A stretch of DNA of 41,097 nt, taken from the NCBI GenBank assembly GCA_014896485.1, contig JADBKH010000017.1, positions 1 through 41,097 of the forward strand. Direction: 5' to 3'. The DNA is from Bacillota bacterium (GTDB lineage Bacteria > Bacillota > Bacilli > Bu12). The notes beneath the pieces were generated by a model. The model saw nothing but the letters and a program-made list of their open reading frames with translations. It was not told the origin of the DNA and searched no databases. Position 1 is the stretch's first letter; each line of letters begins with the position of its first letter. Shown here piece by piece: positions 1 through 41,097 of the stretch. Made by a program: the position numbers and the translations under genes.

Positions 1-1
1 A

Positions 2-244
2 GATCAGCAGCTTCGGCTGGGTGTAGATGCGCAGGCGCTTGTCCAGCCGTCCCTAGAAGCACGGCTATACCAAGCGCCGCAAAAGCTCCGATCCATTTCT
101 CATTACACTTACCCACAAATGACAATCATCTGCCGAGCTGCCGGCTCGCAAAAAGTACTTCAATCTAAATTACCGCTTGATGAAAGCACTCTTATTCATG
201 ATTACATAGATGATAGAAGATGCTCAACAAGAATTATTCCGTAG
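2..244 (+). CDS. Possible C-terminal end of an unidentified protein (truncated by window edge)
   Basis: An open frame runs from the window edge through 80 codons to a TAG at 242-244, with no start inside the window. The other two forward frames close earlier. The predicted tail is hydrophilic and ends in LIHDYIDDRRCSTRIIP. I do not recognise a family, and codon choice is only weakly gene-like, with an AT-rich second half. If real, it is the 3' end of a gene upstream of the methionine operon. It could equally be chance openness in an intergenic region. Confidence 0.3.
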   Translation, partial: DQQLRLGVDAQALVQPSLEARLYQAPQKLRSISHYTYPQMTIICRAAGSQKVLQSKLPLDESTLIHDYIDDRRCSTRIIP

Positions 245-381
245 TATCTCTATTCTCCCAGAATTTCACCAGCTGAGCAGCAGCATTCGGAGGGGATGCG
301 CAGATATCCTCCGAGATGCTCCACCATCCCTACCTCTCGGGGCTCGGTTCGTTGTCGACGCCCTAAAACCTGCTCTTTCCT

Positions 382-409
382 TTCACGTTGAGCCGTGATC
401 CCGTACAAT
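382..409 (+). promoter_or_regulatory. Candidate sigma-A promoter for the methionine operon
   Basis: TTCACG (382-387) and TACAAT (404-409) are separated by 16 bp, about 57 bp before the first ATG of the operon. The -35 match is 4 of 6 and the -10 match 5 of 6. A start near 416 would leave a leader of about 50 nt, too short for a SAM-I (S-box), T-box or cobalamin riboswitch. No such element is visible upstream either. This is inference from motif spacing only. Confidence 0.35.
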
Positions 410-465
410 GAAATGCACCACCATAACAAAAAAGTGCATCGCTTCACGGTGTATAGGAGGAACCC

Positions 466-1458
466 ATGCTCCAAAGCACGACCATCGGCAGCTATCCCAA
501 AATCGCAGAAGAGCTCCCGGGGCCTAACGTCCGCAATCAACTCAATCGTCTGGAAAGTGGCAAAGCTGAGATTCGCAGTGTCGAGCAAACCTTTCGTGCC
601 ACGATCGCAAGAAGTGTGGCCGAACAGGAAGAAGCAGGGATCGACCTGCTGACCGATGGCCAAATACGATGGGAGGATCTGCTGACCCCTCTCTGTCGCG
701 ATGCAGCAGGCATGCATCCAGGCGGGCTACTGCGCTGGTACAACAACAATACCTATTACCGCCACCCGGTCATCGAAGGACGCCTCTGGTATTGGGGGGG
801 ATCCAGTCTTGCAGCTACCTGGCGAGAAACCGCCGCATTGACTGACCATCCCCTCAAGGCCGTTCTCCCAGGGCCGATTACTTTCTGGAAAATGTCTGAA
901 AACCGTCATTATCGAGAAGATACTACCCTTCTGTCAGATCTGTGCGATCTGCTGTCCCTAGAGGCCGAAGCGTTGCAAGAAGCAGGGGCAACCGAAATCC
1001 AATGGGATGAACCTTCGTTGGTCTACCACTCTTCTGCTGCATTGCTCGAGCTGGGTCGCACTGCAATGCAACGGGTGGTTGCCAACCTCCACGTACGCAC
1101 GCACCTCGCCCTCTACTTTGGTGCATCCACCCCTTGGTTGGCGCAATTGGCGACGTATCCGGTCGATGTGCTGCTCTTGGATGCCGTCGATGATCCGGCA
1201 CTGATAGAGACGCTGCAGACGGATGCTCTCCCCAAGCCTTTCGGTTTGGGATCGCTGAATGCCCGTGATGTCCGACTGGAAACCACGGAGATGTTAACCC
1301 GCATGTGGGAGGGCATTGCACGCAAACAAGGGGAGCGTTTTAGCTTCGTCCACCCTTCGTGTGGACTTGAATACCTCCCGCATCGTTTCGCTCAGGCCAA
1401 GCTGCAGCGTTTAGGCGCAGCCGTACAGGAATGGAATGGAAAGGTGTTGCCAGCATGA
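466..1458 (+). CDS. MetE-family (core methionine synthase-like) protein with degenerate zinc site
   Basis: A 330-residue homolog of the C-terminal catalytic half of cobalamin-independent methionine synthase, which passes a methyl group to zinc-bound homocysteine. The start is set by AGGAGG at 455-460, 5 nt before the ATG. Family features include LLTDGQIRWED near residue 61, the LPGPITFW strand near 134 and the IQWDEPSL strand near 178. Zinc ligands are compromised: His213 is kept, but the HxC cysteine is Ala215 and the ligand glutamate position appears to be Asp239. Cys299 of the PSCGL motif is present. The downstream paralog has all four ligands. The stop overlaps the next start (ATGA). It may be the counterpart of MetE's non-catalytic N-terminal half, or a diverged enzyme. 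Family assignment is firm; activity is uncertain. Confidence 0.85.
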   Translation: MLQSTTIGSYPKIAEELPGPNVRNQLNRLESGKAEIRSVEQTFRATIARSVAEQEEAGIDLLTDGQIRWEDLLTPLCRDAAGMHPGGLLRWYNNNTYYRHPVIEGRLWYWGGSSLAATWRETAALTDHPLKAVLPGPITFWKMSENRHYREDTTLLSDLCDLLSLEAEALQEAGATEIQWDEPSLVYHSSAALLELGRTAMQRVVANLHVRTHLALYFGASTPWLAQLATYPVDVLLLDAVDDPALIETLQTDALPKPFGLGSLNARDVRLETTEMLTRMWEGIARKQGERFSFVHPSCGLEYLPHRFAQAKLQRLGAAVQEWNGKVLPA

Positions 1459-2435
1459 ATGAACGTTCTCGTCTTCCCCTACTGCCAACGACCAGCGTCG
1501 GCAGTTTTCCAAAACCAGAAAGCCTGCAAAAAGCACGGACACGTCTGCGCCATGGATCGTTGAGCCCACAAGAGCTTACCCACCTGGAACAAGAAGCCAC
1601 CCAAAACGTCATCGCGCTGCAAGAACGGCTCGGAATCGACTTGCTCGTACACGGGGAGATGGAACGCGGCGATATGGAAGAGTACTTTGCCGAGCGTCTG
1701 GACGGTTTTGCCGAGGGCGGTTTGGTCCGATCCTATGGCAACCGGTACTATCGCAAACCGGTCGTCATCGGACCCATCGGACGCAAGGCACTGCTAACAG
1801 TGGACAGCTTCCGCTACGCCCAAAGCCTAACCGACAAACCGATCAAAGGGATCTTTACCGGGCCGTATACCCTCTGTGACTGGGCATTCAATGACTATTA
1901 TCCCGATCGCCGATCGCTGGTACTTGATCTGGCCAGGGTCCTGCACGATGAGGCGGTGGATTTGGCCGCCGCGGGATGCGCGTTTATCCAGATCGATGAA
2001 CCCGCTTTGTCGACTCGCCCCGAAGAAATGGATCTGGCGAAAGAGGCATTGGGCATCATCACCCGCGGCCTGGATGCACATACCATTACGCATATCTGCT
2101 ACGGACATTTTGAAGAGGTCTATCCAGCCATGCTAGAGCTGCCCGTCGATCAGATCGACTTAGAGTTGGCCAACAACCAATTCGAGCTTTTCCGTTCTTT
2201 TGCACAGCATCCTTTTACCAAGGAGATCGGTTTGGGGGTGATCGACGTGCATACTCATACTGTTGAACCTGTCGATGTGATCCGGCAGCGGATCGAACAA
2301 GCGCTCGATTTCTTACGCCCAGAACAGATTTACGTCGATCCGGATTGCGGTCTCAAGACCCGAACCTGGCAAGAAGCGGAGGAAAAACTGACGAACATGG
2401 TCGCTGCCGTACAGGCGGTACGTGCTGCCTTATGA
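1455..2435 (+). CDS. Core MetE-type homocysteine S-methyltransferase (intact zinc site)
   Basis: A 326-residue protein matching only the C-terminal barrel of cobalamin-independent methionine synthase (full MetE is about 750 residues). It should transfer a methyl group, from methyltetrahydrofolate or another donor, to homocysteine. The four zinc ligands are visible: His213 and Cys215 (THICYG), Glu237 (DLELAN) and Cys298 (DPDCGLKTR). The IQIDEPAL strand (178-185) and FTGPYTL (134-140) are also typical. I use the ATG at 1455 because it overlaps the previous stop as ATGA; an in-frame ATG at 1431 lies further inside the upstream gene. The next gene again starts by ATGA overlap, so the three products should be made together. 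YxjG/YxjH of Bacillus and the MesA-D core methionine synthases are relatives; which applies cannot be told here. Confidence 0.88.
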   Translation: MNERSRLPLLPTTSVGSFPKPESLQKARTRLRHGSLSPQELTHLEQEATQNVIALQERLGIDLLVHGEMERGDMEEYFAERLDGFAEGGLVRSYGNRYYRKPVVIGPIGRKALLTVDSFRYAQSLTDKPIKGIFTGPYTLCDWAFNDYYPDRRSLVLDLARVLHDEAVDLAAAGCAFIQIDEPALSTRPEEMDLAKEALGIITRGLDAHTITHICYGHFEEVYPAMLELPVDQIDLELANNQFELFRSFAQHPFTKEIGLGVIDVHTHTVEPVDVIRQRIEQALDFLRPEQIYVDPDCGLKTRTWQEAEEKLTNMVAAVQAVRAAL

Positions 2436-4351
2436 ACCAGCGCTTTCTTGAAGAAATTCACCATCGCCCCATGGTGGCGGATGGTGCGATGGGCAGTCAG
2501 CTGTACAATCGTGGCGTCCCCCGCTTCCTGCCTTTGGAGACACTCAATCTCTCCGAGCCGGCCCTGATCCGTCAAATTCATACAGAGTATCTGTTGGCTG
2601 GCAGCGAGGTCATCACCACCAATACCTTTGGAGCCAACCGTTTGCGGCTGCAGGATCATCCTGCTGCCCATCAAATTTATCGACTCAACCTCGCCGGTGC
2701 CAAACTAGCGCGGGCCGCACGGGAAGAGGTGGGCGAAGCCGCTTTCGTCGGTGGATCGATGGGGCCACTCGGTGTACGGGTTGCCCCTTTTGGCCGACTC
2801 AGCATTGACCAAGCCGAGGCGGTCTTCCGAGAACAGGCAGAAGGGTTGTTGGCAGGTGGTGTCGATCTGTGGATTCTCGAGACTTTTTCAGATCCACAGG
2901 AGCTGGCAGCAGCAATCTTGGCGGTACGTTCTCTTTCCGACCTTCCCATTGTTGCCTCCTTCACCTTCTCCGCAGAAGGCAAGACGCGCTTTGGCCAAGA
3001 TGTGGAAGATGCCGTTCGGCAGTTACTCGCCCTGGCCGTACCAGATATTCTGGGCGTTAACTGTGGTGTAGGCCCTTATGCGGTACGCAGTACGGTTCAC
3101 CGCATGGTAGAAACAATGAATGCCTGCGGCCTTGCCTTGCCCTTGTCCGCCATGCCCAACGCAGGATTGCCCCAACTGGTTGGAGATCAGGTGTTGTATC
3201 CGGCTTCCGCAGCATACATGGCAGAAGAGGCGATGCGGTTGGTCTCCGATGGCGTACACCTTGTCGGTGGATGCTGCGGCACCGGACCAGCGTACATCCA
3301 AGCCCTTGCGACCCAGTTACAACGGGAGACGAACCGCAGCGTTGCCAACACTTCCGATCCGCCTTCCCTTTCGGCAGTGGATCCCGCTTTCCGACAAGAC
3401 GGGACAAATGGTTCGGAGAAGCGCACTTCCGAACAAGTGCGCAACCGAGAGAGTACCTTGTTGGAAGCGCTTGCACAGCGCCGTGCTCTTAGTGTCGAAA
3501 TCGACCCGCCGCGCGGAACCGCGACCGGAAAGATGTTGCGCGACGTTCGTGCCCTGGCCCAGGCGGGCGTCCACTTCATCAATGTCGCAGACAGCCCGAT
3601 GGCCCAGGTACGTATGTCTTCCTTGGCCGCTGCGACCCTATTGCAGCAAGAGGTCGGCATAGAGACCATCCTGCATTTCACGACTCGAGATCGTAACTTG
3701 ATGGGATTGCAGGCCGATCTGATTGGTGCAGATGCATTGGGATTGCGCAACCTGTTGGCACTTTCCGGAGATCCGCCCGCATTGGGCAACTATGCACATG
3801 CCACAGCCGTCTACGATCTGGATTCAGTTGGCCTGATCAAACTGGTACAAAAGCTCAATCACAGCGAAGATGCTGTAGGCAATCACCTGGTGCGACCCAC
3901 CCATTTCGTGGTAGGTGCTGGTGCCAATCCTACGGTTGAAGATCTGGATCGAGAGGTAGATCGTGTCCGTTCCAAATTGGAGGCTGGCGCACAGTTCTTG
4001 ATGACCCAACCTGTCTATGACGCACAGCGTTTCCTCACCTTTCTGCAACAGTTGAATGCCCCCACTATCCCCATTCTACTCGGCATTTTGCCGCTCGCCA
4101 GCTACCAGCATGCCGTCTACCTGCATAATGAAGTGCCGGGCATCTACGTGCCCGACACGGTCCAAGAAAAGTTACGGCAAGCAGGCGAAAAGGGCCGTAT
4201 GGTCGGCATCGAACTCGCCATCCAGTTGTATGAAGCGTTGACTCCCTACGTTTCCGGGGTCTATCTCATGCCTTCATTCGGCCGTTTTGATGAAACAGTC
4301 GAACTGGCACGCGCCTTGTTGGCTCGGATGTCCACCGCCCCGCAAGCTTGA
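2432..4351 (+). CDS. yitJ: Bifunctional homocysteine S-methyltransferase / 5,10-methylenetetrahydrofolate reductase
   Basis: A 639-residue two-domain protein. Residues 1-295 form a homocysteine S-methyltransferase barrel with the zinc cysteines Cys211 (GVNCG) and Cys281-Cys282 (GGCCGTG). Residues from about 345 on are a MetF-type flavin-dependent methylenetetrahydrofolate reductase, with the EIDPPRG start, LLALSGDPP and LMTQPVYD segments. A polar linker joins them. The arrangement equals Bacillus YitJ, which makes 5-methyltetrahydrofolate and moves methyl groups to homocysteine. The open frame extends upstream to 2345, but the ATG at 2432 overlaps the previous stop and matches the family N-terminus. 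It is the last gene of the operon and ends 11 bp from a convergent gene. It would supply the methyl donor for the two MetE-like proteins. Confidence 0.92.
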   Translation: MNQRFLEEIHHRPMVADGAMGSQLYNRGVPRFLPLETLNLSEPALIRQIHTEYLLAGSEVITTNTFGANRLRLQDHPAAHQIYRLNLAGAKLARAAREEVGEAAFVGGSMGPLGVRVAPFGRLSIDQAEAVFREQAEGLLAGGVDLWILETFSDPQELAAAILAVRSLSDLPIVASFTFSAEGKTRFGQDVEDAVRQLLALAVPDILGVNCGVGPYAVRSTVHRMVETMNACGLALPLSAMPNAGLPQLVGDQVLYPASAAYMAEEAMRLVSDGVHLVGGCCGTGPAYIQALATQLQRETNRSVANTSDPPSLSAVDPAFRQDGTNGSEKRTSEQVRNRESTLLEALAQRRALSVEIDPPRGTATGKMLRDVRALAQAGVHFINVADSPMAQVRMSSLAAATLLQQEVGIETILHFTTRDRNLMGLQADLIGADALGLRNLLALSGDPPALGNYAHATAVYDLDSVGLIKLVQKLNHSEDAVGNHLVRPTHFVVGAGANPTVEDLDREVDRVRSKLEAGAQFLMTQPVYDAQRFLTFLQQLNAPTIPILLGILPLASYQHAVYLHNEVPGIYVPDTVQEKLRQAGEKGRMVGIELAIQLYEALTPYVSGVYLMPSFGRFDETVELARALLARMSTAPQA

Positions 4352-4362
4352 AGCTTTCGCAA

Positions 4363-5088
4363 TTAACGTGGACCAATCGGTTCTGAAACAGGCGTGAAAT
4401 CCGCCAGCACCTTCTTCAACTCGATCAATTCTCGGAAAGCGCGCACAATGACCCGGGGATCGGCGCCCGTCGCTTGGCCATGCAATCGAGGATAATGATG
4501 GACACCTACCTCGATCCACGTCGCTCCCAAGCGCATGAATTTGACCAACATCTCGACATTGATGGTCGCCCCATCTGAGCAGAGCGCAGCACGTTGAACG
4601 AATGCTTTGGGCAACAGCTTGAAGGCACAATCGATATCCTGGACACGCAAGCCGAACATCACACGGTTGAGCTGGTTCCATCCAAACGCATTGGCCCGTC
4701 GAAGCCACGGATCTTTGCGCTGCAGTCGGTACCCCAAAACGGCGTCCGCCTCATTCCGCCTCTCCCAGAGGGCCCAAAACTCTTGCGGATCGAATTGACC
4801 ATCTGCGTCCATCATGAAGAGATAGCGTCCTTGAGCATGCTTAAAACCACTGCGCAGCGCCGCTCCGTATCCTCGGTTGTACGGATGATGTATGGCGGTT
4901 ACCCGCGTACGCTCCTGCAGCCGATCGGCGCGCTCTTTTGTTCCGTCGGTCGATCCGTCATCGACGATAATCACTTCAAACCGTTCGAGCTTTTCCAATG
5001 CCCGTTCAACTTTCAGGACCGTCTGTTCCAGATTCTCAATCTCGTTGTAAGCAGGCAGTACAACACTCACCAACGGGCTATCGCCCAA
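4363..5088 (-). CDS. Family 2 glycosyltransferase (dolichol-phosphate mannosyltransferase-like)
   Basis: A GT-A fold glycosyltransferase of the DPM1/polyprenyl-phosphate type. It starts with VSVVLPAYNE, has VIIVDDGSTDGT near residue 39, and the metal-binding DADGQFDP segment. At 241 residues it has no C-terminal membrane helices, so it is a soluble, single-domain form. I choose the TTG at 5088 because AAAGGAG lies 9 nt upstream (5098-5104). The longer frame starts on a TTG at 5121 that lacks a ribosome site. It lies downstream of rnpB on the same strand. The sugar and acceptor lipid cannot be read from sequence; glycosylation of cell-envelope lipid carriers is the family norm. Confidence 0.85.
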   Translation of the reverse strand: MGDSPLVSVVLPAYNEIENLEQTVLKVERALEKLERFEVIIVDDGSTDGTKERADRLQERTRVTAIHHPYNRGYGAALRSGFKHAQGRYLFMMDADGQFDPQEFWALWERRNEADAVLGYRLQRKDPWLRRANAFGWNQLNRVMFGLRVQDIDCAFKLLPKAFVQRAALCSDGATINVEMLVKFMRLGATWIEVGVHHYPRLHGQATGADPRVIVRAFRELIELKKVLADFTPVSEPIGPR

Positions 5089-5160
5089 GGAGATCCGCTC
5101 CTTTGTGGCCAATCTTTCCAAATAAAGGCATACTTTTCAATAGATGCGTATACACACGGA

Positions 5161-5183
5161 AAGGGCCTGACTGGCAGACCCTT
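5161..5183 (-). terminator. Hairpin downstream of rnpB
   Basis: AAGGGTCTG pairs with CAGGCCCTT (9 bp including one T-G pair) around a 5-nt loop, starting 13 nt after the mature rnpB 3' end. Only two or three U residues follow, so it is a weak intrinsic terminator or a 3' stabilising stem. Read-through into the glycosyltransferase gene is possible. Confidence 0.4.
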
Positions 5184-5196
5184 CACAAGCTCTCCT

Positions 5197-5570
5197 GATG
5201 AAGTCACCCGATAAGCCGAGTTCTGTCCCTCAAGTGTGAGGGGGCAACCATCCATCTCGACTGCACGTTGCCGTGCAGCTCTAGCGACCTACCCGGACGT
5301 ACCGCGGGCCACGGTATCACGTCCCTATACGGTCTTGCTCCAGGTGGGGTTTACCTAGCCGCTTGGTCACCCAAGCGCTGGTGCGCTCTTACCGCACCGT
5401 TCCACCCTTGCCTGTGCTGCTGCGCAGCCATCGGCGGTCCTCATTTCTGTGGCACTTTCCTTGGGATCACTCCCACTGGGCGTTACCCAGCACCCTGCCC
5501 TACGGAGCTCGGACTTTCCTCAGACGCCACCTTTCGGATTGGCGCCCGCGGTTGCCTGGATGACTTCATC
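5197..5570 (-). ncRNA. rnpB: RNase P RNA (type A)
   Basis: The catalytic RNA of ribonuclease P, which matures tRNA 5' ends. On the minus strand the terminal P1 helix is formed by TGAAGTCATCC at the 5' end and GGGTGACTTCATC at the 3' end. Conserved blocks follow in order: GGAAAGTCCGAGCTCC, TAGGGCAGGGTGC, GGTAACGCCC, ACAGAAA, ACCGCCGATGG, GGTGCGGTAAGAGCGCACC, GGTAAACCCCACC, CCGGGTAGG and ACAGAACTCGGCTTATC. The length of about 374 nt, the P13/P14 region and the P16/P17 region match type A (Escherichia coli-like). The B. subtilis-type P5.1/P15.1 elements are not seen. It has its own upstream promoter. Confidence 0.97.
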
Positions 5571-5587
5571 TCAACCTGAGCACTTTC

Positions 5588-5616
5588 ACTATAACGGTTG
5601 CTCCGAAAAACGGCAA
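5588..5616 (-). promoter_or_regulatory. sigma-A promoter of rnpB
   Basis: On the minus strand TTGCCG (5611-5616) and TATAGT (5588-5593) are separated by exactly 17 bp. The expected start near 5580 gives a short leader of about ten nucleotides before the mature RNase P RNA. It faces away from the permease promoter. Confidence 0.75.
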
Positions 5617-5642
5617 GTCTCTCTTCCCCGTTTCCTTCGGGC

Positions 5643-5671
5643 TTGCCCCCAAGCTCCCTCATGAGTAGGAT
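5643..5671 (+). promoter_or_regulatory. Candidate promoter of the amino-acid permease
   Basis: TTGCCC (5643-5648) and TAGGAT (5666-5671) are 17 bp apart. Each matches the sigma-A consensus at 4 of 6 positions. They lie just upstream of the ribosome site AAGGGAGG of the permease, in the divergent gap shared with rnpB. Confidence 0.45.
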
Positions 5672-5707
5672 AGTCAACGTTCCTATTCCAAAAGAAGGGA
5701 GGAATCG

Positions 5708-7178
5708 ATGAGCCAAGGGCAAAAAGGTGGAAAACACAAGGGATTCTTTGCCTCGAAAAGTGTCGATGCCATCCTCGCCGAAACGCAAGAAGAAGGCCAC
5801 CGTCTGGCCCACTCCCTGGGGGGACTGGACCTGATCTTTATTGGCATCGGTGCACTGATTGGTACGGGCATCTTCGTTCTCCCTGGTATCGGAGCACTTC
5901 GCGCTGGCCCAGCGGTTGCACCCTCTTTTTTGCTCGCAGGTATTGTCAGTAGCTTTGCGGCGCTTACCTACTCTGAGCTGACTTCTACGGTACCCGTTTC
6001 AGGCAGTGCCTATACCTACAGCTACGCCACAATGGGCGAGATAGTCGCATGGATCATCGGATGGGATCTCCTGCTCGAATACGGTGTCGCTTGCAGTACC
6101 GTTGCTGTCGGCTGGTCCGGCTACTTCGACAGCATTCTGGCTGCAATGGGCTTGCACCTGCCAACCCTGATCACTGCCGGTCCCCTCGATCCGCAACATC
6201 CGGGTTTGCTCAATCTACCCCCGCTGGGAATCGTACTGGTGTTGACATGGCTGCTCTCTCGAGGAACACGGCTCTCTTCAAACGTCAACAACATCATCGT
6301 CGCGGTCAAACTGGACGTGATCGTCCTCTTCATTGTCGTTGCTGCCTTTCACGTAAAGCCTGTGAATTGGCATCCTTTCGCCCCCGTTTGGCTTTTCGGG
6401 TATCGCAGTAGGTGCAAGCTTGATCTTTTTTGCCTATATCGGCTTTGATGCAATCTCGACTGCTGCCGAAGAAGCACGCCATCCCCAGCGTGATCTGCCG
6501 TTCGGCCTGATCGGCTCCTTATCCATTGTAACCGTCCTCTATATTGTCTTCTCCCTCTTCGTGACAGGGCTAATCCCCTTTCGCCTGCTGGCCAACCAAG
6601 ACGCCCCCGTCGCCTATGCGTTGCAATACGTCGGGGTCACTTGGGGTGCTGCAGCGGTTTCGGTCGGTGCGTTGGCCGGATTGACAACTGTCATCCTGAT
6701 CGACATTTTTGCCTCCAGCCGCGTGATGCTCGCCATGAGCCGTGATGGTCTGCTTCCCCCTGCCTTCGCGCAGGTCTCTTCAAAAACCAAGGTTCCGCTT
6801 CTGAACACGTGGACGATGGGGATTGGAATTGCAGTCATAGCGGCACTCTCGCCGCTGAACTTGATTGCCAAAATGGCCAATATCGGCACACTTTTTGCCT
6901 TTTTACTGGTGGGCATCGGTGTGATCTATCTTTGTCAGAAACAGCCGGATCTTCCACGACCGTTCCGCGTTCCCGGCTATCCGGTGATCCCGGCACTGAG
7001 TGTGGTTGCCTCGCTTTACCTCATGGTAAACCTGCCAAAGCTCACGTGGATTCGCTTCGGCAGTTGGCTGGTCATCGGCCTGCTGCTGTACCTGTTTTAC
7101 GGGTATCGGCACAGCCGCTTGCGGATGGGAACACTGCCAACAAAACAAAGCGAACGAACACCTACACCACCGCTTTAG
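5708..7178 (+). pseudogene. APC-family amino-acid permease, interrupted by a +1 frameshift
   Basis: Two consecutive frames encode the two halves of one cationic amino-acid/YfnA-type permease. The first half (5708 on, ribosome site AGGGAGG) contains the GIGALIGTGIFVLPG motif of transmembrane segment 1 and about six helices. The second half continues with IFFAYIGFDAISTAAEEA and the remaining helices. The break sits in a run of five C at 6381-6385: removing one C restores HPFAPFGFSGIAVGAS and a single protein of about 489 residues, normal for the family. As written, translation runs out of frame to a stop at 6446-6448. It is either a genuine inactivating indel or a sequencing or assembly error in a homopolymer. 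The second half keeps gene-like sequence, so the lesion is recent at most. Confidence 0.85.
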
Positions 7179-7225
7179 CAACATAGGAATAAAAAGCTCT
7201 TGTAGCAGCAGGACGGATAGAAAAT

Positions 7226-8338
7226 TCAGATCATGGAAAACGGAGGGACTGCGGATTGAGCTGGCTCGACCCGCAAGGTCAACCCCTCTTGTTTTGCGCA
7301 ACGGCGCAAGTACGTTGTTACCGCTTCCACCATCACCTGTTCGGTGGCGTAATGGGTCGCATCGATGAGCGCCATCCCTGCTTCATTGGCTTCCCAAGCC
7401 GCATGATGGTTGATGTCGCCGGTTATGAAGAGGTCTGCGCCGGCCGCGATGGCGTCGCCGATCAACGAACCTCCCGAACCGCCACAGAGCGCCACCCGGT
7501 GTATCGGTCGTTCCAATTCCCCGCAGACTGCAAGGTGGGCCAGGTTTAGACGCTCTCGTACCCGATCGACCCATTCCGCCAGGGTCAATGGTTCCGGTGT
7601 CGAGCCCACCCGCCCCAAGCCGATCTCAGGCGAGAATGCTTCTTCAAAAAAGTCAATGGCCGGTTCCTCATACGGATGGGCGCGGCGGATCGCCTTCTCC
7701 ACGGCCTGCGCTTGATCTGTGCGTACGATCGACTCGATCCGCTCTTCCGGTACCTCTTCCAATCGCCCAACCGTTCCAATCGCAGGATGGGCCCCTTCCG
7801 TCGGCAAAAATCGTCCCGTTCCCGAAGCGGTGAAGGTGGTATGGGAGTAAGCACCCATAAAGCCGGCACCGGCCTCCGCCATTGCCATTCGGACAGCTTC
7901 CGCAGCTTGCGAAGGGACAAACGTCACGACTTTCAGTAGGCGAAGGTGACCGGTCGGCGCCAACAGTTGCGTCGGCTGCAAACCCAGACGTTGTGCAAGC
8001 AGGTCATTGATTCCCCCTGGTGCGATGTCCAGGTTGGTATGCGCATTGTAGACGTGAATCCCGTTTTCCACCAGTCGACGGATCAGCCGTTGATGCGCGT
8101 CCGCCTCATTCAAAGATGCCAATCGGTGAAAGAGCGGTGCATGATGCGTGACAATGAGCTGGGCATGCTGCGCCACCGCCTCTTCCAAAACCGCTGGAGT
8201 CACCTCAAGTGCCACCAAGACCGTTTCGACCGTTGCCTGTGGATCACCGATTCCAAGTCCGACCGGATCGTCTTGCATCGCCATCCAGCGTGGTGCCCAA
8301 GCTTCCATCCAGCTTGCAACCTGCTTTACAACGACCAC
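7226..8338 (-). CDS. yqfO: Nif3-like dinuclear metal centre protein (YqfO type)
   Basis: A 370-residue member of the NIF3/DUF34 family of hexameric proteins with a two-metal site. Seen are LIVTHHAPLF (metal histidines), YNAHTNLD, the GGSGGS loop and ITGDINHHAA near the C-terminus. An inserted PII/CutA-like domain lies at about 125-225 (KVVTFVPSQ to AHPYEEPA), as in Bacillus YqfO. Biochemical function is not settled; a GTP-cyclohydrolase-like or metal-handling role is proposed for the family. The start is GTG at 8338 with GAGGTGG 7 nt upstream. It overlaps the end of trmK by 13 bp, the same pairing as B. subtilis yqfN-yqfO. Confidence 0.9.
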   Translation of the reverse strand: MVVVKQVASWMEAWAPRWMAMQDDPVGLGIGDPQATVETVLVALEVTPAVLEEAVAQHAQLIVTHHAPLFHRLASLNEADAHQRLIRRLVENGIHVYNAHTNLDIAPGGINDLLAQRLGLQPTQLLAPTGHLRLLKVVTFVPSQAAEAVRMAMAEAGAGFMGAYSHTTFTASGTGRFLPTEGAHPAIGTVGRLEEVPEERIESIVRTDQAQAVEKAIRRAHPYEEPAIDFFEEAFSPEIGLGRVGSTPEPLTLAEWVDRVRERLNLAHLAVCGELERPIHRVALCGGSGGSLIGDAIAAGADLFITGDINHHAAWEANEAGMALIDATHYATEQVMVEAVTTYLRRCAKQEGLTLRVEPAQSAVPPFSMI

Positions 8339-9006
8339 TCCATGACCACCTCACCCGCTTTCACCAAAGCATCCTGCCAAAACGCTTCGTCGCCTTGTGC
8401 GCTCACGGATCGGCCTTGACCCGCCAAGCGATGTCTCAAGCGTACAACCTCCTCCTGCGCAAAGGCAACATACGACTCGGGAGGATGCTCCATCAAACGC
8501 GGGCCGAGTAGGCAAGCGTTGGGAGAGAGTACCTCAACGCCTCGTTCTGCAGACATAAAAAAGTAACCGTGCTGTCGACGCCACAAAAAATGTTCCTCCG
8601 CTATTCTCCAACCCTGTCGACTGAGCCAAAAGCGCACAGCATATTCATGACCCATGGGCTGCAGCACCAAGCGATGCACACCCCTCAACTGTGGACGGCC
8701 AGCCTCGAGCAATCGGGTCATACGCAGACCGCCAATACCGGCAATGGCCACTTGGGGTACTTCCCCCACAGCGATCGGTGTCAGCCCGTCCCCCTGCCGC
8801 ACTGCGATACGAGCACTCAGGCCATCATGCCAGACACGCCTTTGCGCAAGAAGAACGGGGGAAGTCCCGATATCGGAGGCGATTGCATACGGAATGATCC
8901 CACGCTTGACGAGGGTCGCAGAAAAAATAGCATCGTTGGCGGCTATTTCAGCAAGTCCCCAGCCCGGACGCACCATTTCCGCCAATCGTTCAAGTCTCGG
9001 CTCCAT
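8326..9006 (-). CDS. trmK: TrmK-like tRNA (adenine22-N1)-methyltransferase homolog with altered motifs
   Basis: A homolog of TrmK (YqfN), which methylates A22 of tRNA. Homology is clear in RQGDGL, IAGIGG and LVLQP, and in the conserved pairing with nif3. The motif I that binds S-adenosylmethionine is degraded: the family DIGSDHAYLP reads EIAANDAIFS, and the LQPN motif reads LQPM. The protein may be impaired or repurposed. The longer frame to 9057 runs through a terminator hairpin, so I start at the ATG at 9006 behind AGGATGG. The ATG at 9018 is an alternative without a spaced ribosome site. Predicted length is 226 residues, close to the family norm. The C-terminal third is helical and arginine-rich. 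Confidence 0.8.
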   Translation of the reverse strand: MEPRLERLAEMVRPGWGLAEIAANDAIFSATLVKRGIIPYAIASDIGTSPVLLAQRRVWHDGLSARIAVRQGDGLTPIAVGEVPQVAIAGIGGLRMTRLLEAGRPQLRGVHRLVLQPMGHEYAVRFWLSRQGWRIAEEHFLWRRQHGYFFMSAERGVEVLSPNACLLGPRLMEHPPESYVAFAQEEVVRLRHRLAGQGRSVSAQGDEAFWQDALVKAGEVVMEWSL

Positions 9007-9030
9007 ATTCGTTTCCATCCTAACGATAAG

Positions 9031-9055
9031 GAAAAAACGGCAGAGAGACTCTGCC
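9031..9055 (-). terminator. Intrinsic terminator immediately upstream of trmK
   Basis: On the minus strand GGCAGAG, loop TCT and CTCTGCC form a perfect 7-bp stem followed by GTTTTTTCC, a good U-tract. It lies between the GerE-like gene and trmK, only 25 nt before the trmK start, leaving no room for a promoter after it. It ends the upstream transcript or acts as an attenuator for trmK-nif3. Confidence 0.8.
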
Positions 9056-9123
9056 ATTGCGATTGGCGGCTCGACCTGACTGCCTGCTGAGGTGGCGCAG
9101 CATTCGGGTACCCATCGTCATAA

Positions 9124-9345
9124 TTACCGCAAGGAGATGAGCCCACTCTTGATTGCGTAGACGACCGCTTCCGTACGGTTGCGGACACCCAGCTTGCGAA
9201 AGATATTGCTCATGTGGTTGCGGACCGTTTTCTCGCTAATGTAGAGTTCCTTTGCCACTTCTTTGTAACTGTGGTTTTCAGCGACGAGCGTCAGGATTTC
9301 TCGCTCTCGAGCCGTTATCGCGGCGTAATCGCCAACTCCCTTCAT
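9124..9345 (-). CDS. Small LuxR-type HTH regulator (GerE-like)
   Basis: A 73-residue protein that is almost entirely a LuxR/GerE DNA-binding domain. TAREREILTLVAE opens the domain, and YKEVAKELYISEKTVRNHMS is the helix-turn-helix with the family signature, followed by IFRKLGVRNRTEAVVYA. It lacks a receiver domain. Size and architecture equal B. subtilis GerE (74 residues), a late mother-cell sporulation regulator, though the sequence also resembles the C-terminal domain of NarL-type response regulators. The start follows GAGGGGG. It is monocistronic by position: pncA lies upstream with a 140-bp gap and a terminator lies downstream. Binding as a dimer to promoter DNA is expected. The GerE role itself is inferred. 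Confidence 0.85.
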   Translation of the reverse strand: MKGVGDYAAITAREREILTLVAENHSYKEVAKELYISEKTVRNHMSNIFRKLGVRNRTEAVVYAIKSGLISLR

Positions 9346-9429
9346 CCCGCAGCCCCCTCAGGTTGACGGGGATCGATCAGCCTACTCCCGCTTCCTGCCG
9401 CTGGCAATCTCATCCTATGAGGCGCGGAA

Positions 9430-9480
9430 AAAGAAGGTGTTGACACCGCAAGGACAGATGTCCTCTCCTTTGCGGGACGT
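9430..9480 (-). terminator. Weak hairpin region after pncA
   Basis: Downstream of the pncA stop the minus strand can pair CCGCAA with TTGCGG, enclosing GGAC/GTCC. A small GGTGT/ACACC stem follows, then TTCTTTTT. This resembles a double-hairpin terminator with an imperfect U-tract. Confidence 0.35.
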
Positions 9481-9485
9481 TTGTT

Positions 9486-10070
9486 TTATTTACACACCTC
9501 TGCTGCGCGAGCCAAAATACCTCCTGCTTCCATGACCTCTTGCAGGGCGCGATTCCCATCGCCCGGCTGGCTTTCGACGCCTCGGACGCCATCTTCGACA
9601 ACCACCACATTGTAGCCAAAGGCGAGCCCGTCGAGTGCCGTCTGGCGCACACAGTACTCTGTGGCCAGTCCAGCCATGAACAGGCGGTGGATCCGATTGC
9701 GCTGCAACTCCAGGTGCAGGGGGGTGCGTTGAAATCCAGAGTAGGCTTCTTCATCTGCCAACATTCCCTTGCTGACCACAAAAGCCTCTTTGGGCAGCTG
9801 TAGTTCTGGATGAAAGGCAGCACCCACACTGCCCTGCACACAATGAGCAGGCCAAGGTCCACCTCTTTGCTGAAAAGAGATGTGATCAGCAGGATGCCAG
9901 TCGCGTGTCGCCACAATGAGTGCACCTTGTGCAATAAAGCAAGCGAGAAGCGCATTGGCAACGGGCACAACCGCATCACCGTCTTGGGTCGGAAGTGCTC
10001 CGCCTGGACAAAAGTCGTTTTGAATATCAACCAAAACCAAGGCATCGTGACGACCAATGCAAAGGCGCAT
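9486..10070 (-). CDS. pncA: Nicotinamidase / isochorismatase-family amidohydrolase
   Basis: Hydrolyses nicotinamide to nicotinate in NAD salvage. The catalytic triad is visible: Asp15 (VLVDIQNDF), Lys101 (VSKGML) and Cys140 (GLATEYCV). Metal ligands are Asp57, His59 and His63 (TRDWHPADHISF). At 194 residues the size is normal for PncA. I start at the ATG at 10070 behind GAGAGG; an in-frame GTG at 10100 has no ribosome site. It lies downstream of rpoD and the tRNA on the same strand, beyond two hairpins, and is probably transcribed separately. Related isochorismatases exist, but the TEYCV and DWHP motifs favour nicotinamidase. Confidence 0.9.
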   Translation of the reverse strand: MRLCIGRHDALVLVDIQNDFCPGGALPTQDGDAVVPVANALLACFIAQGALIVATRDWHPADHISFQQRGGPWPAHCVQGSVGAAFHPELQLPKEAFVVSKGMLADEEAYSGFQRTPLHLELQRNRIHRLFMAGLATEYCVRQTALDGLAFGYNVVVVEDGVRGVESQPGDGNRALQEVMEAGGILARAAEVCK

Positions 10071-10150
10071 CCTTTTCCTCTCCCCTGCCACCTTATCCAC
10101 AACGATTCAAGCACAGACGTAGATGGGTCTGCAACGAAAATGCACAAAGG

Positions 10151-10208
10151 CGGCAGGGAATTTCCCTGCCGCTTTCTCCCGTTTAGGTGTCTGTTAGCTG
10201 TCAGACAC
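10151..10208 (-). terminator. Two hairpins downstream of the tRNA gene
   Basis: The strong one pairs CGGCAGGGA with its complement around a 3-nt loop (10151-10171); a short run of T with interruptions follows on either strand. The second pairs GTGTCTG with CAGACAC around 8 nt (10187-10208). Together they are well placed to end the rpoD-tRNA transcript and separate it from pncA. Confidence 0.55.
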
Positions 10209-10243
10209 GGTTGGTTGCCCGCACCAGCACTGGCTTTATGTAA

Positions 10244-10317
10244 TGGGCCCACCAGGATTCGAACCTGGGACCATCCGGTTATGGGCCGGCCGCTCTAACC
10301 GGCTGAGCTATGGGCCC
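10244..10317 (-). tRNA. tRNA with CAU anticodon, probably tRNA-Ile2 (lysidine type)
   Basis: A 74-nt cloverleaf: acceptor GGGCCCA pairs with TGGGCCC, D stem GCTC/GAGC, T stem CCAGG/CCTGG with loop TTCGAAT, discriminator A73 and no encoded CCA. The anticodon loop is CCCATAA, giving CAU. C4-G69 and C5-G68 in the acceptor are TilS recognition pairs, so tRNA-Ile2, read as AUA after lysidine modification, is more likely than elongator Met. Two oddities: position 33 is C instead of the near-universal U, and pair 27-43 is G-A. Either an unusual functional tRNA or a decayed copy. It sits 44 bp after rpoD. Confidence 0.88.
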
Positions 10318-10327
10318 GCTAGACGTT

Positions 10328-10357
10328 AGACTAGCAGAATAAGAAGCGATTTGTCAA
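10328..10357 (-). promoter_or_regulatory. Candidate promoter of the tRNA gene
   Basis: A perfect TTGACA (10352-10357) just past the rpoD stop and TAGTCT (10328-10333) are 18 bp apart. The -10 matches only 3 of 6, and it ends 10 bp before the tRNA. Read-through from rpoD is the alternative. Confidence 0.4.
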
Positions 10358-10361
10358 AAGC

Positions 10362-11597
10362 TCAGTCCAGAAAATCCTTCAATCGCTTGCTACGGCTTGG
10401 GTGGCGCAATTTGCGCAGCGCTTTCGCCTCAATCTGGCGAATGCGTTCACGGGTGACGCCAAAGACACGACCAACCTCTTCCAAGGTGCGTGCACGGCCG
10501 TCATCAAGGCCAAAGCGAAGACGAAGCACGTTCTCTTCCCGCTCGGTAAGGGTGTCGAGTACTTCCTCAAGCTGTTCCTTGAGCAGTTCTTGTGCCGCTG
10601 CATCTGCCGGTGCCAAGGCATCCTGGTCCTCGATGAAATCGCCCAGATGCGAATCGTCTTCCTCACCAATCGGCGTCTCCAACGAGACTGGTTCCTGGGC
10701 AACTTTCATGATCTCACGGACTTTGTCTGGGCTCATCTCCATGCGCTCGGCAATCTCTTCAGCGGTCGGTTCACGACCCAGTTCCTGCAGCAATTGCCGA
10801 GAAACCCGGACCAACTTGTTGATGGTTTCCACCATGTGTACCGGGATACGAATGGTCCGTGCCTGATCTGCAATCGCCCGCGTAATCGCCTGCCGGATCC
10901 ACCACGTCGCATACGTGCTGAACTTGTATCCCTTGGTATAGTCAAACTTCTCTACCGCTTTCAACAGGCCCATGTTGCCTTCCTGGATCAGATCCAAAAA
11001 GAGCATGCCCCGTCCGACGTAGCGTTTGGCAATGCTCACCACCAGGCGCAGATTGGCTTCGGCCAACTCTTGTTTGGCAGTCTCATCACCCATCTCGATC
11101 CGCTTGGCCAGCTCAATCTCTTGCTGGGCAGTCAGGAGGGGGACCCGACCGATCTCTTTGAGATACATACGGACCGGATCATTGATCTTTACGCCAGGCG
11201 GCAGCGAAGGGTCTTCATCCTCTTCAACAGCATCGGCAGAAGCGTCAAGGCTCTTGCGCAGCTGCTCCGGTTGCTCGATATTCTCCAGCTCATCGTTGGG
11301 ACTATCGGCGTCTTCCTCATTGATCATCTCGATGCCCTGCTGGGCAATGCGATCGAAAAACTCGTCGATCACATCCGGCTCCAACTCGTAGGGTGAAAGT
11401 TTCTCCATAATCTCACCATAACTGAGAAAGCCCCGCTTGGTCCCTGTCGCGATAAGCTCCTCTTGTACACGTTCGAGCTCGGATCCCGTTTCGTGAACCG
11501 ATACCTCGTTCGCCCTCTTGCCGTCTTCGGGAGGGAGCATTTCCACGCCACCCGCCTCTCTGGACGTACTGCGGCGACGGGATTTATTTTCAGCCAC
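10362..11597 (-). CDS. rpoD: RNA polymerase principal sigma factor (sigma A)
   Basis: The housekeeping sigma subunit, 411 residues, which directs RNA polymerase to TTGACA/TATAAT promoters. A region 1.1-like segment lies at about 45-95 and an acidic linker at about 95-135. [12 protein letters not shown] (139-150) opens region 1.2. Region 2 has [12 protein letters not shown] and DLIQEGN, with the melting and -10 recognition segment [12 protein letters not shown] (226-237). Region 4.2 carries the helix-turn-helix around 370-392, ending [15 protein letters not shown]. The start is GTG behind AAAGGAGGG (11605-11613). It follows dnaG after 112 bp, the standard glyS-dnaG-rpoD order. Confidence 0.98.
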
Positions 11598-11709
11598 TCT
11601 CTGTCCCTCCTTTCAAGGCAAGCTCGTCCGAGTCGCCCGACAATCTGATTCGCCATGCAACAACAACGTACGCACTTTCACGACAGAGGTTTCACAAAAA
11701 TGTGACACT

Positions 11710-13533
11710 CTACTGCGTCTGCAACGCATTGCGTGGATGGGATTGCGCTGCAAACTGTTGCCACTTGCGCCGCAGCCCTCGTCGCTGGCGTTCCAATGCC
11801 AAGTGCTGCTGCTGCAACGTCGCCATACGCTGTACCTCACCTGCAGCTTCCGCTTGGGCAATCGCTGCCAGCAGGCGCTTGCTGGCCTGTTGGCAGCGAT
11901 AGGCATCCAGTTGATACAGACAGTCAACTGCCCAGCGCTCCAATGCCGTAACCTCCCAAGCCGTCATCACTGATTCTGCCGTCCAAGCGGCTTCCTCGGG
12001 ATCCAGTTGCTGAATCAACGCCTCAGGTGTCCAAGGCTGAAACGCATCACACAGCTCGCGCAGGTGTTGGGCAGTGCGGACGGCTTGCGACGTAACGGCC
12101 AACTGTCCAAACGGTTCTGCGTATTTTTCTGCCAGATCACGATCTGCCAGAAGCAAACGCACCATGATACGCTCCGCTCCACGCACGGCTGGAGGGATCT
12201 CTGTATGCTCTTCTGCCTTCGCAGACCTTGGTACTGCCAAAGGTGGGGCGGAATCCGTCGGTTTACGTTGCTTTTCGACCTCACGGGCAATCGCACCGGC
12301 CGATACGTGGTAGTTGTCCGCGAGCCACCGCACGTATTCTTCCCGCACAATGGCATTTTCAACCTTAGAAAGATGTGCTGCCGCAGCTGTCAAATAAGCG
12401 GCGCGACCTTGCGGGTCAGAGAGATCGTATTGCTGCGCCAACACCTCTAAAAGATATTGCTGACCCGCAACACTCTTGCCCAAGACATTTCGTTCGAACG
12501 ACGCTACCCCAAAACTGCGTACGAATTCGTCGGGATCGTGCTCTCCCGGCAAACGCGCGACACGTACTGCAAGGCCTGCTTCCTCTAATGTAGCAATGGC
12601 CCGCTGCATCCCGTGCGCACCCGCTGCATCGCCGTCATAACAGAAGATTACCCGGGAGACATAACGGCGCAGCAGCAATGCCTGTTCCCTCGTCAGAGAC
12701 GTCCCCAGCGAAGCCACGACATGGCGTACTCCAGCTTGCCACAGCTGCAGCACATCCATGTATCCTTCAAGCAACACGGCTTCGCCTTTCTCGAGCATGG
12801 CAGCTCGTGCTTGCGGAAGGCCATAAAGCAGTACGCGCTTGCGAAAAAGGGGACTCTCCGGCGAATTCAAATACTTTGGATGCCCGGTGTGGAGGATCCG
12901 AGCGCCCCATCCAACCGGTTTCTCGCGGGCATCGGCAATGGGAAAGATCAACCGATCGAAGAAGCGATCCCGACGATGCGAAGGGAGACGGAGTCCGATC
13001 TCTCGGAGCACATCCGGTGAAAAGCCCTCCTGCAGCAACACCTCTCCCACCCGTCCATCGGCGTAGCCAAGTTGAAACGCACGCGCCGTCTCTCCCGAAA
13101 TGCCACGCTGCCGCAGATAAGCTTCACCTACTGGTGAGAGGCGTTGGGCAAAGAGTGCAACTGCCCGCTCCACCGCTGTACGCAATACTTGCAAACGAGG
13201 CGAGAAGTTGCTTTGTGCGGTTTGGTAGCTGGCAGGATCGATGCCGACGAGTTCTGCCAGAAAAGCGACCGCCTCTGGAAAAGCGAGGTGCTCGATCTCC
13301 ATCACGAAATTGAAAAGATTTCCACTTTTCCCGCATCCAAAGCAATGATACACCTGCTTTTCGCGCGAGACGGAAAATGATGGGGTCTTCTCTTCATGGA
13401 AAGGGCAACGACCCATATAATTGCTGCCAGAAGGTCGCAAGGAGGTATAGCGCCCTACCAAATCGACCATGTCGATCCGTTCGCGAATCGCTTCAATGAG
13501 CGACTGTGCTGCACGAATCCCGATCATCTCCAT
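11710..13533 (-). CDS. dnaG: DNA primase
   Basis: Synthesises RNA primers at the replication fork in partnership with the replicative helicase. The N-terminal zinc ribbon has Cys43, His46, Cys64 and Cys67 (CPFHEEKTPSF, CFGCG). The TOPRIM domain carries LLEGYMDVL and ICYDGDAAG, and the C-terminal part is the helicase-binding domain. The open frame extends to a GTG at 13608 that overlaps the glyS stop as GTGA but has no spaced ribosome site. Alignment with Bacillus DnaG places the start near ATG 13533 or 13527, so I use 13533; the true start is uncertain by 75 bp. Length from here is 607 residues. Confidence 0.95.
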   Translation of the reverse strand: MEMIGIRAAQSLIEAIRERIDMVDLVGRYTSLRPSGSNYMGRCPFHEEKTPSFSVSREKQVYHCFGCGKSGNLFNFVMEIEHLAFPEAVAFLAELVGIDPASYQTAQSNFSPRLQVLRTAVERAVALFAQRLSPVGEAYLRQRGISGETARAFQLGYADGRVGEVLLQEGFSPDVLREIGLRLPSHRRDRFFDRLIFPIADAREKPVGWGARILHTGHPKYLNSPESPLFRKRVLLYGLPQARAAMLEKGEAVLLEGYMDVLQLWQAGVRHVVASLGTSLTREQALLLRRYVSRVIFCYDGDAAGAHGMQRAIATLEEAGLAVRVARLPGEHDPDEFVRSFGVASFERNVLGKSVAGQQYLLEVLAQQYDLSDPQGRAAYLTAAAAHLSKVENAIVREEYVRWLADNYHVSAGAIAREVEKQRKPTDSAPPLAVPRSAKAEEHTEIPPAVRGAERIMVRLLLADRDLAEKYAEPFGQLAVTSQAVRTAQHLRELCDAFQPWTPEALIQQLDPEEAAWTAESVMTAWEVTALERWAVDCLYQLDAYRCQQASKRLLAAIAQAEAAGEVQRMATLQQQHLALERQRRGLRRKWQQFAAQSHPRNALQTQ

Positions 13534-13604
13534 CTGTAGATCAATGATTCGCCACCGATCGCTAAACTCCTGCTTTCCTGCAGCGAAAAAGGGGGGAAAC
13601 TGGT

Positions 13605-15689
13605 TCACTCCGTCGTAAAAACGAGCTTTGCCCAGTCGCAGAAACGTACGGCATGCTGCCAGACAGTGCGCAACAACGAAAGCCGCAGGGCGCGCTGCTG
13701 CGGATCGGGGCTCATTACCAGAACCTCTTCGAAAAAGCGCGTAACCGGATCGACCAACTGCTGCAGCAGGGCGAAGGCCTGATCCAATCTTCCTTGTTCA
13801 AGCGCAGCATCCACTTGAGGCCCCAACTGGACAAGCGCTTCGTAGAGCACGCGTTCGGCGGGTTCCGACAAATGCTCCTGCTGGAAGGAATCGGGGGGTT
13901 GTGTTCCCCCCAAGCGCGCACAACGCACGGCCATTTCAGCAACCGCACGCACTTGTTGCGGCTTGTCGAGCAGCCACTGATGGAGAACGTGAACCCGCCG
14001 CTCTGCTTCGGGAACCTGTCGCCATGGGGTGGTCAGGACCGCTTCGATGGCATCTCGTCGAAAACCTTCTTCTAGCAACAGGTTGGCAAAACGCTGCTGG
14101 CAGAAAGCCATCAATGCAGTCTGGGTATCGTCTCGAGCCGTGATGCCCAACTGCTGTGTGACCAAGCCGACGCCCTCTGCCAACATTTGCGGAAGATCGA
14201 CCGTCAGCTGAAAAGCCCGAACCACTTGTAGTGCGCCCAACGCCGCACGCCGCAGCCCGTACGGATCGGCCGAACCAGAAGGACGGATGCCGACTGCAAA
14301 GCAGGAACACAGTGTATCTAGCTTGTCCGCGATAGACAAAAGGGCACCCACAAGTGTCTGGGGGAGTGGGGCTTCCGCGTTGCGGGGTGCGTACTGCTCA
14401 TCGATGGCGGTCGCAACTGCAGCCTCTTCACCGTAATCCAGGGCATAAATACGTCCCATCACACCTTGCAGCTCCGTAAATTCCCGGACCATCGCTGTTG
14501 TCAGGTCAAATTTACCGATCTCTGCCGCATGTACCGCTTGTCGCCGCACTTCGTCTGCAAGGCCGACTTGCGCCGCAATCGAAGCGACCAATGCCGCATT
14601 TCGCTCCGCCTTCTGAGCCAGATTCCCCAAGCGTTCTTGAAAGAGTACCCCTTCGAGTAATTCCAGAAAGTGGCTGAGCGGCCATTTTCGATCCTCTTCC
14701 CAAAAGAAACGGGCATCGGCCAAGCGCGCAGTTAGAACCCGCTCGTTTCCGTGAATGACTTGTTCCAGAGCATGCTCGTCCCCATCGCGGACCCCGATAA
14801 AACCCGGCAGTAATCCCTCTTTTCCGTAGATCGGGAAGTAACGCTGGTGATCCCGCATGCTGGCAACAAGTACCTCAGCCGGCAAAGCGAGAAAATCCCG
14901 ATCAAAGCGCCCCACAAATGCGGTCGGCCACTCGACAAGATAGGTTACCTCTTCCAGCAAGGGACGCTCGATCTGTGCTTCACCTCCCGCCTGTTCTCCC
15001 ATCCGGCGAACCTGCTCCTCAATGCGTTGTTGACGCTGCCGAGCATCGGCCAGCACGAAATGCGAAGCCATCGCACGTTCATAGTCAGCCGCATCTTCCA
15101 GGGAAAATGCATGAGGAGCCAAGGTGCGATGCCCGTAGCTTTTGCGATCGGAGGAGACGCCTGCTAGCGTCAGCGGAATTACTTCTTTGCCGAGCAGCGC
15201 CACGACCCAGCGAATCGGCCTCAAAAACCGAAATTCTTCTGCTCCCCAGCGCATGCTGCGCGGCAAAGGAAGCTGGGCGACCAAAGTAGAAAGCTGCTCC
15301 GCGAGTAGTGCTGTCGTCGCTCTTCCACCACTGCGCTGTAATGCATAGAGATACCGTCCACCTGCTTCTTCCCGTATCGTCAACTCCTCCAAGGAAAGGT
15401 GATGGCTACGCGCAAAACCGATGGCCGCTTTGGTCGAGGCTCCGGAGGCATCAAAGGCGATTTGCGCAGAGGGCCCTCGGATCCACTCTTCCCGTTGCGC
15501 CTCCGCTTCCGACACCCTCGCGACCTGTGTTGCAAGGCGTCGTGCCGTCGCATACCAACGGGCTGGACCGTGGGTCACCCCCCGTGCATCCAAAAGCTGG
15601 ACGAGCGCACGCTGCAAGGCTTCGGCCAAAGGTGCCACATCATGTGCCGGTAACTCTTCTGTCCCAATTTCGACCAACAGATCAGCCAA
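13605..15689 (-). CDS. glyS: Glycyl-tRNA synthetase beta subunit
   Basis: The beta subunit of the heterotetrameric (alpha2-beta2) glycyl-tRNA synthetase, 694 residues. It begins [15 protein letters not shown], the family N-terminus, and contains an HD-like region and a C-terminal anticodon-binding helical region. The start is TTG at 15689: AGGAGG at 15699-15704 lies 9 nt upstream, and the TTG overlaps the glyQ stop by 8 bp. The open frame continues to 15830, but that extension is only glyQ coding sequence in another frame. It is coupled to glyQ and followed directly by dnaG. Confidence 0.97.
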
Positions 15690-16569
15690 CGTCGACAGCC
15701 TCCTGCTGCAAGAGTGGATATCCCGCTTCTTCACGCTGCGCCAGATAGACCCGGGCAGCTTGTTGCGCCAATCGCCGAACCCGTCCGATAAAAGCGGCGC
15801 GCTGCGAAACTGCCAACGCACCCCGGGCATCCAGCAAGTTAAACAGATGGGAGCATTTCAGCACATCATCGTAGCCAGGCATGACCAGCCCTCCTTTGAG
15901 CAGTCTCGCAGCTTCCTGCTCGTAGGTTTCAAATAAGGTGAGCAGAACCTGCGGCTCGGCACTTTCAAAAGCAAAGGTGGCATGCTCGAACTCGGCTTGC
16001 CGAAAAAGTTGATCGTAGCGAATGCCGTGACCCCAAATCAGGTCAAAGACACTCTCCTTGTCCTGCACATAGGCCGCCAGCCGTTCCAGGCCGTACGTAA
16101 TCTCGACAGCCACCGGTCTGCAATCGATACCCCCGACTTGTTGGAAATATGTAAATTGGGTAATCTCCATCCCATCCAACCAGACTTCCCATCCCAATCC
16201 CCAAGCACCCAGCGTAGGCGATTCCCAGTTGTCTTCGACAAAACGGATGTCGTGTTCCCGGCGATAGATGCCCAGCGTTTCCAAACTCCTCAGGTAACGC
16301 TCTTGGATATCGTCCGGCGAAGGCTTGATCACCACTTGAAACTGATGGTGCTGATAGAGCCGGTTCGGGTTTTGGCCATAACGGGCATCCGCAGGCCGGC
16401 GTGAAGGTTCGACATAGGCTACTGACCACGGTTCGGGACCCAGCACACGCAGAAAGGTAAGGGGGTTCATGGTGCCTGCCCCTTTTTCGACGTCATAAGG
16501 CAATGCGATGAGACAACCCTGCTCGTCCCAAAAGTGTTGTAATGCGAAGATCATCTCCTGCAAATCCAT
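15682..16569 (-). CDS. glyQ: Glycyl-tRNA synthetase alpha subunit
   Basis: The catalytic subunit of bacterial alpha2-beta2 GlyRS, a class II synthetase that activates glycine with ATP. The segments [34 protein letters not shown] and [14 protein letters not shown] are hallmark blocks. At 295 residues it is full length. I use the ATG at 16569 with GAGGAG upstream; the ATG at 16596 adds nine unconserved residues. Only 59 bp separate it from recO, so there is no room for a glycine T-box leader, and expression probably depends on read-through from the era-recO side. Confidence 0.97.
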
Positions 16570-16628
16570 TTTATTTATCCGCTCCTCACCTGGCATTCTT
16601 TCTTCAGGTCGCGCAACCCCTCTTGCAT

Positions 16629-17390
16629 CTATCTACTTTTTTCTAACAATTGGAAAGCAATGGTACGCGACGGCAATGCCAGCTTCAATTGCGTCTGTAA
16701 CAGCTGGGTCAATGCCGTATCCAAAAACGCAACCGTGGCAGTGTTGAGGTGCACACGCCCCAACCGGCTGGCGCTGGCCAGGAAAAGCCGAGAAAAATGC
16801 AGCAACTGCTCCCGGCTCACCGGCAATGCCTGAGGAACCTGTTCCCGGCATCGATGACAGAGCAACCCGCCTTCTGCCGGTGCAAACGCCTCCAATGCTT
16901 CCTGCGTTCCGCAGCGCACACAAGCGGTCAAAAGGGGCATCAGTCCTGACCAACGCAGCACTTGTGCCTCACAAATCCGCGCCACCATGGCTGGATCCTT
17001 ACCCTCTGCCAATGCATCGAGTGCTTCTGCCAAAAGGCGGAAAAGCGCCTCTCCTTCGAGAGGCTCTTCCCATCCCTCCTCAAGCAAATGATCGATCAAG
17101 TCGGCCAAATACTCACCGATCGCAAAAAGCCCTACCTTCCCGGCCAGACGCTGTGCCGAAGAGAGGATGGCCGCCTGTTGCACCGTATACAACTGGCGCC
17201 CGCGGTAGAGCAGAAACTGAGCTCGAGATAGGGGCTGCGTCGCAGCTGCCAAGCTGCTTTTGGATTTGTTTGCCCCATGGGCAATGGCAGCCACTTTCCG
17301 ATCCGGCAAAAGCAGCGTGAGCAAACGATCGGTTTCGTGAAAGGCCGAACATTTGAGTACAATGCCTTCTGTGTTGATGCTGCGGTTCAT
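16629..17390 (-). CDS. recO: DNA repair protein RecO
   Basis: A recombination mediator that, with RecR, loads RecA onto SSB-coated single-stranded DNA and anneals strands. It has the N-terminal OB-fold start ([20 protein letters not shown]) and a C-terminal zinc motif, CVRC followed by CHRC. Length is 253 residues. The frame is open to 17495, but that region holds yqzL. I start at the ATG at 17390, 11 bp after the yqzL stop, which fits the family N-terminus. The ribosome site is weak, so coupling to yqzL is likely. Confidence 0.95.
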
Positions 17391-17401
17391 AGAGAACCAT
17401 T

Positions 17402-17500
17402 TTAAGCCTGCAACAGTCGATAAACCAGATAGGCAAGCGGTTCGCCCGTACGAAGAAAAAGATTCCAATAAAACACAGAGAGTTGCCGATGACATTCCAT
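17402..17500 (-). CDS. yqzL: YqzL-family small protein
   Basis: A 32-residue open frame between era and recO, exactly where Bacillus carries yqzL. Its core, FYWNLFLRTGEPLAYLVYRLL, matches the YqzL pattern of Trp, Phe, Thr-Gly, then an AYL-Y segment (WKVFSQTGNIDTYLLFKEL in Bacillus, from memory). It starts with ATG 7 nt after GGGGAG. It is shorter than the 40-odd residues of known homologs because the acidic tail is absent. Function is unknown. The ribosome site is partly inside a hairpin stem. Too short for a length filter, but position and motif together make it convincing. Confidence 0.82.
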   Translation of the reverse strand: MECHRQLSVFYWNLFLRTGEPLAYLVYRLLQA

Positions 17501-17510
17501 TTCATCTCTC

Positions 17511-17555
17511 CCCTACCGGTAGGGTTCCCCCAATGGGGGATTTGCCTTCCGAAGG
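17511..17555 (-). promoter_or_regulatory. Three tandem short hairpins in the era-yqzL gap
   Basis: Three stems occur within 45 bp: CCTT/AAGG (17545-17555), TCCCCC/GGGGGA with a 3-nt loop (17526-17540) and the perfect palindrome CCCTACCGGTAGGG (17511-17524). The last overlaps the first three bases of the yqzL ribosome site GGGGAG (17508-17513). They could limit yqzL-recO translation or protect mRNA ends. No U-tract follows, so they are not a terminator. Confidence 0.5.
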
Positions 17556-17562
17556 GTTTTGA

Positions 17563-18471
17563 TCATTCTTCGGTAAACCCGAATGCGCGCAGGGCACTGG
17601 GGCGGTTGCGCCACTCTTCCCGTACCTTGACCCAAAGGGAAAGAAAGAGATGGATCCCCAACAGCGCCTCCAACTCTTGCCGCGCTTCAGTACCAATCTT
17701 ACGCAGCATCTGTCCATTTTTGCCGATCACAATCTGCTTTTGGGACTCACGTTCGACATAGATGGTGGCACGGACTTCCAAGTAGGGAGGTTTCTCCGGA
17801 TGCTGAGGGGTCCGCTCTGCCATCTCCTCCACGACCACCGCCACCGCATGTGGTACTTCGGCATGGGTCAGTTGCAAGATTTTTTCCCGGATGATCTCTG
17901 CCACCAAGACCGACTCGGGCAAGTCGGTCACCGTACCTTCCGGAAAGTAAGGAGGCCCTTCCGGCATCCGTTCAAAAAGATCGTCGAGCAACGCATCGAC
18001 GCCATCTCCCCGCGTGGCCGAGATTGGGTAAACTGCCGTAAAAGGGTAGAGAGCGGTATAGCGGTCGAGCGCCACCACAACCTCCCCTTTGGAGACCGCG
18101 TCGATCTTGTTCACGGCCAGCAGCACCGGTGTATGGACAGCGGCCAAAAGTGATGCAATCTCTCGATCTTGATCCCCTGAATGCATCGTAGCATCCGTCA
18201 TCCAAACCACGACATCTACATCGTCGAGCGTCTTTTGCGCTGCTTGCACCATAAAACGTTCCAACGCCGATTTGGGCTGATGCAGGCCAGGAGTATCGAG
18301 AAAGACGATTTGCCCGTCTGGTCGAAAGACCACCCCTCGGATGACATTACGCGTGGTCTGCGGCTTCTCGGATACAATGGAAAGTTTAGTTCCGACCAAG
18401 CGATTCAGCAAGGTCGATTTTCCAACATTGGGGCGGCCGATCAATGTCACAAATCCAGAATGGTATGCCAC
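17563..18471 (-). CDS. era: GTPase Era
   Basis: An essential GTPase that binds the 3' end of 16S rRNA during small-subunit assembly. G motifs are G1 GRPNVGKS (12-19), G3 DTPG (59-62), G4 NKID (121-124) and G5 ISATRGDG. A C-terminal KH domain includes VIGKNGQMLRKIG. The open frame starts much further up (18624), inside dgkA. I use the GTG at 18471, behind GGAAGGGG with 9 nt spacing, giving 302 residues, the normal size. The cytidine deaminase gene cdd that usually precedes era is absent. Confidence 0.97.
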   Translation of the reverse strand: MAYHSGFVTLIGRPNVGKSTLLNRLVGTKLSIVSEKPQTTRNVIRGVVFRPDGQIVFLDTPGLHQPKSALERFMVQAAQKTLDDVDVVVWMTDATMHSGDQDREIASLLAAVHTPVLLAVNKIDAVSKGEVVVALDRYTALYPFTAVYPISATRGDGVDALLDDLFERMPEGPPYFPEGTVTDLPESVLVAEIIREKILQLTHAEVPHAVAVVVEEMAERTPQHPEKPPYLEVRATIYVERESQKQIVIGKNGQMLRKIGTEARQELEALLGIHLFLSLWVKVREEWRNRPSALRAFGFTEE

Positions 18472-18503
18472 TTGCCCTGGCCCCTTCCGAGCATCCCTGA
18501 CCT

Positions 18504-19277
18504 TTACCACAACAGGGCAAAGAGGAGCCAAGCAACACCACAGCCCAATGCGGCACCGGACAGGAGCTCCCAAACCGTATGTACTCTGTTCTCCCAGCGA
18601 CTTTCTGCCACCAAAACCGCACAAAAAACGGCCAACAAACTCGCGACCGCATTGCGCGTCACAATGATCACAGCTGTTGCCGCAGCGAAAGCCATGGCTG
18701 CATGTGCGCTCGGCATGCCCCCCTGCGCAAGGTTTTGGGCATGGGAAAGTGTCTTACCCAAAACTGAGGCGGCCAGTGATACCACCACCACTCCAACCGC
18801 ATACAGCGGAGATGCGGCCGCTGCCCACCGCACCGCTTTGGGTACGCCGTCTGCCACCACAGGGTAAAACACCAGCACACCGATCACAGCCGCACCGATG
18901 GCCGTAACCAATACAGCTCCTGCAGCCGCATCTTTGGCCAGCTTGGCCAATGGGCGATACTCCGAGGTCACCAAGTCTACGGCCCGCTCAATCCCAGTGT
19001 TCATCAGCTCAGCCGCAAGGACAGTTGCAGCGGCTGCGATCAGCCACAGCCAGCTCTGCAGGTCGAGATGCAGCGCAACAGCTGCCACAAAAACAGCGAT
19101 CATAGCACCAAAATCGATGCGCAAATTGCGCTCACTCATCACTGAGTGCACAATACCGTCAAGTGCATATCGGAAGCTGTCGACCAAACCATGCGGATTT
19201 CGCCCTGGCGAGAAGGGGGCATTATCCCCCTTCTCGGGTGATGCCGGCTCGTTGAAGGATGGCTTCTTGTTTGCCAA
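18504..19277 (-). CDS. dgkA: Diacylglycerol/undecaprenol kinase fused to a PAP2-like phosphatase
   Basis: A 257-residue membrane protein. Residues 30-140 are a DgkA-type kinase with helices and the catalytic signature AAELMNTGIERAVDL (88-102), which in Gram-positives phosphorylates undecaprenol. Residues 155-257 are a PAP2-like lipid phosphatase domain with GGMPSAHAAM and SR-x5-H-x3-E (226-237; glutamate in place of the usual aspartate). One polypeptide could thus phosphorylate and dephosphorylate lipid carriers. I start at the TTG at 19277, 8 nt after GGAGG, which overlaps ybeY by 56 bp; a later TTG near codon 31 is possible. The kinase domain is single length, so it would work as an oligomer. 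Confidence 0.88.
   Translation of the reverse strand: MANKKPSFNEPASPEKGDNAPFSPGRNPHGLVDSFRYALDGIVHSVMSERNLRIDFGAMIAVFVAAVALHLDLQSWLWLIAAAATVLAAELMNTGIERAVDLVTSEYRPLAKLAKDAAAGAVLVTAIGAAVIGVLVFYPVVADGVPKAVRWAAAASPLYAVGVVVVSLAASVLGKTLSHAQNLAQGGMPSAHAAMAFAAATAVIIVTRNAVASLLAVFCAVLVAESRWENRVHTVWELLSGAALGCGVAWLLFALLW
19209..19236 (-). promoter_or_regulatory. Strong hairpin spanning the ybeY stop codon
   Basis: CGAGAAGGGGG and CCCCCTTCTCG form a perfect 11-bp stem with a 6-nt loop that contains the ybeY TAA. It lies inside the dgkA reading frame, about 14 codons after the proposed TTG start. There is no U-tract. It may slow ribosomes at the overlap or mark an mRNA processing site. Confidence 0.5.
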
Positions 19278-19746
19278 ACATCTCCGCCTCCGCATCTGCT
19301 TCTTCATGGTCATAGCCCAACAGATGGAGCAGACCGTGCACGGCCAAAAAAGCAGCTTCCCGTGCCACTGAGTGACCATACTCCGACGCTTGTGCACGCA
19401 GGCGATCGACGGAGATGACGATCTCACCCAACAGACGGCATCCGGTGTCGGGATCGATGACCGGCGGCTCACCAGGCTCTGTCAAGGGAAAAGAAAGAAC
19501 GTCCGTCGCTCGGTCGATGCCCCGGAAAGCCTGATTGAGTTGCTGCGTCACAGCATCGTCCACCCAATATAGATCGACACTGGCGGGCGCAAGCCCCTCA
19601 AATTCGGCCGCTACTTCTAAGGCGCGTATGACGTCCTCCTCTACGGAAGCCTCCAGTGGTTCCCCTGCATAAACGTGTCCTTCCAGCTCATACGAACGGT
19701 TAACCAGGAGCCGTTTTGGAATCATCACGTCGTGTGGCCGATTCAT
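19222..19746 (-). CDS. ybeY: Endoribonuclease YbeY
   Basis: A zinc-dependent single-strand endoribonuclease involved in 16S rRNA 3'-end maturation and ribosome quality control. The metal motif HGLLHLLGYDH gives His137, His141 and His147. DVLSFPL and LGEIVIS are further family blocks. Length is 174 residues, starting at the ATG at 19746 with AGGAG upstream. It overlaps the end of pgpH by 47 bp and the start of dgkA by 56 bp. Its partner in assembly, era, lies two genes downstream. Confidence 0.96.
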   Translation of the reverse strand: MNRPHDVMIPKRLLVNRSYELEGHVYAGEPLEASVEEDVIRALEVAAEFEGLAPASVDLYWVDDAVTQQLNQAFRGIDRATDVLSFPLTEPGEPPVIDPDTGCRLLGEIVISVDRLRAQASEYGHSVAREAAFLAVHGLLHLLGYDHEEADAEAEMFGKQEAILQRAGITREGG

Positions 19747-21802
19747 GGATCTGCTGCTCCTCTTTTCGATCGGGTTTATGCTTTGTCTGCGAAGCACCTG
19801 GCTGCCCTGGATAAGCGACGCGGTGGTGGAAGATCCCTGCCAGAACCCGCAAAAAGGCTTGAGCGATGTCGTCCAAATTGCGCAACGTCAGATCGCACTC
19901 ATCCAGTTGCCCGTCCTGCAGACGATCGCGGATGATCCGCCAGACCATCTGTTCCATGCGACTGGGTGTAGGGTGCTCCAAAGAACGGACCGATGCTTCG
20001 GTGGCATCCGCCAACATCAGGATGGCCGCTTCCTTGCTTTGGGGCTTGACGCCGCGATAGCGGTACTCATCCTCAGAAGGGGGTGAGGTAGGTTGGGCCT
20101 CTACTGCCTTGTGGTAAAAATAGCGGACGACGGTTGTACCGTGGTGCTCAATGATCATCTCCCGAATCAAAGGAGGTAGACGATACTCCTTTCCCAACTG
20201 CGCGCCATCTGTCGTATGCGACGAGATAATCAGGTAGCTCAGGCTGGGATTGAGCCGATCATGCGGGTTGTCACGCCAGAACTGATTTTCGACAAAAAAG
20301 AGGGGCCGCTTCAGCTTTCCGATATCATGGTAGTATGCAGCCACGCGGGCAAGCAAGGGATTGGCGCCGACCACTTCAGCAGCAGCTTCGGCAAGATTGC
20401 CGACCAGGATACTGTGATGATAGGTACCTGGCGCTTCGATCATCAGCCGGCGCAGCAACGGTTGGGCGGGATTGGCCAGCTCCAGCAACCGAATCGGCGT
20501 AAGTACCCCAAAAGCGCTCTCAAGAAAAGGAAGCAGACCGACCGTCAGCACAGCAGAGAGCACACCATTGCCCACACCGAAGAGTACAGTTCGTGAGACA
20601 ACCTGCCAGATACCTGTGGCCTCCCGTACACCAAGCATCAAATCCAAGGCAGCAATCAACGTGATCGCTGTACCCGCCACGACACCACCGGCGATGGTCA
20701 ACGTAACCCGATGCTCGACCCGGATGACCGCAGCTGCCCCTGCCGCCGCTGTAAAAAAGCCAACCAAAGCCGCGCCCATATCGAAGCGATAGGCGATCCC
20801 ATTGATCACGCCGACCCAGACGGCCAAAAAAAGCCCACTCTCCGGCGAAAGCAGCATGGTTGCCATCATCGAGACGCAGGCAACCGGAGCGATGTAGCCG
20901 ACCGGGCCAATGTTGAGGGGTTGTGCCAGCGCGACGAGTTTTACCAAGATGGCGCCCAACAATGCCAGGAGACTGAAGAGTGCCAACAACTGATTATCTT
21001 GCCACACTTTGAGGTGCAGGCGCACCGCCAAGGGCAGATAGAGGGTGAAGGAAGCTGCGACGGCCAGCAGCAATCCAGTATACCAGGCAAAGGTTGGCTG
21101 TTCAGAGAGCAGGCCGAGATCCCGCAGTTGTTGGTACAAGTGCGCATCGACACGCTCTCCTCGGTGGCCGATTACCTGTCCCTGTTCGATCAAAACGGGC
21201 TGAACAGCTGCTTCTGCGCGTTGCTGCGCCTCTGCCGTAGCCTGCTCATCTGGGAAGAGATTGGCCGTCAAGGCTTGCTGACACAAGTCCGAGACAGTGA
21301 TCCGCTGTGCTTGGCTCAAATTGTAATTCTGCAACAAGGCACTGATCTGATCCCGCGCTTGGGTCAACGCATCAGGACGCACCCCCGGATCCATCACAGT
21401 GTGCAGGACCGTTTCGGCAATGCGCTGCATCAATGTGAGCTCTTGAGGGGAAGCCGCCAGCAAATTCTTTGCGTCGCTCATGGTGATCGTCAAAGGGCTC
21501 TCCGAAATCAGAGCCTGCGCCTCTTGATCGGTCACGCCGACAGTGGGGGAAGGGTTGCGCAGCTGTGCAGCCGCCTCGAAGCTACCGTCCAGACGACGCA
21601 TGGCCTCTTCGGTTACCTGTGGGTTGAGCGTATAGATCTCTTGAGTGGACTGGCGGGCTTGTGTCCGCGCCTGCTGCGTGGCATAGCTGTCGACAGCCGT
21701 TCTCGGTGCACGCACATCGTATGGCAGTGCCTCTCCAACACGGACGTTGATCTTTTCAGGTGCCAGGTTCCACGAGAGAATGGCCCAGACGACGAGGATC
21801 AC
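19700..21802 (-). CDS. pgpH: PgpH-type 7TM-HD cyclic-di-AMP phosphodiesterase (YqfF)
   Basis: A membrane phosphodiesterase that degrades the second messenger c-di-AMP. It has an N-terminal helix, a large extracytoplasmic 7TMR-HDED domain (about residues 20-245), seven transmembrane helices (about 250-455) and a cytoplasmic HD domain with TYHHSILVGNLAEAAA, AAYYHDIGK and IIEHHGTT. The GTG at 21802 is the first ordinary start codon, but it cuts into the first membrane helix (preceding codons read ILLIAV). The true N-terminus is probably about 38 codons further upstream, near an ATT or ATA (21916 or 21910) behind AAAGGGGAAGG at the end of phoH. It overlaps ybeY by 47 bp. Confidence 0.93.
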   Translation of the reverse strand: MILVVWAILSWNLAPEKINVRVGEALPYDVRAPRTAVDSYATQQARTQARQSTQEIYTLNPQVTEEAMRRLDGSFEAAAQLRNPSPTVGVTDQEAQALISESPLTITMSDAKNLLAASPQELTLMQRIAETVLHTVMDPGVRPDALTQARDQISALLQNYNLSQAQRITVSDLCQQALTANLFPDEQATAEAQQRAEAAVQPVLIEQGQVIGHRGERVDAHLYQQLRDLGLLSEQPTFAWYTGLLLAVAASFTLYLPLAVRLHLKVWQDNQLLALFSLLALLGAILVKLVALAQPLNIGPVGYIAPVACVSMMATMLLSPESGLFLAVWVGVINGIAYRFDMGAALVGFFTAAAGAAAVIRVEHRVTLTIAGGVVAGTAITLIAALDLMLGVREATGIWQVVSRTVLFGVGNGVLSAVLTVGLLPFLESAFGVLTPIRLLELANPAQPLLRRLMIEAPGTYHHSILVGNLAEAAAEVVGANPLLARVAAYYHDIGKLKRPLFFVENQFWRDNPHDRLNPSLSYLIISSHTTDGAQLGKEYRLPPLIREMIIEHHGTTVVRYFYHKAVEAQPTSPPSEDEYRYRGVKPQSKEAAILMLADATEASVRSLEHPTPSRMEQMVWRIIRDRLQDGQLDECDLTLRNLDDIAQAFLRVLAGIFHHRVAYPGQPGASQTKHKPDRKEEQQIHESATRRDDSKTAPG

Positions 21803-21906
21803 AACGGCGATCAGGAGTATGCGAATACGTCGATCCGTACGCCATTTATCGGGCAGAAACGACCGATCCCGTCCTCTCTGCCTTCTGGGACGTCGGGACG
21901 CCGTGC

Positions 21907-22974
21907 TTATCGCAATCCTTCCCCTTTAAAGGTTTCCACCGCTCGTCCCCTATGAGCAGCCGCATCTTGCGCCTGGCTATGCTTTTCATAGGCTTCAACA
22001 ATGCGCTGGACCAATGGGTGACGCACAATATCCTGGCTGGTCAAGAAGCAGAAGGAAATCTCCGGCAAATCCCGCAGTACAGCGATGGCATCGGCCAACC
22101 CCGAAGGAGTACCCCGCGGCAAGTCCACTTGAGTGATATCCCCCGTGACGACCATACGCGAACCCGGGCCGATCCTCGTTAAAAACATTTTCATTTGTTC
22201 TGGCGTCGCATTCTGCGCTTCATCAAGCAGCACATATGCATCTTCCAGCGTGCGACCACGCATGTAAGCCAGCGGTGCAATCTCGATCAACCCATTTTCA
22301 CGCGCACGCTGAGCCTCTGGCCCAAGGGTTGTCGCCAATGCGTCGTAGAGGGGCCGCAAGTAAGGGTCGACTTTTTCTTGGAGATCTCCCGGCAAAAAGC
22401 CAAGGTTCTCCCCTGCCTCGACCGCTGGCCGGGTCAGGATCAACCGATGGACTTCTCCACGATGTAGCGCTTCCACTGCCCGTACAACGGCCAAAAATGT
22501 CTTTCCTGTTCCGGCGGGGCCAATTGCAAAGACGATGGGAAAACGGTTCAGCGCTTCAACATAGCGCGCCTGGCCCAATGTTTGCGGCCGAATCACTTTG
22601 CCCCGGTAGGTCTGTCCGAACCGTTCCCCGCTTTTTTCGGCCTCTTTCTCCTGCTGATGCTGCTCCTCTGCGACGATGGCTGCCTGCACATCGCGCGGTG
22701 TCAACGCCTGCCCTTCCCGAGACCATGTCAGCAGACGCCGGCAGATGGCCACGACCTGTTCGACATCCTCGTCCGATCCGCCGATCAACAGTTCATTGCT
22801 GCGCGGGATCATGTGGACGTGAAAATGCGCTTCAAGAAGGCGGAGGTGTGCATCGTGTACGCCATAGACGTTCGCTGCGTCCGTATTGTCACCAAGCTGA
22901 ATCCGCCTCTGGTAGGTGTCAGAAGCAACTTGGGAGAGTTGTTTCAAGCGGTCGCCGACCTCCTGGTTCAGCAT
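21907..22974 (-). CDS. phoH: PhoH-family ATPase (YbeZ-like)
   Basis: A 355-residue PhoH-like protein with an N-terminal KH-like segment and a P-loop ATPase domain. Walker A is GPAGTGKTFLA, Walker B is YVLLDEAQNAT, and VVTGDITQVDLP is a conserved sensor block. YbeZ partners YbeY in other bacteria, and the two genes are separated here only by pgpH. Role: probable RNA helicase or ATPase in rRNA processing. The start is ATG at 22974; the ribosome site is weak. It follows yqfD after 42 bp in the same orientation. Confidence 0.95.
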   Translation of the reverse strand: MLNQEVGDRLKQLSQVASDTYQRRIQLGDNTDAANVYGVHDAHLRLLEAHFHVHMIPRSNELLIGGSDEDVEQVVAICRRLLTWSREGQALTPRDVQAAIVAEEQHQQEKEAEKSGERFGQTYRGKVIRPQTLGQARYVEALNRFPIVFAIGPAGTGKTFLAVVRAVEALHRGEVHRLILTRPAVEAGENLGFLPGDLQEKVDPYLRPLYDALATTLGPEAQRARENGLIEIAPLAYMRGRTLEDAYVLLDEAQNATPEQMKMFLTRIGPGSRMVVTGDITQVDLPRGTPSGLADAIAVLRDLPEISFCFLTSQDIVRHPLVQRIVEAYEKHSQAQDAAAHRGRAVETFKGEGLR

Positions 22975-23016
22975 TCTCTGTTGGCCCCGAAAAGGCCAAT
23001 ACCCTTCTTCCTCTTG

Positions 23017-24273
23017 CTACGGTGCTGTGTTTTGCTGGGACGGCTGTGGCACTGAAGGCGTCTGCGGGAGCGCGGACGGTTCAAAATACTCAGGTGCAGC
23101 AATATCGATCTCCGCCTCGACGACTGTCTCGACTTCAACCGCACTGCCCGTTGTCGTAATGCGCAAGATCTGCGCATTACGAACCTGTTCGTTGTTTTTT
23201 ACGTGCACGCTAGCTGCCCGATTTGCCGCATCGACTGCCTCTTGCCGTGCCTGCGCCGCCGTCCGTTCGATGGATTCCAACGTAACTTCTTCGTCCCGTT
23301 CGTGCACCACAGTCACAGGAAGCACCAGAGCAGCAATCTGCAACGGCTCCTCACGACGCGTAGTACGGTACCGCGAAAATGGCACCTGTTGCGGGCCCAA
23401 TGGCAGTTTGCGCTTTCCGATCTGCAGCCAATTCCTTTGAAAGGTACGGCCCGTCGCTTTCTCGACCATCTGGTGCAGCGGAATCGACGCACGACCAGTA
23501 TACCACGTCGTCGCCTTGACCTCACCCTCTGCAGCAACAAAGACAGGCATGCCAGGCTGTCCCAGTTCTCCAGAGCCGGCAATCACACCGGAGATGAGCA
23601 CTTGACCGGTCGTAACATGATCGCCTACGTGAACCATGGGAGTACCACGTATCACCACCATTTTGGTGATGACACCGTCTTGGATTGCAACAAGGTTGCG
23701 TGGTTTGGATAACGATGGCTCCCTGCGCTCAGCACGCTCCGCGACGTGCACGTGCAGCCTTATGCCGTCTTGCTCTACCTCGGCCCAAGCGAGGCCAGGA
23801 GCCCGTTGAAGCAACTCGTCAGCCAGTGCCTCGGGCTGGGGCAACGACCAACGTGCAATGCCTGGGTGCACACCGGCCTCTTGGAGCAGCTGGCGCAGTT
23901 CTGCCGCCGTATAGGTGTGATTGCCGCTGATCTGAATGATCCAGACGAATTGTGACAACAGGATCACCGTGCTCACAAACGCAAAGACAGCAGCAATCAG
24001 TGGCCATCGCCGTCGCCACTGACGTAAAAGGAAGGGCAGCCCCTTTTTACTCACGAGATGTATCTGGCTATGAGTCTCTTGTAAAAGAGGGCGCAGCCGA
24101 AGAAAATCTTCCGTCGAAAGGCTGAGCGTGTATTCGTTGTGTCCGCTGTGCTGCAAGTCCCAAACCAGAATGCCGTCTTGAGCACACTGCTGCAGCAGGC
24201 GTTGTAGGCGCAAGGTTCGTAGGCGCAGCACGACATACCCACGCAAAAAGTGCAGCAGGTGCTCATTCCACAT
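23017..24273 (-). CDS. yqfD: Sporulation protein YqfD
   Basis: A 418-residue protein of the YqfD/spore cortex family. It has a cytoplasmic N-terminal domain of about 85 residues, one membrane helix (about 90-115, WPLIAAVFAFVSTVILL) and a large extracytoplasmic part that begins ISGNHTYTAAELRQLL. The C-terminal 40 residues are rich in Pro, Gln and acidic residues. In B. subtilis the gene is made in the mother cell under sigma E. ATG is preceded by AAAGGGG at 7 nt. It forms a pair with yqfC, 12 bp apart. Its presence supports an endospore-forming lineage. Confidence 0.93.
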   Translation of the reverse strand: MWNEHLLHFLRGYVVLRLRTLRLQRLLQQCAQDGILVWDLQHSGHNEYTLSLSTEDFLRLRPLLQETHSQIHLVSKKGLPFLLRQWRRRWPLIAAVFAFVSTVILLSQFVWIIQISGNHTYTAAELRQLLQEAGVHPGIARWSLPQPEALADELLQRAPGLAWAEVEQDGIRLHVHVAERAERREPSLSKPRNLVAIQDGVITKMVVIRGTPMVHVGDHVTTGQVLISGVIAGSGELGQPGMPVFVAAEGEVKATTWYTGRASIPLHQMVEKATGRTFQRNWLQIGKRKLPLGPQQVPFSRYRTTRREEPLQIAALVLPVTVVHERDEEVTLESIERTAAQARQEAVDAANRAASVHVKNNEQVRNAQILRITTTGSAVEVETVVEAEIDIAAPEYFEPSALPQTPSVPQPSQQNTAP

Positions 24274-24285
24274 CTGGGTTCCCCT

Positions 24286-24585
24286 TTATTGGTAAATTAC
24301 CTTGGAGATCTCTCCATCTGCAAGGATTTCATCCGGTAGGATATACCGCACGATCAAATGGGCAGCCTCGACGATGATTTCTCCTCCCGTGACAGCGACG
24401 CGAAGTCGATCGGGGGCTACTTCGAGTACTCCCCGATGATTTTCAATCAGTACATGGTGCTTTCCGTATAGGTAAACCCGAGGAAGATCGACCCAGGTGT
24501 CTTCCGGTAGATCCAGTCGCTGAGCCGCCGTCACAAGCCGTTCTTGCCAGCGGGGAAGGCCCGATGGGTTTGGCTTTTTCGGCAT
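24286..24585 (-). CDS. yqfC: Sporulation protein YqfC
   Basis: A 99-residue member of the YabP/YqfC family, small beta-rich proteins needed for normal spore coat or cortex formation. Seen are LPRVYLYGKHHVLIENHRGVLEV and LRVAVTGGEIIV, the family core. The frame is open to 24717, but the ATG at 24585 has AGGAGG 7 nt upstream and gives the family length. A CATACGTT sequence near 24680 on the minus strand resembles a sigma-E -10 element, but I cannot find a convincing partner -35. Confidence 0.92.
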   Translation of the reverse strand: MPKKPNPSGLPRWQERLVTAAQRLDLPEDTWVDLPRVYLYGKHHVLIENHRGVLEVAPDRLRVAVTGGEIIVEAAHLIVRYILPDEILADGEISKVIYQ

Positions 24586-24698
24586 CGCCTCGCCTCCTGC
24601 CCACTTCGTCGGCTCCCATTTTTCGCAGCAACCCGATCGACAAGCAGTACGTACAACCCTTTTGGCAGTGGACAACGTATGCAATCGTGGGAATAGAC

Positions 24699-24727
24699 AG
24701 AACCGCACGTGCAGCACGTGCGGTTCT
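24699..24727. repeat. 29-bp perfect palindrome between rpsU and yqfC
   Basis: AGAACCGCACGTGC is followed by one A and its exact reverse complement. It contains CACGTG twice. As RNA from rpsU it forms a hairpin, but the following bases (GTCTATTCCC) are only weakly U-rich. It may be the rpsU terminator, or an operator for the yqfC-yqfD pair. Confidence 0.6.
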
Positions 24728-24780
24728 TAAGGGGAGAAAAAGGGGAGGAGATTCATTTTCTCCATCACGATGGGATACCC

Positions 24781-24954
24781 TTAGCGGTGGCGGCGACGCG
24801 CCGCTTCGGACTTCTTCTTCCGTTTGACACTGGGCGGATCATAATGGCTGTGGCGCTTTGATTCGGCCAGGATGCCTTCTTTGGCCACCGTCTTTTTGAA
24901 ACGGCGCAGTGCCTGTTCTAAATTCTCATCTTTTCCAACCCGAATTTCGGACAC
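24781..24954 (-). CDS. rpsU: Ribosomal protein S21
   Basis: A 57-residue small-subunit protein near the anti-Shine-Dalgarno end of 16S rRNA. It begins [20 protein letters not shown] and ends with a Lys/Arg-rich helix ([14 protein letters not shown]). The GTG at 24954, 7 nt after AGGGGGG, is chosen over an upstream ATG at 24981, which would add nine atypical residues. It has its own sigma-A promoter and about 50 nt of leader. Confidence 0.96.
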
Positions 24955-25014
24955 CCTTTGTCCCCCCCCTTTCGCGGGCACAAGAAGCAGAAGCTTCGAC
25001 TCTTACCCGAAAGC

Positions 25015-25043
25015 ATTATACGGGGCCGGCCTGTTCGGGTCAA
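25015..25043 (-). promoter_or_regulatory. sigma-A promoter of rpsU
   Basis: On the minus strand TTGACC (25038-25043) and a perfect TATAAT (25015-25020) are 17 bp apart. This is the best promoter match in the window. The start is expected near 25008. Confidence 0.85.
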
Positions 25044-25119
25044 CGAAGAGAGACGCATGAAAAAAAGAGACGCGGGAAACCTCCCGTGAGAGCAGCACAA
25101 CGTTGCCGATGGAGGAGAC

Positions 25120-25581
25120 GTGGCAAAGATGGACCGGTTGTGTTGGATACGCCGCTACAAGTTACGCAGCTTCTATTTGTCCCTTTCACCCCAGGAGAAA
25201 GAGGCGTGGCTGAAAGCCCAAGAGGAACAGCATTACACGCCCTTCTCCCCTTCCTTACCCCATTCCACCGCCGAATTCTTGTGGACGAGTGCTGTTTCCA
25301 TGCAGCGTGGCACGCTGGATCCCTTGGCAGAAAAGTTGCTCTTGAAAGCAGTGGAAGTGGCAGAGCTGCCTGTCGATCGTGCCCAAGCACACGCCAATCT
25401 GGCACGCCTCTACCACGACTGGGCAGAAAAGGAACCATGGCGCCTCATCGAAAGCGATCGTCACCTACGCGCTGTCATCGATTCCGGATACTTTACCTCT
25501 TGGGCCCATTATATGCTGGAAGCCCACGCCGCCACGGTCAACACGCCCCCACAGGCCACACCCGAAAAATCCCAAACTTGA
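25120..25581 (+). CDS. Uncharacterised TPR-like protein
   Basis: A 153-residue soluble protein I do not recognise. Residues 65-140 look helical and repeat-like (KLLLKAVEVAELP, AQAHANLARLYHDWAE, DRHLRAVIDSGYF), resembling tetratricopeptide units. There is no signal peptide or membrane segment. GGAGGAG lies a few bases before the GTG at 25120; the ATG at 25129 is an alternative. It diverges from rpsU, and its last 44 bp overlap the 3' end of the convergent rRNA methyltransferase gene. Confidence 0.65.
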   Translation: MAKMDRLCWIRRYKLRSFYLSLSPQEKEAWLKAQEEQHYTPFSPSLPHSTAEFLWTSAVSMQRGTLDPLAEKLLLKAVEVAELPVDRAQAHANLARLYHDWAEKEPWRLIESDRHLRAVIDSGYFTSWAHYMLEAHAATVNTPPQATPEKSQT

Positions 25582-26746
25582 GATAGGCACTCTCCGGGAC
25601 CGCCGTCAGAATTGGGTGATCTGCAGCCTGTCCTCCCCGGTAAACGACTTGTAGCAGTCGGTGCGCATCTGCTGCCGCATCTCCGAGCATTCCGTTCCAC
25701 GCCGGCCAATCTACCGGCTGGGAGCAGGAGCTGGTGGCTAAATACCCTCCGGGCTTCAACAAACGCATCGCTCGCAGGTTGATCTCTTTGTACCCCCGCA
25801 GGGCACCTTCAACGCCCTTCCGTCCTTTGGCAAAAGCTGGAGGATCAAGGATGATCAGGTCAAACCGCTCTCCAGCACTTTCCAGCTGACGCAGCAGATC
25901 AAAGGCATTGCCCGACAATGCATGGACCAGGTGTGCGAAGCCGTTTCGTCGTGCGTTCTCTTTTGCCAATGTCAGCGCTTCCTGCGACTGGTCGTTGATC
26001 CAAATTTCTTGGGCTCCTGCAGCAGCAGCATGCACTCCAAACGCCGCCGTGTTACAGAAACACTCAAGTACCCGGGCACCCCCAGCGATGGGATGCAAAG
26101 CACGCCGATTGTCCCGTTGATCGAAAAAAAAGCCCGTCTTTTGACCGGAAGCAACATCTACTTCAAAAAGCAGCCCAGCCTCTTTGATCTCTTGGTGTAC
26201 CTCTGCCTGGCCGCGGTAAAAGCCGCTTTCTACCGGCAAACCTTCTTTGCGGCGCACGGGGACGTCACTGCGCAGGTAAATCGCCACCGCCCCCGTCATC
26301 TCCTCCAATGCATCGGCGATCCACCCAAAGTATCGGTGCATGCCAAACGAAAGGATCTGGCAGACCAACAGATCATTGTATTTGTCGGCGACCAATCCAG
26401 GCAAAAAGTCTGCTTCCCCATGTACCACGCGACAAGCCCGTACATCTTCCAACAGTTGCTGACGTCGTTCCCATGCCCTTTGGACTCGTTCTCTGAAAAA
26501 AGAGGGACCGATAACAACATCTGCGCGATGGGTAAGCAGGCGGACGCGGATCTGTGAATGCGGGTTGTAAAAACCCAGGCCGATCATGCGTTGGTTGCTG
26601 GCTTCGACGCGGACGACATCTCCGGCCTGTAATCCCTCCTCTGCCTGACCGATCTCGCCGGCAAAGACCCACGGGTGTCCCGCCTGTAACCGAGGATGTG
26701 CGCCCGGTGTCAAACGGACGATACCCATCACCGGAGCTTCCTGCAT
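25538..26746 (-). CDS. RlmI-like class I rRNA (cytosine) methyltransferase
   Basis: A 402-residue homolog of RlmI/YwbD, which methylates C5 of a 23S rRNA cytosine. It has an N-terminal PUA-like domain (HPWVFAGEI, GDVVRVEAS, IGLGFYNP) and a Rossmann domain with VLECFCNTAAFGVHAAAAGA as motif I and LIILDPPAFAKG as motif IV. A later TSSCSQ matches motif VI. The frame is open to 26911, but the ATG at 26746 follows AGAAGGA at 6 nt and fits the family start. It diverges from the Na/Pi gene and overlaps the convergent orphan gene by 44 bp. Confidence 0.9.
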   Translation of the reverse strand: MQEAPVMGIVRLTPGAHPRLQAGHPWVFAGEIGQAEEGLQAGDVVRVEASNQRMIGLGFYNPHSQIRVRLLTHRADVVIGPSFFRERVQRAWERRQQLLEDVRACRVVHGEADFLPGLVADKYNDLLVCQILSFGMHRYFGWIADALEEMTGAVAIYLRSDVPVRRKEGLPVESGFYRGQAEVHQEIKEAGLLFEVDVASGQKTGFFFDQRDNRRALHPIAGGARVLECFCNTAAFGVHAAAAGAQEIWINDQSQEALTLAKENARRNGFAHLVHALSGNAFDLLRQLESAGERFDLIILDPPAFAKGRKGVEGALRGYKEINLRAMRLLKPGGYLATSSCSQPVDWPAWNGMLGDAAADAHRLLQVVYRGGQAADHPILTAVPESAYLKFGIFRVWPVGAC

Positions 26747-26841
26747 CACTATTCCTTCTCCCTCTGTATCGATCAAACCGATACGCCCCTGGCGCATCGA
26801 CGTGGAAGCGCATTCATAGCGTAGGACGAGGGGGCAAGCAG

Positions 26842-27774
26842 ATGGATGTGCTCGTCGCTGCGCTCGGGTTGGGCCTCTTTTTTGGGGGACTGTGGCTCTT
26901 GCGGCGCGCACTCAGCGGCCTTTTTGCAGCACACCTGACCACTCGACTGCAAGCACAGCAAGGTCGTCCAGCGGTCACCCTCGCCATGGGAATTGGTGCC
27001 GGAGCGCTATTGCAATCTTCAAGCACCGTCTCGGTCATCGGCATGAGCTTGCTCAATCTCCGCCTGCTGAGTTTGCGAAACGCCATCACTCTCCTTTTAG
27101 GCGCAAATGTTGGGGGCAGTTTGACCGTAGAAGTGTTGACCGCTACACCGGCGGCCATGAGCTGGGCCCTCTGCACCCTGGGGCTGACCGGCTTGGTTGC
27201 TCTGCCGCAGCAGTGGAAACTCTCCGGCTTTGCGCTGTTGGGTTTGGGATTGTCGGTCGCAGGGGTCGATCAAGTCGGAACGGCAATGCTGCCCATCATC
27301 TCCGGAGCATTTCTCAGCAATGCCTTACACGCTTCTACCCTGTGGAGCTCGTTCGGCATTGGTGTTATGGCAGGGGCCCTCCTGCAGTCTGCAAGTGCTG
27401 CAACCAGCTTATTGATGGCACCGCTTATCTCTGGTCATCTGTCCTTTTCCCAGACGATTGCCATTGTCGCTGGAGCCAACTTGGGCAGCTGCCTCCCTGC
27501 CATCTTGGCTGGGGCCTCAGGCAACGAGAAGGACCGTGCCGTAGCCTTGGCACAAGTGTTGATCAACCTGTTGGGTGTCCTCGTCATTCTTCCCCTCGCC
27601 CAACCACTGGGGAAATGGTTGGAAGCAGCTTCAATTCCGGATCCCCACGCCCTTACGGTAATCCAGCTTCTGGTCAACACGGCGGCAGCCATCACCGCTT
27701 TTCCCGTTGTGGGTCCGCTCGCACGTCTGGTAGAAGCGATCGCCAAGCGACAAGCGCCTCCTGCGGCCCGCTAA
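26842..27774 (+). CDS. Na/Pi-cotransporter family protein (YqeW-like)
   Basis: A 310-residue membrane protein with the two inverted repeats of the PF02690 family. QSSS (58-61) and QSAS (182-185) are the paired substrate-binding motifs, and GANVG (87-91) and GANLG (211-215) follow each. About eight helices are predicted. It would move phosphate with sodium, or a related anion. It lacks the C-terminal PhoU-like domain of longer homologs. GAGGGGG lies 7 nt before the ATG at 26842. In B. subtilis yqeW also lies between mtaB and rpsU, so this is probably the positional ortholog. Its stop overlaps the convergent Nudix gene by 4 bp. Confidence 0.88.
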   Translation: MDVLVAALGLGLFFGGLWLLRRALSGLFAAHLTTRLQAQQGRPAVTLAMGIGAGALLQSSSTVSVIGMSLLNLRLLSLRNAITLLLGANVGGSLTVEVLTATPAAMSWALCTLGLTGLVALPQQWKLSGFALLGLGLSVAGVDQVGTAMLPIISGAFLSNALHASTLWSSFGIGVMAGALLQSASAATSLLMAPLISGHLSFSQTIAIVAGANLGSCLPAILAGASGNEKDRAVALAQVLINLLGVLVILPLAQPLGKWLEAASIPDPHALTVIQLLVNTAAAITAFPVVGPLARLVEAIAKRQAPPAAR

Positions 27775-28217
27775 GAGGGGAAATGGCCGGCAAGAACGCT
27801 CAAACGTGCTCGTGCTCGTCGCCACAGATCTGCGTAGTTGGGATACCCTTCTCGTTGCAGAAGTTGTTGCGCCTCATCGATCGCAAACCATGCCACAGCC
27901 TCTGTCTCACCTGGTTGGGGGCGAGGCGTTCCACCCGTGGCCCGGACCAAGAAGTAATGGACCTGTTTCTCCTCGATCTTTCCTTGTTCAACCGTAAAAG
28001 TGTAGAAAAGATCCCCCAAACTCTCCTCCACCACACCGCGAATGCCGGTTTCTTCTTCGATTTCGCGCAACGCTGCTTCTTGTAAGCTCTCTTCTGCCTC
28101 GACGTGCCCTTTGGGAAAAGTCCAGGATCCATACCGATCTCGGATCAACAAAACGAGCGGCCGAGCCGCCTCAATGCGATAGACGATCCCTCCAGCAGTC
28201 TGGTGCACGGCTGTCAC
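27771..28217 (-). CDS. Nudix hydrolase
   Basis: A 148-residue Nudix-fold protein. The complete box G-x5-E-x7-REUxEExGU runs from Gly37 to Ile59 (GHVEAEESLQEAALREIEEETGI, written here in full as the catalytic signature is GHVEAE, then REIEEETG). FPKGHVE and an AVAWF strand fit the diadenosine polyphosphate/NTP subfamily, but the substrate cannot be read. It starts on GTG, overlapping the mtaB stop as GTGA. Likely co-transcribed with prmA-mtaB. Confidence 0.92.
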   Translation of the reverse strand: MTAVHQTAGGIVYRIEAARPLVLLIRDRYGSWTFPKGHVEAEESLQEAALREIEEETGIRGVVEESLGDLFYTFTVEQGKIEEKQVHYFLVRATGGTPRPQPGETEAVAWFAIDEAQQLLQREGYPNYADLWRRARARLSVLAGHFPS

Positions 28218-29590
28218 CTCACCTGTTGTGCGACCAGCAAACGACCAACGGCTTGACGAACGCTCACCTGAATGACATCACCGATTTGTCTCTCGTCTCC
28301 GTCGAGGAGCACCATCAGCCCATTACCGGCATGGCCGAGCAGATAGGAACCCGATAAAAGTCCTGGAGGCTCTTGCAACACTTCACCCCTCTCGTCCCTC
28401 GTCTGTCCCCAACAAACAGCTTCTTCGGGCAAGACATCGAGAAGTCGCCCGACCTGCTGGTGGGCAAATTGCTGGCGCAGTCGATCCCCCAAAGCAAGGA
28501 GTCGCTGTGTGCGCTGGTGCTTGCGCTCAGGATCGATCTGATCTGACCGACGTGCTGCCGCCGTGCCCGGGCGAGGTGAATATGGGAAGACATGTAAGCC
28601 GGCAAGCTGCAGCTGCTCGATGCGTTCGTATGTCTGTGCAAAATCTTCCTCGCTCTCCCCTGGAAAGCCGACCATCACATCCGTGGTAATCGCTACATCG
28701 GGTATTTGCTGGCGCAGTGCTTCCACAATCTCCTGGTAGCGTTGAAAAGTATAGCGGCGACGCATTTCGGTCAAGACGTGGTTCGAAGCGGATTGCAGGG
28801 GGATATGCAGATGATGGCAGAGCTTGCGCATTTTCGCCAGCGCCTGGATCGTTTCCGGGGTAAAATCAGTCGGTTCCACGGACGAAAGGCGAATCCGCTT
28901 GATGCCCTTAACGTTATCGAGCGCCGCAAGCAAGGTCTCCAGCTTCTCTCCCTGCTCACGGCCCCATGCTCCAGTCAGGATCCCTGTCAAGACGATTTCG
29001 CGGTGTCCCAGTGCGGCCAAACGACTTGCCTCTTGCAAAACGGCTTGCAGAGGTCGGCTACGCACCGGGCCACGCGCCTTTGGAATGATGCAGAAAGTGC
29101 AAAAGTTGTCGCATCCCTCTTCGATCTTCAGTTCGGCTCGAAGATGGGAGGTATCTCCAGCAGGCCACTCGTCAAACACTTCATGCAGCTTGGCCTGCCA
29201 CTGGGGACGAACAATGTTGAGAGCAGGCCCTCCTTCGGCCTTTTGCCGTCGTGCCGCTTCGACGAGTGCGACCACTTCGTCGTGGCGCTGGTTGCCGATC
29301 ACCAAATCGACCCCATCGATCGCCGCCACTTGTTCTGCCGCAACTTGCGCATAACAGCCTGCAGCCACCACCACCGCTTGAGGGTGCAAACGGGAGGGAC
29401 GACGCAGCATTTGCCGGGATTTTCGATCGCTGACTTGAGTGACACTGCACGTATTGACGACATAGACATCGGCAAGACAGGAATCGAAAGGAACTTCTTC
29501 ATAGCCGACATCCAAAAATTGGCGGCGCAGTCCTTCAGTATCATATTGGTTGACTTTGCAGCCCAACGTATGAAATGCGACAGTCGGCAC
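28214..29590 (-). CDS. mtaB: tRNA N6-threonylcarbamoyladenosine(37) methylthiotransferase MtaB
   Basis: A radical-SAM enzyme that converts t6A to ms2t6A at position 37 of ANN-decoding tRNAs. The N-terminal UPF0004 domain supplies Cys11, Cys48 and Cys79 for one iron-sulfur cluster. CDNFCTFC (Cys160, Cys164, Cys167) binds the SAM cluster, and a C-terminal TRAM domain follows. Length is 458 residues. The GTG start has AAGGAG 8 nt upstream, inside the end of prmA. In most Bacillota rsmE lies between prmA and mtaB; here it is missing. MtaB rather than MiaB is supported by HTLGCKVNQYD. Confidence 0.96.
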   Translation of the reverse strand: MPTVAFHTLGCKVNQYDTEGLRRQFLDVGYEEVPFDSCLADVYVVNTCSVTQVSDRKSRQMLRRPSRLHPQAVVVAAGCYAQVAAEQVAAIDGVDLVIGNQRHDEVVALVEAARRQKAEGGPALNIVRPQWQAKLHEVFDEWPAGDTSHLRAELKIEEGCDNFCTFCIIPKARGPVRSRPLQAVLQEASRLAALGHREIVLTGILTGAWGREQGEKLETLLAALDNVKGIKRIRLSSVEPTDFTPETIQALAKMRKLCHHLHIPLQSASNHVLTEMRRRYTFQRYQEIVEALRQQIPDVAITTDVMVGFPGESEEDFAQTYERIEQLQLAGLHVFPYSPRPGTAAARRSDQIDPERKHQRTQRLLALGDRLRQQFAHQQVGRLLDVLPEEAVCWGQTRDERGEVLQEPPGLLSGSYLLGHAGNGLMVLLDGDERQIGDVIQVSVRQAVGRLLVAQQVR

Positions 29591-29594
29591 AGAC

Positions 29595-30569
29595 TCACTC
29601 CTTCATCGCTTGCGCAGGCGCCACACACAGAGCAACCCAATCGCGTCGCTGCCGCTGTTGCTGTATGCAAAAGCCGTGCTTGTACAGCGCCGCATCAAGT
29701 TCCTGCATCCGCTCCCCGATGATCCCGGAAAGCACAGCCTGGCCATGGGGGAGAAGCACACGGTGCAAGGAAGGCAGAAGCGCAAGGATCAGATCGCTCA
29801 CCAAATTGGCCAATATCCAATCATAGCGCCCGCTTACACCTTCCAACAAGTCACCTTCTTCAACAGTGACGACGGCTTCGACACCGTTTGCAACAACGTT
29901 TTCCCGGGCCACGTCGACCGCCAGGGGAGAGAGATCGCGGGCATCGACCTGTGACGCCCCCAGCCGGGCGGCAGCGATTGAGAGGATACCTGACCCACAC
30001 CCTACATCTAAAACACGTGCACCGGGCCGCATCGCTTCCTCCATCAGCGCAAGGCACATTGCCGTGGTCTCATGCGTTCCTGTTCCAAAGGCAGCACCCG
30101 GGTCCAAAAAAAGCGGCAGATCACCTGACTTGGGTTGGTAGGACGAGGTTTCCCAGCTGGGCACGACGACAAAGCGTGATGTGACCCGTTGAATATGAAA
30201 AGCGGCTTTCCATCGATCTGTCCATTCCGCTTCGGCGTGACGTTCACAGTCGATCGCCAGCGAACCCACAGGTATGCTGGCACGCTGGCGAAGCACTGCC
30301 AGCGCATCAGAGAGATTCTGGGCGCATTCCCGTGTCCATTGCCGTACAGAAAAATAAGCGAAAACCCATGCGCTTTCCCGGCCTATTTTCGGTTGTTCAA
30401 GATGGGACGCATAATACACGTCGTTGCCCCGATCCACTGCCGCAACGGGCGGCTGGGGTGGCGGCGCACTTTCGATCTGAACGCCTTCTGCACCCAAATC
30501 GATCAGCAGCGCCGCGACGATATCCTCTGCGGCAGGATGTGTCTCGACAGCAACCTGCATCCATTCCAT
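29595..30569 (-). CDS. prmA: Ribosomal protein L11 methyltransferase
   Basis: A 324-residue class I methyltransferase that methylates ribosomal protein L11. It has an N-terminal substrate-recognition domain (starting MEWMQVAVET), the block DPGAAFGTGTHETT, SAM motif I VLDVGCGSGILSIAAA, and ILANLVSDL as motif IV. The frame is open to 30665; the ATG at 30569, 9 nt after AAGGGTGAG, gives the family start. It follows dnaJ after 22 bp and probably belongs to the end of the heat-shock transcript. Confidence 0.95.
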   Translation of the reverse strand: MEWMQVAVETHPAAEDIVAALLIDLGAEGVQIESAPPPQPPVAAVDRGNDVYYASHLEQPKIGRESAWVFAYFSVRQWTRECAQNLSDALAVLRQRASIPVGSLAIDCERHAEAEWTDRWKAAFHIQRVTSRFVVVPSWETSSYQPKSGDLPLFLDPGAAFGTGTHETTAMCLALMEEAMRPGARVLDVGCGSGILSIAAARLGASQVDARDLSPLAVDVARENVVANGVEAVVTVEEGDLLEGVSGRYDWILANLVSDLILALLPSLHRVLLPHGQAVLSGIIGERMQELDAALYKHGFCIQQQRQRRDWVALCVAPAQAMKE

Positions 30570-30591
30570 CGATGCTAGCTCACCCTTCTCA

Positions 30592-31764
30592 CTACGCCTG
30601 GCCGCCAAAGGCACGCTTGCGCCAACGGCCCAACAGGCTTTCTTCGCCCCCGGTCTCGTCCCCAAAAGAATCTGCCAGCTGTTGCAGCAACTGGCGCTGT
30701 TCCTCCGTCAGATGCTGCGGAACACGTACCTGTACCCGCACAATCAGATCGCCCCGTCCGGTGCCGCGCAACCGGCCGACGCCCTTGCCACGCAGCCGAA
30801 GCTCATCCCCTGGTTGCGTCCCGGGCGGCACATGCACTTTCTGGCGGCCGGTCCGTTCCAGGCTCTCCCAGACAGGTACCTCTATTTCGCATCCCAAGGC
30901 AGCCTGAGGAAAAGAGATGGGAACGTCACAGAGCAGGTCATCGCCACGACGTTCGAAAAGCTCATCCGGTTGGACGTGCACCAACACATACAGATCTCCT
31001 GGGGGACCGCCGTTTCGGCCGACGCCCCCCTGCCCGGAAAGCCGCAAACGGATGCCATCGTCAATGCCGGCAGGGATGTTTACCTCCACTTTACGGCGAC
31101 GGTGGACTTCCCCACTGCCATGACACTCTGGACAACGCTCTTGTGCCACGCTCCCTGTTCCCCCGCACAGACGGCAGGTGCGTCGCTGCACCATACGGCC
31201 AAAAGGCGTCTGAACGACAGACTCTTCCATCCCGCTGCCCTGGCATTGAGTGCACGTGCGTCGCCGCCCGTTTTTGGCACCTGTCCCGTTACAAGCCGCA
31301 CACGCCTCGTCGCGGGTCAATTCAACGGTGTGCTTGCTGCCAAATACGACTTCCCGCAGGGGTACCTGAATCCGCACCTCGAGATCTTCCCCCCGCTGTG
31401 CAGCGTTACGGCGTGCCCCTCCTCCACCAAACAAATCGCCGAACAGATCACCGAACAGATCGCCAAACGGATCAAAACCACCCGCATCTCCGAAGGGCCC
31501 TGCTCCATTAAAAGGTCCCTCTGCACCTCCTGGCTGGCCCTGCGGCCCAGCAAAGCCGTACCGATCATAGGCAGCCCTTTTTTGAGGATCGGAAAGGACA
31601 CTGTAGGCTTCGGCAACCTCCTTGAACTTTTCGGCGGCATCGGGATCGTCGCGGTTGACATCAGGGTGGTACTTGCGTGCCAATTGTCGGTACGCCTTCT
31701 TGATCTCGTCCTCGCTCGCATCGCGTGACACGCCAAGCACTTCATAGTAATCACGTTTGGCCAC
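30592..31764 (-). CDS. dnaJ: Chaperone DnaJ
   Basis: The Hsp40 co-chaperone that delivers substrates to DnaK and stimulates its ATPase. The J domain has HPD at 33-35. A Gly/Phe region (71-117) includes three copies of the unit GDLF (101-112). The zinc domain has four CxxCxGxG motifs, at Cys155/158, 171/174, 197/200 and 211/214. The C-terminal substrate domain is complete at 390 residues. GTG is preceded by AAGGGGAG at 7 nt. A stem-loop separates it from dnaK. Confidence 0.98.
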
Positions 31765-31796
31765 CCGCGATCTCCCCTTCTTTCCCTATCAGACAT

Positions 31797-31822
31797 CTGT
31801 GGCGCCATCACAGGCGCCACAG
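31797..31822 (-). promoter_or_regulatory. Stem-loop between dnaK and dnaJ
   Basis: CTGTGGCGCC and GGCGCCACAG make a 10-bp perfect stem with a 6-nt loop in the 103-bp gap. No U-tract follows. It probably marks an mRNA processing or partial-termination point that lowers dnaJ relative to dnaK. A smaller GGCGT/ACGCC stem lies nearby at 31838-31854. Confidence 0.55.
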
Positions 31823-31867
31823 GGAAGCGCATCTTATCGCTTGGCGTTTTTCTACGCCTTTCGCACC

Positions 31868-33691
<1,824 letters not shown>

Positions 33692-33785
33692 TCGGTTCCA
33701 ACGCCTCCCCAACGAACTTCTGCCGAACAAAACCTGATTGAAACGCCCCAACGCACGCCGTACAAATCTCCCGCTTGTGGTTCCC

Positions 33786-34415
33786 TTACGACTTGGCGAC
33801 CTTGACCAGTGCTGGGCGAATGACTCGATCGTGTAACCGATAGCCCCGCTGCAGCTGCGCCACCACAGCGCCCGCTTCGGCATTGGGGTCGTCGACCTCT
33901 TCGATGGCCTCGTGCTGCGTTGGATCAAACGGCTGCCCTTCGGCATCAATCTCGGAAACACCAAAGCGGGCCAAGCCCGCCCGCAGCTGATCCAAAACCA
34001 TATGGACACCTTGGAGCAAGGTCTGCATGTCGCTGTTGGCGCGGGCAGCCGTCAAGGTCCGCTCTAGGTTATCCAAGACAGGCAAGAGCTCTTTGACCAA
34101 TTGTTCGACCGCATACTTGCTCGTCTGCTCCCGCTCCCGGGCCATTCGTTTACGGTAATTGTCAAAATCAGCCTGGACACGTAACCAGCGATCCTGGGCT
34201 TCTGCCGCTGCCCGTTGCGACGCTTGCAAAGCCTGCTGAAGCTGTGCGACTTCGTCCTGTAGAGCCTGTAGGCGACGAGCATCCAGTGGTTCTTGTGCCA
34301 CTTGCTCCTTTTCTTCTTCGACCTGAGTCGTCTCCGGCGCACCTTCTTCTGTCGTCTCGTCAGAAGCGGTTTCACCTTCGCAAGGCGCGCTCTGCGCTTT
34401 CCACTTTTCTTCCAT
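33786..34415 (-). CDS. grpE: Nucleotide exchange factor GrpE
   Basis: Releases ADP from DnaK. The 209-residue protein has an acidic disordered head, a long coiled-coil (about 70-130, [16 protein letters not shown]) and the beta-wing end with [20 protein letters not shown]. The ATG at 34415 follows GGAGG at 7 nt; the longer frame to 34571 is hrcA sequence. It lies 56 bp after hrcA. The sequence [13 protein letters not shown] is a strong family match. Confidence 0.97.
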
Positions 34416-34471
34416 TTTCGTGCCTCCTACCGACCCGTCACACCCTTCATCCTTCGCCTGAAACCAAGGCC

Positions 34472-35527
34472 TCACGTCCCCCTGCGATCGCCAAAATGCT
34501 TCTCCAGCGTCACCGAGAGCCCCGGTGCGAGCAGTTCCAAGATGGAGACCACACGTGCGTAATTCATCCACAAAGGACCAATGACCCCCACTGTGCCAAC
34601 CGGCTGTTGCCCGATGGCAAAGGTGGCTGTCACAACGCTCATCTCTTGCACAGGTTCAAGTCCATTCTCTTGCCCGATAGAGACCCGAAGCGGATCCTTC
34701 ACGGAAGGGCGAAAGAGGGCAATCAACCCTTCCTGCTCCTCTAGGAAGGCGAGCAAGTGGGCGGCCCTTTCCGGGGAGAGGCCATCCGGTTGTGCGAGCA
34801 CGTAATGCGTACCCTCTAACGTCAGCGGAATCGCATCCGGGTCCTGCGCCACCGCTGCTTCCATAAAATTCTTCAACTTTTCGCCCCAACCGCGTTGCCA
34901 CTCCAAATCCCAGAAGTAGCCCCGCAAAACCTGCTCCACTTTCGCTGGCAGCTCATCCAACAGGCTTACCTTCAGGACATCCCCTACCCGTCCAACCAAG
35001 GTGACCAAATCGTCTACAGCGATATCGTCGGGCAGCTGAACCGTATGGTTCTGCACATGACCTGTATCGGTTACCAGCAGTACGACAGCCCGCTGCTCCC
35101 GCAAAGGAATGAGTTGCAAGCTTTGAAGTCGTTGTGCCTGAGCAGTCGGTCCCAGTGCCACCGCTACATGATGGGTGATGGTTGCCAACAACCGTGCAGC
35201 CTGACGGACAAGCTCTGTCTCTTCTTCGTTGGCCCGGCGAAGAAGCTCATGAATCTGGTCCACTTCTGCCGCTGAAAGTGGAACAGGTTGCATCAAATGA
35301 TCGACATAGTAGCGGTAACCCTTTTGCGTCGGACGACGGCCTGCCGATGTATGGGGCTGTTCAATATAGCCCATTTCCGTCAAATCGACCATCTCATTGC
35401 GCAATGTTGCCGGACTCAAAGAGAACCCTTTCATCTTTGAGAGCGTCCGCGAGCCCACCGGCTCGTGGTAGTGCACGTAGTATTGAACCACTGCATTGAG
35501 AATGGCCTGTTGCCGTTGCGTAAGCAC
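34472..35527 (-). CDS. hrcA: Heat-inducible transcription repressor HrcA
   Basis: Represses its own operon by binding CIRCE, with GroEL as the folding helper. The N-terminal winged helix includes LTQRQQAILNAVVQYYV and GSRTLSKMKGFSLSPATLRNEM. The remainder has GAF-like and dimerisation domains, ending VTLEKHFGDRRGT. Length is 351 residues. GTG with GAGGTGG upstream. It is first in the operon, with CIRCE 18 bp upstream. Confidence 0.97.
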   Translation of the reverse strand: MLTQRQQAILNAVVQYYVHYHEPVGSRTLSKMKGFSLSPATLRNEMVDLTEMGYIEQPHTSAGRRPTQKGYRYYVDHLMQPVPLSAAEVDQIHELLRRANEEETELVRQAARLLATITHHVAVALGPTAQAQRLQSLQLIPLREQRAVVLLVTDTGHVQNHTVQLPDDIAVDDLVTLVGRVGDVLKVSLLDELPAKVEQVLRGYFWDLEWQRGWGEKLKNFMEAAVAQDPDAIPLTLEGTHYVLAQPDGLSPERAAHLLAFLEEQEGLIALFRPSVKDPLRVSIGQENGLEPVQEMSVVTATFAIGQQPVGTVGVIGPLWMNYARVVSILELLAPGLSVTLEKHFGDRRGT

Positions 35528-35545
35528 AGTACCACCTCACCACCA

Positions 35546-35572
35546 TTAGCACTCTTGAATGTTGAGTGCTAA
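35546..35572 (-). promoter_or_regulatory. CIRCE operator
   Basis: TTAGCACTC, nine bases, GAGTGCTAA: a perfect match to the consensus inverted repeat bound by HrcA. It overlaps the expected transcription start (about 35578), so bound repressor would block initiation. The operon is therefore heat-inducible. Confidence 0.98.
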
Positions 35573-35584
35573 ATTCCTGGCATC

Positions 35585-35613
35585 AAGATACCACCCTACT
35601 TTTGCGGCGTCAA
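35585..35613 (-). promoter_or_regulatory. sigma-A promoter of the hrcA operon
   Basis: TTGACG (35608-35613) and TATCTT (35585-35590) are 17 bp apart, directly upstream of CIRCE. The -35 overlaps the last codons of hemW. Confidence 0.8.
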
Positions 35614-36791
35614 CGCACAGAAGGCTCTGTCGCAGCATCCAAAAAAGCCGCAAAGACCTCATTGCCCAACAGTCGCCCCCGATCGGTGAGCCGAATGCCA
35701 GCCGTATCGGCCTGTAACAACCCCACAGCCGACATTTCCGCAATCGGCCGTTGAAACAACTCCTGTAAGGAAACGCCGAAGCGTCGCCGGAAAGCTTCGG
35801 CAGAGACACCCGCCACAGTACGCAACCCGAGCAGGACACTTTCTTCCGCTTCACTTGCCCATGAGATCCGATCTTCATGATCGATCGGTAGGCAACCGTT
35901 TGCAACCCGATCCAGATACGGTTGCAGTCGTGTAAGATTATACGTCCGCCGGCCTGGCAGGGATCCCGAAGCGCCTAACCCTGTTCCGACGTAACTGCCA
36001 TTTTCCCAATACCGTAGGTTATGGCGACAGGCAAAGCCCGGTCGGCTGAAGTTGCTGATCTCGTACTGCTGAAAGCCTGCTTCGCTGAGGCGCTGACACA
36101 CCAGTAGGTACTGATCGGCCTCCTCATCCTCTGAAAGCGGTTCCCATTCACCGCGCTCCTTTTTGCGTTTCAGAACCGTTCCTTCTTCGACAATCAGCGT
36201 ATAGACCGACAGGTGGGTCGGCTGCAGGGCCAAAGCTTGCTGCAAATCTTGTTCCAGCTCGTCTGGCGTTTCTCCAGGCAATGCACAGATCAGGTCGAGG
36301 TTGAGGTTTTCAATGCCCGCGTGTCGCGCATGTTCCACCGCCTGTCGAATCTGGTTGGCGGTATGCGTCCTACCCAAGGAAGCCAGGCGAGCATCGTCGA
36401 AACACTGTGCCCCGATCGAAAGGCGGTTAACTCCGGCCTGCGCCAAGAGCGTCGCCTTTTCAGCCGTCAACGATTCTGGGTTGCATTCCACGCTCCACTC
36501 CACGTTGTCACCAAGTTCGAAATGATCGCGGAAACACTCCAAGGCGTGAGCCAACCCGGCATCACTGAGCCGTGAAGGCGTACCGCCTCCCCAAAAGACC
36601 GTTTCAAGCGGGCCAAACACAACCTGCTGTCGCCATAATCTCCATTCTGCAACAAGTGCATCCAGGTATGTCGCTTCCCGCTGGAGAGTGTAACGAAAGG
36701 TTGGGAAATCACAGTACTGACAACGTCTGGTACAAAACGGAATGTGCACATAAACCGATCGGATGGGCACACGTGGATCGTCGATAGCCAA
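35610..36791 (-). CDS. hemW: Radical-SAM heme chaperone HemW
   Basis: A HemN-like radical-SAM protein that inserts heme into respiratory proteins. It begins near SVYVHIPFC, with the cluster motif C20-x3-C24-x2-C27 (CTRRCQYC), then FWGGGTPS and LSIGAQCFDD. The second residue after the cluster is Asp28-Phe29, and no extra HemN-type cysteine follows. The frame is open to a GTG at 36890, but I choose the TTG at 36791: AAGGAGG lies exactly 7 nt upstream, and the longer versions lack ribosome sites and collide with a divergent gene. Length is 393 residues. Confidence 0.94.
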   Translation of the reverse strand: MAIDDPRVPIRSVYVHIPFCTRRCQYCDFPTFRYTLQREATYLDALVAEWRLWRQQVVFGPLETVFWGGGTPSRLSDAGLAHALECFRDHFELGDNVEWSVECNPESLTAEKATLLAQAGVNRLSIGAQCFDDARLASLGRTHTANQIRQAVEHARHAGIENLNLDLICALPGETPDELEQDLQQALALQPTHLSVYTLIVEEGTVLKRKKERGEWEPLSEDEEADQYLLVCQRLSEAGFQQYEISNFSRPGFACRHNLRYWENGSYVGTGLGASGSLPGRRTYNLTRLQPYLDRVANGCLPIDHEDRISWASEAEESVLLGLRTVAGVSAEAFRRRFGVSLQELFQRPIAEMSAVGLLQADTAGIRLTDRGRLLGNEVFAAFLDAATEPSVR

Positions 36792-36873
36792 GACAAACCC
36801 TCCTTGGGCACTGCCCACCATCATGACCCATTGACCTTCCCCTGCGTAGCCTACAGGGGGAGGGAGTCGTTTC

Positions 36874-37110
36874 ATGAGAACTTCGAGCACACAGGGAAAC
36901 GCTGAACGGCTCTGTCAGGGCATCCACGCTTTTTTGACCCAGGCCACCGTCATGGGATGTCAAGCGAGACAGCTTGCCGAAAAGCTGGAGGAAGAAGCAT
37001 CGCGAGAGATGTTGCACACCAGCACCCTCTATCTGGAAGAGTGGAAAGACTGGGCGCAACACTTTTGCCTTGGCCAATGTCCCCTGCGGACGCAACCGAT
37101 GCGCACATGA
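36874..37110 (+). CDS. Uncharacterised small protein between hemW and lepA
   Basis: A 78-residue predicted protein on the opposite strand to its neighbours. A very strong ribosome site (GGGGGAGGGAG) lies 7 nt before the ATG at 36874. It is mostly helical, with ARQLAEKLEEEASREM and LYLEEWKDWAQHF, and has four cysteines, two in a C-terminal CLGQC. No family recognised. It ends 8 bp from the lepA stop. In B. subtilis, lepA and hemW are adjacent, so this is an insertion. Confidence 0.65.
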   Translation: MRTSSTQGNAERLCQGIHAFLTQATVMGCQARQLAEKLEEEASREMLHTSTLYLEEWKDWAQHFCLGQCPLRTQPMRT

Positions 37111-37118
37111 TCTTGTGC

Positions 37119-38933
37119 TCAATGGGTTTCGTCATCCAAGCGGAGCACAGCCATAAAGGCTTCTTGCGGGATGTCGACTCGGCCGATTTGTTTCATGCGC
37201 CGCTTGCCCTCACGCTGTTTTTCCAACAGCTTTTTCTTTCGGCTGACATCCCCACCGTAACACTTTGCTAAAACGTTCTTGCGCATCGCAGGCACATTTT
37301 CCCGAGCAATCACCCGTCCGCCAATGGCGGCTTGAATGGGCACTTCAAACAGCTGCCGTGGGAGCAGTTCGCGTAACCTGCTGACAAGCTGCTTACCACG
37401 ACGCTGCGCCTCATCGCGGTGGACGATGACAGAGAGTGCATCGACGACAGTGCCATTGATCAGCACATCAAGCCGGACAAGATCGGCCTCTCGGTAGCCG
37501 ATCGGTTCATAGTCGAGCGAGGCATAGCCTTTCGTCCGAGACTTCAGCTGATCGAAGAAATCGAAGATGATATCGGCCAAGGCCATCTCGTAGATCAAGC
37601 AGGCCCGATCTTGGGGACCGCCTAAATAGCGCATATCCATAAAGCGACCGTGACGGTTCTGGCACAGTTCCATCACAGGGCCAATATAGGCTTGCGGAAC
37701 ATACATCTCCGCCCGGACATAGGGTTCTTCAACGGCTTGGAGTCGATCGCTGGAGGGCAACTGCGCTGGACTGCGCACTTCGACGGTCTGACCATCTGTC
37801 AAGTGCGCACGATAGACGACGGTGGGCGCCGTAGTTACTAAATCCAGGCCGTACTCGCGTTCGAGTCGTTCCTGCACAATCTCGGCATGCAGCAGGCCCA
37901 GCATGCCACAGCGAAAGCCAAAACCCAGCGCCGCTGAGACCTCTTGTTCATACTGGAGCGCTGCATCTGACAGCGCCAGTCGCTCCAGCGCTTCACGCAG
38001 GTCATCATACTGATCTGGATCTTGTGGGTATAAGCCACAATAAACCATGGGTTGGACGTGGCGGTAGCCAGGCAGTGGCTGGTGCGCCGGACGCTGTGCG
38101 TCGGTGACTGTATCGCCTACACGCGTCTCCTGCACAGATTTGATCGCGGCAGTGAAGTAGCCAACTTCGCCAGCTTCCAGACGATCCACCGGTTGAGGCC
38201 AAGGTGTAAAAATGCCGACCTCATCGACCTCGAAGCGGTGCCCTGTGTTCATGAAGGCAATCTGCATGCCGGGAACAAGGGCCCCATCGCGTATTCGAAC
38301 GGTGACGACGACTCCCTTGTACGCATCGTAATACGAGTCAAAGACCAATGCGCGTAGGGGCCCCTCATCCTCGCCTGAAGGCGGTGGAATCTGTTGCACC
38401 ACGCGCTCCAAAATTTCATCAACTCCCGTACCCTCTTTGGCCGACGCCAAGATGGCATCTTCAGCAGGAAGGCCTGCCATCGTTTCAATCTCTGAACGCG
38501 TCTGCTCAATGTTGGCCGAGGGAAGATCGATTTTGTTGATCACCGGAACAATGGTTAGGTCTTGATCGAGCGCCAGATACAGGTTGGCCAACGTCTGAGC
38601 TTCGACGCCTTGCGTGGCATCCACCACCAAAAGTGCACCTTCACACGCAGCAAGGGAACGGGAAACCTCGTAGTTGAAATCGACATGGCCGGGCGTATCG
38701 ATCAAGTTGAGCTCGTAGTTTTTGCCGTCTTGTGCCTGATACATCATGCGGACAGGCTGCAACTTGATCGTGATACCATGCTCCTGTTCCAGCTCCAGCC
38801 GATCGAGCAATTGGTCCGTCATCTTGCGCTGGGAAACGGTACCCGTACGCTCCAGCAGGCGATCGGCCAGTGTCGATTTCCCATGATCGATGTGGGCAAT
38901 GATACAGAAATTGCGAATCCGCTCTTGTTCCAT
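37119..38933 (-). CDS. lepA: Elongation factor 4 (LepA)
   Basis: A translational GTPase that back-translocates or helps initiation-complex assembly, 604 residues. It begins [18 protein letters not shown] with the P-loop AHIDHGKST, then DTPGHVDF and NKIDLP. The C-terminal end carries [20 protein letters not shown], the signature CTD. The ATG at 38933 follows AAGGA at 8 nt and sits one base from the stop of the JAMM gene; the longer open frame is that gene in another frame. Confidence 0.98.
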
Positions 38934-38934
38934 C

Positions 38935-39381
38935 TCACGTTTCCTTCGATTCAGTAGGCGGTAAACGGCCTGTTTGGGAAAGGGTGGGTTGTACGATGAG
39001 GGGTTCTTCTTCGACCCGACCTTCGATGATTCGGAAAGCACGCAAGACCGGCTGGTGCGTCTCCAACCCAGAAGCGATCAAATAGACAGCCTGTGGATAG
39101 TACGCCAAGGCAACATCGGTCTGCGAGGGCGTCGGAGGCCCGTAGGGATGGGAATGAAAGATCCCGACCAGTGAGCATCCTTCCTCACCGATTCGCTGCA
39201 ATGTCTCATAGAGCACCTGCGGATCGATACAGTAACGGGTGGGACTAGCCGCCGCATTGGGAGTTGGATAAAATCGCACCGCTTTATCATAAAAGCCGCC
39301 GATCAACCCGCAAGCTTCGTTGGGAAGCGTCTCCTTCGCAAAGACGAGCATCTGACGGCAGAGCGTCTCCGGGATCTCCAT
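38935..39381 (-). CDS. JAMM/MPN+ metallopeptidase (M67 family)
   Basis: A 148-residue zinc peptidase with a full JAMM signature: Glu22, His76, His78, Ser86 and Asp89 ([16 protein letters not shown]). Bacterial members such as Mec and QbsD remove amino acids or residues from the C-terminus of ubiquitin-like sulfur carriers. The directly upstream gene, a ThiF/MoeB-type E1 fused to rhodanese, activates such carriers, so the two probably act on the same small protein. No carrier gene is visible in the window. The ATG follows GGTGAGAG, 6 bp after the E1 stop. Confidence 0.93.
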
Positions 39382-39387
39382 CGGCTC

Positions 39388-40620
39388 TCACCGCCGGTTT
39401 GTCGCAGGATCATTGGCCTCAACCGATCGTACAACTGGCCGACCCTCGCTTTCCCAAGCCAGCATCCCACCAGTCATGTTATAAACCGATCGGTATCCAG
39501 CCGCTCGCAGCAGACGTGCCGCCTGTGCGGAACGTTGGCCTACATGACAGATGCAGATCACCTTCCTGTCTTTCGGCACTTCGTTGAGATGTTCAGGCAA
39601 GGATGGCAGCGGCAGCAGATGAGAACCCTCAATATGGCTCTGTGCGTACTCATCTGGATTGCGCACGTCCAAAAGATAGACCTCCCCCTTCCGCCACGCC
39701 TCTTCCACTTGGGCCGGCAACCATGCTTCTGCCCCAGGTAGAAAAGGAGCAGGTTGCGCATGGGACGACATCGCAGTTATCTCTGGTGTGGGCAAGGGTA
39801 CGCCACAAAAGCCCTCGTAATCCTGTGTCTCAACCTCCAGAATGGTGGGATGCTCGCCGCAAACCGGACACTGGGGGTTCTGTTCAAAGAGCAGGGTTTC
39901 CTGACGCCCTCGCAATGCATCGATCATCAGCAGACGGGAAACGAGTGGCTCGCCCGTCTGCAAGAGCAGCTTGAGCGCCTCGACAGCCTGCATGCTGCCC
40001 ACCTCGCCAACCAACGCACCCAATACCCCCGCTTCGGCACAACTGGGTACGCTTCCCGGCGAAGGCGGCTGCGGAAAGAGACAGCGGTAACACCCTGCCT
40101 TTGGAGCAAAGACCGTCAGTTGTGCCTCCCAGCGTAGAACCGAAGCATCGACCAGTGGCTTGCCCTCCAGCACACAGGCATCGTTGAGCAGGTAGCGGGT
40201 CGGAAAATTGTCGCAGCCGTTGACCACTACATCATAATCAGAGATGATGGCACGGACATTCGCTGCATCTAAGACCAACGGATAGCACGTATAATGCACG
40301 TCCGGATTTAAAGCAGCCAACCGATCCCGAGCTGCCATAACCTTCGGTTTTCCAACATCTTCAGAGCTATACAGGATTTGCCGCTGAAGATTGGAAAGAT
40401 CGACAACACCCCCATCTACCAAACCGATCGTGCCGACCCCAGCCGCACTCAAATAAAGTGCCGCAGGGGAACCCAATCCACCCACACCCACGATCAAGAC
40501 CCGCCCATTCAGCAACCGGAGCTGGCCTTCGTTCCCGACACCTGGAAGCAGAATTTGCCGTGCGTAGCGGTTCAGCTGTTGGGGGGTCAGCGGCGCTGCT
40601 GCGTTTATCCCCTCTGCCAT
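39388..40620 (-). CDS. moeB: MoeB/ThiF-type E1-like adenylyltransferase with C-terminal rhodanese domain
   Basis: A 410-residue fusion. Residues 10-260 are an E1-like domain that adenylates a C-terminal Gly-Gly of MoaD/ThiS/CysO-type carriers: GVGGLGSPAALYLSAAGVG (45-63), the Asp-rich nucleotide region DNFPTRYLLNDAC, and two zinc pairs, CYRC (177-180) and CPVC (251-254). Residues 295-395 are a rhodanese with the active loop CHVGQR, catalytic Cys358. It can load and sulfurate the carrier. I use the ATG at 40620, 7 nt after GAGGGG. It adjoins the JAMM gene. Confidence 0.94.
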   Translation of the reverse strand: MAEGINAAAPLTPQQLNRYARQILLPGVGNEGQLRLLNGRVLIVGVGGLGSPAALYLSAAGVGTIGLVDGGVVDLSNLQRQILYSSEDVGKPKVMAARDRLAALNPDVHYTCYPLVLDAANVRAIISDYDVVVNGCDNFPTRYLLNDACVLEGKPLVDASVLRWEAQLTVFAPKAGCYRCLFPQPPSPGSVPSCAEAGVLGALVGEVGSMQAVEALKLLLQTGEPLVSRLLMIDALRGRQETLLFEQNPQCPVCGEHPTILEVETQDYEGFCGVPLPTPEITAMSSHAQPAPFLPGAEAWLPAQVEEAWRKGEVYLLDVRNPDEYAQSHIEGSHLLPLPSLPEHLNEVPKDRKVICICHVGQRSAQAARLLRAAGYRSVYNMTGGMLAWESEGRPVVRSVEANDPATNRR

Positions 40621-40687
40621 ATAGCCACCCCTCCCCTTACACCGTGGCGCCTCTCTGCATGCGTGTGCCACACATGATGCTTCTATT

Positions 40688-41097
40688 TTACACCTTGTGA
40701 CTGTCCTGCCCCGCATCGGTGTAGGCAAGCACAGAAGAACGGGTGAGTGCAGCTTTCATGCGCTCCAAGAAATGGCCCCGCTTCGCACGGGCAGCTGTCT
40801 GCAACGCCGTCGTAAATGCCGGCCCCCGGCTGGCACCATGCGCCATCACCATCAACCCATTGACGCCCAGAACCGGTGTTCCATCCCCCCGTTCGACGGG
40901 GTGTGTCAAGCGCCAAAGCCCTTGCTGCAACTTTTCCAACTGCAGTGCAGAAAGCTGGTTGGATAATTCGACGCCAAATTGGGCGTTCAAATAATCGCCG
41001 AAACCCTCCATAAATTTCAGCAGGGCATTGCCGACAAAGCCGTCGGTCACCACCACATCCGCTTTCCCGTGCACCAGGTCATGTCCTTCGATGTTAC
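40688..41097 (-). CDS. plsX: Phosphate acyltransferase PlsX, C-terminal part (truncated at window edge)
   Basis: The last ~136 codons of PlsX, which makes acyl-phosphate from acyl-ACP for phospholipid synthesis. The frame enters from the edge as NIEGHDLVHGKADVVV and continues TDGFVGNALLKFMEG, PVLGVNGLMVMAHGAS and a helical end. The N-terminal half lies outside the window. It is upstream of moeB on the same strand with a 67-bp gap. In other Bacillota plsX sits with fatty-acid genes, so the block beyond the edge may be lipid synthesis. Confidence 0.95.
   Translation of the reverse strand, partial: NIEGHDLVHGKADVVVTDGFVGNALLKFMEGFGDYLNAQFGVELSNQLSALQLEKLQQGLWRLTHPVERGDGTPVLGVNGLMVMAHGASRGPAFTTALQTAARAKRGHFLERMKAALTRSSVLAYTDAGQDSHKV

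Follow-up and report, generated by a model that had tools for sequence, protein, structure and literature searches.

The full-length cobalamin-independent methionine synthase MetE (TIGR01371; the T. maritima structure 1xpg; the E. coli enzyme) consists of two homologous barrels with the zinc in the C barrel. The site of the N barrel is disabled; in T. maritima MetE, Tyr232 displaces a determinant of homocysteine binding, and the other ligand positions are occupied by Asp253 and by Cys309, which is retained (PMC539065). Two further arrangements have been described. Split MetE, defined earlier mainly from archaea and one bacterium, Sulfobacillus sp. hq2 (Price et al. 2021, PMC7857596), has adjacent genes for an N-type and a catalytic barrel, each under 400 aa, in genomes where no other methionine synthase was found; a complex has been reported for PF1268/PF1269 of Pyrococcus, and the two genes are adjacent in Sulfobacillus sp. 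hq2 (PMC7857596). Core methionine synthases, comprising MesA-MesD (Price et al.) and core-MetE (PMC7005905), are single zinc-site barrels that act without an N-barrel partner and can use methylcobalamin in vitro (PMC7857596, PMC7005905). A search of the literature on 'split MetE' returned Price et al. as the sole relevant paper.

Analysis of the window, a stretch of 41,097 nucleotides that is one entire contig of a 2.17 Mb Bacillota genome (96% complete), revealed a locus that very probably encodes a split cobalamin-independent methionine synthase, whose two proteins would form a complex and would be active with a folate methyl donor. The open frames confirmed the tandem paralogous genes and ATGA coupling noted in the preliminary description (Table 1); gene 2 starts at the ATG at 1455, and the start at 1431 from the ORF finder is merely the first ATG in the open frame. 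A third gene, which overlaps gene 2 by a second ATGA, belongs to the same unit. As in the split MetE of Price et al., the N-type and catalytic barrels are adjacent, each is under 400 aa, and no other known methionine synthase was found in the genome, with the reservation that one domain of gene 3 might offer another route. Unlike that system as described, the operon adds a fusion of homocysteine S-methyltransferase (HMT) and methylenetetrahydrofolate reductase (MTHFR), and its leader contains no detected SAM riboswitch or other Rfam family, even at a relaxed threshold; scans of promoters and terminators gave matches at chance level. Split MetE is thus a kind already known, and the bacterial spread and the order of fusion in MetE evolution, described below, are extensions of it.

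Table 1. Features of the window, named according to the preferred reading of the locus.
Feature	Position	Strand	Length	Basis or remark
Leader, contig end to gene 1	1..465	+		no Rfam family
Gene 1, N-type (non-catalytic) subunit of probable split MetE	466..1458	+	330 aa	ORF
ATGA, gene 2 start overlapping gene 1 stop	1455..1458	+		sequence
Gene 2, catalytic zinc/homocysteine subunit	1455..2435	+	326 aa	ORF, profiles
ATGA, gene 2/gene 3 overlap	2432-2435	+		sequence
Gene 3, fused homocysteine S-methyltransferase and methylenetetrahydrofolate reductase, PRK08645 type	2432..4351	+	639 aa	
Bacterial RNase P class A RNA	5196-5567	-		316.7 bits
Amino-acid permease-like frame, broken, one part	5708-6448	+	246 aa	
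Amino-acid permease-like frame, broken, other part	6420-7178	+	252 aa	
tRNA gene	10244-10317	-		Rfam, 65.5 bits; reading frames on both strands alongside

Gene 2 is the zinc/homocysteine subunit. The His-x-Cys at residues 213-215, which the preliminary description had pointed out, is present and forms part of a complete zinc site (H213, C215, E237 and C298). Together with the homocysteine residues S17, E68 and D181, gene 2 has the ligands and substrate residues of a MetE catalytic subunit, and the folate-site residues R97, R100 and W143, comprising the folate-tail arginines and the stacking Trp, are kept. The protein scored 415.3 bits against NF003317 (PRK04326; cut-off 406), an NCBIfam model that served as a proxy for PF1269, identifying it as a PF1269-like component within the 400 aa limit of the split type; Meth_synt_2 gave 283.5 bits. 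A single-chain AF2 model (pLDDT 93.3) had 1xpg as its best match (TMq 0.93, 38% identity). Against the full-length MetE model TIGR01371, both genes fell below the curated cut-off of 929.95, with 316.9 bits for gene 2 and 79 for gene 1.

The pair differs from full-length MetE in that the barrels are not fused and have no inter-barrel linker, and in one residue of the pterin site. In T. maritima MetE the pterin ring is bound by Glu583, which corresponds to E. coli Glu605; this position is Thr in gene 2 (residue 187, window 2013-2015). Among 70 split catalytic subunits it is Thr in 53, Val in 13 and Ala in four, whereas all 63 MetE C-domains have Glu, and therefore pterin recognition may differ. 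To judge from these residues, split catalytic subunits may hold the pterin differently or use another pterin. MetE C-domains also have Gln before the SYG motif, where gene 2 has Arg.

Gene 1 carries a MetE-N kind of site. Although the preliminary description held that both genes match only the C-terminal barrel, gene 1 exceeded the cut-offs of both Meth_synt_2 (87.7 bits) and Meth_synt_1, the N-terminal barrel (68.4 bits; cut-off 27 bits). The loss of zinc ligands that it had reported is real, and its pairing of Glu with Asp (E237/D239) was right, but its His-x-Ala pairing was shifted by two residues, since H213-L-A215 of gene 1 and H213-I-C215 of gene 2 bear equal numbers without being homologous. 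Rather than two, three ligands differ: an alignment of 276 domains with MAFFT and an hhalign comparison of the two subunit profiles gave the same result, placing A215, Y217, D239 and C299 at the four positions (His to Ala, Cys to Tyr, Glu to Asp, and the fourth ligand Cys kept). This pattern is that of the MetE N-domains, all 63 of which have Tyr at Cys643 and Asp at Glu665, and Y217, D239 and C299 match Tyr232, Asp253 and Cys309 of the T. maritima N barrel. The ligand loss thus affects three positions and is of the kind seen in the MetE N barrel, and under the preferred reading gene 1 has lost a working zinc/homocysteine site. Some homocysteine-site letters nevertheless persist (S9, D181 and Q66), and N-subunits in general keep more of them than MetE N-domains do. 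The single-chain AF2 model (pLDDT 95.4) had T. maritima MetE 1xpg as its best PDB match, so full-length MetE is the best fold match for both proteins.

Phylogeny of both barrels, which the preliminary description had proposed as a check, placed gene 1 with the N-domains and gene 2 with the C-domains of MetE. The tree covered 99 domains, and active single-barrel relatives formed its outside group. In it, all 29 split N-subunits including gene 1 grouped with 18 MetE N-domains (support 100), and 27 split catalytic subunits grouped with 18 MetE C-domains (support 98); the archaea in this tree are Hadarchaeum-type pairs, and the classic pairs of Pyrococcus, Sulfolobus and Haloferax are absent from it. 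Residue states agreed with this placement. Tyr at Cys643 occurred in 65 of 80 N-subunits and in 63 of 63 MetE N-domains, while Asn at Arg515 and Arg or Lys at His694 were found in every N-subunit (80/80) and every MetE N-domain (63/63), and the two groups also have a one-residue insertion in common; the latter three marks occurred in none of the C-type domains aligned. Gene 1 carries N-type marks at R90, N95 and R267. The position aligned to E. coli Lys117, by motif T. maritima Lys104, which is a folate contact (PMC539065), was Arg in 80/80 N-subunits. A separate duplication giving rise to the split pair, with all split subunits apart from MetE, was rejected (AU p=0.0027). On the strength of the tree and these tests, gene 1 and gene 2 go back to the duplication that also gave the two barrels of MetE, and the second component of the locus qualifies as MetE-N related on length, on Meth_synt_1, in the tree and in the AU tests.

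Comparison with other genomes revealed that the pair is widespread. The relatives sampled included none from the window's genus, family or order. A class sample of 400 genomes searched with gene 1 contained the split form solely in the window's own genome, and the other matches above E=1e-12 were one-chain MetE frames of about 750-820 codons; a phylum sample of 399 genomes contained four more split forms, all with the same three-gene order. A one-per-species scan, for which the probe was an alignment of catalytic subunits, matched 354 stretches, from which 80 loci were kept; gene 1 used alone as a single sequence gave no match against the genome contigs. These loci carried labels of Bacillota, Omnitrophota, Zixibacteria, Chloroflexota, Actinomycetota, Armatimonadota, Planctomycetota, Eisenbacteria, Dictyoglomota, Hadarchaeota and others, with the caution that most come from metagenome-assembled genomes and single phylum labels may be wrong; the locus of Sulfobacillus thermotolerans Kr1 (L143) lies on a complete chromosome. 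The Sulfobacillus loci (L143, L103 and L113) share the window's gene order and are closely related to it. Thus, the split form is not mainly archaeal but is found across many bacterial lineages. The window's phylum contains Sulfobacillus-type genomes as well as one (L061) whose locus is nearly identical to that of a Limnochordaceae metagenome-assembled genome (L083), which places the window's genome in the Bacillota.

Upstream room was available at 77 loci, and at 75 of these the gene immediately 5' of the catalytic one, in the same orientation, is N-type. At one exception (L132) the N-type gene is 2 kb away, and at the other, a Zixibacteria contig (L095:1-5000), no recognisable N-type gene was found in the 5 kb upstream of the catalytic subunit, making it the one clear exception to the pairing. 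The two open frames are not a product of chance, as such genes stand side by side in tens of genomes, and the adjacency required of a split MetE is seen both in the ATGA overlap and in this conservation. Distance matrices of N- and C-subunits were correlated (r=0.72; permutations reached at most 0.14), a value that partly reflects shared ancestry and stands without a control gene. No full-length MetE frame was found in any of 30 other split genomes, and B12-binding_2 was absent in 27 of 35; where present, it lay mostly in short frames, 220-350 codons long with one of 588, which would be too short for a complete MetH. Several split MetE genomes (L195 and L197, also L198-L203) have extra single-barrel PF01717 proteins with HxC intact. 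In 'Bacterium HR32' (L149:310-2424) the N-subunit lies inside an open frame of 704 codons, more than a single barrel needs; either it is fused to a domain upstream or the start was chosen wrongly.

The SAM riboswitch RF00162 (81-93 bits) precedes the N gene in 11 Sulfobacillus-type Bacillota loci (L063, L064, L084, L093, L096, L100, L103, L109, L113, L143 and L150), which ties the operon to methionine/SAM control; upstream of Limnochordaceae-type split loci the Rfam search found none. Nearly every Bacillota locus has the fused HMT-MTHFR gene 3' of the pair, as do several loci from Zixibacteria, and in this sense the split form travels with the fusion. In the window's genome, gene 3 (NF006396, 666.9 bits, cut-off 453; both PF02574 and PF02219 matched) is the single PF02219 (MTHFR) match. 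The same genome contains just two PF01717 proteins and no other MetE, no MetH cobalamin-cap domain B12-binding_2 (PF02607) and no CdhD-type corrinoid iron-sulfur protein (PF03599), within its 96% completeness; three B12-binding matches were found, one of them weak. The pair accounts for how methionine could be made in this genome in the absence of both MetH and a one-chain MetE, and the HMT domain of gene 3 might be another methionine route.

We propose that the (beta-alpha)8 barrel of gene 2 would hold the zinc and bind and activate homocysteine, with its aromatic and arginine residues holding folate, and that gene 1 probably packs against gene 2, barrel face to barrel face, and closes the cleft. 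The closed cleft would be the binding place for methyl-tetrahydrofolate or a related pterin, and the reductase domain of gene 3 would make methyl-tetrahydrofolate and feed the two-subunit MetE. The suggestion of a two-subunit MetE in the preliminary description thus gains support from the tree, the AU tests, the conserved pairing and order, and the methyl-tetrahydrofolate and SAM context. Counting against it are the pterin Glu missing from gene 2, the preference of gene 1 for Meth_synt_2 over Meth_synt_1, and the HMT domain of gene 3.

Other explanations of the locus account for parts of this evidence. Gene 2 could act alone as a core synthase that receives its methyl groups from a corrinoid protein, in the way suggested for MesA/MesB, leaving gene 1 with some other job. 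Like gene 2, the core synthases are one-barrel proteins, and in vitro those described take methylcobalamin (PMC7857596, PMC7005905); some B12-binding domains also occur in the genome, and gene 2 has no pterin Glu. Yet this explanation is improbable, because the N-type neighbour, which core synthases lack, is kept in nearly all loci, MTHFR is in the operon, the folate-tail arginines and stacking Trp are retained, and the genome has neither the corrinoid iron-sulfur protein nor the B12-binding_2 cap domain. Alternatively, gene 1 could be a recent local duplicate of gene 2, decayed or with a new role, in this lineage alone. Its tandem position and 27% identity to gene 2 would fit, but forcing the two genes together in the tree costs 185 log-likelihood units (AU p=1.2e-6), gene 1 nests among MetE N-domains and the N-subunits found in other Bacillota, its frame is open and its fold is predicted with high confidence, leaving this explanation scarcely any probability.

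We also considered whether gene 1 could be catalytically active, as a methyltransferase whose ligands have changed and whose substrate differs. Of the homocysteine/zinc site it retains S9, D181 and C299, and it has Gln at the Glu484 position, as reported for MesA and MesC (Price et al. 2021, PMC7857596). Against activity, Tyr is found at the Cys position, where in T. maritima MetE it removes the homocysteine site (PMC539065), and the ligand letters drift among N-subunits (A, Y, F or Q at the His position; C, S, A, H or G at the Cys726 position), as expected without zinc selection. The preliminary description had named, as a refutation, a phylogeny that puts the first protein in a catalytically active family with different ligands; the tree gave no such placement. 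An active gene 1 therefore seems very improbable, if a little less so than a local duplicate, and a split MetE with a non-catalytic N-type subunit remains the preferred reading.

By the Pfam score filter of Price et al., which asks that Meth_synt_1 exceed Meth_synt_2, gene 1 would be passed over (68.4 versus 87.7 bits). This is a detection filter and not a biological definition; it also loses the adjacent pair AMET1_0514/0515 (PMC7857596), and both MetE domains were matched in all 64 N-subunits searched with Pfam. The filter may be one reason why bacterial pairs have been under-counted. Our assignment settles the annotation of two genes that are likely named simply 'methionine synthase', and cultured hosts such as Sulfobacillus thermotolerans are available for study of the N-barrel role and of the assembly of MetE in evolution.

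With reciprocal rooting, MetE fell within the split type as a neighbour of Hadarchaeum-type pairs, with SH-aLRT values of 98%, 98% and 97-98% on three nested branches, values that the mirrored data inflate. Constraints holding the split rows together were not rejected (p=0.37, 0.64 and 0.38), and monophyly of the split N- or C-subunits is thus compatible with the data. The rooting is consistent with the split pair being the older form and one-chain MetE a later, single fusion from within it, a history that we regard as possible but somewhat less than even in probability. If it were true, the barrel duplicated into separate genes that spread widely in bacteria and archaea, a long split phase preceded one-chain MetE, and this pair would preserve, in a living organism, the state that preceded fusion.

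Elsewhere in the window, downstream of the operon, the two permease-like frames look like parts of a single transporter in different frames, with the frameshift arising from assembly error or mutation.
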